This document shows, piece after piece, positions 1-64,000 of a stretch of DNA of 64,000 nucleotides (position 1 is the stretch's first letter; the number at the start of each line of letters is the position of its first letter). This DNA comes from Bifidobacterium sp. Its GTDB lineage: Bacteria; Actinomycetota; Actinomycetes; Actinomycetales; Bifidobacteriaceae. The position numbers were made by a program, and so were the translations under genes. The notes under the pieces are model-generated. The model did not search any database and was not told the origin of the DNA. It worked only from the letters and a program-made list of their open reading frames with translations. Location of the stretch: contig JALCCT010000006.1 in NCBI GenBank assembly GCA_022640915.1, forward strand, positions 55,589-119,588, read 5' to 3'.

Positions 1-579
1 CGCGATCTTGTTTTCGAGCTGCCGCTCGCTCTGCTGCCATGTAGAATTCAGCGTCGCGTATGCGTCTTTGTTCTTGGCATCAGCAGCCTGATAAGCCTTG
101 GTAATCGCGTCTGCGGTCGCTTTGCGCACAGCGGCGGAAAACCACACATGCGGATTGTCGCCTTCCTTGATGCCGCCGGCCTCAGCCGCGTTCACGACTG
201 TGGCGCCAGCGGACTCAGCAGCTTTCAGAGCCCATGGATCGTAATCAGCGCCGTTCACTACAACGACCTCCGCCTTGGAGATCTTCGCAACATCGCTCGT
301 AGAAGGCTCGTAATCGTGCGCCTCCACATTCGTGTTGCTCATGATGCTGCTCACGTCAACGTGCGAGCCGCCTAACTCCTTGGCCACTGAAGCCCACTGG
401 TTAATGCTCGCGACCACGCTGATCGTGCCGGAGCCCTTCGGCGCGCCACTGCCGGACGCATTCTCACCGCCACTGCCCGAGCCGCCACATGCGGCCACTA
501 CCAGGGTCATCGCCCCGGCCACGGCAGCCGCCATAATGCGGGCGAGTTTGGAGGACTTCTTCATCGTATTGCGTATCAT
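1..579 (-). CDS. Metal (zinc/manganese-type) ABC transporter substrate-binding lipoprotein, 3' end truncated by window edge
   Basis: Minus-strand translation from ATG at 579: MIRNTMKKSSKLARIMAAAVAGAMTLVVAACGGSG...ISVVASINQWASVAKELGGSHVDVSSIMSNTNVEAHDYEPSTSDVAKISKAEVVVVNGADYDPW. Lipobox plus ZnuA/TroA-like motifs. Confidence 0.85.
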   Translation of the reverse strand, partial: MIRNTMKKSSKLARIMAAAVAGAMTLVVAACGGSGSGGENASGSGAPKGSGTISVVASINQWASVAKELGGSHVDVSSIMSNTNVEAHDYEPSTSDVAKISKAEVVVVNGADYDPWALKAAESAGATVVNAAEAGGIKEGDNPHVWFSAAVRKATADAITKAYQAADAKNKDAYATLNSTWQQSERQLENKIA

Positions 580-741
580 CGAGCCACCTTCGTTTCTCTT
601 GTTCTTCTCTGTTCGCCTTAGCTACCCCTACCGGGTTGCTGCGCCGCATTCATCGGTCGCCGCAGGAACCTTACGGATCGCCTGAGGGCAGGTGCGACGT
701 CCTGAATTCGAATACTCCGTCAGTATAGAAGAATAGCGAGA

Positions 742-758
742 CTCATTATCATTTTAAG
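742..758. promoter_or_regulatory. Candidate Zur/Fur-type operator (ctcattatcattttaag) upstream of the metal ABC binding protein
   Basis: AATGATAATGAG-like core resembles actinobacterial Zur boxes and lies ~165 bp upstream of the ZnuA-like start. Confidence 0.4.
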
Positions 759-953
759 CGATGGTGACGCAGCGTCGAACAGGACATTCACAACTTCCCA
801 TGGCCTTACTCAGCCCTTGAGCACACCACCCCTCCGTTTTGGGCAGTTGCGGATGGAGCGGTGGGCAGGAACACGCCTATGGAAAAACGAGTGGGCCGGA
901 TATTGCTGTGGCCCCGCCAGCACTGTTGAGTTGTCGCAGGGTGTGCGGCGGTT

Positions 954-2477
954 TCATTGACCCAGAGCCGGCGGATCGGCGATCAGATCGTCGCTGCGAT
1001 GGTCACCATCGGCATCCCTCCAGGCCAACGAGACAACCGAGGCCTTGTTGTCAACCCCCGGACCACGGCCGGGCTCGAAGCTGAGCGAAGCCTTGCTCAC
1101 CCCGTCTGCGGCAACCCAGTCGAGGGTGAGCGAACGATTGCCATCGACGCTGTAGCTGAAATCGCCGTTGAAGGCGGCAAGCGTATTGCGCAGTCGGCAC
1201 AGAGCATTCAATGCACGCACTACAGGGCGTTTGAGATTGCTGTCGATTTCGGCGACCGGATAGTAATGCCGGTTGATATCACGGCCGCTGTTAGTCGTAG
1301 CCAGCAGTTCCATGTCATTCGCGCCCGCCAAAGCCCCGACGTAATACACCTGCGGAACGCCAGGCAGGAAGAACTGTACGGCCCGCGCCGCGATGTAGTG
1401 CTGGTCATTACACCCGAGTGCTGAATAATACGTGGAGTTGATCTGGTAGAGGTCGAGGTTGCTTGCCGCAGCGCCCGTGGCGGCTGCCGACTCGCCATGG
1501 GTGTTCGCATGGATCGTGTTGACCAGGCTGTCCACAGCCTCGTCCGGGATCAGTCCTTTGAGGCTGCGGTCAAGCTGGTCCGAGCCGATGTCGATCACGC
1601 CGATGCCGTCGTGTGTGTCGAGCACATTGACCGCGTTGTTCGGGCGGACCTTGATCCAGTGCGCCAAAGCTGCCGTTTCCCCGGTGAACAGTGTATGCAG
1701 CAGAAGTGGCGGCAGCGCGAAATCATAGACCCGATCGACCTTCGAGGCGATGTCAATCTGCTTCTTGTAATACGAATGGACTTCGATGAGGGTCTCCAGA
1801 CCACGCCGGTCCGCCTCGGCCTTGATTCTGCCGATCAAATCGAAGGTCTTCGGCGTCATGAAGCAGCTTGTGCCGATCTCCTTGGCGCCATACCCCACGG
1901 CATCGAGGCGAATATCGTGCACGCGGCTTGCCGCCAGACGATCGAGGATCGAGATCAGATATCCCCAGCCTTCCACCGAGTCAGTGTCGATGTCGACTTG
2001 CTGCGGCGTGAACGTCGTCCACACCAGACGCGTGACGCCTCCCCAGTTGTAATGCGTAAACGGCAGGCCCGGGCGCGGGCGGTAAATACCGGCGAGCTCC
2101 TCCTCGTTGGCGCCGTCGGGGAAAACGCTCGACATGGTCAGAAACATTTTCGCGTAGGGGCTGTCTTCACCTTTAGCCATTACATCTTGGAACTGGCGCG
2201 ACTGCCATGACATATGGTTGACGATGGTGTCCACCATGATCTCGTGGCTGCGACCCAGATCAGCCACATCACCCCACGAGCCGAGCCGCGGATCGACCTG
2301 CGTGTGGTCGATCGGGTCAAATCCTGCATCCGCTCCGTCGAAGGGCGTGAAGAACGGCAGGATATGCACGCCCTCATACACTCCTTCGAAACGTGTGCGC
2401 AGCATGTCTGTCATTGAAGCGATCGTTCCGCTGCCGAAGCGGTTGGCGTACGTGATGAGCTGAACTGCATTCTTCAT
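954..2477 (-). CDS. sucP: Sucrose phosphorylase (GH13)
   Basis: MKNAVQLITYANRFGSGTIASMTDMLRTRFEGVYEGVHILPFFTPFDGADAGFDPIDHTQVDPRLGSWGDV... characteristic of bifidobacterial sucrose phosphorylase (~507 aa). The ORF track start at 2615 is too far upstream. Confidence 0.95.
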   Translation of the reverse strand: MKNAVQLITYANRFGSGTIASMTDMLRTRFEGVYEGVHILPFFTPFDGADAGFDPIDHTQVDPRLGSWGDVADLGRSHEIMVDTIVNHMSWQSRQFQDVMAKGEDSPYAKMFLTMSSVFPDGANEEELAGIYRPRPGLPFTHYNWGGVTRLVWTTFTPQQVDIDTDSVEGWGYLISILDRLAASRVHDIRLDAVGYGAKEIGTSCFMTPKTFDLIGRIKAEADRRGLETLIEVHSYYKKQIDIASKVDRVYDFALPPLLLHTLFTGETAALAHWIKVRPNNAVNVLDTHDGIGVIDIGSDQLDRSLKGLIPDEAVDSLVNTIHANTHGESAAATGAAASNLDLYQINSTYYSALGCNDQHYIAARAVQFFLPGVPQVYYVGALAGANDMELLATTNSGRDINRHYYPVAEIDSNLKRPVVRALNALCRLRNTLAAFNGDFSYSVDGNRSLTLDWVAADGVSKASLSFEPGRGPGVDNKASVVSLAWRDADGDHRSDDLIADPPALGQ

Positions 2478-2722
2478 TGAATTTCCAATCTGATGCGCCA
2501 TGGTAGGTAATCTGCCTCGACGCCACCGTCTGCATCGAACCGGTTTTACTTCATCGAATGTAAAATACCGGCAAGACATAATGACACGGTGAACGCTCGT
2601 CGCAAGGAACCACACAACGCACGCGGCACAAGTCGGCCAATAGCGATTTCCGATGGCGGAATTCGGCTAGTCGAAAACACTATCGCCCGACTTGCATACA
2701 CCAAACCGGACGCAGCGCAGGG

Positions 2723-2745
2723 GTGAACGTACCCGGGTTGTTCAC
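2723..2745. promoter_or_regulatory. Candidate palindromic operator GTGAACGTACCCGGGTTGTTCAC upstream of sucrose phosphorylase
   Basis: GTGAAC/GTTCAC arms around ACCCGGGT in the sucP-permease intergenic region. Confidence 0.3.
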
Positions 2746-2784
2746 TATTTCGCCGCGCCCGGCAACTATTAGCCCTCAATGTTC

Positions 2785-2811
2785 CCTAGCGGCCCTTGGC
2801 GGGCCGCTAGG
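2785..2811 (-). terminator. Stem-loop downstream of permease gene (possible terminator)
   Basis: CCTAGCGGCCC-TTGGC-GGGCCGCTAGG, 11-bp perfect stem just after the permease stop codon; no clear U-tract. Confidence 0.5.
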
Positions 2812-2841
2812 CGCGCTAAACGGACAGCGCATTGCGCTCCG

Positions 2842-3735
2842 TTATTTTACCGCACCGCTCATCACCCCACTAATGACCCACTTCTGAGCGAAGACGTAGA
2901 CGATCAAGACCGGCGCCATGGCCATGAGGTAACTGGCGAAGGCCATGGGGTAGTTCGAAGTGAATTGGTTCTGGAAGCCGTATTGGGCCAGCGGCAGCGT
3001 CTGTGCGCTGCGGTCGGTGAGGATGATCAACGGCAGCAAGAAGTCATTCCAGGCCCAGAGCGTCGTCAGGATCGCGATGGTCGCGTTAATCGGGCCCATT
3101 AGCGGGAACACGATTCTCCAGAAAATAGTCCATGTGGTGGCACCGTCAATGCGCGCGGATTCCTCAAGCGAAATCGGGATCGAACGGATGAAACCGATCG
3201 CGATGAACAGGTTCGAGCCGATGCCCAGAATCATGTACAGCAGGAACAGCCCAACGATATTATCCAAGTGCAACGCGCCCATCTCTTTGGCGATCGGCAG
3301 CATGATCACGGTAAAAGGCACGAACATCATGGCTAGGAAGAAGTAGTACAGGAAGCGGAAGAAGCGCTTGTCCATGTTGCGGGCGACCGCGTATGCCACG
3401 AAGGTATTCGTCAGCAGGGTCAGCAGCACCGCCGCCACGGTGACAATCGCGGAATTCAGCGCAGCTTTTGGATAGTTGACCTGTGTCCACGCATCGGCGA
3501 AATTATGCCACTGCCAGCTCGACGGAAGGCTGAATGTTCCCGCCTCGGCCGGCGTCTTCAGCGCGGTGACAACCGTAAAGTACAGCGGCACCAGAATCGT
3601 CAGCGACATGACAGCGATCACGGCGGTAAGCCACCAGTTGACCTTATGATCCTTGTGATACCCCTGCTGCCGATACCCGCCCTTCGCGGTCGGCTTCGGT
3701 TGGGAAAGATGTGAAATACTCGCTGCATTGCTCAT
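2842..3735 (-). CDS. Carbohydrate ABC transporter permease (MalG/UgpE-like)
   Basis: Six-TM permease with EAA-like motif IPISLEESARIDGATTWTIFWRIVFPLMGP. Confidence 0.93.
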   Translation of the reverse strand: MSNAASISHLSQPKPTAKGGYRQQGYHKDHKVNWWLTAVIAVMSLTILVPLYFTVVTALKTPAEAGTFSLPSSWQWHNFADAWTQVNYPKAALNSAIVTVAAVLLTLLTNTFVAYAVARNMDKRFFRFLYYFFLAMMFVPFTVIMLPIAKEMGALHLDNIVGLFLLYMILGIGSNLFIAIGFIRSIPISLEESARIDGATTWTIFWRIVFPLMGPINATIAILTTLWAWNDFLLPLIILTDRSAQTLPLAQYGFQNQFTSNYPMAFASYLMAMAPVLIVYVFAQKWVISGVMSGAVK

Positions 3736-3809
3736 TATTCATGCTCCTTATGGCGTAACGGCTGCTCATGACGGCCTGTTGCGTATCGTCATATCGACCC
3801 AAAGGCCGG

Positions 3810-4763
3810 TCAGACCTTTTCCTTGCTGCCGAAGAAATTCAGCTGGATGAACGCGAACACAGCAAGCACGATGAAGAAGATGACCGCATTGGCCATCTGA
3901 TATGAATATTCGCCATTGCCCAATCCGTTGGTGAAGATGAGGTAAGAGACGGACTCGGTCTTGGAGTCCGGGCCGCCGTTCGTCAACGCGACGATCTGAT
4001 CAAAGATGCCGAGCGAATTCTTCAGGCTCAGCACCATGTTGATCGTCACGAACGGGCCGATCAACGGGAACGTAATTCTCCAGAATCGCTGCCACGTGTT
4101 CACGCCGTCGATGGCCGCCGCCTCATACAGTTCGGCATCGATCGTCTGCAAACCTGCCAAATAGATCAGCGTGGTATAGGCTACGCCTTGCCAGATCGAC
4201 AGAAACACGATTGGAAACCAGGCCAGCTGCGGATTCGTCAGCATCGAGGTGGACAGCCAGGGAATGTGCAAAGCCTGCCCGAGCGCAGGAATCGGCACCA
4301 TAAACAAATACTTGAATACATAGCCGATGACCAGCATTGCCAAGGTGAACGGAATGAAGAAGATGGCGCGGAAGCCGTTTCTGAAGGCGATCTTTCCATT
4401 GAGCATCACCGAAATCAGTAACGCGAGCATATTCGTGCCAACAGTGATGAGAATGGCGACGACGATCGTGAACAAGTAGGCGTTGCGCACACGGCTGTCC
4501 GAAATCATGGCGCCATAGTTCTTGAAGCCGATCCACTTGAAAACGCCGTATCCTTGCGAATTGGTGAAGGAGTAGGCGGCGCCTTGGATGAAAGGCCAGT
4601 AGAGAAAGACCACAACTAATAGTGCCGCCGGAATAGTCATCCAATAATAGGCTTTGTCGACTTTACGTTTGGAGTACGCGCTGGTCTTCCTCGGCTTGCC
4701 GCGTTTAACCTGCGGCGCTGCGTTCGATGCGACTGTTTGTGCTGTTTGCTGCATGATGTCCAT
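3810..4763 (-). CDS. Carbohydrate ABC transporter permease (MalF/UgpA-like)
   Basis: EAA-like motif LQTIDAELYEAAAIDGVNTWQRFWRITFPLIGP; adjacent to second permease and binding protein. Confidence 0.93.
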   Translation of the reverse strand: MDIMQQTAQTVASNAAPQVKRGKPRKTSAYSKRKVDKAYYWMTIPAALLVVVFLYWPFIQGAAYSFTNSQGYGVFKWIGFKNYGAMISDSRVRNAYLFTIVVAILITVGTNMLALLISVMLNGKIAFRNGFRAIFFIPFTLAMLVIGYVFKYLFMVPIPALGQALHIPWLSTSMLTNPQLAWFPIVFLSIWQGVAYTTLIYLAGLQTIDAELYEAAAIDGVNTWQRFWRITFPLIGPFVTINMVLSLKNSLGIFDQIVALTNGGPDSKTESVSYLIFTNGLGNGEYSYQMANAVIFFIVLAVFAFIQLNFFGSKEKV

Positions 4764-4772
4764 CTCCCCTTC

Positions 4773-6065
4773 TCAGCGGAAGTTACGCGCTTGCGCTTTA
4801 TCGTATTCGGTCTGCATGTTTGCGGTGAACTGATCGACGTTGCCGTTCTGCACCAGCGTGGTGAGGAAGCCCGCGATATTGATGCTCGGCGGCACGTAAT
4901 GATCGCAGAAATCGGTTAGACGCGCCTCCTTGAAGAATGGCACGACACCCTCGAGCGCCTTGTCGCCCACGTAGGTCTCTTTAAGTGGAGTGAAGGCCGA
5001 CTGGATTTTCGAATAATCTTCCAGGCGTTCGCGCTGCATGAGGAAGTCAATGAATTCACGCGCCTCCTTGGGATGCTTGGTGTTCGCGCCCATAGTCAGG
5101 ATCACGTCGTCGCCCGCCGTGAGCATCTGCTCCTCAGGATTGTTGGTGGCTGGCATCTGTGCGAAACGGATGTTCATGTCCTTGTTGATCAGGCGCACCT
5201 GCGGAATGGCATACGTGCCGAGCGGAAGCACCGCCGCCTTGCCGTTGGCGAAGTCTTGCGTGGCCTGCTGATATGTCGCGCCCGGATTCGCCTGAGTGTA
5301 ATTCTGGTAGAGTTCGACCAGTTTGCCCGACACCGGCTTCCACAGGTCGGCGAAGGTCGTGGTGCCTGCCTTGAGCTTCGTATATTCACTTTCCGGCACC
5401 AGCGTCGAGTTGAGTGACGACAACGGCGCCTGCAGTGTCCACGGATCGCCATAGCTGGCCTCGAGCGGCGTGATACCTTGCTGCTTGAAGGTCTTCAGGG
5501 CGCTGATGAACCCGTTCCAGGTAGTTGGCGGGTGATTAGGATCGAGACCGGCTTTACGCCATAGATCCACGTTGATTATATAGCCACTGGCATTGCCCGA
5601 GAAGGGCAGCCCATAGAGGCGCTTATGTGAGGGGTCTGCACTCTGGACCAAGTCCTTAGCGATTTTCACCATACCCGGGTTGAGCTTGCTCACGACCGGA
5701 TCGTCGGTGAAATCGTGGAATACGCCCGCTTCTGCGAGCATTCCGTAATTGATATCGCCGTTAACGGTGATGACGTCGGGAGTGCGGTTCTTCACCAATC
5801 GCGTGCGCAGATCGGTCACGGCGTTGGGCGAGTTGTTCACGTTGACGCGGATGTCAGGATGCGTTTTCTCGAAATCACGTGCGGCCTGGGTAAACCAACT
5901 GCTCGCCTCGAATTTGAATTGGAAGAAATCCAGATAGACTTTCTGGCTGCTCGAAACGCCGCAGCCTGCGAGGCTAATACCGGCAGCGAACGCGCACAAT
6001 GCCGCTGCCACTTTGCCCAGTCCGCGGCACAGCAATCCTCGAGTCCGATGAGAATCCATGTCCAT
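4773..6065 (-). CDS. Carbohydrate ABC transporter solute-binding lipoprotein
   Basis: Signal peptide with lipobox ([14 protein letters not shown]), [13 protein letters not shown] and family 1 solute-binding features; internal start at [10 protein letters not shown]. Confidence 0.9.
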
Positions 6066-6423
6066 ACAGCGACTCCTTTGCTCGTGAATCCACAGCTTCC
6101 TCGCCATGGCTTCAATGTATCTTCACGCTAGCCATCATGCATTTTCATTCCAAATCCGCGCGCGCCCCGAACCTCCGGCAAATAATGGCGCTCTCCCGCG
6201 TCATCCGTGTGCGCCACCGGCCGCATCGCCCACGACCACGCATCGTTCCAGCCGCCTCGCAAAATCCGCGCGCGCCACCTGTATCATCCAACGAATCTTC
6301 TTTCTGCTGAGACACGAAGGCGACACACTTACGTCAGTGGCGGAAAAACGAAGTTTCGACTATTTTGTTATTTACGTAAAGAAAATGTCTGTATTGCGTC
6401 GCAGTCCTGTGAAAGAGGTGGCC

Positions 6424-7638
6424 ATGGCCGCACTTCATCCGATACCGCAATGGTTCACCGGCTCGGACTACACCTATCGGGTAGCTGCAGCCATCGCACA
6501 ATACGGCCCGGTGGCACGCACCACACTGGCCAGTCTGCTCCGGCTTTCGCAGGGCGCTCTCTCACGCATCACAAGCGACCTGCTTTATGAGGGCGTCATC
6601 GAAGAGCTTGCTCCGCCGGAAGCATCAGCGGGGAGGCTACCACATGCGTTTGCCCCCAAACCCGGCGCGAGGCATCGAGGCCGTCCGCAAACCGCGCTAG
6701 CAATACGAGGAGACGCCAAAACTTTCATCGGCATCAAGGTGCAGGCCAAATCTGCGATTGGCACGGCCGTAAATGCGCATGGCGAGATCGTCTCAGGCCG
6801 GCATGAACGCCGCTTCAACGATCAGTCGCCTGCGGCAGTGGTTTCGTGCTTGGCCGCACTTGCCGCTGATTGCGCGCAAGACACAATTGATGCCGGGTTG
6901 CCCTCGCCCACTGCCATAGGCGTCTCGCTTGCTGGGCACATCGAGCGTGACGCGATTGTGACATTTTCGCCCTTCCTGCACTGGGAACACCCCGTGGATC
7001 TGGCGGAGCTAATCACAGAAGCTGCTGGATTGCCGACCGGAATATTCAATGATATCGATTCGCTACTGATGGATGCCTGCTGGTTCGGCTCGGGTGTCGG
7101 GCTCAATGCCTTCGCCATCATCACCATGGGTGTAGGCGTTGGCTACTCGCTAGCTATGCACGGCAAGCCGGTGGATTGTCCGGACAAAAGCTACGGTCTG
7201 GCCGGGCATATCCCGCTTGATCCCGATGGCCCACGCTGTGGTTCGGGACACATCGGCTGCGCGCAATGCCTGACCACCGATTCAATCGCCCAGGAGTATT
7301 CGCAGATGATCGGCCATGAGGCTAGTTTCAGCGATTTCGAACGCGACGCACGTGCCGGCACGTCCCTTGCCACGCGCCTAGTAAGCCGTACCTGTTTCCG
7401 CCTAGGCACCATGATCGCCATCGTTGCGAATCTGGCCATGCCCGAAACGATTATGATCGCCGGCGAAACGGCTTTCATCGCCACTCTGGCCACTGATTCG
7501 GTGCGTGACGGCATCAACCGATACCGGCATAGCCAAAGCGCCCCAGTGCATTTTGAAATTGCGAAACACGACTGGCAGCTCTGGGCGAAGGCCGCTGGGA
7601 CGCGCGTGCTTATTCGCCACATCAGCCCATTAGAATAG
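6424..7638 (+). CDS. ROK-family transcriptional regulator
   Basis: N-terminal winged-helix (YGPVARTTLASLLRLSQGALSRITSDLLYEGVIEE) plus ROK/NagC domain (GVGVGYSLAMHGKPV; CGSGHIGCAQCLTTD). Start chosen at ATG 6424 with upstream AGAGG; the 6106 start is less likely. Confidence 0.88.
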   Translation: MAALHPIPQWFTGSDYTYRVAAAIAQYGPVARTTLASLLRLSQGALSRITSDLLYEGVIEELAPPEASAGRLPHAFAPKPGARHRGRPQTALAIRGDAKTFIGIKVQAKSAIGTAVNAHGEIVSGRHERRFNDQSPAAVVSCLAALAADCAQDTIDAGLPSPTAIGVSLAGHIERDAIVTFSPFLHWEHPVDLAELITEAAGLPTGIFNDIDSLLMDACWFGSGVGLNAFAIITMGVGVGYSLAMHGKPVDCPDKSYGLAGHIPLDPDGPRCGSGHIGCAQCLTTDSIAQEYSQMIGHEASFSDFERDARAGTSLATRLVSRTCFRLGTMIAIVANLAMPETIMIAGETAFIATLATDSVRDGINRYRHSQSAPVHFEIAKHDWQLWAKAAGTRVLIRHISPLE

Positions 7639-7706
7639 GCCCGGCGCACGCCCAAGGCATTGTCGTGCATAGCATTCCAGGCGCGGCGCGCAACCAGCGC
7701 CTCGGC

Positions 7707-10091
7707 CTATTGCCGTACAGTCTCGAATAACACGGCCTGCGCGGGGTGCAGGGAGGGCACGCGCAAGCCGTAGGTCTGCAGGGCGCGGCCATCGAGCGTG
7801 ACACCATCCGCATTCCACCAGCCACTCACGCTCTGCGCGTTGGTGACGTCGCAGCCGAGCTCACGGTTCACTGCCAACGGGAGTACGCGATAAAGCGCAT
7901 CAGCGTCCAAGCCAGGCAAATGCACAGGCGCGGCGGGATACGTGGCCGACGTAGTGCGTTGGGTGAACCGATAGACTGCCCGCGAACCGTCGGCACTTAC
8001 GATGCCATCCAGCTGTACCGCTGGATCCGGAGAATCGTTGTGCACGACCAACCCGGAGGCAAAATCGGAGCGGTGCGCCTTGAACGCCTCCACCCAAGAT
8101 TTTAGCGCGGCAAGCGATTCGGGAGACTGTTTGAGCAGATTCCATTCGATGCCCATATGCCCGAAGAATGTCATCGCCGCACGCAGCTGCTGGCTCGTGG
8201 CGCGCAGCGTGGAGTGCGCCGGGCTCGCACCTACATGCTCGCCCATCATCTCAGGCGGCACCAGCAGCGATGTATAGCGCTGGATCGTTGCACGCTCCAC
8301 TGGATCTACGCAGTCGGAGACCCACACACGACTCGCAAATTCGAGGATTCCCAAGTCGATGCGCCCGCCACCGGACGAGCAGCTTTCGATCTCCAAACCC
8401 ATGTAATGCCGCCGAAGCTCACGGAAAATGCCATATACCGCCAAGGTCTGCGCATGCACTGCCGGCCTGCCGGTGCGTGGCGACACAGCCTCGGTCACCA
8501 GTTTGTTATGATCCCATTTGATGTAATCAATGCCTAACTCACCGACCAATGCGTCCATGCAGCCGAACGTGTAGTCTCGCGCAGCTGGGTTCGTCAGATC
8601 AATGACCTGCTGCGAACGTCCCTGCATCGGCAGCCGATTCACGGTGGGCCTAAGGATCCAATCGGGATGTGCACGAGCTGTGTCGGAATCAGGGCTGATC
8701 ATCTCCGGCTCGAACCACAGACCGAACTCCAAGCCCAGCCCATGCACATAATCGGCAAGCGCCTTAAGGCTTTTCTCGCCCTCCGGCCACACCTGCTGCG
8801 AAATCTGCCAGTCACCCAACGCCCTCGTATCGTCGCGCCGCGCCCCGAACCAACCGTCGTCCACGACGAAACGCTCTACGCCGGATGCCTTGGCTTTGTC
8901 GGCAAGCGCCTTCAACGTGTCGAAGTCGTGTTCGAAGTACACAGCCTCCCAAGTGTTCAATATCACGGGGCGCGGCTTGGCGGACAATTCGGGATGCTGC
9001 GCGCGCACAAAGGAGTGAAAGCGCTGGGCGATTTCATTCAGACCATCGCCATAGGCGCCATAAATCCAAGGGGTTGCGTATGAATCTGGCTCGGCTGGTG
9101 CGCCAGCCTCGTTCGGCGCACCAGCCTGTGATGCGGTGTCATTCGGTTCAAGGTCATTGCCGGCACCAGCTGAACTGACGGCACCAGCCGCCCCAGCCAC
9201 GTTTTCGCACAGATTTTCCTCGCCGCGGCCTTTCAACATTATCTCGCCGCCGAGCAGTACTTCGCCGCCGCTGATTTGCGTCTGCGTGTAGGCATTACGC
9301 TCGGCCGCCAGTACGCTGTTGCCGCTCCACGCCGTGTGCACGGCATACGCCTCGCCACGCTCGAACCCGAAGCCCGGCACGCCGACTGTCAGCAGTAAAG
9401 ACGCATCGAAATCAGGCCGGCCCACCATGGATACCCGCTCGATGCGTTCCTGCTGCAGCAGCTGGCGCTGCGGATGACGTTCACGCAGATGGTGGCCAGT
9501 GGTCGTCAGTACCTCAGTGGCGCCGGCTGGCAGTGTAAAGCCAAGCTCCACTTTATCGATGGCAAGCTCACCCTGGCCGGTATTGCGCACCACTGCCCGC
9601 TGGCGTACGAGTCCGCTTGCAGTCAGTTCGCATATCCATGTCAGCGCGACACCTTGTTCGCTGTCCTCGGCCGCTACAGTGAGCGCTGCTTTTGCGGCAT
9701 CGATACGGACCTCGCTGACCACGAATTTACAGAACAACTCCACGCCTGCACGGCGCGCAACGAAGCGCGTGGATCCGGTCCACCCCTCGGCCTGCGTTGG
9801 TAGCACGCCTGGCCATGGCGTCTCGTCCAACACTCCCGAAACGCGTTGAGGCTTGAGCGCAGCAACCGAATTCAGCAGAGTTTCCGGGTATTCGAGCGGC
9901 CGGCCCCAATGCACGATCCGGGGCAATTCACGCTCGACAATCACGACCGCGAAGGCAACGCCCGGATGTGCAGCTTCGGCATATATCATTTGGATCGGGC
10001 CGCCATCCGGCGAGGTGCCGGTGAACGATCGCATCGTAGGAGCAGCTGTCACAGCAAGGGTTTTCGTCGTCATATCCTTCAATTCCTTCAC
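7707..10091 (-). CDS. Alpha-galactosidase, GH36
   Basis: 794-aa ORF with GH36 motifs FVVDDGWFGARRDD, LGLEFGLWFEPEMISPDS, LGIDYIKWDHNK, LEIESCSSGGGRIDLGIL, WVSDCVDP. Confidence 0.95.
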   Translation of the reverse strand: MKELKDMTTKTLAVTAAPTMRSFTGTSPDGGPIQMIYAEAAHPGVAFAVVIVERELPRIVHWGRPLEYPETLLNSVAALKPQRVSGVLDETPWPGVLPTQAEGWTGSTRFVARRAGVELFCKFVVSEVRIDAAKAALTVAAEDSEQGVALTWICELTASGLVRQRAVVRNTGQGELAIDKVELGFTLPAGATEVLTTTGHHLRERHPQRQLLQQERIERVSMVGRPDFDASLLLTVGVPGFGFERGEAYAVHTAWSGNSVLAAERNAYTQTQISGGEVLLGGEIMLKGRGEENLCENVAGAAGAVSSAGAGNDLEPNDTASQAGAPNEAGAPAEPDSYATPWIYGAYGDGLNEIAQRFHSFVRAQHPELSAKPRPVILNTWEAVYFEHDFDTLKALADKAKASGVERFVVDDGWFGARRDDTRALGDWQISQQVWPEGEKSLKALADYVHGLGLEFGLWFEPEMISPDSDTARAHPDWILRPTVNRLPMQGRSQQVIDLTNPAARDYTFGCMDALVGELGIDYIKWDHNKLVTEAVSPRTGRPAVHAQTLAVYGIFRELRRHYMGLEIESCSSGGGRIDLGILEFASRVWVSDCVDPVERATIQRYTSLLVPPEMMGEHVGASPAHSTLRATSQQLRAAMTFFGHMGIEWNLLKQSPESLAALKSWVEAFKAHRSDFASGLVVHNDSPDPAVQLDGIVSADGSRAVYRFTQRTTSATYPAAPVHLPGLDADALYRVLPLAVNRELGCDVTNAQSVSGWWNADGVTLDGRALQTYGLRVPSLHPAQAVLFETVRQ

Positions 10092-10307
10092 GTTTCACTT
10101 CGCTCGTTGCAACTACCGTTCAATTCATCTTTGAATCCGCTGAAACTGGGCGGTTCTCACGCTCTCAATGCTAAACGTTCACGGCTTTCTTTCCGCGTCT
10201 CCGCGTGTTTCTTACCGCCAACAAGAAAATAGAGCCGAATCCACACCTGTTCAACGTGGAGAATTCACAGCCAGAGCATATCGTAAACGGTTTCGTGCCA
10301 TCAAGCC

Positions 10308-10844
10308 TCAGATCCGCGACGCCTCCCTACGCAGGCAGAAGAAATCATGCAGCAGCGCCGCGCAAGCTTCTTCCCTTATGCCGCCAACGACCTCCGGGTG
10401 CGAACCGATATGAGGATCGCGCGCTATATCCCATACCGATCCACAGGCGCCGAGCTTGGCGTCCCACGCTCCGAAAACAATGCGACCAATATGCGTTTGC
10501 AACGCCGCCCCAACGCACATCGGACACGGTTCGAGTGTGACCACCAGAGTGCAGTCTGCGAGGTTCCACTGTGCTGATTTGCGCGCAGTCCCCTCAGATA
10601 GCGCCTCCCCTGGCATTGGCCTTCCTGACATTGACGTCGCCGGCCCGGCCGTATTAGCTGCCTGGCGCATCGCCTCGATCTCGGCATGCGCCAACGGGTC
10701 GCCATCTGCCTCGCGGCGATTGCGCCCACGCCCAAGCACACGCCCATCCGCATCAAGCACAAGCGCACCAACCGGGACGTCACCATCAGCGAACGCCCGG
10801 CGCGCAAGCGCAAGCGCCTCGTTCATCGCGTCTTCATACCGCAT
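10308..10844 (-). CDS. tadA: tRNA adenosine(34) deaminase-type nucleoside deaminase (TadA)
   Basis: HAEIEAMRQAA and TLEPCPMCVGAALQTHIGRIVFGAWDAKLGACGSVWDIARDP deaminase motifs. Confidence 0.9.
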   Translation of the reverse strand: MRYEDAMNEALALARRAFADGDVPVGALVLDADGRVLGRGRNRREADGDPLAHAEIEAMRQAANTAGPATSMSGRPMPGEALSEGTARKSAQWNLADCTLVVTLEPCPMCVGAALQTHIGRIVFGAWDAKLGACGSVWDIARDPHIGSHPEVVGGIREEACAALLHDFFCLRREASRI

Positions 10845-11088
10845 ACGGCCAGTCTAAACCAGCCTCCTCAGCTATCTGGCCTACCTAATCCAAGACACAA
10901 GTCGACGGATTGCCGCAAGGGTTCGTCCGGCCAGCTATGACCTCCACCGCCCTCACCATCGCCACAGGGCCAGGCAGCGGGATATTCAAAGGCATGCGGC
11001 GGCCGTGTTACGCCCTGCGGCGCAACGCCGACATACTACCCCCTTATAATCGAATACCACAGAGCCAGGCCCAAAGGGGAGATGAACC

Positions 11089-13164
11089 ATGGACGTGTTC
11101 ATATTGATATTGTATGTGATCGGCGCCGTTGTGCTCTCATCTTTCATTGGTCGTTTCATCCCCCGGATTTCCATGCCACTGGTGCAGATTGCGCTCGGCG
11201 CAGCCATGGCGCAGCTGCCCTTCTTCCCAAATGTCGAGCTGGATCCGGCACTGTTCATGGTGCTGTTCATTGCGCCGCTGCTGTATCTGGAAGCCCACGA
11301 GATCGACAAATCCGCATTGATCAAAAGTCTGAATCTTTCACTGTCACTGGCCATAGGGCTGGCATTGATGACCATGGTGACCATCGGATTCGCACTGCAC
11401 GGCGCATGGCCGATCATCCCTTTGGCGGCCGCATTCGCTCTCGGCGCGGCGCTTGGGCCGACCGATGCGGTCGCCGTCTCCTCGATCGGCAACGTCGCCT
11501 CGCTCACCAGTCGCCAGCGCAGCGTGCTGGAGGGCGAGTCGCTGTTCAACGACGCATCAGGCGTCGTCGGCTTCCAATTCTCGATCCTCGCCGCAGTCAC
11601 CGGAACCTTCTCGCTGGCCCATGCCACCGGCGAATTCCTGGTCTCGTTCATAGGAGGCACGATATTCGGCCTGTTGCTTGGCCTCCTTGCCAATCTGCTG
11701 TTCGAAACTTTGCGTTCATTCGGTTGGGAGAGCACAACCACCAGAATTCTCATGGAAATTTTCCTGCCATTCCTCATCTATCTGAGCGCTGACATGATCG
11801 CGCATGTCTCAGGCGTGCTCGCCGTCGTCGCAGCTGGGCTGGTCATTCACTTCGACCGCACCGGGGTAGGTCCAAACGTGGCCAGAACAAACATCGTCTC
11901 CGGCAGCGTGTGGTCCGTGCTCTCCTTCAGCCTCAATGGCGCGGTGTTCATTCTGCTCGGACTACAGCTGCCCATGGCGCTGAGCACCAGCTGGTCTCAC
12001 CCCGCCGTCAGCCATGCCATACTCATCGAGATCATCGCGCTGGTGTGCCTGATCGTCATCGGGCTGCGATTCGCGTGGATGAGTTTCGTGCTCTGGCTCA
12101 CTAAGGACCAAGAGAGCGGCAGGCGGCGCACCATGACGCCGAACCGCTGGCGCTCCGCGGCAGTGATGACCTTTGGGGGAGCCAAAGGCACCATCACGCT
12201 ATCGTTGATGTTCACCATTCCCTATGCCATCAGATCCGGCGCGCCCTTCCCGCTGCGCGACGAACTCATCTTTGTCTCTTCCGGAGCCATCGTCATCACT
12301 CTCATTCTGGCGAATTTCATGCTGCCTCTGCTCGCGCCGAACCGCGGCGACAACAAGGCCAACGAGATGACGGACATCACCATCGAGGCGGTTCACCGAA
12401 CTATCGAGGAGCTCACCAAGCGCGTTACCCCGGAGAACCGGCGGGCTGTGTTGCAGGTCATCGACTCCTATACCAAGCGGATCAGCCGCTTGCGCCAGCA
12501 CATCGACCGCGTCGATCCGCGCAAGCTCGAACAGTTGCAGGTCACCGCGCTGCATTGGGAAAAAGATTACATCCGCGAACAGCTCAACCAGGCAAAAGCG
12601 GATGAGCAGGCCGATCCTCACGCCCGAGGCCTGACGGTCGAAGCCTGCGAGCGCATGCTCGACCAGATCATGAATTCGCTGCGTCACGTTTCCAGGAATC
12701 ATCCCTCAGGCAGAACCGTCTCGCAGATACGTGGCAGGATCCGCGCGCTGCAGCGCCGAACGCTTATTCTGGCGCGTCGCGCCAACTCCAGGATCCGGCG
12801 GACAACGCCGCTTGTGAGCGAGAACGAAGTCCACACGCATATGCGCAATTTGCAGCTCGAAGCCCTCGAATACGTGATCGACCATCTCTACGACGAGATG
12901 GGGCAGGATTCCGACAACACCGAATACTGTTCGGCGCTGATATTGGATTATCGTCGCGCCGAAGCCGCACTGCGCTCCCGCCCCAGCATCGGCCGCGGAG
13001 CCCAGCTGCTGGCCCAAGTCGATGAGGTCAGACGCGAAAGCTACGCCATCGAGCTCGGTATCATCCAGGATATGGTCGAGGCCGGCGACATCACCCGCGG
13101 CCAGGCACGACAAATGAGAAGAAACGTGTATGTGATGCAGGTTGACGCCGATAGCGAGTTATAA
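11089..13164 (+). CDS. Na+/H+ antiporter, CPA1 family
   Basis: 691 aa; LGAALGPTDAVAVSSIG, LEGESLFNDASGVVGFQF motifs; long cytoplasmic C-terminal domain. Confidence 0.92.
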   Translation: MDVFILILYVIGAVVLSSFIGRFIPRISMPLVQIALGAAMAQLPFFPNVELDPALFMVLFIAPLLYLEAHEIDKSALIKSLNLSLSLAIGLALMTMVTIGFALHGAWPIIPLAAAFALGAALGPTDAVAVSSIGNVASLTSRQRSVLEGESLFNDASGVVGFQFSILAAVTGTFSLAHATGEFLVSFIGGTIFGLLLGLLANLLFETLRSFGWESTTTRILMEIFLPFLIYLSADMIAHVSGVLAVVAAGLVIHFDRTGVGPNVARTNIVSGSVWSVLSFSLNGAVFILLGLQLPMALSTSWSHPAVSHAILIEIIALVCLIVIGLRFAWMSFVLWLTKDQESGRRRTMTPNRWRSAAVMTFGGAKGTITLSLMFTIPYAIRSGAPFPLRDELIFVSSGAIVITLILANFMLPLLAPNRGDNKANEMTDITIEAVHRTIEELTKRVTPENRRAVLQVIDSYTKRISRLRQHIDRVDPRKLEQLQVTALHWEKDYIREQLNQAKADEQADPHARGLTVEACERMLDQIMNSLRHVSRNHPSGRTVSQIRGRIRALQRRTLILARRANSRIRRTTPLVSENEVHTHMRNLQLEALEYVIDHLYDEMGQDSDNTEYCSALILDYRRAEAALRSRPSIGRGAQLLAQVDEVRRESYAIELGIIQDMVEAGDITRGQARQMRRNVYVMQVDADSEL

Positions 13165-13195
13165 CCCACAACAACCTGCATCCCTCGCAGCCTCA
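13137..13195. repeat. 59-bp direct repeat, copy 1 (overlaps 3' end of antiporter gene)
   Basis: gcaggttgacgccgatagcgagttataacccacaacaacctgcatccctcgcagcctca, identical to 13251-13309. Confidence 0.95.
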
Positions 13196-13250
13196 GCGGC
13201 TGCTCACCTCGCCTACAGACAGCCCACAGGGCTGTCTGCTTAACGGCTCA
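13196..13250. repeat. REP-like intergenic palindromic element, copy A
   Basis: tgctcacctcgcctacAGACAGCCCacaGGGCTGTCTgcttaacggctca; hairpin plus flanks shared with the element at ~16053-16130. Confidence 0.6.
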
Positions 13251-13309
13251 GCAGGTTGACGCCGATAGCGAGTTATAACCCACAACAACCTGCATCCCTC
13301 GCAGCCTCA
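13251..13309. repeat. 59-bp direct repeat, copy 2 (ends at the stop codon of the hydrolase gene)
   Basis: Identical to 13137-13195, offset 114 bp. Confidence 0.95.
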
Positions 13310-14125
13310 TCACAACATGCCGGAGGCGATGTCGTTGAGCAGGAGCCATTGACGAATATCGCTGAACTCCTCGAGGCCTACAGCATGGTCAAGCCCACGA
13401 TAGCTTTTGGAAGTCAGCCAGGTATGTTCCTCTAGCCAGGCAGAGAAAGCATACGATTCGTATTTGGGAATCAACGTATCGTTGGCGCCGAAACCGTAGA
13501 ACACCGGGATTTCGAGCTCGGGAAGACGCCCGTCGCCCGGGAGCGCCCCGGGTGCCAGAAATCCGGACAGCGTAATCGCCGCGCGATAGCGTTCAGGGCG
13601 GACTCGCAGCACATGCACCGCCAACACGCCGCCTTGCGAAAACCCGATGGGCACCACAGCGCGTTCGGCAGGAATGTTGGACGCAACCCAGGCATCGATT
13701 GCCTGCGCCGCCGCCAGTGCATCATGATCAAGATCCTCGCCCACCGGCACGGATTCATGGAACCAGCTGTAGGCTCCGGGCGAATAGCCGCCAAATCCGC
13801 CCAGTTTCCCCGGAGCTTCTAGCTCCAGCGGCGCGCGGAGCGAGACGTAGTCGTTATACGGTGCCACATAGCGCATCATGTCTGCAAGATCCTCTTCATT
13901 GGATCCCCACCCGTGCAGGCACAGGAACATCGGTCGATTGGGGGAGGCCTTGCCACCACCGCGTGAAAACGCAGTGTGCGTCACATGCAACGGATCACCA
14001 TAGTGCCCCGGCACCACAGTGGATTTGCGGCCGACGGTCTGATTAGGCGTGGATTGACTTCCAACCGGTTCACGCCCGGCAGGCTCGTATTCAGCAAAAT
14101 GGGATTCTTGCGCAGTCATAGTCAC
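13310..14125 (-). CDS. Alpha/beta hydrolase (phospholipase/carboxylesterase family)
   Basis: LCLHGWGSNEEDLADMMRYV; GFSQGG nucleophile elbow; RGLDHAVG C-terminal His. Confidence 0.88.
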   Translation of the reverse strand: MTMTAQESHFAEYEPAGREPVGSQSTPNQTVGRKSTVVPGHYGDPLHVTHTAFSRGGGKASPNRPMFLCLHGWGSNEEDLADMMRYVAPYNDYVSLRAPLELEAPGKLGGFGGYSPGAYSWFHESVPVGEDLDHDALAAAQAIDAWVASNIPAERAVVPIGFSQGGVLAVHVLRVRPERYRAAITLSGFLAPGALPGDGRLPELEIPVFYGFGANDTLIPKYESYAFSAWLEEHTWLTSKSYRGLDHAVGLEEFSDIRQWLLLNDIASGML

Positions 14126-14236
14126 AATATACGTCAGCGCGACGGCAAGAGCGTCCTATATCGCGCAGATCCAGCCTCGCCGTCCAAGCGGCCCGCCGGC
14201 TACGACCGGCGATGCGCCGCACAGCCAATTCTGCGT

Positions 14237-15079
14237 CTACTCCGTCGTATTCTCAAGTGTCTCCAGTGTGCCGCCCCATATCTTCTGCAAGGCCACCATG
14301 TCTCTGCGTTGGCCGACCGCGATCCATAGCGGCCCGTTGAGCGTGCTCCAGTCGCCCTTGGCCCGCGCATCATCCGCATGTTCCTGCAGCAGCTGCTCCA
14401 TAAGAGCCTGCGCCGGGGCGCGATCCATTGCGGCGGCGGCTTTGCTGTCGAAAGTCACATATGCCACGCGCATATGTGTACATGCCATAATTTGAGCGAC
14501 CCCCGGGTAGCCACTGGTCGGAAATTCGCGCCAGCCGCCGTGGCACACTCCGGCCACCTGCTCAAGTCCTCGCTTCATTTGCGCGCTGTTTTCGACCGGC
14601 GCGACGTCCTGGACCGCAGGCTTAATGATGCCTTGCGGCGCCATACTCGAAATGAGCATACCTGCGCCCGCGAGCATGAGCGCGCATATAGCGCTGACGA
14701 TGGAAAGCGAGCCTATACGGCTGCGCATGGTTCTCGGCGTCCGGGTTCTCACGATTATGACCAACGCTATGGCCAGCGCGGCTGCTACTGCGGCCACAGC
14801 CACCAGCATCGGTTTCGCAGCAAACGGGAACGCAGCCGGAGCTACTGCACGAGTAACTGCTCCCAGACTCGCCAGCAAAGCCGTGAGACCGGAGAAACCG
14901 GCCAGCCATCGCAGCCAGCTGACAGTCGAAGAACGCTGAGCATGATTGTAACCTCCGCCTGCGTTTTCACCGGCGGCCCTACTGTCGGCATCATATGGCG
15001 AGGCCAGATCCGCTGCCGATGCTGCAAGACGGTGCTGCTGGGAATCAAGTTCTCCGAAGATATCGAAATCGTCGCCCAT
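14237..15079 (-). CDS. Hypothetical membrane protein
   Basis: 280 aa from ATG 15079 (MGDDFDIFGELDSQQH, SD-like TAAGGAAAA); two or more hydrophobic segments; no family recognised. Confidence 0.65.
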   Translation of the reverse strand: MGDDFDIFGELDSQQHRLAASAADLASPYDADSRAAGENAGGGYNHAQRSSTVSWLRWLAGFSGLTALLASLGAVTRAVAPAAFPFAAKPMLVAVAAVAAALAIALVIIVRTRTPRTMRSRIGSLSIVSAICALMLAGAGMLISSMAPQGIIKPAVQDVAPVENSAQMKRGLEQVAGVCHGGWREFPTSGYPGVAQIMACTHMRVAYVTFDSKAAAAMDRAPAQALMEQLLQEHADDARAKGDWSTLNGPLWIAVGQRRDMVALQKIWGGTLETLENTTE

Positions 15080-15129
15080 ATGTATTTTCCTTACACCATC
15101 ACCACCCAAGTATAGGCCTTGGAAAAAGA

Positions 15130-15341
15130 AACCCCGGCGGGATTGGCGCCGGGGAGAGAAAGGAGAGAAGAAGAAAGGTTTCAATTGTCCGAAGCAGTGC
15201 TCCTGGCCAGCTCTTGCTGACAGTTATTACTTAACCACTCGTTCCTTGAAATACCTCTGGCGTTCTCTGACAACTTCCTGTGAGTCTGTGTAAATTTTGC
15301 CGTATGACCCGTTTCATCGCATATGAGCACGATTGTGGCGT
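15130..15341 (-). ncRNA. Candidate small RNA or attenuated leader upstream of the hypothetical membrane protein
   Basis: Minus strand TTGACG (15376-15371) -17 bp- TCTAGT (15353-15348) promoter-like pair, ~210-nt transcript with a CU-rich tract (CCTTTCTTCTTCTCTCCTTTCTCTCC) ending at the terminator. Confidence 0.4.
15132..15154 (-). terminator. Intrinsic terminator (minus strand)
   Basis: Minus strand CCCCGGCG-CCAATCC-CGCCGGGG followed by TTTCTTTTTCC. Confidence 0.8.
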
Positions 15342-15434
15342 TAACGAACTAGACTGGTCTGAGCAATCGTCGTCAATCATATCTCGCCATGCAGCGCGCG
15401 CCGCAGCCGGGCGAGCGTCCCGTGAGGGGGAACC

Positions 15435-16016
15435 ATGCTTCTGTCCGATCGCGACATCCTCGCGTTCCAAGCCGCCGGCCATATCTCGCTGGATCCGTGG
15501 ACTGCCGAAATGGTGCAGCCCGCATCGATCGATGTGCGTCTTGATCGCTTCTTCCGCCTGTTCAATAACCACGCATATACCTATGTGGACCCAGCGGAAA
15601 ACCAAGGCGCGCTCACCGAGCAATTCGAAGTGGCCTCCGGAGAGCCGTGGATCCTGCATCCGGGCGAGTTCGCGCTTGCCTCCACATGGGAATACGTGAA
15701 ACTGGATGCGACCGTCGCCGCGCGGCTCGAGGGCAAAAGCTCGCTCGGGCGCTTGGGCATCCTCACCCACTCGACCGCCGGTTTCATCGATCCGGGCTTC
15801 GAGGGGCATATCACGTTGGAACTGTCGAATGTGAGCACGCTGCCGGTCAAACTGTGGCCAGGCATGAAAATCGGCCAGATGTGCTTCTTCGAACTCAGCT
15901 CTCCCGCCGCGCACCCGTATGGCTCTGCTGGCACCGGTTCGCATTACCAGGGCCAACGCGGCCCGACCCCCTCGCGCTCGTACGAGCACTTCTACAGGGC
16001 CGCGATCAATGATTGA
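15435..16016 (+). CDS. dcd: dCTP deaminase
   Basis: [46 protein letters not shown]...[35 protein letters not shown]. Confidence 0.97.
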
Positions 16017-16052
16017 GGCCATCTGACGTAAACCGGAGCCTCCTATCCCCTA

Positions 16053-16130
16053 GCGGGGCCTCACTTCGCCTGCGCACAGTCGCGGACTGTACGCTGTACA
16101 GCTCGGCTGTGTGCTCAACGGCTCAGCACA
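16053..16130. repeat. REP-like intergenic palindromic element, copy B
   Basis: cctcacttcgcctgcgcacag...CTGTACgctGTACAG...ctgtgtgctcaacggctcagcaca; same flanks as copy A. Confidence 0.6.
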
Positions 16131-16236
16131 ACGCTCCCGAGATACCTATGCAAATCGGCTGATAGCACCCGCACGCACTGCATGCATACCGCTATCAGCC
16201 GATTTGAATATGACACTTACTGAAGTTCAGTGCTGG

Positions 16237-19200
16237 TTACCGAGCAAGACCTCTATTGCCTGGAAGAGCCCTCAATATAACCTTGCGCAGTTCGGAGGCA
16301 ACGAGCACGAACAGGGCCAAGGCAATGCATTCGAGCCAGGCCAAAGGTTTCAACGGCGTCGTGCCGAAAGCGGCATTGAGGAACGGTACGTAAATGACCA
16401 CCAGCTGCAGCAGTGTGGAGACGACGATCGCACCCCACAGCCACTTGTTGGCGAACAAGCCTTTGAACACACTCTGCAAGTGGGAGCGCGAGGCGAGAGC
16501 GTTGAACATCTGGGCAAACACGAGGATCGTGAAGCCCATGGTGCGCGCCTCAACCATTTGCGCCTCGTGACCCATCGTCGACACGCTACGATCGGTGAAC
16601 AATCCACCGGACAAGTGCATGTCCATGCCGATCAGCGTGACGACGGCCATGATGATGCCAATGAAAACAATGTCACCCCACATTTCCGTGTTGATCACGC
16701 GATCGGTGACCTTGCGCGGAGCCCTGCCCATCATATCCTCCGACGACCTGTCGACGCCCATCGCGAGCGCAGGTGCGGCATCGGTGAGCAGATTAATCCA
16801 CAGCAGCTGGGTAGCGAGTAGCGGGACGGTGACGCCGGCCGTTCCCGGCTGGGTGATGCCGAGGAATCCGGCGAACATCACTCCACCGAACACTGTAAAG
16901 ACTTCGCCTACATTAGAGCTGAGCAAATAGCGCAGGAATTTCTTGATGTTGTCGAAAATGCCTCGGCCTTCGCGCACTGCCGAGACAATAGTAGAGAAGT
17001 TGTCGTCCGCGAGGATCATATTCGCGGATTCCTTCGTCACCTCGGTGCCGGTGATGCCCATGGCCACGCCGATATCCGCGGACTTGACCGCAGGAGCGTC
17101 GTTGACGCCGTCGCCGGTCATCGCCACGATATTGTGCTGGCGCTGCAGCGATTCGACGATCTTCAGCTTGTGTTCAGGCGCCACGCGAGCGTAAACCGAG
17201 ACCTCCGAAGTGGCCTTATCCAGTGCCGCATCGTCGACGAGCTCGTCAAGCTGCTCACCGGTCAGCGTTTTCTCGCCGAGCGTCTTGCCGCCAACATTCT
17301 CAGTGCTCCCGGACTCGATGATGCCCAGATCGGAGGCGATGCGCGAGGCGGTCAGCGGATGGTCACCGGTGATCATCACCGTGCGAATACCAGCGCGATG
17401 CGCCTCGGCCACACTGGCACGAACTTCGGTGCGCGGCGGGTCGATGATACCGACCATGCCGGCCCAGACCAGCCCGGTCTCGATGGCCTCACTTTGTTCC
17501 GAAATGTCGGTCACCTGCCCTGCAGCGTTCGAACGAACGCCCGGCACATCAGCCAACGACTGCGTTTCCAGCGGCCGATAGGCCTGCCCCAACGTGCGGT
17601 AGGCCTGCGAGGAGAGTTGTTCGACCGTATCGAGGATAGCCTCACGGTCGCCATCAGTCAGTCGCCGCACCGCACCGCCCACCGCGATATGAGTGCAGTA
17701 ACCCAGCAGTACGTCGGGCGCGCCTTTGGCGAAGACCGTAAGTTTGCCGGAATCGGCATTGTCCCTAGCGATGACCGCCATACGCTTGCGTTCGGAAGTG
17801 AAGGGAATCTCAGCAATACGCTCGAAATTCGAGAAGCGCGACATGGCCTTAACTTTGCGCGCGGCAACGATGAGTGACACCTCAGTGGGGTCGCCCACGG
17901 CCTCCCACACGCCCTTCGCATCACCTGAACCGCTCTGCCGCAGGTCACCATCGTTCGCGATGGAACCAGCAGCCAGCGTGGTGAGCACCTCATGCACGAG
18001 GTCTGCGTCAATATCGTCACCGCTGGGCCCTACCATGCGGCCCTGCGGCGCGTAGCCGGTGCCGGTAATCTGCACTTCACCGCTCGGCGTCACCACGCGC
18101 TCGACAGTCATCTCATTGCGTGTGAGCGTGCCGGTCTTATCGGAACAAATCACCGAAGCAGATCCAAGCGTCTCCACGGACGAAAGCTTTTTGACGATGG
18201 CGTGGTGCTGAGCCATGCGCTGCACGCCAAGCGCAAGTACCACGGTGAGAATCGTGGCCAGACCTTCGGGCACGGCTGCGACGGCCAGCGACACCGCAAG
18301 CAGCAGCGAGTCAATGACGTCATGGATATCGTGGAAACCCTCCACAGTCGCGAGCGCAACCAACACAACTACGGCGATAATGACCACAGCGACACCGAGG
18401 ATCTTGGAGACACGACTCATCTCTTTTTGGAGCGGCGTCGCCTCGTCGCTGGTATGCGAAAGCATCTCAGCGATTTTGCCGACCTGTGTGTCCATACCGG
18501 TGCCGGTGACGATGGCGCGGCCCGTGCCCTGCGTAACGGCAGTGCCGTTGAAAACCATGTTCATACGGTCGCCCAGTGCCTTGGCTTGTTCAAGCGTAGC
18601 GGGCTTCTTGCCCACCGGCACGGACTCGCCAGTTAGGCTGGCCTCCGCGATGCGTAGCGATGCAGCCGCGAATAGGCGGCCGTCGGCAGATACCGAGTCT
18701 CCTTCGCCCAGCACGAGGATATCGCCGGGAACAACTTGGGAGGTATCGATACGAATGACCTTGCCGTCGCGCAGCACCGAGGTCTGCGGGGCAGTCATTT
18801 TCGCCAGCGCGTCAACGGCTTGCTCAGCCTTCGCCTCCTGCAAGTATCCCAGCACTGCGTTCACGATCAATATCAGCACGATCACGATGGCGTCGAAAGG
18901 CAGCGCCTCGCCGCCTTCGGCTCCCGGCTGCGCATTCGCACGCTCGATGAACCATGCGACCAGCGAGATCAGCGTCGCGGCAAGCAGTAAATACACCAGC
19001 GGATCTTGGAACTGCTGCAGGAATTTCTTCCATTTGGGCGTTTTAGGTCCGCTGGCCAGCTCGTTGCGGCCGAATTGCTCCAAGCGCCGCCGCGCCTCGT
19101 CATCGCTCAAGCCAGTGGCTGGATCGACATTCAACGCCTTGGCAACGGCTTCGGCATCAGTAAGGCTGGGATCAGCCTTGTCGGGCGTGACTTTATGGAT

Positions 19201-19368
19201 ATGCGAATCTGTAGACGATGCCGCATCGATTGGCGCCATATCCACCGCCGCCATATCCATGGATACCGCGCCTGAGGATGTTGTGCCGTCTGCTGATGGC
19301 GCTGCGTCTTGAGATGGCGTCTTGCTACTCACATGCACAGCGGATTGATCATCGGATCGACCAACCAT
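16237..19368 (-). CDS. Cation-translocating P-type ATPase (P2A, Ca2+-type)
   Basis: CSDKTGTLTRNEM phosphorylation motif, TGES, MTGDGVNDAPAVKSADIGVAMGITGTEV; start at MVGRSDDQSAVH. Confidence 0.95.
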   Translation of the reverse strand: MVGRSDDQSAVHVSSKTPSQDAAPSADGTTSSGAVSMDMAAVDMAPIDAASSTDSHIHKVTPDKADPSLTDAEAVAKALNVDPATGLSDDEARRRLEQFGRNELASGPKTPKWKKFLQQFQDPLVYLLLAATLISLVAWFIERANAQPGAEGGEALPFDAIVIVLILIVNAVLGYLQEAKAEQAVDALAKMTAPQTSVLRDGKVIRIDTSQVVPGDILVLGEGDSVSADGRLFAAASLRIAEASLTGESVPVGKKPATLEQAKALGDRMNMVFNGTAVTQGTGRAIVTGTGMDTQVGKIAEMLSHTSDEATPLQKEMSRVSKILGVAVVIIAVVVLVALATVEGFHDIHDVIDSLLLAVSLAVAAVPEGLATILTVVLALGVQRMAQHHAIVKKLSSVETLGSASVICSDKTGTLTRNEMTVERVVTPSGEVQITGTGYAPQGRMVGPSGDDIDADLVHEVLTTLAAGSIANDGDLRQSGSGDAKGVWEAVGDPTEVSLIVAARKVKAMSRFSNFERIAEIPFTSERKRMAVIARDNADSGKLTVFAKGAPDVLLGYCTHIAVGGAVRRLTDGDREAILDTVEQLSSQAYRTLGQAYRPLETQSLADVPGVRSNAAGQVTDISEQSEAIETGLVWAGMVGIIDPPRTEVRASVAEAHRAGIRTVMITGDHPLTASRIASDLGIIESGSTENVGGKTLGEKTLTGEQLDELVDDAALDKATSEVSVYARVAPEHKLKIVESLQRQHNIVAMTGDGVNDAPAVKSADIGVAMGITGTEVTKESANMILADDNFSTIVSAVREGRGIFDNIKKFLRYLLSSNVGEVFTVFGGVMFAGFLGITQPGTAGVTVPLLATQLLWINLLTDAAPALAMGVDRSSEDMMGRAPRKVTDRVINTEMWGDIVFIGIIMAVVTLIGMDMHLSGGLFTDRSVSTMGHEAQMVEARTMGFTILVFAQMFNALASRSHLQSVFKGLFANKWLWGAIVVSTLLQLVVIYVPFLNAAFGTTPLKPLAWLECIALALFVLVASELRKVILRALPGNRGLAR

Positions 19369-19573
19369 AGTGTTCTCCTGTAGATTGGCCGCGAAGTAGT
19401 CAATTCCGTTCGCAACGAGAATGTGCACAACGGAACTGCGCGGTTAGTGGTCGCCGCGGCCCGTGCCGCCGGCGAATACAGATTCCATAGTACACAACTG
19501 TGCAACATCGTCTGCAAACGTTGGCACGTCTTTGCATATGGCGAAACGCCATTTGCCCCGGGGTTCTGGGACA

Positions 19574-20590
19574 ATGACGGTTATGGCTATGAAGAAGGGC
19601 CCGACCAAGGGGTCGGGCGGGAAACACCGTAACGCATTGAAGGGCAGAGGCCCCACTCCGAAGGCGGAGGATCGCGTCTATCACAAGGCGTATCGCGCAA
19701 AAACAGCCGCGGATCGCCGCAAAGTCGCCGACCCCCGAATCGCCGCACGTCGTCGCGTCGCAAAGTTCACTTCAGACTCCGACGATCTGGTCATCGGCCG
19801 CAACGCGGTGCTCGAGGCGCTGCGCGCGGGGGTTCCCAGTTCGCAGTTGTATATCGCTTCACGCATCGAGCATGACGACCGCACGCGCGACATCGTACGA
19901 CTTGCGGGCGAACAAGGCCTCAATCTGCTTGAGGCTGACCGGCTTGAGATGGATCGCATAGCGCGCTCCGGCAATCATCAAGGGGTGATTCTCAAAGCCC
20001 AGCCGTACCAGTATTCCTCGCTGCAGGAACTGGCTGAACGGGCTGAGAGGAGGGCCAAGGCGATGCAGTCCGCAGATCGCGAGGAGACACGGACCACTGC
20101 ACGACCGCTATTCATCGCGCTCGACGGCGTCACCGACCCACAAAATCTCGGAGCTGTAATCCGCTCAGCCGCCGCATTCGGTGCCAACGGCGTCATTCTG
20201 CCCGAGCGCCGTTCGGCTTCGGTGACAGCGGCCTCGTGGAAGGTGTCCGCTGGCGCTGCCGCGCATATTCCGGTGGCCCGTGTCGTCAATCTCACCAAGG
20301 CGCTGGAGGCCCTCAAAGAACGCGGTTACTATACCGTCGGTCTCGATGGCGGTGGCGATACGCTCGTCGGCGAGACCGGCTTCGAATCCGATCCGCTCGT
20401 CATTGTCCTAGGCTCCGAAGGCAAGGGCCTGAGCCGTTTGGTGAAAGAGGCCTGCGACGCCATCGCCAGCATTCCAATCACGAATGCGGTTGAATCGCTT
20501 AACGCATCAGTCGCAGCGGGCATAAGCCTGTATGCGGCTGCCCGCGCACGCCGCGAAGCCGCCGCAGCAGGGACAGTGCCCGCTCGCTAA
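19574..20590 (+). CDS. rlmB: TrmH-family 23S rRNA (guanosine-2'-O-)-methyltransferase RlmB
   Basis: LVIGRNAVLEALRAG, LDGVTDPQNLGAVIRSAAAFGANGVILPERRS, VLGSEGKGLSRLV, ESLNASVAAGI. Confidence 0.93.
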   Translation: MTVMAMKKGPTKGSGGKHRNALKGRGPTPKAEDRVYHKAYRAKTAADRRKVADPRIAARRRVAKFTSDSDDLVIGRNAVLEALRAGVPSSQLYIASRIEHDDRTRDIVRLAGEQGLNLLEADRLEMDRIARSGNHQGVILKAQPYQYSSLQELAERAERRAKAMQSADREETRTTARPLFIALDGVTDPQNLGAVIRSAAAFGANGVILPERRSASVTAASWKVSAGAAAHIPVARVVNLTKALEALKERGYYTVGLDGGGDTLVGETGFESDPLVIVLGSEGKGLSRLVKEACDAIASIPITNAVESLNASVAAGISLYAAARARREAAAAGTVPAR

Positions 20591-20676
20591 CTACAGCAAC
20601 AACTGCGGTAACAGAGTCATCGACGCAATTGGCGCGGATGCCAGATACATCCATCCGCATCCGCGCATTCAGGGAT

Positions 20677-22137
20677 TCAGCGGCTCGCCCAGACAGCAGC
20701 ATCAGGATCGTTATCGACTTCGTCTGAACCGTAGCCATCCTCATTGCTGTTGTAGGCCGACTCATCATCGACCACTCCGGAATCGGCCTCTGCATTGAGC
20801 TGCTCGACGTCTGCAGTGTCGAGTTTGTATTTCGGCAGCACCGTGTCGATGTAGCTTTTGACGGCCTCACGCATCGGGATGTCATGACCGGCTTTTTCGG
20901 CCAAGAACCAACGGTGCTCCAAAATCTCGTGGAAGAACTGCGCCGGCTCAATCTGCGAACGGTATTCGGGCGGAATCATACGAACGGTCGGTTCGAAGAC
21001 GACGCGCATCCAATCGGTGGCAACGATTTCGAGATCCTCGTCATCCTGCCAAGTCGAAGCACGGTAGGCGTCGAGGTCGTTGAGCAGACGCCGAGCCTGG
21101 TTTTCCTGCACATCGAGACCGGTGAGCCGCAGCAGCTTGCGTGAAGCATATCCGGCATCAACCACGCGCGGCCGCACCAGAATACGGTTGCCATCCTCGG
21201 TTGTTTTCATCTCCAGCTCGTCCACGTCGAAGCCGAGCTCGTTCAATTTATTGACGCGGCGCTCGATTTTCCACATCTCGTCTGGCCCGTAGTTTTCGGT
21301 GTTGGTCAGCGTGCTCCAGAGCGAATGATAGCGCTCGACCAGTCGATTCCCCACCTCGACCTCATCCACGTCACCGGGCAGCAGCTTGCCGGAACTCAAA
21401 TCCATCAGCTCGCCGATAATGTTAGTGCGCGCTAAGTCCATATCGTATTCGCGCTGGCCGTCCGTCAACGTTTCATGCAGATCGCCAGTCTCAGCATCAA
21501 CCAGAAAGGCGGTGAACTCGTCCGCATCACGCAGAAACAGTACATTCGACAGTGATACGTCGCCCCAATAAAAGCCTACCAAGTGAAGCCGCACCATGAG
21601 CACAGCAAGCGCGTCAATCAATCGCTGCGCAGTGTCGGGACGCAGATTGCGAGCGAATAGCGCACGATACGGAAGAGAGAACTTCAGGTGCCTCGTCACG
21701 AGAATCGATTCGAGCGGCTCGCCAGACTTGTCATGGCGACCGGTGACCACGCCTATCGGCGTCACGGTAGGCAGGTCGAGTTTCTGCAGATGGCGCAGCA
21801 GCTCATATTCCCGCTCGGCTACATTGCGCGTGATCTCTTTCATCGCGTAGACATCATCGCCGACGTGCACGAACCGAACGACATGCCTTGAAATACCGCG
21901 CGGCAGATTGGCCAGCAGATCTTGCGGCCAGGTCGACAGCGGATGTTCCCATGGCAGGGTGAACATCTTCGGGTTCGAGCTCGCCGCCGTGATTGTCAAG
22001 GTTCGCGGCTCCCGGGAGCGCACCCCATGTCCGCCAGCTGTGCCGCCTTGTGGCGCCGCATCTCGCAAAGCCTGCGACGCTGGCAGGCCGGCAAGCGTAT
22101 TCGTTTCTGCCGTAGTGAGAAATTCCATACCGCCCAA
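20677..22137 (-). CDS. DUF4032 domain-containing protein
   Basis: FVHVGDDVYAMKEITRNVAEREYELLRHLQKLDLPTVTPIGVV...WGDVSLSNVLFLRDADEFTAFLVDAETGDLH, kinase-like fold plus C-terminal DUF4032 region. Confidence 0.85.
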   Translation of the reverse strand: MGGMEFLTTAETNTLAGLPASQALRDAAPQGGTAGGHGVRSREPRTLTITAASSNPKMFTLPWEHPLSTWPQDLLANLPRGISRHVVRFVHVGDDVYAMKEITRNVAEREYELLRHLQKLDLPTVTPIGVVTGRHDKSGEPLESILVTRHLKFSLPYRALFARNLRPDTAQRLIDALAVLMVRLHLVGFYWGDVSLSNVLFLRDADEFTAFLVDAETGDLHETLTDGQREYDMDLARTNIIGELMDLSSGKLLPGDVDEVEVGNRLVERYHSLWSTLTNTENYGPDEMWKIERRVNKLNELGFDVDELEMKTTEDGNRILVRPRVVDAGYASRKLLRLTGLDVQENQARRLLNDLDAYRASTWQDDEDLEIVATDWMRVVFEPTVRMIPPEYRSQIEPAQFFHEILEHRWFLAEKAGHDIPMREAVKSYIDTVLPKYKLDTADVEQLNAEADSGVVDDESAYNSNEDGYGSDEVDNDPDAAVWASR

Positions 22138-22176
22138 TCTACTGTTCGGATAAGAAAAACCGCAAGAATAATAAGA

Positions 22177-22203
22177 AAAGCCCCGCAGCTATGCGGGGCT
22201 TTC
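22177..22203 (-). terminator. Intrinsic terminator downstream of sugar ABC ATPase gene
   Basis: Minus strand GGGAAAGCCCCGCATAGCTGCGGGGCTTTTCTTATTATT. Confidence 0.92.
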
Positions 22204-22272
22204 CCAACGAGACCTGAAGAGAGGAAGAGGTAGTCTCGTTTACTGGTTGGCTCGGTCTTTCGACCAAACCAA
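22177..22272 (-). ncRNA. Candidate structured 3'UTR / 3'UTR-derived small RNA of the sugar ABC ATPase gene
   Basis: Three consecutive stem-loops on the minus strand: UUGGUUUGGUC-GAAA-GACCGAGCCAA, AACGAGAC-(UACCUCUUCCUCUCUUCAG)-GUCUCGUU, then the terminator. Confidence 0.5.
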
Positions 22273-22274
22273 GA

Positions 22275-23402
22275 TTAGTTGAGGCGCAGCTCGGACGACG
22301 GCGCGAACAGGTGCATCTTGACCGGATCGATCTTGATCTTGACAACCTCGCCGACCTTCGGCAGCGCACGCGGATTCACACGAATCGTGGTGAGCTTGTT
22401 CTGATCAGACATTGTCGCCGAAGCCTCGAGAACCGAGTCGTCGGTGATGATGTTGCCGTAGATGTACCCGTCAGAACCCAGATCCTCAACGTTCACAACC
22501 TTGAGTGAGAAGGCGTTCGGGTCATCGGAAGTCGCCAGTCCGGCGTCCTCCGGGCGGAAGCCGATCACGATCTGACCATTGTCTTCGGGAGCCAGCTTAG
22601 CAACGACATCAGCCGGCAGATCAACGGTGTCGCTGCCGATCTTCGCCTTGCCGTCGACCACCGGGTGGGTGTTGAGATTCATCGACGGGGAGCCGATGAA
22701 GCCCGCAACGAAGACGTTCGCCGGGGTATCATACAGCTCAGTCGGCGCGCCGACCTGCTGCAGGAGGCCGAGCTTGATGACGGCGATGCGATCGCCCATC
22801 GTCAGCGCCTCGGTCTGGTCGTGGGTCACGTACAGAGTGGTGACACCCAGCTGACGCTGCAGAGCGGCGATCTGAGTACGGGTCTGCACGCGCAGCTTCG
22901 CATCAAGGTTCGAGAGCGGCTCATCCATAAGGAAGACCTTTGGCTCGCGAACGATGGCGCGACCCATTGCGACGCGCTGACGCTGGCCGCCGGACAGGGC
23001 CTTCGGCTTGCGGTCGAGGAACTCGGTGAGGTCAAGGATCTCAGCGGCCTTTTCGACACGCTTGCGGATCTCGTCCTTGGGAGTACCTGCGATCTTCAGA
23101 GCGAAGCCCATGTTGTCGGCTACAGTCATATGCGGATACAGTGCGTAGTTCTGGAAGACCATGGCGATGTCACGATCTTTCGGCTGCATCGTGGTAACGT
23201 CTTTGCCGCCGATGAGGATACGGCCCTTGTTCACCTCTTCCAGGCCTGCCAGCATGCGCAGAGTCGTTGACTTTCCGCAGCCGGAAGGGCCGACGAGCAC
23301 GAGGAACTCGCCATCCTTGATATTGAGATTCAAATCGTCTACAGAGGGCTTATCGTTGCCCGGGTAGACACGAGTGACATGCTCGAATACTACTTCTGCC
23401 AT
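22275..23402 (-). CDS. Sugar ABC transporter ATP-binding protein (MsiK/UgpC type)
   Basis: MAEVVFEHVTRVYPGNDKPSVDDLNLNIKDGEFLVLVGPSGCGKSTTLRMLAGLE; LSGGQRQRVAMGRAIVREPKVFLMDEPLSNLDAKLR; C-terminal TOBE-like domain. Confidence 0.95.
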   Translation of the reverse strand: MAEVVFEHVTRVYPGNDKPSVDDLNLNIKDGEFLVLVGPSGCGKSTTLRMLAGLEEVNKGRILIGGKDVTTMQPKDRDIAMVFQNYALYPHMTVADNMGFALKIAGTPKDEIRKRVEKAAEILDLTEFLDRKPKALSGGQRQRVAMGRAIVREPKVFLMDEPLSNLDAKLRVQTRTQIAALQRQLGVTTLYVTHDQTEALTMGDRIAVIKLGLLQQVGAPTELYDTPANVFVAGFIGSPSMNLNTHPVVDGKAKIGSDTVDLPADVVAKLAPEDNGQIVIGFRPEDAGLATSDDPNAFSLKVVNVEDLGSDGYIYGNIITDDSVLEASATMSDQNKLTTIRVNPRALPKVGEVVKIKIDPVKMHLFAPSSELRLN

Positions 23403-23562
23403 GATGGTCATCCTTTCATCGGCAGGTACGTGCCGAACGATCCGTTGTGAAGGGTTATGCATCCACTCATCGTAGCCAACTTCGGAAACGATAAACTTCT
23501 GCGTTAACTTTTCCGGCCATTGAAAGATTTCTCTTCGTTGAGCCAATGCCCACTATACACCC

Positions 23563-23576
23563 TGGAAACGTTTCGT
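23563..23576. promoter_or_regulatory. LacI-family-like operator upstream of the sugar ABC ATPase gene
   Basis: TGGAAACGTTTCGT with a perfect GAAACGTTTC core. Confidence 0.5.
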
Positions 23577-23761
23577 CAATTCACCACTGAGATCGCAATA
23601 CAAGTGCGACAGAGTGTCTGTGCCTAGGATTTGAGGAGATTCTATTGCCATATAGCGTCGCCTCGGTTCGTCATCCGTGATTTATATTGTTCCGTGACGT
23701 TCCCTGCGTCGTGTGCAGTTTTCTTTGGCGACACTGCACCTGCACAGACGCTGCCGCACAC

Positions 23762-23801
23762 GCACAAGGGCCTAAGCGTAATAACGCCTGAGCCCTTGTG
23801 C
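23762..23801. terminator. Stem-loop downstream of mscL
   Basis: GCACAAGGGC-(20 nt)-GCCCTTGTGC, 10-bp perfect stem with inner AGCGT/ACGC pairing; no U-tract. Confidence 0.5.
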
Positions 23802-23857
23802 CGCAACCTATCTGGAATACTGGCTCCGGATACACAGCATGCTGTATCGCTGCCTCA

Positions 23858-24286
23858 TTACTTCATGATGACGGTTTTGCCGTCACCGCCCTTGGCCAGC
23901 TCGTCGCGGATCTCCTGGAGTAATGCCACGGTTTGCTCTTCGGGGCTGAGCGTCGCGGCCTCCTCTTCCTGCACGCCATGCCGTGCGGCGGCCATATCGC
24001 GGAACTTGTTGATCGGCAGCACGATGCAGAAGTACACGGCTGCGGCGACCACGAGGAAGTTGATCAGCGCGCCGAGAACCGCGCCGAAGGAGACCGTTGA
24101 TTTGTTGACGGTGAATGCCAGCAGCCCGTCCATATTCTCGGAACCAAAAATCATGGCGATCAGCGGGTTGATGACATTCTTGACGATTGCGGTGACCACG
24201 GCGGTTACCGCTGCGCCCATGACCACACCAACGGCCATATCGATCATGTTGCCTCGGGCGATGAACTTCTTGAATCCGTCGAGCAT
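23858..24286 (-). CDS. mscL: Large-conductance mechanosensitive channel
   Basis: MLDGFKKFIARGNMIDMAVGVVMGAAVTAVVTAIVKNVINPLIAMIFG. Confidence 0.97.
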   Translation of the reverse strand: MLDGFKKFIARGNMIDMAVGVVMGAAVTAVVTAIVKNVINPLIAMIFGSENMDGLLAFTVNKSTVSFGAVLGALINFLVVAAAVYFCIVLPINKFRDMAAARHGVQEEEAATLSPEEQTVALLQEIRDELAKGGDGKTVIMK

Positions 24287-24381
24287 TATCTCTCCTTGTT
24301 GTATTTGCCGGGCTTTGTATATCAGATATACCCCTCAAAGAAGTTTAGCTCGACACGGCATCAACTGCTCGCCACAGCGTT

Positions 24382-25839
24382 TTATATCGCGTTGCGCACC
24401 ACGATCTCACGCAATCGCAGCGCCGAATCCTTCCAGATGCGCTTCTGGGTGTCATAGTCGACGCGAATGATGCCGAAGCGCTTGGAGTAACCCAGCGCCC
24501 ACTCGAAGTTGTCGAGCAGCGACCACGCGAAGTATCCTTTCACGGCGGCGCCTGCCGCTATCGCATCGGCCACGGCACGCACATGAGCCTCCAAGTACGC
24601 CACACGCCTAGGATCATGCACGATTATGCCGTTAGGAGCTGCCGGGTCGGCGCTTACTTCGTCGTTCCACGCCGATCCGTTCTCCGAAACGAACAGATCG
24701 AGACCGGGGAAGCGAGCACTCAGTTCAGTGAGTAGGGTCGTAAGCCCTTGTGGTTCCTGATTCCAACCCATAGCCGTCAGCTCGCCGGCCGGAGGCAGGC
24801 CTTCGACGATATCTTGTGCAGGCATGGGATTGCGCTCGGCTGGTGAGACCGGGCGCGCAACCGAGGCGGCCACACCGGCAACCGCGCTGGCAGCTGCGGC
24901 CGTCGCGTCCCGATAGCGTACATGAGTGGTTGAGTAGTAGTTCACGCCAAGCGACTGCACCGGCTGGTGGATGAACTCCTCGTCTCCGTCATGGACGAAG
25001 GACCAGTCGGTGTAGGGCTTGGTCACCTCGAAGATCTCGGGGTTGTAATGGCCCTCGAACATGGGGCTTAGGAAAACCTCGTTAGCGATCAGATCGGCGC
25101 GATGCTTGGCTGCCAGATCCGCCTCGCTCTCGGTCTGCGCGATATTGGCCGCCAGATTGAGCACAGTGGAAATATTCGCCGTCTCTCCTAGACGAGCGCG
25201 GATCGCCTGCACGCCCAGCCCATGCGCAAGGTTCAAATGATGCACGGCCGCGAGCGCCTTGCCATAATCACGCACGCCCGGCGCGTGCACGCCGCTGCCG
25301 TAGCCCAGATAGGCGGAGCACCACGGTTCGTTAAGTGTCGTCCAGATGCCAACCCGATCGCCCAATCCGCGGGCCAGTGCATCCGCGTAATCACCGAAGC
25401 GCAGCGCCGTGTCTCGATTCGTCCAGCCACCACGATCCTCGAGATATTGCGGCAGATCCCAATGATACAGCGTCACCACGGGCAGAATGCCCGACTCACG
25501 CAGCAAGTCCAGTTCACGCCGGTAATGGTCAATGCCTAGCTGATTGACAGCACCGTCGACGCTCGGCACAATACGCGGCCAGGCGATGGAGAGCCGGTAG
25601 GCCTTGACGCCCAGATCGCGCATCAGCGCGATGTCTTCGGGGTAGCGGTGGTACTGGTCGCAGGCGACTTCGCCGGACGAGCCGTCGGCCACTGTGCCGG
25701 GCTGCGCACAGAAGATATCCCAGATGCTGGGGGTTCGGCCGTCCTCTCGAATTGCGCCTTCGACTTGGTACGAAGCCGTGGCGGTGCCCCAGATAAAACC
25801 TTCCGGGAACGTAGTAGTCATGGTGGTATTCGCTTTCAT
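24382..25839 (-). CDS. Beta-glucosidase, GH1
   Basis: FPEGFIWGTATASYQVEGA; WTTLNEPWCSAYLGYGSGVHAPG; LFVSENGSAW; GYFAWSLLDNFEWALGYSKRFGIIRVD. Confidence 0.96.
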   Translation of the reverse strand: MKANTTMTTTFPEGFIWGTATASYQVEGAIREDGRTPSIWDIFCAQPGTVADGSSGEVACDQYHRYPEDIALMRDLGVKAYRLSIAWPRIVPSVDGAVNQLGIDHYRRELDLLRESGILPVVTLYHWDLPQYLEDRGGWTNRDTALRFGDYADALARGLGDRVGIWTTLNEPWCSAYLGYGSGVHAPGVRDYGKALAAVHHLNLAHGLGVQAIRARLGETANISTVLNLAANIAQTESEADLAAKHRADLIANEVFLSPMFEGHYNPEIFEVTKPYTDWSFVHDGDEEFIHQPVQSLGVNYYSTTHVRYRDATAAAASAVAGVAASVARPVSPAERNPMPAQDIVEGLPPAGELTAMGWNQEPQGLTTLLTELSARFPGLDLFVSENGSAWNDEVSADPAAPNGIIVHDPRRVAYLEAHVRAVADAIAAGAAVKGYFAWSLLDNFEWALGYSKRFGIIRVDYDTQKRIWKDSALRLREIVVRNAI

Positions 25840-25987
25840 TCGATAACGTTCATTTGCGTAAAGCTCACTAGATATAACAACACTGCACAAATTTCGTTGG
25901 GCAAAGCTCACAGCGCAAAGGCGATTATGCAATGTCCGTTGCATGGTTGCACCTGTTGCCATGCACGATGCCTTGAGCGTCGTCTTC

Positions 25988-26974
25988 TCAGCCCTTGACG
26001 GCCCCGGCCATAATGCCAGAGACAAGCTGGCGACCTGCGAAGAAGAACAGCACGATGAGCGGGAAGGTAGTCAGGATAACGCCGGACATCACCATCGTGT
26101 AATCAGTGAAGTAGGCGCCCTTGAGCGCTGCGGCTGCCACAGTGAGCATGCTGTTCTTGTTCGAGCCGAGCACAAGCATGGGCCAGAAATAATTCGTCCA
26201 CTGGCCGATGAAGGTGAACAGGAACAGCATCGAGGCCGCAGGCCGGGCCGCCGGCATAGCAACCGACCAGAAAGTGCGGATCATCGAGCAGCCGTCGACG
26301 CGCGCCGCCTCGATCAGCTCGTAGGGCAGCGCGTCGCTGATATACTGCGTCATCCAGAACACGCCGAAGGCACTCACCAAGCCGGGGATAATAACGGCCC
26401 ACAGGCTGCCGTACAGGCCAGCCTTGTTCGCCATGATGTACAGCGGCACAACGCTCAGCTGCTGTGGGATGGTCATCGTCGCCACCACGAAGGTGAGCAG
26501 GAAGTTGCGCCCGCGGAAATGCAGTTTGGCGAAGGAGTAGCCGGCCAGTGTGCTGAACAACACAGTGGAGATGGAGACCAGCGTGGCGACGAAGAAGGTG
26601 CCGCTGAGCGCCTGCCAGAAGTCGATTGCATCGAAAGCACGGCCGATGTTGGCCAGCAATGCACTGCCCGGGATCAGCGCCCGCACGCCGTACTGATTGC
26701 TGGGGCTGTTCTGCGAGGCGATGGAGACCGCGTAATACAACGGGAAGACGAAAACCAGGATGGCCACTACCAGAATCAGATAGCTTGGCCATCCCGGTTG
26801 GCGGCCCCCAGAGGTCAGACCCAGCTTCTTGGCCCGGCCTCTTGCCGCAGCTCTGGCCACGCCCTTGCCGTATGCCTGCTCGAGCGCGGGAACGCCGTAA
26901 TCGGTGCCGTTATTGCCATTACCAGCATTAGCATTGCGAGCATTGCCGGTTGATGCTGTGCTTGACTTGCTCAT
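25988..26974 (-). CDS. Carbohydrate ABC transporter permease (MalG-like)
   Basis: EAA-like motif LPYELIEAARVDGCSMIRTFWSVAMPAARPA. Confidence 0.93.
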   Translation of the reverse strand: MSKSSTASTGNARNANAGNGNNGTDYGVPALEQAYGKGVARAAARGRAKKLGLTSGGRQPGWPSYLILVVAILVFVFPLYYAVSIASQNSPSNQYGVRALIPGSALLANIGRAFDAIDFWQALSGTFFVATLVSISTVLFSTLAGYSFAKLHFRGRNFLLTFVVATMTIPQQLSVVPLYIMANKAGLYGSLWAVIIPGLVSAFGVFWMTQYISDALPYELIEAARVDGCSMIRTFWSVAMPAARPAASMLFLFTFIGQWTNYFWPMLVLGSNKNSMLTVAAAALKGAYFTDYTMVMSGVILTTFPLIVLFFFAGRQLVSGIMAGAVKG

Positions 26975-26982
26975 CGTTACCC

Positions 26983-28167
26983 CTACGCTTCCTGCCGCAT
27001 TGCGACTGCATTTGCGGCTGCATCTGACGTGGCTGTGCTCAATGTTCCCGCGGCAGCCATGCGTGCGTTGTATCCGGAGCGGATAGCGCGCTGGCGCTCC
27101 GCTTCGTTGCGCTCCTCCATGCGGTGTATCGTCTGCTTGCTTCGCCGGGCTTGCCCGCCGGAGGCGAGTCGCTGCGTGATCAGGTAGTTAAGTACAGCGA
27201 TAAGCACAATGATGAGGAACAGCAACCATGCGACGGCTGCGGCACGACCCATATTCGGCTGGCCAGGCGTCACGCTGACGAATCCGAGCTTGTACAGGTA
27301 CAGGCTCACGGTCAGATATTGGTTGTTGACACCGCCGCCCGCACTGGCCGCGTTGTGGAAAAGCTGCGGCTCATCGAAGATCTGCAGGCCGCCGATCGTC
27401 GAGGTGATGATGACGAATATCAGGGTCGGGCGAAGCATCGGCAGCGTCACCGAACGGAAGGTGCGCCATTTGCCGGCACCATCCACGACCGCCGCCTCAA
27501 CCACATCGCGCGGCACGGCCTGCATGGCTGCGAGCAAGATGAGCGTGTTGTAGCCGGTCCAGCGAAAATTCACAATCGTGGCGATAGCGATATGCGACCA
27601 TATCGTGCTGCCGTGCCACATGATCGGATTCAGTCCGATCTGCTGGAGCAGCACGTTGATGGCGCCCATTTTGTCGGAAAAGATCTGCGAGAAGATGATG
27701 CCGGCTGCTGAAGGGGCCACGACGTACGGCAGCAATACGCCCATGCGCCAGAAGGTCTTGGCTTTCAGGTTCGCGTCTAGGATCCACGCCAGCAGCAACG
27801 CTAGCATGATCTGCGGCACGGAGCTCAAGAGGAAGATCGACACTGAGTTGCGCAGCGCAACATAGAAGGCCTGCTGATGCAGGACCCATGCGAAATTGCC
27901 GAACCATGAGGGCGTGGTGCTTCCGCAGGTGGCGCCGCACACCGCAAGCCCGCCGTTGCCGGTGAGTGTGTTCCAGCTGCGCGTGGCCACGACCATCGTG
28001 TACAGCAACGGGAAGAGCCCGACGATGGCGAACAGGATGAAGAACGGCGCCACATAGATATACGGCGACGCTTTCCACTCGAATCGCCCGAGCCGCGTGC
28101 GCCACTTGCCCGGCTGACGGCTCTGTTGGTCGCCGCTCACGCCGGCGGCTTGATGTAAGTGTGACAT
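26983..28167 (-). CDS. Carbohydrate ABC transporter permease (MalF-like)
   Basis: Start at MSHLHQAAGVSG; motif AVPRDVVEAAVVDGAGKWRTFRSVTLPMLRPT. Confidence 0.93.
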   Translation of the reverse strand: MSHLHQAAGVSGDQQSRQPGKWRTRLGRFEWKASPYIYVAPFFILFAIVGLFPLLYTMVVATRSWNTLTGNGGLAVCGATCGSTTPSWFGNFAWVLHQQAFYVALRNSVSIFLLSSVPQIMLALLLAWILDANLKAKTFWRMGVLLPYVVAPSAAGIIFSQIFSDKMGAINVLLQQIGLNPIMWHGSTIWSHIAIATIVNFRWTGYNTLILLAAMQAVPRDVVEAAVVDGAGKWRTFRSVTLPMLRPTLIFVIITSTIGGLQIFDEPQLFHNAASAGGGVNNQYLTVSLYLYKLGFVSVTPGQPNMGRAAAVAWLLFLIIVLIAVLNYLITQRLASGGQARRSKQTIHRMEERNEAERQRAIRSGYNARMAAAGTLSTATSDAAANAVAMRQEA

Positions 28168-28372
28168 AGTCTCTCCTTCTTGGCTCACCGTCTGCCTCGT
28201 CGCCGATTGTTGCCTGCTGATTGCTCTGGTTGCTAGCTGATTGTTAGCGGCAGCGGCCAGCCGCCAGCTACCAAATTGCCACAGTGCAGGCGTTCTGGGT
28301 GCTTGAAGCCTTAGCGACTTCTCAGGTGCACGGGACGCCTGCAACTTGGTGGATTGCAGGATTTGCAGATGG

Positions 28373-29680
28373 TTAGGACAGCGCCTTGACGTCGTTCACG
28401 TACTGCGTCCAGCTCTGCGCAGGCGTCTGCTCCTTGGTCACATCGACGCGACCGAGGGCATCACCCAACTTGGAGTCGATGTCGTAGTACTGTGCGCCGG
28501 TGAAAGGCACGACCGTCACAGCCTTGGCGCGGTCGGCAAAGATCTTGCCGGTTGGCGCGTTATTCAGGAAGGTGTCCGTCTTGTCAGCCACGGCCGGGTC
28601 GGCCATCGCCTTGGGGGAGCTGGGGTAGTTCGAGGCGGCCTTGAAGGTCGCGACCTGCTGCTCAGGGGCGGTCAGCCACGCCACCAGTTTGGCGGCCTCG
28701 TCTTGCACCTTGGAGGTCTTGGGCACAACGAGCCAGGAGCCGCCCTGGTTGGAGCCGCCGCCAGGCGTCACGTCGGCGATATCCCAGCCCTTGAAGTCGG
28801 AGCCGGAATTTCCTTTGATGTTGTTGACCAGCCAGGCCGGGCACATGATCGTAGCAAAGCCCTTGTCGGACTTGAAGCTGGCGTTCCAGTCGTCGGACCA
28901 TTGGTTGAGATGAGCCGATTCATCGCTGGTCGCGGTCAGTTGATCATACAGGCTTTTGATCTTGCTGTCCGTGGCGATGACGGTGCCGTCCTTCTTTACA
29001 TAAGCTTCTTCGATCTGGGTTTTCATCGCGCCCCAGATGCCGCCCATTGCGTCGTACCATGGCAGCCCGGTCTTCTCGGTGTACTGCTTGCCGACCTTGA
29101 AATAAGTGTCCCAGGTAGCGCTGTCCCCGCCGAGCAGCTTAGCTACTTCGTCGCGGTCAGTCGGCAGGCCAGCCTTGGCGAACAGATCCGAGCGGTAGCA
29201 CACAGCGGTGGGGCCGATGTCGTTGCCGGCGCCGATAACCTCACCATTGGCTGTGGTGGCACCCTGTGTCTTCCAATCGAGCCAGTCATTGTTCTTGATA
29301 TAGTCCTTCAAATCCATGAATTTGTCCGGCATCGCCGTGATCGAAGGCATCCACGCAATATCGGCCGCGTAGATATCGTAGGCGTTCGAGCCGGACGAGA
29401 TGGCGGTGTTGAAGGCGGAGCGGGCATCGTCTGAGCCGGAGGCGACAGTCTCTTCAATTTTGACGTTCGGATGCTCCTTCTCGTATGCGGTCCACAGATC
29501 GGCACCCGGACGCTCATTGCTGGGCTTACCGTAGCCGAAGTTGTTGAAAGTCTGAATTTTGATGACGGTTTTACCACCTGATTTAGCCCCATTTTGCGAG
29601 TTGCTGGATCCACAGGCGGCCATGCTGGCCAACGAGGCAATAGCAGTAACGGAGGCGAGTATTCGAGTGCTTCGCTTCAT
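28373..29680 (-). CDS. Carbohydrate ABC transporter solute-binding lipoprotein
   Basis: MKRSTRILASVTAIASLASMAACGSSNSQNG lipobox; solute-binding family 1 features. Confidence 0.93.
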   Translation of the reverse strand: MKRSTRILASVTAIASLASMAACGSSNSQNGAKSGGKTVIKIQTFNNFGYGKPSNERPGADLWTAYEKEHPNVKIEETVASGSDDARSAFNTAISSGSNAYDIYAADIAWMPSITAMPDKFMDLKDYIKNNDWLDWKTQGATTANGEVIGAGNDIGPTAVCYRSDLFAKAGLPTDRDEVAKLLGGDSATWDTYFKVGKQYTEKTGLPWYDAMGGIWGAMKTQIEEAYVKKDGTVIATDSKIKSLYDQLTATSDESAHLNQWSDDWNASFKSDKGFATIMCPAWLVNNIKGNSGSDFKGWDIADVTPGGGSNQGGSWLVVPKTSKVQDEAAKLVAWLTAPEQQVATFKAASNYPSSPKAMADPAVADKTDTFLNNAPTGKIFADRAKAVTVVPFTGAQYYDIDSKLGDALGRVDVTKEQTPAQSWTQYVNDVKALS

Positions 29681-29753
29681 GGTGTTCCTTTCCTCATCGC
29701 ACATCAACGTGCGATTTCTCCACCGGTGCATGCTACTTTACATACCACCGATG

Positions 29754-29775
29754 TTTTTGGAACCGTTTCCAAAAA
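29754..29775. promoter_or_regulatory. LacI-type operator upstream of the solute-binding protein gene
   Basis: TTTTTGGAACCGTTTCCAAAAA, near-perfect 22-bp palindrome. Confidence 0.7.
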
Positions 29776-29973
29776 CACAGATATTTTATCACATCCTCTG
29801 ATGATCTTCTATCGCATTGCCCTTAGTTGTGCGCTTCTGTATGCAACTGTGTGACTCTGTGCGTTCGCTCCGATAACACTCTCGGCCTGTGATCATTTTG
29901 CGGTACCTTCTGTAAGCTTGTGAACAATTTTGTAGAAGCGAACAGCGACACCCACCGAAGCGGTCATGACAAC

Positions 29974-30984
29974 TCACGCGCTTTCCCTCATCACCAATTT
30001 GACCGGAAAGATTTGGGCCGTGGTCTTCCACTCGCCCGCCTTGAGCCGATGAATCAGCATATCGGTGGCCGCCTGCGCCAACTCGGTGAGCGGCTGCGCT
30101 ATCGTAGTCAAGCGAGGCGAGGTGGCGCTGGCAACATGAAAATCATCAAATCCAACAACCGCTACGTCCCTCGGCACCCGCTTGCCGCGTTGATGCAACG
30201 CATGCAAGGCTCCAGCCGCAATCTGGTCGGATTGCGCGAACACGCCGTCAACCTCCGGGTGCGTATCAAGGATCGTATTCATAGCCTCGATACCGTGCTC
30301 AAAATCATAGGGACCGGAAAGAATATCAACGGGAGTAAGGCTCGCCTCGCCTAGCGCCATTACACAGCCCTCGGTACGCAGATTCTTGCCTGCCGGAGAC
30401 TGCATATCGACCGGCCCTTCGATAAGAACGACATGCCTCCTGCCATGGTTCGTCAGCAGCTGTCCGGCGAGATAACCGCCTTGAATCTGGTCAGGGTCGA
30501 CATACGGGTAATTCATGCCGACGGGCGGCTTGCCGACGAATACCGTGGGTTTGCCCGATGCCTTGATAATTGTCGCGAAACGCTTGGAATAGTGGAAACT
30601 GACGACCACCATGCCATCGGCGCCCGAGTTGCGCAATAAGCGCATGAAGCCGTCGGCGTCCGTCGGCGCGATCAGCACTAGGAACGGTAGCAGATTCGCC
30701 TTGGAGAATGAGCCCATGAGCCGGCTGACGATATCAGAGATGAAGGCGTCGCGGAAGGCGAAGTCCGGGGATTCGGTAATAACAATCGCCACAATGTTCG
30801 ATCTGCCGGAAGTCAGCTGTTTCGCGGCCATATTCGGCACAAAATGCAGATCTTGGGCCGCCTGACGCACCTTGCTGCGTGTCGTCGGCGACGCGGAACC
30901 CTCGCCCAGCGCGCGCGAGGCGGTCGACACAGCTACGCCTGCCCTGCGCGCTACATCGCGTATCGTGACCGTCTGCTGTGCCAT
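29974..30984 (-). CDS. LacI-family transcriptional regulator
   Basis: MAQQTVTIRDVARRAGVAVSTASRALGEGSASPTTRSKVRQAAQDLHFVPN HTH and periplasmic-binding-like domain. Confidence 0.95.
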   Translation of the reverse strand: MAQQTVTIRDVARRAGVAVSTASRALGEGSASPTTRSKVRQAAQDLHFVPNMAAKQLTSGRSNIVAIVITESPDFAFRDAFISDIVSRLMGSFSKANLLPFLVLIAPTDADGFMRLLRNSGADGMVVVSFHYSKRFATIIKASGKPTVFVGKPPVGMNYPYVDPDQIQGGYLAGQLLTNHGRRHVVLIEGPVDMQSPAGKNLRTEGCVMALGEASLTPVDILSGPYDFEHGIEAMNTILDTHPEVDGVFAQSDQIAAGALHALHQRGKRVPRDVAVVGFDDFHVASATSPRLTTIAQPLTELAQAATDMLIHRLKAGEWKTTAQIFPVKLVMRESA

Positions 30985-31010
30985 AGCTGCCTCCACACTG
31001 GCGATCCGTA

Positions 31011-31024
31011 TGTAAACGGTTCCA
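31011..31024. promoter_or_regulatory. LacI-type operator half/complete site at the LacI gene promoter
   Basis: TGTAAACGGTTCCA resembles the operator at 29754-29775 (TGGAAACGGTTCCA on its complementary strand). Confidence 0.55.
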
Positions 31025-31104
31025 TCAATTCGACTGCAATTGTAGCGCCATCGTGTAGCTGCTGGCACAACAGACGCTGAGGGAGTTCGGCGTAGCAGCT
31101 CGGT

Positions 31105-32106
31105 CTACTCGTGCCTAGGAAGTACGACCGGGTTCCTGCGCGACTCCTCGATACTGAAGGGGGCAAGCCGCGCGGTGTTGGCACGTACGGCGTCGCATGA
31201 AGCGGCAAAGCCGGCCCTCTCCTTGTCATTCAGATCCAGTTCGACGATATCTTCGACCCCGTTCGCGCCGATGATGCACGGAACCGAAATGAACAAGCCA
31301 TTCTGGCCATACTGACCCTCAAGCTGCACCGACCCGGGCATCACCGCATGCTCGTCATGCAGGATCGCGCGAGTGATGCGGGTCGCCGCGTTGGCGATCG
31401 CATACTCTGTGCACTGCTTGCCGCGGTAGGCTACATACCCGCCGTCACGCGCCTTAGCCTGCACATCCTCGGGCTTGAGATCGCTGAATCCTGGCTTGCT
31501 GATGACGTTCTTCATCGGTACCCCGGCGAAGCTGATGGCCGACCATGCGGCGATCTGCGTATTGCCGTGTTCGCCGATCATGTAAGCCTGAATCGATTCA
31601 GGCGCGAGCTTCGTGGCCAGTGAGATCACCTCGCGCAGCCGTGCGGAGTCAAGACAGGTGCCAGTGCCGATGATATGGCTTGCGGGCAGACCCGACAACC
31701 GGTGCAATTCGGCGGACACCACATCACAGGGATTGGCCACATTCACCCAGAATCCTTCGAACCCGGCCGCGGCGAGCCGGCCGGCGAAAGTACGAACCGA
31801 ATCAATAGTAGCGAACAGCTCGCCATCGCGACTCACTGCGGCGAGCTTGACATGGCCAGCCGCGTTGATGATGACATCGCAGCCTGCCAGCTGTTCATAA
31901 TCGGCATGGCAATTCCTTACCACGACCCGATGCGGCGCGAAGACGACGGAATCGTTGAGGTCCTGCACCTCAGCGGCAAGCTTGCCTTCATCGATGTCGC
32001 ACAGCAGCAGCTCATCCGCAATACCTTGCAGAATCAGGCTGTTCGCCGTGTGCGGACCGACGTGGCCGATACCGATAATGCCGATGGATACTGGACGATA
32101 GCCCAT
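31105..32106 (-). CDS. Lactate/malate dehydrogenase-family protein (L-2-hydroxyisocaproate dehydrogenase-like)
   Basis: GIIGIGHVGPHTANSLILQGIADELLLCDIDEGK Rossmann motif; VANPCDVVS; IGTGTCLDSARLR; IGEHGNTQIAAWS. Confidence 0.88.
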   Translation of the reverse strand: MGYRPVSIGIIGIGHVGPHTANSLILQGIADELLLCDIDEGKLAAEVQDLNDSVVFAPHRVVVRNCHADYEQLAGCDVIINAAGHVKLAAVSRDGELFATIDSVRTFAGRLAAAGFEGFWVNVANPCDVVSAELHRLSGLPASHIIGTGTCLDSARLREVISLATKLAPESIQAYMIGEHGNTQIAAWSAISFAGVPMKNVISKPGFSDLKPEDVQAKARDGGYVAYRGKQCTEYAIANAATRITRAILHDEHAVMPGSVQLEGQYGQNGLFISVPCIIGANGVEDIVELDLNDKERAGFAASCDAVRANTARLAPFSIEESRRNPVVLPRHE

Positions 32107-32465
32107 ATGAATCCCCTCCTTGTACGGCGCGCGCCTGGCCGCCGACTGTGCCCGACATTATTGGCCTGGCATGCATCGCCGGACCGGGTGCGCGCCAGCC
32201 TGCGATACGCCGCCGAATCGCCACGCATCGCACAATGCTTTGTAACCGCGATATTACCCCTTGGGGCTCGCCAACGTTGACAGTCACACGGAAACGTGAC
32301 AGACATATACATATGCCGCTGCGAACTAACCTGCATCCGACATGGGTGATAACCATGGGTGATAACTCATACGATTCCAAGGCTACCTGCATGGTTTCGA
32401 AGCTACTAGGGCGCTAGCGGGTTCTTTGCGGCCATACCATGCGGACCGAATCAGTGCACGCCGCG

Positions 32466-33602
32466 TCATCTCAAGGATTGTGTCTGTTCGTGCAGCTTTG
32501 GTCTGCCGGGAATAAAGTCGTAGGGCAGTTGGCGCGCGACGATCCAAATGAGCAGCATCGCCAAAGCCACCGCAAAGGATACCCGGGTCGATCCCGCGTC
32601 GAACGCAGATTTGATGGAACGCGTGCCAAGGACATCGTCGTTGCGACCGGGTTGCAACAACGCGTAGAGCAGGATGCTCCTCAGGGCGTAGAACGCAGCC
32701 CTGACCTTGCCGTGTCGCCACTTGGTTTCAACGGTCATATGCGTGAACATGCCGCCCAAGGTCTGTCCATAATGGGTGACCGGAATCCACAGCTCGAACA
32801 CGAGGAATGCGAGGACGGCGACGACGCGGGCGAGAACGGTAAACACCGCGATGCCAAAGGTCAGCCCCCCGAGCCTGTAATCACCGTCGGGCAATGGCGT
32901 GGCGGCATGGTGCAAAAGGAATATCCCCGCTGCAGCAAGGCAGAAGTAGACAACTGAGACGAGGCACATATCAATGACCAAAGTCACTGCACGGTGCAGC
33001 AGCTTGGGCGCAACGTTGATCTCATCCCTGTCGATCTGCTCAGGAGGCGAGATGCGATCAAGCAGCCATGCCAAAGCCCATCCAAGGATCGCGCCAAGTG
33101 TATTCGTCATGAGGTCGTCCACATCAAAATGCCGGTAGGCGCACGGGTACAGGCCCCAGAACCCCGTCAGCTGCGAGCATTCGATGGTTAGCGACACCAG
33201 GAATCCGGCTGGAATCACCACCCAGCCCTCCCAGCGCAACCAGCGGGCCATCACAAAGCCAAGCGGCACAAACAATACGACATTCAGCACAAGTTGAAGC
33301 AGCCCGTCCAATCCACCAGTGCGTATATCCCTAACGAAACGCATTACGCTGAGTTGGGGGGCGAACTGGTTCGTTTCGCAATACACCTGCGGGTTGTCCG
33401 GCATCGGATACAAGGTGAAGGCCACCAGCCCGAGCAGATAGAGCACGGCGAGATAGGCGGCCACCACTGCACTAAATCGCAACTGATGATGGCGGTGGTA
33501 CATACCGGCAAGAATCGGCAAAGTCAGCACCGCCGAAACGAAAGGCCACGCGATCATCGTAACAATGAACGAAGCGCTAAAATGTCCCAGATAGGCAAGC
33601 AT
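32466..33602 (-). CDS. VanZ-family protein with C-terminal RDD-like membrane domain
   Basis: LVLNVVLFVPLGFVMARWLRW...ECSQLTGFWGLYPCAYRHFDVDDLMTNTLGAILGW (VanZ); C-terminal LHRAVTLVIDMCLVSVVYF...HYGQTLGGM (RDD-like). Confidence 0.8.
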   Translation of the reverse strand: MLAYLGHFSASFIVTMIAWPFVSAVLTLPILAGMYHRHHQLRFSAVVAAYLAVLYLLGLVAFTLYPMPDNPQVYCETNQFAPQLSVMRFVRDIRTGGLDGLLQLVLNVVLFVPLGFVMARWLRWEGWVVIPAGFLVSLTIECSQLTGFWGLYPCAYRHFDVDDLMTNTLGAILGWALAWLLDRISPPEQIDRDEINVAPKLLHRAVTLVIDMCLVSVVYFCLAAAGIFLLHHAATPLPDGDYRLGGLTFGIAVFTVLARVVAVLAFLVFELWIPVTHYGQTLGGMFTHMTVETKWRHGKVRAAFYALRSILLYALLQPGRNDDVLGTRSIKSAFDAGSTRVSFAVALAMLLIWIVARQLPYDFIPGRPKLHEQTQSLR

Positions 33603-33725
33603 AGTGTTATTTCTTACGACTTGCGGCCACTCACGATGGCATCATCGGCAAGCTGCGCTACGACTGCGACTCTGCGGCTGAAGTGACCAGTACCGCCGAT
33701 ATCGTACCGACTCAGCACAACTGGC

Positions 33726-34352
33726 TCAGTCGTCGCCGAGCGTCACGTGGATGCCGCCGACCAAGGCGCTGACCACGTTGTAAAGCCAAGCAATGATGGT
33801 GGCGAGTAGCGTGACCAGCACGACCTCGATGATCGAGAAGATCGTGACGACGCTCAGGACTGTGCTCAGTGAAAACACGTCGGCGAGGTTGAATCCGCCG
33901 GCATCTAGTCCGGTCGAGGAGACAATCTGCGTCACCTGATCGAAAACGCCGACGATATTGAGCAGGATCCAGATCAACGCCGCAGCCACTATCTGAATGA
34001 TGGCCCCGGCGACGCCGAGGAGAAAGGTGACCTTGGCTACCGACCAGGCGTCGAAGTGGACGAGCGAGAGGCTCATGCGACGAGCGCGCGGCGCGCGGCG
34101 GCGATTGGAGCCGGCTGCGTACGGCGCCGCTGTGGGAGCCGAAGCATTCTGCGGTCGGTTTGCTGGTTGACCTACGTACTGGTTTGACGCCGAACGGGCC
34201 ATTCGTGGCGCGTGCTCATACGGACCAGCCTGAAGCTGAGCGCCTTCAGTTTGCTCCTCGCCGAAACGTTCGCTAGCAACGCCATCAGCTTCAGGCGCAA
34301 AGCCGTTCGGCTCGATGGCGTTCGGCTCATTGCCCTCAAGATTTTCGCTCAT
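33726..34352 (-). CDS. DUF3566 domain-containing membrane protein
   Basis: RRARRMSLSLVHFDAWSVAKVTFLLGVAGAIIQIVAAALIWILLNIVGVFDQV; located next to gyrA as in other actinobacteria. Confidence 0.88.
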   Translation of the reverse strand: MSENLEGNEPNAIEPNGFAPEADGVASERFGEEQTEGAQLQAGPYEHAPRMARSASNQYVGQPANRPQNASAPTAAPYAAGSNRRRAPRARRMSLSLVHFDAWSVAKVTFLLGVAGAIIQIVAAALIWILLNIVGVFDQVTQIVSSTGLDAGGFNLADVFSLSTVLSVVTIFSIIEVVLVTLLATIIAWLYNVVSALVGGIHVTLGDD

Positions 34353-34521
34353 CGCTGCTCCTTGTCACTGGCGACCTCGACCCGCTTGGCCTCTGCCAAG
34401 ATATTGCTCAATCCTAGGCTGAGGCTACCAGCGTTCTGGGACGATTGCCGACCATCCTACGCAGTCTGCACTGTTTCAACATCACAGCTTCGACATCATG
34501 ATTCCCATATCGCAACTGTTA

Positions 34522-37197
34522 TCACAGATCATGCCCATCCGAAAGCTTTGCCGAAGTCGAGACATCTGCCGGAATCAAAGGATCTGATGTGTGTTCGCCA
34601 TCCTTAGCCTCAGCGGCCTGGTCCTCGTCCTGCTCCTCGTTGCGTGCGATGGATAGAATCTCGTCACCCCTGTCGGGCTTGGCAAGCGTCACGCCTTGGG
34701 TATTGCGCCCAGTGCGATTGACCTCGGCGACGCCCGAGCGGATGACTTTGCCGGACTTCATAATGGCCATGACCTGATCGGTGTCTGAAACAATCAGCGC
34801 GCCGACGAGTGAGCCACGGCCTTCGGCCATATTGAGCGCCTTGACACCATAGCCGTTGCGTCCCTGCAGACGATATTCGCCAATCGCGGTACGTTTGGCG
34901 AAGCCCTCGTTAGTAACTACGAGCAAGTCCTGCTCACTTGCCTCCGGCACCACATCCATGGCGAGCAGCTCGTCTCCTTCGCGGAAGCGCATGCCCTGCA
35001 CGCCTGCGGTCTGCCGACCCATCGGGCGCAGTTGCTGGTCATCGGCCTGGAATTTGAGACTCATGCCCAGCTTGGACACCAGGATGATATCGTCTTCGGC
35101 GTTGCACAGCGCGGCGCCAACCAGTTCATCAACAGGCTCTGCGCTCTCCTCGTCCGACATCAACCGTACCGCGATCAAGCCGCCCTGGCGCGCAGAATCG
35201 TATTCGGACAATGCAGTCTTTTTGATTCTGCCCGAACGGGTGGCAAGCACAAGATATTTCGCCACCTCGTAGTTCGGTATCGAGAGCACGGTCTGGATGT
35301 TCTCTCCGGGGCCAAGCTGCAGCAGATTCGCCACATGCTGCCCCTTCGAATCGCGCGATCCTTCGGGCAGCTCGTACGCCTTGATACGGTAGACGCGGCC
35401 ACGGTTGGTGAAGAACAGCAGCCAGTTGTGCGTCGATGTGAGGAAGAAGTGGTCGACCACATCATCCTCGCGCAGCTTAGCACCTTTGATGCCCTTGCCG
35501 CCGCGGTGCTGAGCCCGATATTCGTCGGCCTTAGTGCGCTTGACGAAGCCAGAATGCGTGACCGTGACGACCACGTTCTCCTCGGCGATCAAGTCTTCGA
35601 CGTTCATTTCGCCGGAGTATGGCAGAATCTTCGTGCGCCGTTCATCGCCGTAGCGCTCCACGATGCCGTCCAACTCATCGCCCACTATCTGGCGTTGGCG
35701 TTCCGGGTGCGCAAGAATATCGTCGTAATCAGCGATCTTGCGCATGAGATCCTCGTGCTCATCAAGGATTTTCTGGCGTTCCAACGCCGCCAAACGGCGC
35801 AGCTGCATGGCCAAAATGGCGTCAGCCTGCACCTGATCCACATCGAGCAGTTCCATCAGCCCGGTACGCGCAGTGTCCACGTCAGCCGAGGCGCGAATCA
35901 GGGCGATGACCTGCTCGATCATATCGAGGGCCTTCAAATAGCCCTGCAAAATGTGGTCGCGTTCCTCAGCCTCGCGCTTGAGATATCTGGTCCGCCGCTC
36001 GATGACATCCATCTGGTGATTCACCCAATGGCGGATGAACGCGTCAAGGCTCAACGTACGCGGCACGTTGTCGACCAACGCGAGCATATTCGCGCCAAAG
36101 GTTTGCTGCAGCTGGGAGTGCTTGTACAGGTTGTTGAGCACAACCTTGGGCACGGCGTCGCGTTTGAGCACGAGTACAAGCCGCTGGCCGGTACGACCCG
36201 AGGTTTCGTCGCGCATGTCGGCGATGCCTTGGATCTTGCCGTCGCGCACAGCCTCGCGTATGGAAACAACCAGCCGATCGGGGTTGACCTGGTAGGGCAG
36301 CTCCGTGACGACCAGGCACATACGACCCTTGATCTCCTCGGTGTTGACGACTGCACGCATGGTGATGAGCCCGCGTCCGGTGCGATAGGCCTGCTCGATG
36401 CCCTTGTGTCCCAGAATTGTGGCGCCAGTAGGAAAGTCAGGGCCCTTGATGCGCTGAATCAGCGCTTCGAGCAACTCCTCGCGACTGGCGTCAGGGTGGT
36501 CGAGCGCCCAATGCACGCCATCGGCGACCTCATGCATATTATGCGGCGGAATGTTGGTGGCCATACCCACGGCGATGCCGGCGGATCCGTTGACCAAAAG
36601 ATTCGGGAAGCGAGCCGGCAGCACGGTCGGCTCCTGTGTTTTGCCGTCGTAATTCGGTACGAAATCAACGGTGTCTTTGTCGATGTCGCGCACCATCTCC
36701 ATGGCAAGCGGGGCCATACGGCATTCGGTGTACCTCATGGCGGCAGCCGGGTCGTCGCCCGGAGAGCCGAAATTGCCCTGCCCGTCGACCAGCATGTAGC
36801 GCATCGACCACGACTGCGCCATGCGCACGAGGGTGTCATAAATCGCAGAATCACCGTGCGGATGGTATTTGCCCATGACGTCGCCTACAACACGCGAACA
36901 CTTGTTGTAGCCACGATCAGGGCGGTATCCGCCGTCGTACATCGCGTAGATCACGCGCCGATGCACTGGCTTCATGCCGTCACGCACATCCGGCAGCGCG
37001 CGTTCGACGATGACAGACAACGCATACGCCAAGTAGGATTCGCGCATTTCTTGCTGCAGATCCATATGCTTGATTCGTTCGCCTGCAAGCAGGCCATAAT
37101 CGGTGTTGTCGCTCTCTTGCGGGCTGGGCGGCTCGAGTGAGCCCTCGGCGCCCGGCTGCCCGGTCATGTCATTCGTGTTATCAGTTTCGTCTGCCAC
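34522..37197 (-). CDS. gyrA: DNA gyrase subunit A
   Basis: [58 protein letters not shown]-terminal beta-pinwheel repeats. Confidence 0.99.
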
Positions 37198-37363
37198 GAT
37201 GCTTCCCTTTGTTGTATTGCCTACTGCTTGGCTGAGTATTACGTTACGTGTTTACGATGTTGCGACGTGTGTCGGTGTCTGCTGGGCTACATGGTCATGT
37301 AGTTGGGTCTTGACAGTCGCGGTTGTGAGAAGTTCATTGAGGATCCGTTCTCAACAGGTATCA

Positions 37364-37391
37364 TCTGACCGACTCTTAAGAGCCGATCAGA
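37364..37391. promoter_or_regulatory. 28-bp imperfect palindrome in gyrB-gyrA intergenic region
   Basis: TCTGACCGACTCTTAAGAGCCGATCAGA, 12 of 14 pairs match. Confidence 0.45.
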
Positions 37392-37454
37392 CGGCTAGGC
37401 TGAAGTACACAGCAGTCCGCTTGTAGCTGACGCCCGCGCACGCCTTATTGACGT

Positions 37455-39635
37455 TTAGGCGTCGATGAAGCGTGCGTCATGCGCGTTCCTCTGTATGAAC
37501 AACCGTCTCGGTTCGACTTCGTCTCCCATCAGCATCGAGAAGGTTTCGTCGGCCTGCGCCGCATCCTCAATATGGATTTGCTTGAGGACCCGGTGCTCAG
37601 GATCCATGGTGGTTTCCCACAGCTCTTGGTAGCTCATCTCGCCCAAGCCCTTGTAACGCTGGATTCCTTCGCCCTTGGGCAACTGGCGGCCGGCGGCCTT
37701 GCCTTCCTCGAGCACACGGTCGCGTTCCTTGTCCGTATAGACGAAATCGTGCGCGCCTTTGGTCCATTTGAGTCGGTAGAGCGGCGGCATGGCGACATAC
37801 ACGTAGCCGGCGGTAATCATCGGGCGCATGTAACGGAAGAACAGCGTCAGGTTCAGCGTGGCGATATGGGCGCCGTCCACATCAGCGTCGGCCATGATGA
37901 TGACCTTGTGGTAGCGCACTTTGTTCAAATCGAATTCCTCTCCGTAGCCTCCTCCGACAGCGGTGATGAGTGATTCGATGGTTTCCGACTTCAGCATGCG
38001 GTCGAACGATGCACGCTCGGTGTTCAGGATCTTTCCGCGCAACGGCAAAATCGCCTGCGTTATCGGATTGCGGCCCTGGATTGCGGAGCCACCTGCGGAA
38101 TCACCCTCGACGATGAACAGCTCGCATTCCTCAGGGTTGCTCGACTGGCAGTCTTTGAGCTTGTCCGGCATGCCGGCCGTCTCGAAGATAGACTTGCGTC
38201 GAGTATTCTCGCGTGCCTTTTTGGCCGCAAGTCGGGCCCGAGAGGCTTCCATTGACTTCTGGATGATGTTCTTGGCGTCTCCCGGATGAGCGTCGAACCA
38301 GTCGCCAAGCCGTTCGGTCATCACACGCTGCACGAAGGTCTTCGCTTCGGAATTGCCCAGTTTGGTCTTGGTTTGGCCTTCGAACTGCGGGTTCGTGAGC
38401 TTGACGGAGACGACGGCGGTCAGGCCTTCGCGCACATCGTCGCCGGAGAGGTTCTCGTCCTTTTCCTTAAGAATGCCCTTGTCACGCGCATAGCGGTTCA
38501 CCAACGATGTCAGCGCCGCACGGAAGCCTTCCTCATGCGTGCCGCCTTCGGTGGTGGAGATGGTGTTGGCGAAGGTGTGTACAGCCTCGGAGTAGGCGGT
38601 GGTCCACTGCAAGGCGATTTCGGCGGAGATGCCGAGCTTCAGATCCTCGGCTTCCAGGTCGATCACGTCTTCTTCGATCGGCATGGCCTTGCGCGATTTG
38701 ACCAAATAGTCGACATAATCTCTGATGCCGTTCTTATATTGGTAGCTGATGGTCTGCTTCAGTTCTTCGAGGGCATTGTCACCGTCTCCGGCGACCTCAT
38801 CCGTATCGGCATGACGCAGGTCAGTCAGCGTGATTTTCAGACCCTTATTGAGGAACGCCATCTGCTGGAAGCGCGAACGCAGAGTTTCGAAGTCGTAGAC
38901 CGTGGTTTCGAAAATCGCCGGATCCGCCCAGAAAGTGACTGTCGTTCCGGTGCTTTCGCCTTCGGCCATCGGCTTGCCCTTGGCCAGTGGCGCGATAGCG
39001 TGTTGATCCTTGAAATTCTGATACCAATGGAAACCCTGCTGGCGTACTTCGACATTGATGCGGGTAGAAAGCGCATTGACCACGGAGATGCCCACGCCGT
39101 GCAAGCCTCCGGAAACCGCGTATCCGCCGCCGCCGAACTTGCCGCCGGCATGCAGTTTGGTCAATACAGTCTCCACACCAGAGACGCCTTCGCCGGGTAC
39201 TTCATCCACGGGAATACCACGGCCGTCGTCGGTGACGCTCACGCCGTTATCCGGCAGGATCGTTACTTCGATATGCGAGGCATACCCAGCCAGAGCCTCG
39301 TCAACCGAATTGTCGACAATCTCATAGACCAAATGATGCAGACCGCGCGGTCCAGTCGAGCCGATGTACATGCCTGGCCGAATACGCACGGCCTCCAAAC
39401 CTTCCAGCACGCGCAAGTCGCTGGCATCGTAATGCGCAGGAGCGAGCGAATCGTCAAGCTGACGGTTGTCAAGCTCGTCTTGCTCACCGGCAGCCCCGGC
39501 CTCATCGCCCGATTCTAAGCTACCTAACTCCGCAGCCGATTCGATGTCATTGTGTTCGATGTCGTTATCGTCGATATCACCTTGCTCGGTGGTATTGTCT
39601 GCCACAACGGTTCCTTCCTGCATTTTCATCCGCAC
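37455..39635 (-). CDS. gyrB: DNA gyrase subunit B
   Basis: LEAVRIRPGMYIGSTGPRGLHHLVYEIVDNSVDEALAGY; EGDSAGGSAIQGRNPITQAILPLRGKILNTE; MADADVDGAHI. Confidence 0.99.
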   Translation of the reverse strand: MRMKMQEGTVVADNTTEQGDIDDNDIEHNDIESAAELGSLESGDEAGAAGEQDELDNRQLDDSLAPAHYDASDLRVLEGLEAVRIRPGMYIGSTGPRGLHHLVYEIVDNSVDEALAGYASHIEVTILPDNGVSVTDDGRGIPVDEVPGEGVSGVETVLTKLHAGGKFGGGGYAVSGGLHGVGISVVNALSTRINVEVRQQGFHWYQNFKDQHAIAPLAKGKPMAEGESTGTTVTFWADPAIFETTVYDFETLRSRFQQMAFLNKGLKITLTDLRHADTDEVAGDGDNALEELKQTISYQYKNGIRDYVDYLVKSRKAMPIEEDVIDLEAEDLKLGISAEIALQWTTAYSEAVHTFANTISTTEGGTHEEGFRAALTSLVNRYARDKGILKEKDENLSGDDVREGLTAVVSVKLTNPQFEGQTKTKLGNSEAKTFVQRVMTERLGDWFDAHPGDAKNIIQKSMEASRARLAAKKARENTRRKSIFETAGMPDKLKDCQSSNPEECELFIVEGDSAGGSAIQGRNPITQAILPLRGKILNTERASFDRMLKSETIESLITAVGGGYGEEFDLNKVRYHKVIIMADADVDGAHIATLNLTLFFRYMRPMITAGYVYVAMPPLYRLKWTKGAHDFVYTDKERDRVLEEGKAAGRQLPKGEGIQRYKGLGEMSYQELWETTMDPEHRVLKQIHIEDAAQADETFSMLMGDEVEPRRLFIQRNAHDARFIDA

Positions 39636-39752
39636 GAGGGGTTCAGGTGCGGACGATACGCTCTAGAACGCAAATAATGGGGCCTTCTAGGCGTTTACAC
39701 ATACTGTACGATATTCTACTAGCGAATAGGGACTTTGCGGCCTATGCCAGCG

Positions 39753-40241
39753 CTAGCGCGAATAATGCCTTCCTGCTCCCATCCGACCTCGGCCAAACGA
39801 GTCTGCACGCGGCCCAGTGACGCGGATTTCGCGGATATCCAAGCCTTGTAGGCGCTTACGAATAGTTGCGCTCAATTGCGGCATGAGATATGTCAGCTGC
39901 GTAGCCCACACCGTTGATTCGGTGCGGATGGTTAATACGCCATCTTCGAAACCGACGACCTGCGAATGCTGAGCTACCGCTTGACCCACCACCTGGTCCC
40001 AGTGGTTGCGCAGCTGCGCGATCTTGAGGTTTGGCACCCAGCCGCCACGATCAGCCAGCACACTCAGCACTCCGGCAAGCCTGTCCGGATCACGACCAGG
40101 CTTACCGAAGCTTTCCCAAGCGTCTTGCTCGCGTTTCTTTCTATCGCGATACACCCCGGACTTTGCGGCAAAGCGATTGAACGTTTCGGCGGGGAGTTTG
40201 CGCTGGTCGAGATGCAAGGTCAGGACTATTGGCGGCGTCAT
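39753..40241 (-). CDS. DUF721 (DciA-like) protein
   Basis: WVPNLKIAQLRNHWDQVVGQAVAQHSQVVGFEDGVLTIRTESTVWATQLTYLMPQL; position next to recF. Confidence 0.9.
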   Translation of the reverse strand: MTPPIVLTLHLDQRKLPAETFNRFAAKSGVYRDRKKREQDAWESFGKPGRDPDRLAGVLSVLADRGGWVPNLKIAQLRNHWDQVVGQAVAQHSQVVGFEDGVLTIRTESTVWATQLTYLMPQLSATIRKRLQGLDIREIRVTGPRADSFGRGRMGAGRHYSR

Positions 40242-41569
40242 GCCCCAGCCTCGCCACGCATAGCCTGCAGCTGCGCAATAATCTGCGCGTCGCCGCCGCG
40301 CACTGATGCTTTAAGTTGAGACACATCGATGGTATTCGGGATGACGGCTTTGTCAGCATCAGCGAAGACTGGGATATCGCCGCGCGCGGCAACGGTGATG
40401 AACACCTGCTGCTGTGCGGCCGCAAAAGCAAGGATCTGTTGTCGTCTCGTCTCGTCAAGCTGGGCGAAGACATCGTCAAGAATCACGATAGGCGCCATGT
40501 CACTCTTTTTTTTCACGACCTCGAATAAGGCCATTTTAAGCGCCAGAGCTATTGTCCACATCTCACCGTTCGAAGCGAACTCACGCGCAGGCATGCCCTC
40601 CAGTTCAAGGCTCATGTCGTCACGATGTGGCCCGATGAGATTTTGCCCGCGCGCAATTTCACCCGGATAAATACGCTGAAAATGTCTGCTAATTGCCGCT
40701 TTGGAAGCATCGTTGACACCGGCGAACACCTCGCCGAATGACGGCTCGTAAGCGAGCTGAACGGCATGCGAAACCCGGCCGGATTGGGCCGCCTGCACGG
40801 TTGGATCAGTAATTGCAGTGTTGCTAAGCGCAACGTCGGTAGGCTCAGCACCGGCAAGCGCATCGTAAATCACGGATAACGGCTCGCGCAACGCATTGAC
40901 GATACGCTGGCGATCCATGGTCAGGGCAATGCCCGCCTCAATGAACTGCCCAGTCCAGATTTCCAGACCGCTTAAGGTTGCGCTTGCGTCGCCTTCAGAT
41001 CGTTCAAGCTGCTTGAGCAGGGCAGCACGTTGTTTGGCTATCCGGGTACAGGTTTGCAGGCGGGCTATGTAGCCTGGTATGAGTAACGCTCCGGCCTGGT
41101 CTAGGAAATGCCGCCGCAGGGCCGGGTCAGCAGTAACCAGCCGTTGATCTTCTGGAGTGAAGGAAACACTGGGAATCCGGCCGACGATATCACGCAGATA
41201 CAACGCTGGCCCGCCGTTGATTCTGGCTCGGTTCGCTCCGCGCGCCGCAATGGTCGCCTCATAGGTCTCGACACGCTGCGCTCGAGAACGTTCGCCCCCG
41301 ACCGACTCTAGGGAGTTGTCCAGGCTCTCTCCGATAGCCATCGCACTGACATTCGCCCTGATCGTCGCCGCCGTGGCCCCGCGCTCAACCAACGGCAGTG
41401 AGCTTGCCGTCCGATGGCTCGAACCGGTCGAGAGCACTTCGATGGCTTCAACGATATTCGTCTTGCCTAGCCCATTTGCGCCGCGCAGGATGTTGATACC
41501 CGGCGTGAAATCGACGACACAATGCTCCCACGATCGGAAATGATCCAACGCAAGTCGGCTGATGTACAC
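40238..41569 (-). CDS. recF: DNA replication and repair protein RecF
   Basis: MYISRLALDHFRSWEHCVVDFTPGINILRGANGLGKTNIVEAIEVL; ILDDVFAQLDETRR. Confidence 0.98.
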   Translation of the reverse strand: MYISRLALDHFRSWEHCVVDFTPGINILRGANGLGKTNIVEAIEVLSTGSSHRTASSLPLVERGATAATIRANVSAMAIGESLDNSLESVGGERSRAQRVETYEATIAARGANRARINGGPALYLRDIVGRIPSVSFTPEDQRLVTADPALRRHFLDQAGALLIPGYIARLQTCTRIAKQRAALLKQLERSEGDASATLSGLEIWTGQFIEAGIALTMDRQRIVNALREPLSVIYDALAGAEPTDVALSNTAITDPTVQAAQSGRVSHAVQLAYEPSFGEVFAGVNDASKAAISRHFQRIYPGEIARGQNLIGPHRDDMSLELEGMPAREFASNGEMWTIALALKMALFEVVKKKSDMAPIVILDDVFAQLDETRRQQILAFAAAQQQVFITVAARGDIPVFADADKAVIPNTIDVSQLKASVRGGDAQIIAQLQAMRGEAGA

Positions 41570-41665
41570 GGCACTCTTTCTTGACTGGGCAGGGACGGTG
41601 GACTCAATTACGGATGAAACCGCAGTAGGTCAGTGCATTGATTATTCGATGCAGCAGCGGGTTGT

Positions 41666-42790
41666 TTAGTTGTTGTACCGCATCGGTACCAGCAGGTAAC
41701 GGTAATCCATCGATTCGTCACCATCCGCTTCCTGTTGACCGTTGAATTCGACCGGCTTGACCGCTGTCGTCATTTTCATGCGTACAAAAGGTTCGGTGAT
41801 TGCGCTCAGTCCTTCGATAAGGTAGGCCGGATTGAAGGCTACGGTGATGTCTTCGCCATCTAAATCGACATCGAGAATTTCCCGTGCCTGTGATTCGTCG
41901 ACGGATCCGGCGCTGAGCAGCAATTCTTGGCCGTTGAATTCCATGCGAATCGGGGCGTTGCGCTCGGCCACCAGCGAAACACGCTTGATTGCACCGATTA
42001 ACACCTGCTTATCGATGACAACTTGCGTGGGGTATTCGTCGGCGAACAGTCGATCGATCGCCGGGAATTCGCCGTCGATCAGCTGTGAAGTCGAGACCCG
42101 TCCGGCGTTCTCGAAGCCGAGCAGCGACGGATTGTCCGCGTCAAAATCGATGACAACGTTTTGATGCTCGTCCAGCGCACGCGCCACATCACGCAGCAAC
42201 GAACCACGCACCAACGTGACGGTTTGCGTATCGACGTTCTGCGGTGTCCATGAGAATGTGGAGCGTGACAGACGGAAGCGATCGGTTGATGTCATCACGA
42301 CTTTGCTGCCTTCGAACTGGACTCGCACGCCAGTGAGTACCGGGCGATTTTCCTCGCGGGAAACGGCCACGCCAGCCTGAGTCACAGCTTGTACGAAGGT
42401 CGGCGCATCTACTTGCCCGAGAGCGGGAGGGACAGAAGGCAAGTCGGGGTATTCGCTCAACGGCATGAGCTGCAACGTGAATGTCGATTTGCCGGAGGTG
42501 ATAGTCAACGAGGAATCAGAGGATACTAGCTGTGTTTTTTCCGCAGGCAACGATTTAGTGATGTCGGCAAGCAGTTTGCCCACGACAAGTACGCTTCCGG
42601 GTTCCTCGATACCAGCTTCGATATGATGACGTGCGGATATCTCGTAGTTGAATGCGCACAGCTGCAAGGTTCCATCGATGGCTTCAAGGCGAACGCCTGA
42701 AAGGATAGGCTGGGCTGGTCGGGCGTCAATGACGCGTGTTGTCCAAGCTACGGCGTCCGCAAGGGCTGCGGAATCTATCTCAACCTTCAT
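41666..42790 (-). CDS. dnaN: DNA polymerase III beta subunit (sliding clamp)
   Basis: MKVEIDSAALADAVAWTTRVIDARPAQPILSGVRLEA; ends YRYLLVPMRYNN. Confidence 0.98.
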   Translation of the reverse strand: MKVEIDSAALADAVAWTTRVIDARPAQPILSGVRLEAIDGTLQLCAFNYEISARHHIEAGIEEPGSVLVVGKLLADITKSLPAEKTQLVSSDSSLTITSGKSTFTLQLMPLSEYPDLPSVPPALGQVDAPTFVQAVTQAGVAVSREENRPVLTGVRVQFEGSKVVMTSTDRFRLSRSTFSWTPQNVDTQTVTLVRGSLLRDVARALDEHQNVVIDFDADNPSLLGFENAGRVSTSQLIDGEFPAIDRLFADEYPTQVVIDKQVLIGAIKRVSLVAERNAPIRMEFNGQELLLSAGSVDESQAREILDVDLDGEDITVAFNPAYLIEGLSAITEPFVRMKMTTAVKPVEFNGQQEADGDESMDYRYLLVPMRYNN

Positions 42791-42939
42791 GGTGTGTGTT
42801 CCTCGGTTCGTAAGTACAGGCTCATAACAGGTTCTGTGGTTATTCTAGCGGCTCTTATGCCACGGTGCGATGCTTAGCTGTGGTCGGACGTTATTGTTCT
42901 GATGATGAACGTAAGAGATATCAAGTAGTCGTCATAATA

Positions 42940-43190
42940 AGGCCTGTGGATAGTGTGGATAAGTGCGTTTAGCCCCACTGCGAGCTGGCGGGGAAGGTTT
43001 TGTCTTGTTGTGGATAACTTTTGGATTACCTGTGGATAACTTGCCGACTTATCCACAGCAGGGGCTTCGAATTTATGTTATCCACATTTTCGTTCAGGCT
43101 ATCCACGAGTTCTCCACCATGAAGAACCCCTCTATCCACGACTTAGTCGCAGGTTTTACGCACATTTGTGCATAACGATGTGGATAACTT
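42940..43190. other. oriC: oriC, dnaA-dnaN part: DnaA-box cluster
   Basis: Perfect TTATCCACA/TGTGGATAA boxes at 42954-42962, 43009-43017, 43031-43039, 43049-43057, 43078-43086, 43179-43187, plus degenerate CTATCCACG boxes. Confidence 0.93.
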
Positions 43191-43399
43191 TGTTTGTAGA
43201 AAATCGTAGAGCCGGTGTGTCGGGAAGTCGAATATTGGATTGCTGACAACGTGCTGTGGGTGCCGTTCTGCTGAATTTGGCACCTCAGGTAACTGGAAAA
43301 GCCGTAGAGAAACGGGTGCGGTACCGTGGTGTCGCAGATAACGCCAACCACAGCTGCAACAAGCATTAATAATCCGGAGAAGCTGCGCCTGAGTGCGTC

Positions 43400-45001
43400 T
43401 CAGTCGCTGGGGCGTTGTTTGAGGCGTACGGTGAGTTCCATTACGTAGTTATATATTTCTTGCTTTTCCTGCATTTCGTCGGAGATACGGGTGTAGGCGT
43501 GCATGACGGTGGTGTGGTCGCGTCCGCCGAAGACCTCACCGATGTCGACTAGACTCATGCTGGTCATTTCCCGCGTCAGGTACATGGCGACCTGCCGGGC
43601 CAAAGCAACGTTCTTGGTGCGCGCGCGGCCAACTAAGTCGTCGAAAGTCAAATGGAAATACTTGGCCACTTGCCCGATGATGTCAGTGGGTTTGATCTCC
43701 ACATCGGAGGTGAAGAAATCCTGCAGCGTCTGTTCGGCAAGCGCGCGCGATACCGGCTGATTGCTCAACGAGGCGACTGCAGTGACGCGGGTGAGCGCGC
43801 CTTCGAGCTCGCGGATGTTTTCGGTAAAACGTTCTGCAATGAGGTCGAGAACGTCGTTGGGGATGTTAGAACGGCTCATCGTGGCCATCATCCGTAAGAT
43901 AGCAATGCGGGTTTCTAGATCCGGCGGCTTCACATCGACGGTGAGGCCTGATTCGAAGCGGGAGATAAGCCGTGCCTCGAATCCCTTGAGATTCTTTGGC
44001 GCCACGTCGGAGGCGATGACAATACGCTTGTTCGCCTGGTACAGCGCATTGAAGGTATGGAAAAACTGCTCGAGCGTGGCTTCTTTGCCGCCGAGGAACT
44101 GGATATCGTCGATGAGCAGTACATCGACCTCCCGGTAACGTTTGTTGAAATCGGCTATCTGACCTTGGGCTTGGTTGGGAGTCTGTAGCGCCTCGATAAA
44201 TTCATTGGTGAATTCCTCGCTGGTGACATAGCGGACTTTCACCGAATCGTCCTTAACGAGCGCGTAATTCCCGATCGCGTTGAGTAAATGGGTTTTGCCT
44301 AGCCCTGAACCGCCGTATATACACAACGGATTGAAGTCGCGGCCTGAGCCTTCGGCAACAGCCAGCGCGACTGTACGCGCGAAGCGGTTCGAATCCCCTG
44401 GCACGAAAGTGTCGAACGTGGCGTTCTTGTTGAGATGGGTCAACGGATCCAGCAGTGCCTTGTTCTGTTCGACTGGGTAAGCGCGCTCTTCCGCCATTTC
44501 GGGCATCGGCTGCACAGGCTGCGGGAGTGCGTTAGATGAGGCGGTGTTTTGTGCACGAGGAGAGGCGAACTCGGGCTGGGATGCCTGTAGTTGTGGTTTC
44601 GAAACCACATTGACTGCGGTTTCCTCAGCGATAAATTGTGAGGATTGCAGGTGTTGCGGTTGAGAATGATCCGATTGCTGCTCGTATGAATTCGTGGGCG
44701 TCGTCGGTTCACGCATCGGCATGGTAGCAGGCACGATCTTGAACGCCGGAAACATATCCTGCCCGGACGCCATGCGCAAGGCCGCAAGTAGTGGTTCGTT
44801 CAGTTCATTTTGCAAAGCCTGTTGGGTGGAGGAGCTGACGACACACAACACAATCGTCGGGCCGTATACGGCCTCAGGGGTTACGCCCTCCAGCCAGCCT
44901 TTGGCGCGCGGAGTGAGCGAGGGGCTGTGCTGGAGAACGGCTAATGTGGCAGACCACAGCCGGGTGGCCTGTTCGGACGGATCGATATGCTCGTCTGTCA
45001 T
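43400..45001 (-). CDS. dnaA: Chromosomal replication initiator protein DnaA
   Basis: [25 protein letters not shown] Walker [14 protein letters not shown] Walker [47 protein letters not shown] signature. Confidence 0.99.
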
Positions 45002-45114
45002 AGCCCCCCTCTTCCCTGTCGAACCTAGTAATTCCTACCATGCGTGTGGCGAACGCCATCTCATGCGTGGTCATGTACAAAGTCAATACAGACGACATGT
45101 TTACTCCAAATCGT

Positions 45115-45190
45115 GGAAGTTATCCACAGCCTTGCGTGTTGCAATCGCTCAATTGTGAATAACATCGCTGTTATTTGTGGATAAGTCTCA
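45115..45190. other. oriC: oriC, rpmH-dnaA part: DnaA boxes
   Basis: Perfect DnaA boxes at 45120-45128 and 45176-45184, with AT-rich catatattatg next to the latter. Confidence 0.85.
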
Positions 45191-45376
45191 TATATTATGC
45201 ACCGCGTATTGGCCTGAATTTCAACGGTTTGCGACTTCCGGAGTGGCGACGTTCAGCATTCGCGATGTGAAAAAACCGCTGTGTTTTTTGACTCTAGGCT
45301 AGTGTGAGAGTACGTTAGTAGAGCTTGACTCATGAGGAGCCATACTTTTGCATGGCTGAAAACCGGGAGCTTACCT

Positions 45377-45511
45377 ATGAAGAGGACATTCCAACCGAAT
45401 AACCGTCGTCGCCACATGAAGCACGGATTCCGTGTGCGCATGCGGACCCGTTCAGGCCGCGCGCTGATCAACCGTCGCCGTGGCAAGGGCCGCAAGTCCC
45501 TGTCCGCTTGA
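45377..45511 (+). CDS. rpmH: 50S ribosomal protein L34
   Basis: [44 protein letters not shown] (44 aa); not in the supplied ORF track because it is short. Confidence 0.99.
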
Positions 45512-45915
45512 GGTTTAACGGCGTAGTGGACGTGGAACGGCTGCAGAGTCACCGTGATTTCGTCGCCGTGCTGAAGAGTCGTCGAAAAGTTGTCGCGAAG
45601 GATATCGTCGTGCATTACCTAATGCGCGGCGATACAGTATTTCCAACGAATATTGTCGGATTACCGAGCCGACGATTGGGGCTGGCAGTCTCGAAAGCGG
45701 TAGGTAATGCGGTCGCGCGTAATGGCGTGAAGCGACGGTTCCGTGTTTTGGCGCGGGCGCATGAGGCAGTGTTGCCCGCTGATTGCGATATTGTCATGCG
45801 GGCGAAACCAGGTGCGGCTTCAGCATCATTCCAATCCTTGGATATGCAGGTGTCGGAGCTGTTTCGTGATGTCCGCGCGAAGGCGCCGGTTGCGAACGCA
45901 GGGAATCGATCATGA
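45508..45915 (+). CDS. rnpA: Ribonuclease P protein component
   Basis: [24 protein letters not shown] signature; TTG start overlapping rpmH stop. Confidence 0.96.
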
Positions 45916-46211
45916 CCAGTTGTTCGGCGCAGGCCTTCTTGAGTGTTATTCGGTGGTATCAGCGACAGATTTCTCCGAACACACCGCCGCACTGCCGGTA
46001 TTACCCGACCTGTTCTACATACGCATATCAGGCTATTGACCGGTATGGCGCATTGCGTGGCGGGCTGCTTGCGACACTACGATTGCTGCGTTGCCGCCCA
46101 TGGAGCCGTGGCGGAATTGATGATGTTCCGCAGCATTACTCGGTGTTTTATCGATTTTCGTGGTCCAAAGCTCATGAAGAGCCGCGTCTGACGCCACTGG
46201 CTAACGAATAA
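45912..46211 (+). CDS. yidD: Membrane protein insertion efficiency factor YidD
   Basis: [61 protein letters not shown]. Confidence 0.97.
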
Positions 46212-46227
46212 AGGAGACGGCCATATC

Positions 46228-47244
46228 ATGTTTAGTCCCATGAATTCAGATAAATTTCTTTTAGACAGCGGTTTTTTTGGCTGGCTGTACAAGATCCTGA
46301 CCCCTGTTGAATGGCTCATGACGCAGATCATGGTGTTGTTCCATAAGCTGCTTGTGCTGATTGGTATGCCGGCTGAGGGTGTCTCATGGATTCTGGCCAT
46401 TGTTTTTCTGGTATTGGTAGTGCATGCCTGTATTCTGCCGATTTTCGTGCGGCAGATGCAATCGATGCGTAAGATGCAGGCACTGCAACCTAAGATGCAG
46501 CATATCCAAAACAAATACAAGGGCAAGAAAGACGCGGCGAGCCGCGAGGCCATGAGCCGCGAGATGACTAAACTTTACCAGGACAACGGCGCTAATCCGG
46601 CTGGATCCTGCCTGCCAATGCTCATCCAGGGCCCGGTCTTCATGTGCATGTTTTACACTCTCTCGGCGATCCCTTACATCGCTAGCGGTATACGGAAACC
46701 GCTTGGAGCTTTTACCAAAGAAATTGCGGGCAATTTCTCCAACACAAGTTTTCTTGGCGTCAAAATCACAACGACCTTCGGATTAGCTGATACCTCAGGG
46801 AAAATCGTTATCGGTATTTTCGTTGCGCTGATGTGCGCGGCGATGTGGTTCATGCAGTTCAACAATATGCGAAAGAATCTGCCCCGCGCCCAGATGGAGG
46901 GTTCGCAGTACAAGATGCAGCAGGGTATGACCTGGATCTTCCCGATCATGTATATTTTCTCCGGCGTGACCATGCCTTTCGCCGTCCTGATTTATTGGCT
47001 GACCAACAATATCGCTAACATGGTTCGCTCAATGTGGCAGGTCTACACCTTCCCGACTCCGGGATCTCCTGCGGCCGAGGAGAAGGAGGTGCGCGATCAT
47101 GAGCATGAGAATGTCCGCCGAAAGCGCGTCGGACAGATCTCTCTTGAAGAGGAGGAGCTGGAACGGGCGAAAGAGGTTGCAGAACAACGCGAAGGTCAAG
47201 GATTCCAAAGGCAGCAGCCAAAACGAAAGGGACGCAAGAAGTAA
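46228..47244 (+). CDS. yidC: Membrane protein insertase YidC
   Basis: 60KD inner-membrane protein family; QPKMQHIQNKYKGKKDAASREAMSREMTKLYQDNGANPAGSCLPMLIQGPVF. Confidence 0.97.
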   Translation: MFSPMNSDKFLLDSGFFGWLYKILTPVEWLMTQIMVLFHKLLVLIGMPAEGVSWILAIVFLVLVVHACILPIFVRQMQSMRKMQALQPKMQHIQNKYKGKKDAASREAMSREMTKLYQDNGANPAGSCLPMLIQGPVFMCMFYTLSAIPYIASGIRKPLGAFTKEIAGNFSNTSFLGVKITTTFGLADTSGKIVIGIFVALMCAAMWFMQFNNMRKNLPRAQMEGSQYKMQQGMTWIFPIMYIFSGVTMPFAVLIYWLTNNIANMVRSMWQVYTFPTPGSPAAEEKEVRDHEHENVRRKRVGQISLEEEELERAKEVAEQREGQGFQRQQPKRKGRKK

Positions 47245-47364
47245 GTAGACGCCATGAGGTGTTGCTTCATGGGTGACGGACGGCTGCTTGTCTTATCAGC
47301 TACACGTCCACGATCGCGTAGTTTGCGATTGAGTTTCGTGTCGCTACTGTAGTTATGATTGCAA

Positions 47365-47380
47365 TGTTTCACGTGAAATA
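47365..47380. promoter_or_regulatory. parS: parS site
   Basis: TGTTTCACGTGAAATA (15/16 match to TGTTTCACGTGAAACA). Confidence 0.9.
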
Positions 47381-47511
47381 CGCAGGCGAATTCATGCTGT
47401 ATTCCTCACATGGCATCGAACGAGATAACCGGACGAAATTGCAAAGATCCGGCCGCGTGTATGAATAAGACTGTTAGACTTTGTAAACCAAGGAACGGCG
47501 TAAAGGAGTTC

Positions 47512-48261
47512 ATGATGGCTCAGGAAGAACCTAAGACGATCGAACAGCTCAATGAAGAAGCTGATATCGCAGCCGATTATTTGGAGGGACTGCTAGATAT
47601 CGCTGATTATGACGGCGACATCGAGTTGGGGGTGCGCAATAATCGGGCGACTCTTCAGATCGTTGCGGATGATGACACTGATATTAAGCATCTGATTGGT
47701 CGTAACGGTGAAGTCGTGGATGCCCTGCAGCAGTTGACGCGACTTGCTGTGCAGCAAAAGACAGGAGATCGTTCGCATCTCATTCTCGATGTCGATGGGT
47801 ATTTGAAACGCAAGCGGAAGCATTTGCAGGATATAGCGTTTGACGCTATTGACGAAGCACGGGAAACCGGTGAGCCGGTCGATTTGAAGCCGATGAATTC
47901 CTTCGAGCGTAAAGTGGTTCACGATCTTGTTCGTGACGAGGGTTTGAAATCACGTTCTCATGGCGAAGAACCGCATCGATATGTCAGTATTTTTGTTAAA
48001 GCCGGGGCGCAGGATGCGCTCACAGATGATGATAGTGTTGGCGTCGATGAAAGTAATGACGATATTTCCGGCGGAGAAATTGCTGAGATTCAGACCAATA
48101 ATTCTGCAGCTGGTCGCAACGACGTCGTTGATGACGTACTCGTTAATGATGATGTCGATGATGACAGTGAGATTGATGATGATCCTGTAGTTTCCGATGA
48201 AGGCGAGATTGGCGATGGTTTAGATTCCGACATGGAACACGCCGCTAATGATGTCGAATAG
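47512..48261 (+). CDS. Jag/KhpB-type KH-R3H RNA-binding protein with acidic C-terminal tail
   Basis: KH region LIGRNGEVVDALQQLTRLAVQQ, R3H region NSFERKVVHDLVRDEGLKSRSHGEEPHRYVSI; SD AAAGGAG before ATG 47512. Confidence 0.93.
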   Translation: MMAQEEPKTIEQLNEEADIAADYLEGLLDIADYDGDIELGVRNNRATLQIVADDDTDIKHLIGRNGEVVDALQQLTRLAVQQKTGDRSHLILDVDGYLKRKRKHLQDIAFDAIDEARETGEPVDLKPMNSFERKVVHDLVRDEGLKSRSHGEEPHRYVSIFVKAGAQDALTDDDSVGVDESNDDISGGEIAEIQTNNSAAGRNDVVDDVLVNDDVDDDSEIDDDPVVSDEGEIGDGLDSDMEHAANDVE

Positions 48262-48941
48262 GATGATAGTGCGGCCGCATAGGGCTGATTGATGCATTTA
48301 GGCAGGTATGGATCTTGATCCCTGAGCTGTTTTGGTGATACTGAGGTTGATGGGTGTTTTGGCGCTGCAGTAGACGGTTGCAGATGCTGTTTCCACAACG
48401 CTTCATCGAGCAACGTCGACGTAGGTTTCTTGGTTTGGTGAAGATATATTGACGTTGGTACCGTGTGCACACGGCCCCGTTGTGTTCAGTCCCTGTCAGT
48501 TCCTGTCAGTTCCTTTAGCGCCAGTGTATAGATCGAGAAGGTATTTGTAGAAGGCAGGCATAGTCTGGTTAATGTCTTATGCGCAGCATTGGAACCATGG
48601 CCTGTGATTTCTTGCCGTGTTGTTTGACGTTGTGACGAGAGCCTACACACTGCGATATCCAACCGTGGTAGGGAAGTATGACGTGAGGAATTGTATTTAG
48701 CAGTTTTCCGGTATGAAATTGATTTTCCTTGTGAAATCGGATAGTAATTTTTATTATCTGTCTACTATTTGTTTTGTACTTTACGGTATGCGAATTGCGT
48801 GATAGAGAACAGTGCTGAAAGAAAACGGAACAATAGTTCTATTCAACGGATGCTTGATGCGGATCTGAGGCAGTAGCATAGAACAGGATGCTGAAAATGT
48901 GACTTGCTTGAGAGGCGAAAGGCAAAGGAAAGAGTTCGTAT

Positions 48942-49634
48942 ATGGTGGAGTACGTAGTTCATACAGATGTAGAAATAGAAGAATCGGGAGTCGCTGAGCA
49001 GATATTAGGCGATACCGCTTTTACTGTCTGCCAATTGTTTCACGTGAAACTTTCCAAGGAAGGAGTGTTACGCGGGATCATTGGGCCTCGTGATAGTGAG
49101 ATCCTTTGGGAACGGCATATCCTGAATTCTGCGGCTATTGTGCCGTTCATTCGGCAGGCTGCTGCTGGTCGAAAGCGGAAGACTGTGGCCGATGTAGGAA
49201 GCGGTGGTGGGTTCCCAGGGCTTGTCGCAGCGGCTTGTCTTCCCGATTATGAATTCACGCTTATTGAGCCTATGGAGAGACGGTGTTCATGGTTGCAAGA
49301 GTGTATTGGTCTCATGCAGCTACACAATGTTCGGATACTGCGTAATCGTGCTGAAGAAGCTATTGCCCGTATGCACACCGACCATTCATTTCATTCGTTT
49401 ACCGTTGTTACATGCCGAGCGGTTGCACCTATGAAAAGACTCAGCGCATGGACGCTGCCACTTGTCGCTTCCCAAGGGCAACTAATTGCGTTAAAAGGAC
49501 GGTCGGCCCAGGCAGAGATCGAGAAAAGCTCTGCAGCAATAGCGAAGTCAGGCGGATTCAGGCCTCGGGTCGTAGAGGCGACAGTCGGACCTGATATGGA
49601 CCCTACTCACGTAGTGATCATCGATAAACACTAG
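48942..49634 (+). CDS. rsmG: 16S rRNA (guanine527-N7)-methyltransferase RsmG (GidB)
   Basis: [68 protein letters not shown]. Confidence 0.96.
49036..49051. promoter_or_regulatory. parS: parS site inside rsmG
   Basis: TGTTTCACGTGAAACT (15/16). Confidence 0.9.
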
Positions 49635-50151
49635 TTGGAATACATGAGGTTACTTGCGTTGCCTATAAGGAAGGGCAGAGCGAACATATGTTTTGAGTAC
49701 GTTCCGCATGGGTTGCTGTGTTGGAGTTTTGGTTACCAGCATTGATGGGTTGTGGTCTGAGTTGAAACCGTGCTGTGCCGCGCGATGATGTCTGCTGGTT
49801 AGTTCTTTCAAGGCACGAACGTGATGGCGAGTGTACAAACTGGGTTCACGCCTCGGGTGCCGCAAAGATGCATTAAGGCATCCGAGCGTCAAGCAGTTGA
49901 AAATGTTAGCAGGTCCGAGGCGTGTAGCAATCTATTTAGGCAATGCAACCTATCGAACAGGCTCAGCACTTGAGCATGCTCTTTATGCTATCGTCGTTGA
50001 GACATAACGATTTGATTTATTCGTGACATTTTCTGACTCAAGTGATCGAAGCCTTCATTCCAGGTTATGAATCTGACCTCATTCAATTACAAATGGATAT
50101 GGTCAGACTGTTGCAAGTCGCAGATACGAGGATTATTTTAATGGTGCATTC

Positions 50152-50201
50152 GAATTTCGCATGGGAGATGTTTCACGTGAAACATCTCCCATGCGAAATT
50201 C
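50152..50201. repeat. parS: Perfect 50-bp palindrome centred on parS
   Basis: GAATTTCGCATGGGAGATGTTTCAC|GTGAAACATCTCCCATGCGAAATTC; contains perfect parS TGTTTCACGTGAAACA at 50169-50184. Confidence 0.97.
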
Positions 50202-50212
50202 TAATTACCAAG

Positions 50213-50361
50213 TTATCCACAGCATTTTGCTGCACTCAGACTTATACACAGAAAATGTGCATAAGTCTGAGTGCAGCAAAACCATTCTCGTATTTATGCT
50301 TGTGGTAATCGAAAGAGAAGTTATCCACATAGTTGTTCATAGTTATCCACACTTATACACA
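50213..50361. other. DnaA-box cluster upstream of parA
   Basis: TTATCCACA at 50213-50221, 50321-50329, 50343-50351; degenerate TTATACACA at 50242-50250 and 50353-50361; TGTGCATAA at 50256-50264. Confidence 0.85.
50225..50281. repeat. 57-nt inverted repeat (21-bp perfect arms)
   Basis: TTTTGCTGCACTCAGACTTAT-acacagaaaatgtgc-ATAAGTCTGAGTGCAGCAAAA. Confidence 0.97.
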
Positions 50362-50489
50362 GTATTGAACAAAATGCCGAAGATCTGATCTGTCCACCCG
50401 AGTGACGAAACTGGAACAACTGTCATTCGCGACTTGAAGCCGTCGACGGCTGCTACTCGTTAGGAAACAGAAGGGAAAGGGCATTCGTT

Positions 50490-51434
50490 ATGGAATCTGC
50501 TGCGGAAACCATTCAACGTATTTTTGGCGATGCCCAGAGTTCAGTTGGCGCCGAAATGGCAGAGACAACTACGCTGTATAAGCGTCTCCATGAGACCGTT
50601 TTTCCCAAGCCATCTTCGACGAGATATATAGCAGTCGCAAATCAAAAGGGCGGGGTTGGCAAAACATCGACGACGGTGAATATCGCTGCGGCACTTGCAC
50701 AGGCAGGTGCCCATGTCTTGCTGATTGATATGGATCCGCAGGGGAATGCTTCTACAGCACTTGGTGCACGGCATAATTCAGGCGATGCATCGGTGTACGA
50801 CGTTCTCGAAGAACGAATGGGAATAGAGAAGGTCAAGCAGCAATGCGCTGAGTTCCCTTCGCTTGACGTTGTCCCCTCCTCGATTGATCTCAGCGGCGCC
50901 GAACTCGAAGTAGCTAATTTAAATGGAAGAACGTATCTGCTCAAACAAGCTTTGGAGTCGTTCATAGCGCAATCTAGCGATCACTATGACTATATCTTCA
51001 TCGACTGTCCCCCAAGCCTCGGGTTGTTGGTCATCAACGCTATGTGCGCTGTTACTGAGATGCTTATTCCTATTCAGGCTGAGTATTATGCCCTCGAAGG
51101 TCTTGGTCAACTCATTCACACCATCGGACTTGTGCAAGAGCATTATAATTCTTCGTTGCTGGTTTCGACGATGCTGGTCACAATGTTTGATAAGCGTACA
51201 TTGCTTAGCCGAGAAGTATATGAGGAAGTGAAAAAGCATTATCCCAGTATTGTGCTGAATACGACTATTCCTAGGACTGTCAAGATTTCGGAAGCACCCA
51301 GCTTCGGACAAAGCGTGATCAGTTATGATCCCCGAGGAATGGGAGCGGTGGCATACGTGGAGGCTGCTTTAGAGATTGCACAACGGTCGCCTGTAGTCTT
51401 AGCCGCGATTGAATCAAAACAACGAGAGGACTGA
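50490..51434 (+). CDS. parA: Chromosome partitioning ATPase ParA
   Basis: IAVANQKGGVGKTSTTVNIAAALAQAGAHVLLIDMDPQGNASTALG; YIFIDCPPSLGLLVINAM. Confidence 0.98.
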   Translation: MESAAETIQRIFGDAQSSVGAEMAETTTLYKRLHETVFPKPSSTRYIAVANQKGGVGKTSTTVNIAAALAQAGAHVLLIDMDPQGNASTALGARHNSGDASVYDVLEERMGIEKVKQQCAEFPSLDVVPSSIDLSGAELEVANLNGRTYLLKQALESFIAQSSDHYDYIFIDCPPSLGLLVINAMCAVTEMLIPIQAEYYALEGLGQLIHTIGLVQEHYNSSLLVSTMLVTMFDKRTLLSREVYEEVKKHYPSIVLNTTIPRTVKISEAPSFGQSVISYDPRGMGAVAYVEAALEIAQRSPVVLAAIESKQRED

Positions 51435-51435
51435 C

Positions 51436-52971
51436 ATGGCTACGAAATCACGGTTAGGCAAGGGCCTTGGAGCATTATTCCCAGACCTTCCCGGGGAGCC
51501 GTTGTCGCTGAGCGCGAATGAAGATGAACAGAGCGTTGCACAAGCCGTTGTTGATGACTCTGCTGCTGATCATGCAGTGGCGAATTCAAATTCGTATGAG
51601 AGTGCGGAGCAGCCTGAGGTCTCAACAGATCCTGCGGCGGCAGATCGAACGCATCAAGCAGATCCGAAGGGGAAATTATCCACCAGGCACAAGCACCCAG
51701 CAAAGCACGATGTTTCACGTGAAACATCCAAAAGCACGGGAAAGAAACGTGTGAGCGTTCCCACGCTGAGTGAAATAGTGCATCCAAGCGACGTGTTCTT
51801 CGGTGCGACAGGCGATATAACAACTGCTCGAAGGCGTAATGAAAGCGTTCAGGACGATGCTATGGACGCGAGACAGGTTTCTCCGAACAGCAGAGAGACC
51901 GCGAATGTCGGTGCAGAGTTCATCTCTCACGATGATGAAATTGCTTCGTCTGAAACTGAACTTGCTCCGGTGCAGGGTGGATACCTTGCTGAGATCAAAG
52001 TTTCTGATGTTGGCCCTAATCTTCATCAACCCCGAACTGTGTTTGATGAAGACGAATTAAAAGAACTCGCCGACTCGATACAAGAGGTTGGTGTACTGCA
52101 GCCAATTGTTGTGCGAAAACGTCCACAGAACCAGCAACCTGAAAACAACACAAAGAGTTCCGGCCCTGGGGCTTCGCTAGCGCGTACAAACAGAATCGAA
52201 CACGTAAAAGCAGGGATTGCAACTCATGATGAGACGCACAATGTACCGAGCTCGGCTTCTGACGTTTCGGCATCTCCGGCTATGGACAGCGTCTATGAGC
52301 TAATTATGGGGGAGCGTCGCTGGAGGGCTTCTCAGCTCGCCGGTCTTGAAACGATCCCGGCTATAGTCAAAACTACTGCTGATGACGATATGCTCCGGGA
52401 TGCCCTCTTGGAGAATCTTCATCGCGTGAATCTGAATCCCTTGGAAGAAGCCGCAGCATTTCAGCAAATGATCAAGGAATTCGGCTTGACTCAAGCTGAG
52501 CTGTCTCGTGCGATTTCAAAGTCCCGTCCACAGATCGCCAATACCTTACGGCTGTTGAATCTTCCTGGCTCAGTACAGAAGAAAGTCGCGGCCGGAGTAC
52601 TTTCCGCTGGTCACGCCCGTGCACTGCTGTCGCTTCCTACCCAGGCAGAAATGGACAAGCTTGCAACAAGGATCATAGCTGAAGGGCTTTCCGTCCGCAG
52701 TACCGAGGAAATCGTAGCGATATCGTCTGCGTCAGCTGATCAGCCAGCGAAGGCGAAGGCACCGAAGAAGAATCCGTGGCTGGATTCGCCGATTCAGCGT
52801 AATCTGGAGAATCATCTTGATACTAAAGTGTCTATCAAGGGAAACCACAAACACGGCAGAATTGAAATCGTTTTCTCATCCCCTGAGGACATGGATCGCA
52901 TCGTTGATCTACTGATGCCAAATACTGGTGCAGCAGCTAATTCCGTGACAGCACATACTGAGTGGGTCTAA
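51436..52971 (+). CDS. parB: Chromosome partitioning protein ParB (CTPase/DNA-binding), with internal insertion
   Basis: MATKSRLGKGLGALFPD; LHQPRTVFDEDELKELADSIQEVGVLQPIVVR; ELIMGERRWRASQLAGLETIPAIV; ENLHRVNLNPLEEAAAFQQMIKEFGLTQAELSRAISKSRPQIANTLRLL. Confidence 0.97.
   Translation: MATKSRLGKGLGALFPDLPGEPLSLSANEDEQSVAQAVVDDSAADHAVANSNSYESAEQPEVSTDPAAADRTHQADPKGKLSTRHKHPAKHDVSRETSKSTGKKRVSVPTLSEIVHPSDVFFGATGDITTARRRNESVQDDAMDARQVSPNSRETANVGAEFISHDDEIASSETELAPVQGGYLAEIKVSDVGPNLHQPRTVFDEDELKELADSIQEVGVLQPIVVRKRPQNQQPENNTKSSGPGASLARTNRIEHVKAGIATHDETHNVPSSASDVSASPAMDSVYELIMGERRWRASQLAGLETIPAIVKTTADDDMLRDALLENLHRVNLNPLEEAAAFQQMIKEFGLTQAELSRAISKSRPQIANTLRLLNLPGSVQKKVAAGVLSAGHARALLSLPTQAEMDKLATRIIAEGLSVRSTEEIVAISSASADQPAKAKAPKKNPWLDSPIQRNLENHLDTKVSIKGNHKHGRIEIVFSSPEDMDRIVDLLMPNTGAAANSVTAHTEWV
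51711..51726. promoter_or_regulatory. parS: parS site inside parB
   Basis: TGTTTCACGTGAAACA, exact consensus. Confidence 0.93.
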
Positions 52972-53174
52972 CCAACACTGAGGCAACATGAGTGCAGCAC
53001 TGACAGGCTCAGGGGTTGATACAGCTGCTCGCAATCTTGGTGAATGAAGCATCTCAAATTCGTTGTTTCACGGTTTAGTGCATGTTGCGCGGGCAAACTA
53101 TTGTATGGCGTGTAAAAGCCGTATGGCTAATATGCCATGCTAGAAAGATGCAGATTATACAGCACAGCGTAGCT

Positions 53175-53210
53175 GTTGATTATGGGCAGCTAAAGTTACC
53201 CATAATCAAC
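53175..53210. terminator. Stem-loop between convergent parB and trxB
   Basis: GTTGATTATGGG-cagctaaagtta-CCCATAATCAAC, 12-bp perfect stem. Confidence 0.55.
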
Positions 53211-53340
53211 GCTATAGGCAGTTGTCATGAGTTGCTCGGCATGAGTGTCAATACGAGACAACAGGCTGATGATCCATTTACGATATGGCACTAGCCCACT
53301 GCACGGCAAGCAACGCTAAATCCAGCTTCACTCACCGAGC

Positions 53341-54270
53341 TCATCCCAAATATTCCTGTGCATCGAGGGCGGCGCGGCAACCGGTGCCTGCAGCGGAGAT
53401 AGCCTGTCGGTATACGCTGTCGACGCAGTCACCAGCAGCGAATACTCCGGCAAGAGAGGTTCGCGTAGAGGCGCCTTCAGTCGTGATGTAGCCCTGCTTG
53501 TCGAGCGCCAATGCGCCGTCGAGGAATCTAGTGGAAGGGTTGTGTCCGATGGCGACAAAGACACCGCTGGCCGGAATCGTTGTGACCTCACCGGTTTTGA
53601 TGTTCTTCACCGTGACCGATTCAGCCTCCTTATCGTTGCCGTTGACCTGCTCGACAACGGAATCAAGCACGAAGGAGAGCTTATCGTTGGCTTTGCCGCG
53701 ATCGACCATGATCTTGGAGGCGCGGAACTCGTCGCGGCGGTGAATCAGCGTGACTGAGGAGCCGAAGCGCGTGAGGAAGTCGGCGTCCTGGAAGGCGCTG
53801 TCACCGCCACCGACCACGACGATGGGCTTATCGCGGAAGAAGAAGCCATCGCAGGTTGCGCAATAGGAAACGCCACGGCCTGAATATTCCGCCTCGCCAG
53901 GAACACCCAGCTTCCTATAATCAGAGCCGGTCGTAATGACTACTGCGCGGGCCTGATAGCTGTCGCCGCCGTCGCAGGTGATACTTTTTACATCGCTGTT
54001 GAGATCGACCGATACGACATCATCCCAGATAATTTCTGCGCCGAATTTCTCGGCTTGGTGCTGCATCGCATCCATGAGGTCTGGCCCCAGAATGCCGTCG
54101 GGGAAGCCTGGATAATTCTCTACTTCGGTAGTATTCACCAGTTGGCCGCCGGGAGTGACAGCTCCGGCGATCACCAGCGGCTTGTAGCCAGCGCGGGCGA
54201 GATAGATTGCCGCTGTATAGCCGGCAGGGCCGGAGCCAATAATCACTGCATCACGTATGTTTTCAGTCAT
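53341..54270 (-). CDS. trxB: Thioredoxin reductase
   Basis: DAVIIGSGPAGYTAAIYLARAGYKPLVIAG; GVSYCATCDGFFFRDKPIVVVGGGDSAFQDA; GVFAAGDCVDSVYRQAISAAGTGCRAALDAQEYL. Confidence 0.97.
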   Translation of the reverse strand: MTENIRDAVIIGSGPAGYTAAIYLARAGYKPLVIAGAVTPGGQLVNTTEVENYPGFPDGILGPDLMDAMQHQAEKFGAEIIWDDVVSVDLNSDVKSITCDGGDSYQARAVVITTGSDYRKLGVPGEAEYSGRGVSYCATCDGFFFRDKPIVVVGGGDSAFQDADFLTRFGSSVTLIHRRDEFRASKIMVDRGKANDKLSFVLDSVVEQVNGNDKEAESVTVKNIKTGEVTTIPASGVFVAIGHNPSTRFLDGALALDKQGYITTEGASTRTSLAGVFAAGDCVDSVYRQAISAAGTGCRAALDAQEYLG

Positions 54271-54327
54271 AGGCACCACGCTACCATTACCGGTGCTGGA
54301 AGGTGTGCCTTGAGCGCAATGCAATTC

Positions 54328-55503
54328 TCAGCTATGCGGTTGGACACGATCCTGGCGCAGCACTGACTCCACAAGCTGCGAGTAAAGATCAGCCAGATCG
54401 TATCCGGCGGCGATGGCAGCTTGCGGCAGTAACGAGGTGTCGGTCATGCCGGGGGCGACATTCGATTCGAGGAATCTCGGCACGCCGTCAGCATCAACGA
54501 TAAAGTCCGTGCGTGAAATGTCGCGCAGGCTCAGGGTCCTGTGTGCTGCCAGCGCCGCATCTTGCGTGGCCTGGAGCACTGTGGCGGGAAGGCGGGCAGG
54601 AACATAAAAATCAGTAGGCCCAGGAGTGTAGCGGGCGTCGTAATCATACGTGCCGTTCGGTGTCACTATCTCCAGCGGCGGCAGCACCAGCGGCTCACCA
54701 TCGATCTCCAACACTGAAACCGAGACCTCTGTGCCGCTGACCGCTCGCTCGACCAGTGCAACCTCGCCATAAGCGAAGCAGCTTACCATGGCCTGCGGCA
54801 GTTGCCTCGCATCGGTCACGAATGTACAGCCGAGCGCCGAACCGCCCATCGTGGGTTTAACGAACAGCGGTAAACCCAGTGAATCGACAAGCAGCTCCAT
54901 GACTTTGTTTGCGCCGAGCTCGCGGAACATCGATTCGGGCAGGGTGACTGAATGCGAAGTATGCAACCCTGCGAGCTTGCGCACGACATTCTTCGCGATG
55001 GGTTTGCTCCATGCTGTGCGCGAGGCCTTGGCGCGCGAACCGATATATGGCAGCGCCTCCATCTCGAGGATGTCGCGGATGGAGCCGTCTTCGCCGTTTG
55101 CTCCATGCAGCAGTGGCCAGACAATGTCGGGCCGGGTATCAGGATCCGACAGATACTGCAACAACTCACTGTCCATATCGTGGAAGCCGACCTTCCAGCC
55201 GGCGTCATCGAGAAAGCCACCGACGCGATGACCTGAACTGAGGGATACATCGCGCTCGTGGCTCAGGCCGCCGCAGATGATGAGCACCTTGGTTTCCCCC
55301 CGTGACCGCAGTTTGGGGGCAGCAGTGGCCGCCTGCGTAGCTCTCTGTGCGGCTTTCCTATGAGCAGGTGATTGGCGCCGCATGGTCGCCTTGTAGCTGG
55401 TATGTTCTGAATTGTCTGACTCGCCGGCATGTGCCGCCGCTGGATTGTTCTGGTCCGATTGCGTTGCCGCGTCGGCGGAAGGATCGTCCTGAATCGTTGC
55501 CAT
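54328..55503 (-). CDS. D-alanine--D-alanine ligase family protein with N-terminal extension
   Basis: KVLIICGGLSHERDVSLSSG; WPLLHGANGEDGSIRDILEMEALPYIGS; LFVKPTMGGSALGCTFV; SRTDFIVDADGVPRFLESNVAPGMTDTSLLPQAA. Confidence 0.88.
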   Translation of the reverse strand: MATIQDDPSADAATQSDQNNPAAAHAGESDNSEHTSYKATMRRQSPAHRKAAQRATQAATAAPKLRSRGETKVLIICGGLSHERDVSLSSGHRVGGFLDDAGWKVGFHDMDSELLQYLSDPDTRPDIVWPLLHGANGEDGSIRDILEMEALPYIGSRAKASRTAWSKPIAKNVVRKLAGLHTSHSVTLPESMFRELGANKVMELLVDSLGLPLFVKPTMGGSALGCTFVTDARQLPQAMVSCFAYGEVALVERAVSGTEVSVSVLEIDGEPLVLPPLEIVTPNGTYDYDARYTPGPTDFYVPARLPATVLQATQDAALAAHRTLSLRDISRTDFIVDADGVPRFLESNVAPGMTDTSLLPQAAIAAGYDLADLYSQLVESVLRQDRVQPHS

Positions 55504-55664
55504 GGCGTTCGCCTTTCTTGGAAACCTTGTCACTGTGTTGTATGTGCTGTGTTCCATATCACTGCATTATGTGTCATTCGTTATATGTTTTGCGTTATGC
55601 CGGCGAAGATATCGCGTGTTGATCGCGCTGCGAAATGCCACGATACTGACCGCAGCCATCCGAC

Positions 55665-56984
55665 TTACGGAATATGCGGGCCGGGATGCTCAGAGTCGTG
55701 CGGATCGGGATCGGGCACTCCGCTGGTTCCGAAGAGCTCGGTGGTCGCGCGCTCGGCATCGATTACGCCGGCCAGACGCCGGATGCCTTCGTGAATGCGC
55801 TCAGGCGTGGGATAGCAGAACGACAGGCGCATATGATGGCGGCCTTCGCCGTTCATGTAGAATCCTGTTCCGGCCACGTAGGCGACTTTGGCAGTGACTG
55901 CACGCGGTAGCATCGCGCGCGAATCGAGTCCCTCGGGGATCTTGAGCCAGATGTAGAAGCCTCCTTTGGGCTTGTGCCACGAGCAGTACGGCAAGTACTC
56001 TCGCAGTGCGGCATCCATTGTGTCGCAGCGCTTTTTGTACATACCGCGATAGTCGTTGATCTGCTTCTTCCAGTCAAAATTGTCCAGATACGTGGTGATC
56101 GTGAGCTGACTCATATTCGGCGGGCATAGAATCGAGGCCTCGTTGGCCAGCACGAGTTTCTGCCGGATACCCAGTGGCGCGAGCATCCACGCGATACGCA
56201 TGCCCGGGGCGATGATCTTGGAGAAACTCGAAAGATACACGACATTTTGATTGTCCATCGAACGCAGCGCCGGGTAAGTTTGCCCGTTGAAACCGAGCAG
56301 GCCGTAAGGATTGTCTTCGACGATGAGGACATGGTATTTACGCGCGATCTCAAGAATGCGAGGTCGGCGCTCGATGCTCAGCGTCACGCCGGCTGGGTTA
56401 TGGAAATTCGGCACGGTGTAGAGAAACTTGACCTTTTTGCCCAGCTTACGCTGCTCGACGATAGCTTCCTCGAAGGATTCGGGGATCAATCCGTTCTCGT
56501 CGAGCATGACGTTGACGACCGTAACCTGGAAGGACTGGAACACGCCGAGCGCGCCGACGTAATTCGGCGCCTCGGAGAGCACGACATCGCCTGGGTCGCA
56601 CATAATGCGCGTGATGAGGTCGAGGGCGTTCTGCGAGCCGTTGGTAATGACCACATCGTCGGGATGGGCATCAGTGATGCCCTCAAGCTCCATGATCTGC
56701 AGCACATCCTCGCGCAAATGCGGGTCTCCTTGCGCGGAGCCATACTGCCACGCCACATCGCCCCGCTCGACCATCATCTTGGCGATGAGTTCGGAGAGCT
56801 CCTTGAACGGCATATATTCGAGATAGGGCATGCCGCCGGCGAGCGAAACCACTTCAGGTCTGGAGGCCACTGCGAACAACGCTCGGATCTCGGAGGCTCG
56901 CATAGCCTCCGCGCGGGCGGCATATGAGCCGTACCAAGGATCGTTTTTGATGACCTTCGAAGATGGAGTGTCGGTTTCGGACAT
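55665..56984 (-). CDS. PLP-dependent aminotransferase (class I/II, 2-aminoadipate/MocR-C-terminal-like)
   Basis: QYGSAQGDPHLREDVLQIMELEGI; VEDNPYGLLGF; YLSSFSKIIAPGMRIAWMLAP PLP-lysine motif; start at MSETDTPSS. Confidence 0.9.
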   Translation of the reverse strand: MSETDTPSSKVIKNDPWYGSYAARAEAMRASEIRALFAVASRPEVVSLAGGMPYLEYMPFKELSELIAKMMVERGDVAWQYGSAQGDPHLREDVLQIMELEGITDAHPDDVVITNGSQNALDLITRIMCDPGDVVLSEAPNYVGALGVFQSFQVTVVNVMLDENGLIPESFEEAIVEQRKLGKKVKFLYTVPNFHNPAGVTLSIERRPRILEIARKYHVLIVEDNPYGLLGFNGQTYPALRSMDNQNVVYLSSFSKIIAPGMRIAWMLAPLGIRQKLVLANEASILCPPNMSQLTITTYLDNFDWKKQINDYRGMYKKRCDTMDAALREYLPYCSWHKPKGGFYIWLKIPEGLDSRAMLPRAVTAKVAYVAGTGFYMNGEGRHHMRLSFCYPTPERIHEGIRRLAGVIDAERATTELFGTSGVPDPDPHDSEHPGPHIP

Positions 56985-57244
56985 GCTACAGCCTTTCTTC
57001 ACAATGCATCCGACGATGCACGGCATGACGCGTCCCGTTTGCATCCATTCCCCCGCGCTGGGCCGCGAACGGCATGCGCGCAGGCTCGGCGTTGAAGCGT
57101 AGACGTATAGGGAAATTCTAGTCGGACGAGCGGAAGAACGATCAGCGACGTTCAAAAGGTCACGACTTTGACACGCACACTCTGCAGCTGGAGATAGCGA
57201 CCGGAAAGCTGCGTGGCAGCGTGCGATGAGGCTGGTGCCTAGCG

Positions 57245-60200
57245 TCAGTAAATCTGTACCATATCGACGTACAGTTTGTGATTTGGCAGGCTGTTCATAG
57301 GAACCCACAGCAGGAAGTCCTGCGAAGTGACTGGCTTAGTGAACTTCACATCAGTGGTGAGGCTGGGATCGAAAGCGAAGTCAGCGACTTGTTCGCCCTG
57401 TGCCGGATCGTTCGTGCTGTTGGCGAATAGATAGGCATGGCCGCCGGAAGAGCGGATCTTGATGACAAAGCGGTATGCCTTCTCCGGTTGACTCAGCTGG
57501 ATGTAATATCCGAACCCACGCTGCCCACCAGGATTGACGAGGAATTGCCTTCGTTGGATATTATACGGAGTCGTATTCAGAGGAACCTGAGGCTCTGGCA
57601 CCTGTGCCGCATTTTTGTCTGCTGTGATGATGCTGGGCGCCTTGATAGGTTGCTTTGTGATGCTTTCCGAAGCGCTCTGTGATGGTGACGTGGTAGCACT
57701 GGCGCTCGTGCTCGATGCTTTGTCATTGCCGGATGCGCGTTGGCTCGGCCCGAACGGCACATCATTGAGATTGGCGCTTGGCCACGGATTTGAACCATTT
57801 TGGCTGGTGCCGTTGGAATTGCGGCCTGCCAGCCCCTGCAGAGCGAAGAAGAGCGCTGCGATTACGACGATGACCACCACGACTAGCGAAACGATTTTGG
57901 TCGTGAAACCACCGAAAAGCGGCGTATCGGCGATGTCATCATCGGCGATATCGTCGACGGAATCGTCAGTGGCGGCGTCACTGAATTCACCGTGAGGAAC
58001 CGCGTGAGGCGCAGCAGTAGGCTTCGAAGGACGGGTTGCTGGAGCGAAGCTTGGCGGCATCGCAGCGGCCGCCTTCTCGGCGTTGGCTGTGCGGATGATA
58101 TTGGCTGGCGCATCAGTGATCCCTGCTGCACTGGTGCCTGCTGTACTGACTGCGCCTGGCAGGTCTGGCGCGTATATGCCGACTGTTGCGGCACGACCTG
58201 CGGTGGCTGCAACGGCAGTATCATCGCGTGCGGTGCCCTGGAGTACAGCGGATTGGGACGGTGCAGGTTGCCGTGCAGGGGGTTCCTGCGCAGAATGCTG
58301 CGAGTCATGATGCTCGTCGTTCGTAGGCGCCTGTGCTACGTCCTGTGCGTTGGTCGGCGCATCACCTTGTACGCTGTTTTGATCGGATCTGATCCCGCGC
58401 TCGGCATCTTGCGCTGCCTCACGCTGCGCCTGCTCCTGTGCGAGCGCACGCCGGGATTCGGCCCCAGGCTCCACTGGATTGCCGTTCTCATCGATGATCG
58501 GAATGCGGCCGGTCGCCGCAAAAGGCTGAGCTGCTGCGTCGTTCAGCCCTGCCGATGCATTCATGAATTGCGGCGAGGAGAGATCGAACTGCATGGTCGG
58601 ATTTGCGGTGCCGCCGGATTCGCCCCCCATTGTGAAGTCGAAGTTCGGGAAAAGCTCCTCGTCGTCACCCGGTGCATCGGGGGCCATGATCTGTGCCATT
58701 TCCGCAGCTGCGATATCGCGGAAAACGGGGATATCGTCGCCTTGTGAATTGTGCAAGTCCTGCATGTCCTGGGCCGCATCGTCATCGCGACCGGAACCTG
58801 TGAGGGCCGCTTTGCCGCGATCCCACAGCGATTTGAGCTCTTTGAACGGGCTTGATCCTTTGTCCGGCCCGAGTTCCCTGTCGCTAGCGTCCAAGGCCTG
58901 GTTTGATGCGTCCGCCGTGCCGGCGACCGCATCAAGTTCGGCGTTGTCTGTGTCCTTGCGGGCAGCTGCGGCGTCCACACGCTCGTGGCTATCGTCGTTT
59001 GTGGTGTCGGGGTAACTACCGTGGCCGTCTGTGCCGTAGCCGGCATCAGCATCGTCATTGGCGTCGCCATAGTCAGCGAATGCGCCGACAGCCATGCCTG
59101 CGCTGGCGGGCGAGATTTCAACAGCCGGCTTTTCACTGGTGAACAATGTGTCGGTGACGTTGATTAGCCGGTCCTCCGCTGTGTTACGCAGCGCTGCGGT
59201 GCTAATGGATGCCGGGCCGTTCATTCCGGGCTTGGTCATATCTAGCGAAGTCAGCTGCGAGAATGGCTTCCATTCACCCAGCAGCGCAGTCAGCTCGGCC
59301 AATGTCAGCATAGGAACGCTGGCGTTTCCGGACTTGTCTCGAAGGCTCAGGCCACGTCTGCAGATCAGCTGGAATTCTTCAGGCGTATCGCTTGGCAATG
59401 TGCTCAGGTCGTATCTGCCGCCTACGTCGGCCGACGGCGTGTCGGTCAGCAGTGCATACAGCACCGCCGCAAGCTGCCAAATCGCCAGCTGCTCGTTATG
59501 AAGGGACTGTGGAGGCCGTGAGACATCGTCCAGCAGCGGGCACAGCGGCACATCAGCGAATTGCACGCCGTGCGCGGTGACTCTGATGGTATCGGTGTTG
59601 AGCGTGAACTGCTCGAGGCCGTCGTCCAGCAATTGCTGTGCGAGCTGCGCCGATTGGGCCAGAACCGAACGCATCGCGCCGAAGCTCATCATGCGATCCG
59701 CCCTGCCTTGGCAGTACTCACCCAGCGTCGAACCGGCATCAAGCTGTGTTACGACGATGGCGACGCCGTCGCGATGCTGCAGTTGAAGGACGGGAGTGAC
59801 ATGCGCATTGTGCGAGAGCGCCATCGACGAAGCTATCGCACTGACTTGTGGCACCGCATCGGCGTCGCTGATCAGGAAGAGCTGGCAATCGCGTGCCAGC
59901 ACGCGGTCGTTGGCCTTCCACGCCTGCAGGCCAGGCTGGCTGCGCAGCAACGACACCAACGTATAGCGGTTGATGACAACGTCTCCCAGTTCAGGCTTCA
60001 TGATTCCCTTGGCTCCCCGGTGGATTCCCTGGCGCGATGGCGGCGCAAGGCTCTGCGACGCTGTGGACATTCTACCGGTGGGACTGGTCGAATTCTTCAG
60101 TTGCAACGCATGGCCTCCAGGCGAGACCTGTGCATGCGTCCGGGGATCGAACATCGGCGGCCGGGTTGCGATATCGCCGGTAACGTCGTTGCGATCCGGG

Positions 60201-61948
60201 GTGCTGGATGCAGCGCTATCTGGCGCCGTATCAGCTGCCGTAGCGCGCGTAGCCATGGCAGGCACTGCGGTGTCCGCCGGCCTGCTGATCGGCCGGTGCA
60301 GGAATCGACTCGATAACGTGCCCACGATTGAGATGAATTCCTGTGTGCGCAGCAGCCAGAGCACCCCGGTGTACAGTACAGCCACGATCACGCCGAGAAT
60401 GAGGCATACGGCGAGGGCTTGGAACCAGTTCATTGTGCCGCCGCCGGAGGTTATATGCGCCCCGACCAGCGCATATGCTGGCCCGCGCATCCACAATCCA
60501 CCCACGATTGCGGCGCCCATGGCGATTAGCGCCTTCGTATACGTGGCAATGATGCGCCTGCCGTCTACGCGGCCTTCGAAGCGCTTGTGGATCATTTTGG
60601 CGAGGATTGGGAAGGCCAGCAAATAGCCGCTCGTGACCGACGCTCCCAGCAGTGTCGCCCAGTGCACAGGCGAGAGCAGGAGCACACCGGCCATCAGTAC
60701 GATCAGCTGAAGGCCAGTTTGCAGCAGCGTGAACAGGAAAGGACGACGTCCGTCCGCGAAGGCATAGAAGGTGCGTTGGATAATCAAATACGCACTCCCC
60801 AGCGGCAGACTGACCGCAAGCGCCGTCATGGGGCCCGCAATCAGCAGCGCCTCGTGTACGCTCACGGAAGGCAGTAGCGCCAGTGTGATCGGAGTGGGCA
60901 TCACGATGAATGCCACGGTGAAGAAGCACATAAGTAGTCCGACGTTGCGAAGTGCCTGGCTCAGATCCTTGCGCGCCCCATCAAGATCATGAGAGGCGAT
61001 GGCCTGCGCGATTCTGGGGAACACCGCCGTCGCCACTGAGACGGCGATCAGTGCATACGGCAGCAGATAAATCGTGGCGGCATTCTGATAGCTTGCATTA
61101 CCAGCTACCTGATACTGGCTCAGACCGAGTAGCCGCATCGCCCGATCCGGCGCGCTGGTGGTCACATTCGTGTCGATGATAGTGGCAAGCTGGCCGATAA
61201 CCACGATGCCGATACTCCACGCGGCGACAGGCCCCATGGAGCGCAGACCGATACCTTTGACTCCCCAGCTGGGACGGTATCTAAGGCCGGTCTTGTGCAG
61301 CGGAAAGAACAGCACGAGGGCTTGGAAGGCCACGCCCAGAGTCCACGCGCCCGCCGTGAGCATGATCTTGTCCGAGGTCCAGAAGCCGAGTGGGCGCCGG
61401 TTGGCGCGCCCGAACAGGGCTATGAAAGCGATGAAACCAGCACTGCTGATGATATTCGCGCCCACCGAGCTCCATGCGTAGGTGCCGAAACGGTTTTTGG
61501 CTGCGAGGATCTGCCCGACCACCGTGTACAGGCCATAGAAGAAGATCTGCGGCATGCACCATAGCGTGAAGGCGTTAGTAAGCGCCAGCATATCGCCGTC
61601 CCCGCCCACATAGAGCCGCGTTAGCAGCGGCGTGCCGAGCGTCATGAGCAGCGTGACTCCCAGCAGTAATGTGATGACAAAAGTGATGAGCTTGTTGAGC
61701 CGGTCTTCGGCGTCCTTGTGCTGCAACGTGCGCACGATCTGCGGCACGAGCACCGCGTTGAAGATGCCGCCGGAGACCAGCGTGAACACCTCCTGCGGGA
61801 TCATCGAGCCAGCCTGGTAGGCGTTTGCTGCGATGCCGGTCGTACCGACCGCAGAGGCGAGCAGTATCGTGCGGATCTGCCCGGTGACGCGAGAGGCTGC
61901 GGTGCCAGCGGCCATGATCAGGGAGTTGCGCCCTACGGTTGAGCTCAT
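57245..61948 (-). CDS. murJ: MurJ (MviN) lipid II flippase fused to pseudokinase, long linker, TM helix and extracytoplasmic domain
   Basis: N-terminal MurJ-like multi-TM region (LIMAAGTAASRVTGQIRTILLASAVGTTGIANAYQ-like), kinase-like region (GDVVINRYTLVSLLRSQPGLQAWKANDRVL...), TM segment KIVSLVVVVIVVIAALFFALQGLAG, C-terminal beta-rich domain. Confidence 0.92.
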   Translation of the reverse strand: MSSTVGRNSLIMAAGTAASRVTGQIRTILLASAVGTTGIAANAYQAGSMIPQEVFTLVSGGIFNAVLVPQIVRTLQHKDAEDRLNKLITFVITLLLGVTLLMTLGTPLLTRLYVGGDGDMLALTNAFTLWCMPQIFFYGLYTVVGQILAAKNRFGTYAWSSVGANIISSAGFIAFIALFGRANRRPLGFWTSDKIMLTAGAWTLGVAFQALVLFFPLHKTGLRYRPSWGVKGIGLRSMGPVAAWSIGIVVIGQLATIIDTNVTTSAPDRAMRLLGLSQYQVAGNASYQNAATIYLLPYALIAVSVATAVFPRIAQAIASHDLDGARKDLSQALRNVGLLMCFFTVAFIVMPTPITLALLPSVSVHEALLIAGPMTALAVSLPLGSAYLIIQRTFYAFADGRRPFLFTLLQTGLQLIVLMAGVLLLSPVHWATLLGASVTSGYLLAFPILAKMIHKRFEGRVDGRRIIATYTKALIAMGAAIVGGLWMRGPAYALVGAHITSGGGTMNWFQALAVCLILGVIVAVLYTGVLWLLRTQEFISIVGTLSSRFLHRPISRPADTAVPAMATRATAADTAPDSAASSTPDRNDVTGDIATRPPMFDPRTHAQVSPGGHALQLKNSTSPTGRMSTASQSLAPPSRQGIHRGAKGIMKPELGDVVINRYTLVSLLRSQPGLQAWKANDRVLARDCQLFLISDADAVPQVSAIASSMALSHNAHVTPVLQLQHRDGVAIVVTQLDAGSTLGEYCQGRADRMMSFGAMRSVLAQSAQLAQQLLDDGLEQFTLNTDTIRVTAHGVQFADVPLCPLLDDVSRPPQSLHNEQLAIWQLAAVLYALLTDTPSADVGGRYDLSTLPSDTPEEFQLICRRGLSLRDKSGNASVPMLTLAELTALLGEWKPFSQLTSLDMTKPGMNGPASISTAALRNTAEDRLINVTDTLFTSEKPAVEISPASAGMAVGAFADYGDANDDADAGYGTDGHGSYPDTTNDDSHERVDAAAARKDTDNAELDAVAGTADASNQALDASDRELGPDKGSSPFKELKSLWDRGKAALTGSGRDDDAAQDMQDLHNSQGDDIPVFRDIAAAEMAQIMAPDAPGDDEELFPNFDFTMGGESGGTANPTMQFDLSSPQFMNASAGLNDAAAQPFAATGRIPIIDENGNPVEPGAESRRALAQEQAQREAAQDAERGIRSDQNSVQGDAPTNAQDVAQAPTNDEHHDSQHSAQEPPARQPAPSQSAVLQGTARDDTAVAATAGRAATVGIYAPDLPGAVSTAGTSAAGITDAPANIIRTANAEKAAAAMPPSFAPATRPSKPTAAPHAVPHGEFSDAATDDSVDDIADDDIADTPLFGGFTTKIVSLVVVVIVVIAALFFALQGLAGRNSNGTSQNGSNPWPSANLNDVPFGPSQRASGNDKASSTSASATTSPSQSASESITKQPIKAPSIITADKNAAQVPEPQVPLNTTPYNIQRRQFLVNPGGQRGFGYYIQLSQPEKAYRFVIKIRSSGGHAYLFANSTNDPAQGEQVADFAFDPSLTTDVKFTKPVTSQDFLLWVPMNSLPNHKLYVDMVQIY

Positions 61949-64000
61949 TCGTCAGGATCTTTCTTGCGGTGGAATTGTCGCCATAGACCGAGTACGCCAA
62001 ACGCCACGGCTGCGGCGATGAAGGCGAACCCGCTCATGTCGCTGATCTGCAGCGTGCTGATGATCGGCGTGGCGCGGGGGATGGAGAATTGTGTTCCCTG
62101 TCTGTCCAGAAGGGTCAGATGGGCGGTGGTACTGCCCGAGGTAGACACACGTATGGCGAAGGTCGTCTGTGTGCTGCCGTGCGCTGGCACTTCGACGGTG
62201 GAGAAGCGCTCGGTGACGATTTCCATGGAGTCGGTGAGCGAGGAGATCTTTACTCGCACAGGATAGGGATGATCGTTGCTCACGGTGACCGGCATGCTGG
62301 CTGTTTCGCTGACGACGGTTACACGTTCAGTGGGGGTTATTCTGACTCCTCCCAGCAGTTCGGAGGCCAACTTTTTCGCCCCGGATGCCAGACCTGCGCG
62401 AAGTGATGTGCTGCCGCTCAGTGCGTGCAAAGCCAGTGAGTCGTGACAGGAGAGGATCTTGATTATCCAAGCGCCGCCTGCCCGTGCCTGCTTCGAGCTG
62501 GCGTTTTGCTGCGCCAAAGCCTGCGGGCTCCCGCTGCTCGGGCTGCTGTTGGAAGGGCTGCTTGCATCCTTGTGTTGTGATTCATCGGCCAAGATCGAAG
62601 TGCCAAAACGGCTGATGTCTCTGCGGCTTTCCTGCAGCGTCCGCAACGTGTCATCGCGTGCCTGCGTCTGCTTCGCGCTTATGCCGGAATCGCTGGAGGT
62701 GAGCGCCGCTGCAGTGCTGCCTGAAGCATACGGCTGAGCCGAGGATAGCGCATTCAGATCACTGAGCGCGAGCCAAGGGGCCTGTTCGATCGCGTTCATG
62801 AGCTCGTTTTCGCTGCTTGCATCCGTGCCGGCGTCGAAGCATATGAGCAGGTTGCGCACGGTGTAAGGCTGCTCCATCTGGTAGAACGCACTCTGCGCCA
62901 TGAAACGGGCCAGGCGCCCCGCGGCGCTGTGCTCGCTGTGCGCTGCGCCCGCTGTGGCCTTGCCGCGCGCCAGGTCGCTGAGCTCCTTTTGCGCGGCGAG
63001 CACAGTGACATCGCCGGCTGGAGTCGGCACGACGTATTTACCGGTGTGGACTGTGGCTGAGTCCCGGTCGTCGAATCCGCTGCTGGCTATCACTGTCGCA
63101 TAGCCTTGACGCTTAGCCTGTGTGAGAGCTTGCATGGTCCAACGGCCCGATCCTTGCCAGGCATATGCCGTCCTGGTTGCCCCAGGGTCTCCTAGCGCCT
63201 TGCGCAGGCGGGAAAGCGCATTGGCCGCATTCCAATCCGCAGGTCTTACGCCGGCCCTCGTATAGGCACCAGCGTCATTGTTATCCGCATACCCGCTGAT
63301 GTCGAAGTAGCCGGGCTGCATGATGCCACTGCTTTGCGTCGGCAGCTGCAGGGCCTGCAGATAGGCAGGATCGGCGACGACCTGCAGCTGCTCGTGCTGG
63401 GCAAGTAGCTGGCTGGTGTCTTGCGCAATCTTGGCGTTATTTCCCGGTGCCAGGATTGCACTGGCATCCGTGTGTGCAGCGTCGTCGCCCGTCATCAGGG
63501 AGGACACGGTCTGCTCGTTGAGTCGCCAGGAGTGCTCAACTAGGGGCATTGCCACCGTGAGATTCATGGGTGGGGTATCAGCGGTTTTCAAGCCATCACT
63601 GGAACGGGTCAGAAACGTGGTGGTCTGGGCGATGATGCTTTGTTTTGTGTCTTGCGTATCTTGTGCGATGCGATATTCGATACGCACTGGCTTGGGCCCC
63701 CAATTGGCCATCGCTGTGAGTCGGTTGAAGTCGGCAGGTACGTCGATGCTGACCGTTGCGCTTGCATCGGGTGCCAGCTCGGAGACATCGGCCTGGCCGA
63801 GTTGATCAGGCGTGGGGATGCGCACCTCGTCCTGCGCCCACTGCTGGATGTCGGTGCGAGAGACAAAACCATAGAAAACATTGGTCGAGAGCGTAAGCGT
63901 ACCGGCCGGCAAGGGTTCCTGCGTACGGTTTTTTACGGTGGCCTTGAGGTGATAGCCCGAGCTCGACGTGACTACCGGTGTTGCGGCGTCGATGACGATC
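61945..64000 (-). CDS. DUF6049-like secreted/membrane-anchored protein, 5' end truncated by window
   Basis: In-frame to window end (...SSSGYHLKATVKNRTQEPLPAGTLTLSTNVFYGF...); C-terminal TM helix then RKKDPDE; overlaps murJ start by 4 bp. Confidence 0.75.
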   Translation of the reverse strand, partial: IVIDAATPVVTSSSGYHLKATVKNRTQEPLPAGTLTLSTNVFYGFVSRTDIQQWAQDEVRIPTPDQLGQADVSELAPDASATVSIDVPADFNRLTAMANWGPKPVRIEYRIAQDTQDTKQSIIAQTTTFLTRSSDGLKTADTPPMNLTVAMPLVEHSWRLNEQTVSSLMTGDDAAHTDASAILAPGNNAKIAQDTSQLLAQHEQLQVVADPAYLQALQLPTQSSGIMQPGYFDISGYADNNDAGAYTRAGVRPADWNAANALSRLRKALGDPGATRTAYAWQGSGRWTMQALTQAKRQGYATVIASSGFDDRDSATVHTGKYVVPTPAGDVTVLAAQKELSDLARGKATAGAAHSEHSAAGRLARFMAQSAFYQMEQPYTVRNLLICFDAGTDASSENELMNAIEQAPWLALSDLNALSSAQPYASGSTAAALTSSDSGISAKQTQARDDTLRTLQESRRDISRFGTSILADESQHKDASSPSNSSPSSGSPQALAQQNASSKQARAGGAWIIKILSCHDSLALHALSGSTSLRAGLASGAKKLASELLGGVRITPTERVTVVSETASMPVTVSNDHPYPVRVKISSLTDSMEIVTERFSTVEVPAHGSTQTTFAIRVSTSGSTTAHLTLLDRQGTQFSIPRATPIISTLQISDMSGFAFIAAAVAFGVLGLWRQFHRKKDPDE

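Follow-up and report, generated by a model that had tools for sequence, protein, structure and literature searches.

The window (the whole 64,000-nucleotide stretch of DNA analysed) comes from a genome which, judged by its gene order and closest named matches, belongs to the Bifidobacterium group; the assembly comprises 1.76 Mb in 22 contigs and is 78% complete, and the closest genome compared (G098, locus L171) has a ParA identity of 89%. Between rsmG and parA, ~290 bp upstream of the latter, lies a palindrome which is self-complementary without a mismatch over 50 bp and is centred on TGTTTCACGTGAAACA, a match to the parS consensus with 0 mismatches (Table 1). An earlier note on this DNA had described both the complete symmetry and the exact central position of a parS upstream of parA, and both descriptions hold, the sequence being as quoted and the core canonical. 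Allowing one mismatch pair lengthens the palindrome to 58 bp, again with no spacer between the arms (50148-50176 and 50177-50205). Outside the parS core 17 bp are symmetric on each side, for which the chance is ~0.26^17 per site, and the 50-bp palindrome far exceeds chance. Among ~375 parS-like sites of the genus only one, in L172, has a longer symmetric extension (22 extra bp).

Table 1 Features at and around the parS palindrome (positions in the window).
Feature	Position	Strand	Remarks
rsmG (16S rRNA G527 methyltransferase), upstream gene	48942..49634	+	contains imperfect parS at 49036
Palindrome with one mismatch pair	50148..50205		29-bp arms
Perfect palindrome centred on parS	50152..50201		25-bp arms, no spacer
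parS core TGTTTCACGTGAAACA	50169..50184		sole part kept at the corresponding place in relatives
Six DnaA-box-like 9-mers, cluster	50213..50361		between parS and parA
Second long inverted repeat	50225..50281		26-bp arms, 1 mismatch, 5-nt loop; encloses inverted DnaA-box pair TTATACACA...TGTGCATAA
parA (chromosomal ParA/Soj-type ATPase)	50490..51434	+
parB (ParB/Spo0J family)	51409..52971	+	above TIGR00180 cut-off; second perfect parS inside, 51711-51726

The parS palindrome and its surroundings

The centre of the palindrome shares with chromosomal parS/ParABS systems of the Spo0J type a perfect 16-bp core, adjacent parA and parB genes, clustering of four sites near the origin and retention of the core in 11 relatives, and we regard it as a candidate ParB-bound chromosomal site. 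The usual parS needs 16 bp only, whereas the one in the window is embedded centrally in a perfect palindrome of 50 bp. All four parS-like sites with ≤2 mismatches in the 1.76-Mb assembly lie inside the window (47365, 49036, 50169 and 51711), where they span no more than 4.4 kb, and the palindrome itself is ~7 kb from the dnaA-dnaN origin. The imperfect site within the rsmG coding sequence (TGTTTCACGTGAAACT, 49036-49051) carries an end-pair mismatch which recurs in 31/31 one-mismatch parS sites inside rsmG across the genus; a near-parS is thus conserved within the gene.

The origin was placed between dnaA and dnaN from the minimum of the GC skew (~41-42 kb) and from eight clustered DnaA boxes (42945-43187). 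We rejected the parA gap as the main replication origin, the GC-skew minimum and the denser DnaA-box cluster both being at dnaA-dnaN (42.9-43.2 kb), and the boxes upstream of parA form a separate cluster. At least two DnaA boxes are present between rsmG and parA in most genomes of the genus, with none in Gardnerella-like genomes. The second inverted repeat (57 bp) begins 20 bp downstream of the parS palindrome; L171-L173 share its inverted DnaA-box pair, including the 5-nt spacer, but among the genomes compared the arms are extended to 26 bp in the window genome only. Two other identities were considered for the palindrome and rejected. Against a mobile or repeated element, a 15-base probe taken from an arm had no other genome match at <2 mismatches; against a small RNA family, Rfam returned sub-threshold microRNA models only, on both strands, triggered by the long hairpins.

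Both window hairpins folded together have a predicted energy of -85.5 kcal/mol as RNA (z = -16) and -56.4 kcal/mol as DNA. Individually, the predicted energies are -45.9 kcal/mol for the parS hairpin, a stem-loop strong enough for a terminator, and -39.6 kcal/mol for the DnaA-box hairpin, and no other hairpin between rsmG and parA comes near them in strength. The distance from the rsmG stop codon to the parS palindrome is 514 nt, however, whilst parS hairpins of other species do sit shortly after a stop codon, and the tail behind the palindrome is weak (TTCTAATTAC) and passes a loose scan only. A classical terminator directly behind rsmG was also sought and rejected, there being no strong hairpin at that position in the window genome. 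In the relatives L171 and L173, which lack the arms, no hairpin of equal strength lies between rsmG and parA, and a terminator in this gap is therefore not obligatory.

We scanned 444 kb of this genome for hairpins, made up of the window and a sample of 380 kb. Long near-perfect stem-loops are rare there, seven having arms of ≥20 bp. Both window hairpins, the longest near-perfect ones in the window, are among the seven and come third and fourth within the 444 kb. The long near-perfect stem-loops are without U-runs and nearly all intergenic, several lying between convergent genes, where the gene calls around the hairpins outside the window are mechanical. This placement between convergent genes is as expected for bidirectional terminators, as far as sequence can indicate, and terminators without a U-run have been described for actinobacteria (PMC8355165). 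Near-perfect stem-loops with 25- to 33-bp arms and no U-runs were seen at L225:5906-5969, L232:7384-7450, L232:12787-12840 and L237:9127-9181, several of them between convergent genes.

Conservation at the matching site and parS hairpins at gene ends

The parA region was gathered from ~110 genomes of the genus. In all 11 genomes with a matching site (L002, L003, L008, L012, L020, L111, L171, L172, L173, L206 and L208) parA is preceded at a distance of 313-330 bp by a perfect parS, and a DnaA box follows that parS after 16-42 bp, arranged as in the window. Flank symmetry at this parS is 2-7 of 17 positions in the relatives, which is chance level, versus 17/17 in the window, and further perfect parS sites located 351-394 bp before parA fall in the same range. 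An extended ParB recognition site would be expected to keep the sequence or the symmetry of its flanks together with the core, and neither is kept at this place. At the site upstream of parA, these alignments indicate, the 16-bp core alone is conserved and the arms are lineage-specific. Comparing arm symmetry across Bifidobacterium was the check that the earlier note had proposed for its reading of the arms, and the outcome, a core kept in 11 genomes between freely diverging flanks, goes against that reading. Relative to L171 the right arm is identical at 10/17 positions and the left arm at 8/17, this nearest relative being too distant for the direction of a template switch to be read. Similarly, L172 has a 60-bp perfect parS palindrome in its yidC-jag interval, 380 nt behind the yidC stop codon; the counterparts in L173, L171 and the window are barely symmetric or not symmetric at all.

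A different picture emerged at gene ends. All parS-like sites with ≤1 mismatch were scored for consecutive symmetric bases outside the core, and an extension of ≥4 symmetric bp was found directly after the stop codon of yidC in 15/20 sites and of rsmG in 14/21 sites (~0.1 expected in either case), taking as gene ends the first 60 nt after a stop codon, a boundary chosen after seeing the data, across which the contrast is large. Inside rsmG just 1 of 31 sites was so extended, and in the parB region 5 of 171, somewhat above the 0.8 expected. Many of the genomes compared are related and not independent, and these species counts overstate the number of events. When the yidC-end hairpins were aligned on their centres 94% of cells were paired (33-53% in slid controls), 11 of 18 pairs had changed on both sides, and the covariation score was reached by 0/500 shuffles; the rsmG-end hairpins, which have fewer variable pairs, were 96% paired and their score was likewise reached by 0/500 shuffles. 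Of all the results, these parS hairpins, which recur and covary at gene ends, most deserve to be followed up.

Extended parS sites share no arm sequence outside one or two flanking positions, and the suggestion in the earlier note that the arms are an operator for a second dimeric protein finds no support in them. That the arms vary with compensatory changes points to pairing, and away from a conserved recognition sequence. U-rich tails directly follow many rsmG-end hairpins (for example in L208, L015, L020 and L207). A wobble test (G-U vs. A-C), meant to tell RNA pairing from DNA pairing, gave a G-U bias at rsmG ends and no clear one at yidC ends, a comparison confounded by the T-rich tails. 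Most species without parS after yidC have a non-parS hairpin there, at about -20 to -40 kcal/mol, although the search took one best structure per slot and these loose, multi-loop-free fold energies are not to be over-read. In L192 the hairpin after yidC retains a stem of ~20 bp, whilst its parS core is broken by the loss of one T (GTTCACGTGAAAC). We found no description of parS inside terminator hairpins in the literature searched, an absence which is no proof that none exists.

Origin and possible role of the arms

The gene-end hairpins of relatives, the U-poor intergenic stem-loops of this genome and the U-less terminators of actinobacteria together lead us to favour, with moderate confidence, a stem-loop seeded by parS, grown by template switching and retained at places where it is useful to end a transcript. 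The 16-bp parS would be the working centre, an ordinary site for ParB loading, and its position immediately before the DnaA-box cluster and parA is conserved. The small parS palindrome would have acted as the seed, its flanks having been rewritten in the window lineage into perfect reverse complements to give the 50-bp stem-loop, most plausibly through replication template switching, and the inverted DnaA-box pair nearby may have been extended likewise. That template switching can create inverted repeats or make existing ones perfect is documented (PMC7202029; PMC8794818), and the window palindrome shares with such quasipalindrome products the conversion of a short palindrome into a perfect inverted repeat in one lineage; unlike them, it is seeded by a centromere site.

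The arms would act, if at all, through pairing and not as added ParB sequence. Their most likely role is to form, in RNA running from rsmG toward parA, a strong hairpin of the 3'-end or terminator type that is poor in U, with the second hairpin in tandem, and the stem-loop probably insulates transcription before parA. A gene-end hairpin role is probable for the window palindrome, and in relatives, by alignment and covariation, hairpins immediately behind the stop codons of yidC and rsmG have parS as their tip. Intrinsic terminators, including the U-less actinobacterial type (PMC8355165), have in common with the window the strong, perfect intergenic stem-loop(s), and the related parS hairpins resemble them in lying right after stop codons and, in several cases, in having a U-run. 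The window palindrome differs from them in its distance from the gene, its weak tail and a stem tip which is a predicted protein-binding site. Template-switch origin, termination at the window palindrome and ParB binding are all what we infer from sequence comparison.

The main rival holds that the palindrome is a mutational by-product, in which small palindromes near the origin seed template switches and the resulting long arms are functionless and will decay, which we regard as possible but not probable. The arms are missing at the matching place in all relatives compared, two unrelated small palindromes 20 bp apart have become near-perfect long ones in the window genome only, the L172 palindrome is likewise confined to one lineage, and the mechanism is documented in E. 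coli (PMC7202029). A by-product, however, leaves unexplained why extended parS sites cluster right after stop codons with compensatory changes across species, and no copying polarity could be shown.

The earlier note had also offered a cruciform-forming element, and the palindrome is able to fold, cruciform or hairpin formation being possible. As an account of the arms, a DNA cruciform extruding under supercoiling, with effects on origin topology, on SMC or ParB loading or on DnaA binding at the adjacent boxes, would suit a perfect palindrome without a spacer that neighbours DnaA boxes and another long inverted repeat near the dnaA-dnaN origin, both hairpins being predicted to be stable as DNA. 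We nonetheless consider it very unlikely, given the lack of conservation and that parS within a cruciform would differ from the duplex bound by ParB. An enlarged, high-affinity ParB nucleation site, the first proposal of the earlier note, would have the symmetric arms recognised in duplex DNA by ParB itself or by additional ParB dimers. The exact centring on parS is in its favour, as is the location ahead of parA, which might allow autoregulation by ParB; it is highly improbable, in that the flanks are at chance symmetry in the relatives which retain the core, no arm sequence is common to extended sites and ParB acts on a 16-bp element (PMC8494293). Finally, inverted chimeras are a known artefact type and this assembly is fragmented and incomplete, but a fold-back chimera of assembly or library is scarcely credible for a palindrome which stops after 25-29 bp, where homology to L171 resumes (DnaA boxes, parA leader), whose axis is the exact parS centre, and which has long counterparts around parS in many unrelated assemblies.

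Returning to the parS-seeded stem-loop, a broader version, which we put forward tentatively and would not call likely, is that parS is systematically reused in Bifidobacterium and its relatives as the tip of 3'-end hairpins, serving ParB loading in DNA and transcript ending in RNA, possibly with termination tuned by a ParB roadblock next to rpmH-rnpA-yidC, rsmG and parAB; the window palindrome would then be a lineage-specific member. If confirmed, one 16-bp word would have two jobs, as a centromere in DNA and as a hairpin tip in RNA, and the sharing of the origin region by ParB clamps and RNA polymerase would become testable. The same core with arms of 8 to 30 bp would also provide a natural series for palindrome growth by template switching and selective retention.

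Extended parS sites occur outside Bifidobacterium as well, both in G115, which belongs to a different genus of the family and has a U-run at the site, and at a few loci of Clostridia, 6 of 66 sites outside Bifidobacterium being extended against 0.3 expected. The clostridial sites suggest, at the level of sequence, that the pattern is wider than the family of Bifidobacterium. In Lachnospiraceae and other Clostridia (L086, L094, L097, L099 and L106) parS is extended by 4-9 symmetric bases.

Follow-up and report, generated by a model that had tools for sequence, protein, structure and literature searches.

In the Bifidobacterium DNA analysed here, a stretch of 64,000 nucleotides that we refer to as the window, the intergenic region between rsmG and the parAB genes contains an array of boxes for DnaA, the initiator protein of DNA replication (Table 1). 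Read 5' to 3', the region presents a parS palindrome, box A, box B together with an inverted box, an accessory box, boxes C and D, a 25-bp element and finally parA, with box D ending 128 bp 5' of the parA start at 50490. The core boxes A–D are arranged as two tandem pairs, with internal spacings of 29 bp and 10 bp and about 100 bp between the pairs. Elsewhere in the window, dnaA matches its Pfam family, and there is a thioredoxin-reductase-like gene 3' of parB.

Table 1. Features of the parA locus and other DnaA-box clusters (window positions unless a locus is named; conservation is the majority-base frequency of the alignment columns).
Feature	Position	Strand	Remarks
Main oriC DnaA-box cluster, dnaN-dnaA	42945-43187		Reference point; 7.0 kb from the parA array
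Second DnaA-box cluster, upstream of dnaA	45120-45184
rsmG (gidB)	48942-49634	+	Upstream neighbour; Pfam GidB
parS, TGTTTCACGTGAAACA	50169-50184		Inside 58-bp near-perfect palindrome 50148-50205; position lineage-specific
Core DnaA box A, TTATCCACA, exact	50213-50221	+	First of 29-bp pair; conservation 0.94 over 68 species
57-bp imperfect palindrome	50225-50281		26-nt arms, 5-nt loop, hairpin-forming; contains boxes 50242 and 50256
Core DnaA box B, TTATACACA, one mismatch	50242-50250	+	Second of 29-bp pair; conservation 0.97
Inverted DnaA-like box, TTATGCACA, one mismatch	50256-50264	-	Partner of box B in 57-bp inverted repeat; clade-specific; conservation 0.36
Accessory perfect DnaA box, TTATCCACA	50321-50329	+	Position only partly conserved, 0.51
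Core DnaA box C, TTATCCACA, exact	50343-50351	+	First of 10-bp tandem pair; conservation 0.93
Core DnaA box D, TTATACACA, one mismatch	50353-50361	+	Second of 10-bp tandem pair; conservation 0.95
Conserved 25-bp element, TGTCCA...GAAACTGGA, full TGTCCACCCGAGTGACGAAACTGGA	50391-50415	+	Between boxes and parA; conservation 0.78
parA (P0001)	50490-51434	+	Pfam AAA_31/CbiA/ParA
parB	51409-52971	+	Pfam HTH_ParB, ParB_N; listed ORF, true start probably ATG at 51436
Rhomboid/DUF881 DnaA-box cluster	L229 2252-2406 (G000:C14:33751-33905)		Between both genes; also read at L299-L328

The three perfect and three one-mismatch boxes that a previous, sequence-only reading had placed at 50213-50361 are confirmed. 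Six boxes with at most one mismatch fall within 149 bp, compared with a maximum of two in any 149 bp of 2000 simulated sequences (first-order Markov, modelled on the composition of the 855-bp intergenic region). Across the 64-kb window, 11 perfect boxes occur where 0.37 would be expected; these form three groups, at dnaN-dnaA, upstream of dnaA and upstream of parA. The parA array is thus a cluster of consensus boxes outside oriC and above chance, as in clusters of the DBC type. Its reported distance of about 5 kb from oriC holds for the boxes upstream of dnaA, but not for the main dnaN-dnaA cluster. Likewise, the one-mismatch boxes are present as described, but two of them (50242 and 50256) sit in a hairpin repeat, and conservation of the one at 50256 stops at the closest clade.

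Loci around parA came from the same GTDB genus (112 genomes); besides the window, 80 of them were read together with their flanks. Matches to parA occur in all 112 genomes, G044 having only weaker ParA paralogues, its parA region being masked. Natural loss of parAB in G044, where no close parA and no rsmG were found, was considered and rejected; the genome is uninformative on this point because that contig end is masked with N. Of the 80 usable loci, 68 carry at least three boxes no more than 400 bp from parA, which makes 68 of the 79 with the region intact, as one of the 12 box-negative loci is cut by a contig end. The array therefore passes the comparison across species that the sequence-only reading had offered as a means of refuting it. 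Boxes inside the first 400 bp of the parA gene were found in none of the 80 loci, and controls with shuffled 9-mers (n = 200) gave a mean of 0.35 genomes, with a single outlier, at 54 genomes, that is probably a shifted copy of the motif.

Conservation is concentrated in the core boxes and their spacing. Over the 68 species, the majority-base frequency is 0.93–0.97 in the columns of boxes A–D, compared with approximately 0.49 overall, and column conservation is unremarkable in the inverted box, the hairpin arms, the accessory box and the parS palindrome. The spacing between A and B is 29 ± 1 bp in 56 of these species and that between C and D is 10 bp in 48, while the gap between the two modules varies from 92 to 116 bp and is mostly 100–107 bp. 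The array thus combines conserved boxes with conserved spacing in non-coding DNA, as do datA and the DARS loci.

On a five-protein tree, the distribution of the array requires just two changes, namely losses in the Gardnerella-type clade (ten species) and in B. minimum. The Gardnerella-type loci (L178, L179, L183, L184, L161, L171, L182, L190, L198 and L180) belong to small genomes that lack the parA cluster. Beyond the genus, two sister genera of the family have the array as well: g8, and g15, to which bee-associated species and Bombiscardovia belong. In the remaining genera sampled in the family it is absent or down to one or two boxes, and it is absent from 58 of 58 testable parA loci in Candidatus Ancillula, other actinobacteria and other phyla. 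Judged from this distribution, the array has been conserved as a module through evolution and goes back to the ancestor of Bifidobacterium sensu lato.

Where the gap to the upstream gene is long, the boxes stay with parA. In bee-associated bifidobacteria the gap between rsmG and parA has grown to about 2.4 kb, yet the array lies 140–340 bp from parA. Three species (L134, L135 and L138) carry trxB between rsmG and parA and have box clusters on both sides of it: a complete array close to rsmG, plus additional boxes preceding parA. This indicates that these species keep boxes before parA and can bear, or benefit from, a second copy elsewhere. In the window, trxB is found downstream of parB.

Between the boxes and parA, the 25-bp element has a fixed internal spacing across the genus, is a single occurrence in its own genome, and is present in box-less species too. 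Its retention there is as expected for a core promoter plus a separable upstream control region, and we infer that it is a core-promoter or operator element. A sigma-70 scan in front of parA found no good promoter. A conserved upstream leader peptide at this position was rejected, since the reading frames stop early and encode different peptides.

The parA array is one of several DnaA-box clusters in the genus. Upstream of dnaB, at least three boxes were found in 21 of 30 species (L269-L298; in the case of L231, at 2362-2443, corresponding to G000:C1:215861-215942). The rhomboid/DUF881 locus carries a dense conserved cluster, often with 5–20 boxes in a few hundred bp. Up to ten boxes precede a gene for a THUMP-like-domain protein in three species (L232 2252-2518, L237 2090-2361 and L240 1747-1943), and another cluster of similar layout occurs in the vicinity of a GlnD-like gene (L233 and L238). 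The Gardnerella-type genomes sampled have no dnaB-upstream boxes (one stray box, six species) and have three to six boxes at the rhomboid locus. B. minimum has kept its dnaB boxes and lost those at parA, and several species with parA boxes have none at dnaB, so the two sets are not strictly coupled.

We propose that the array binds DnaA and serves to regulate the parAB operon, a reading to which we assign a probability of about one half. Among the three roles considered in the sequence-only reading (control of parAB by DnaA, a titration locus and an auxiliary origin element), this one appears best supported. It fits best because the spacing of the boxes is fixed, because their place before parA is fixed even where insertions separate the array from rsmG, and because the array ends by a 25-bp element that is separable from it. 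DnaA would bind the two tandem pairs, distal (29 bp) and proximal (10 bp), just upstream of the parA promoter, and the pairs, some 100 bp apart, might be bridged via DnaA-DnaA contacts. Expression of parAB would then follow how much DnaA there is or how active it is, as well as the doubling of this origin-proximal locus, and the occupied array would also keep DnaA away from oriC. DnaA occupancy, the position of the promoter, the sign of regulation and any looping are putative parts of this scheme. Box clusters upstream of dnaB and of dnaA itself are consistent with a regulatory role, and there is a precedent in Vibrio cholerae, where RctB and ParB2 at rctA inversely regulate parAB2 (PMC3141006; PMC6399470). 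Against it are the negative outcome of the sigma-70 scan before parA, the box clusters away from replication genes, as at rhomboid/DUF881, the complete array that adjoins rsmG instead of parA in the trxB species, and the Gardnerella clade and B. minimum, which manage without the parA array.

The wider network of boxes at dnaB and rhomboid/DUF881 makes titration the main rival. Here the array would bind free DnaA after origin duplication, acting as an inactivation site of the B. subtilis DBC or Streptomyces type with a datA-like outcome, and its position before parA would be incidental; promoter-proximal boxes can act by titration alone. The existence of conserved clusters at the rhomboid/DUF881, dnaB, THUMP-like and GlnD-like loci is in keeping with such a role, as is the location of the array 5–7 kb from oriC, which means that it doubles early. 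Deletion of six B. subtilis DBCs leads to early initiation (PMC5295017), and clusters near oriC repress untimely initiation in both S. coelicolor and B. subtilis (PMC4585315). However, titration needs neither fixed 29- and 10-bp pairs nor a set distance to parA, yet both are observed. The array is also small, with four to six boxes, in comparison with the rhomboid and oriC clusters, and the Gardnerella clade has dispensed with it while retaining its rhomboid-locus boxes. The datA/DARS-like role suggested for the locus is therefore possible, given the other conserved clusters, although the larger rhomboid/DUF881 cluster seems the better candidate for a datA, DARS or titration site. As the sole function of the parA array we regard titration as a tentative and rather doubtful explanation; it could, however, run at the same time as regulation of parAB.

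The parA array is not the origin. Cumulative GC skew in the window profile, which we used as per-gene GC3 skew is confounded by coding strand, is lowest near 42 kb, at dnaN-dnaA, with no change of sign through 50 kb. The Gardnerella clade keeps the dnaN-dnaA boxes wherever these are readable, and the boxes upstream of dnaA in all but one case. With the skew switch at dnaN-dnaA and a whole clade that lost the array but kept its oriC boxes, the proposed auxiliary origin element is disfavoured; retention in all members of the lineage, expected of an oriC, is not what we find. A related reading would make the array the third part of a composite oriC, in which DnaA gathers the parA, dnaA-rpmH and dnaN-dnaA boxes into one orisome. 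Bipartite origins are known (PMC4285127), and the B. longum oriC has been described as "three oriC clusters" (PMC2430713). We nevertheless hold this to be improbable: the skew minimum is not at 50 kb; AT content does not set the array apart (at most 70% AT in 50 bp, a level close to that of the other two regions); the testable array-less species keep the other two box regions, except one without boxes upstream of dnaA; and the spacer would be 5–7 kb, compared with up to approximately 2 kb in known split origins (PMC4285127). A link to the centromere fares worse still. In Caulobacter, DnaA makes direct contact with parS and stimulates its movement (PMC9945499; PMC6399470), and similar coupling here would aid ParA-dependent release or movement of the origin independently of transcription. 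In the window parS does lie 28 bp upstream of box A, so the merging of initiator and segregation sites noted in the sequence-only reading is real there, but most species do not share it: of the 68, only 11 have a canonical parS 100 bp or less from a box and 20 have one at any point of the intergenic region, and the parS columns of the window are poorly conserved (0.16). DnaA sites at parS are thus not a property of the lineage, and we consider this explanation very unlikely. The genome sequence available for the window's organism has three exact parS sites, all at this locus (in rsmG, in the rsmG-parA gap and in parB).

The closest working analogue of the array, going by its boxes, is rctA of V. 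cholerae chromosome II. In the window, as at rctA, putative initiator sites, parS and parAB occur together near an origin, and the bifidobacterial boxes, like the sites at rctA, lie between parAB and the upstream gene and are fixed to parA. At rctA, the initiator and ParB set both parAB transcription and initiator availability (PMC3141006). However, the initiator there is RctB and the replicon a plasmid-like secondary chromosome, whereas in Bifidobacterium the boxes are those of DnaA, the chromosome is the primary one, and parS is near in only some species. Building on the proposed regulatory region, one can imagine a counterpart of rctA that works with DnaA on a primary chromosome, where DnaA at the pairs and ParB spreading from a nearby parS would oppose each other in setting how strongly parAB is transcribed and how much DnaA is available. 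Initiation and segregation would then be linked in both directions, and this link would have been lost with genome reduction in Gardnerella. This extension is unlikely as it stands.

Other systems share fewer features. Caulobacter crescentus also has DnaA sites near its partition locus and origin, but these are at the centromere and not tied to the parAB promoter, while parS is an inconstant partner in Bifidobacterium. The B. subtilis DBCs and the S. coelicolor cluster resemble the array as consensus boxes outside oriC, origin-proximal and several per genome; the literature searched describes none that combines a fixed place before parA with two spaced tandem pairs. E. coli datA, DARS1 and DARS2 are likewise non-coding clusters with conserved box spacing that tune DnaA, but they are defined biochemically, by IHF/Fis-dependent switching of the DnaA nucleotide (stimulation of DnaA-ATP hydrolysis or of ADP release), and the bifidobacterial array is compared with them by sequence. 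In Deinococcus radiodurans, cisII and cisMP bind DnaA and precede parAB on secondary replicons (PMC7671480), but they are iteron-based replicon origins with centromere function and non-canonical boxes. Nor did the literature search turn up any account of a bifidobacterial parAB promoter with DnaA boxes. The parA boxes may nonetheless have been seen already, since the three clusters of the 2008 B. longum genome paper, which lists seven box types (PMC2430713), may include this array. Outside Streptomyces, the control of chromosomal parAB expression, and any tie to the replication cycle, are described as poorly known (PMC9945499). The conserved array suggests a coupling between initiation of replication and production of the segregation machinery. 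With short, defined box modules before parAB across the genus, and losses in Gardnerella and B. minimum as natural controls, the link between parAB and replication becomes a question for promoter reporters and deletions in gut bacteria that are culturable and harmless.

The 57-bp inverted repeat around boxes 50242 and 50256 was rejected as a key feature. At full length it was not found in any relative, and it is species-specific, given that close relatives conserve just a shorter inverted box pair. In two of these (L120 and L121) the members of the pair match each other (both TTGTCCACA or both TTATCCACA), which, to judge from the letters, is concerted change. The repeat was also rejected as a terminator, since it lacks a T-run and was not called as one. 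Sites for parS are embedded in longer palindromes at L132, L133, L018 and L142 as well, some of them directly after rsmG and terminator-like, as if a single element were both parS and transcription terminator.
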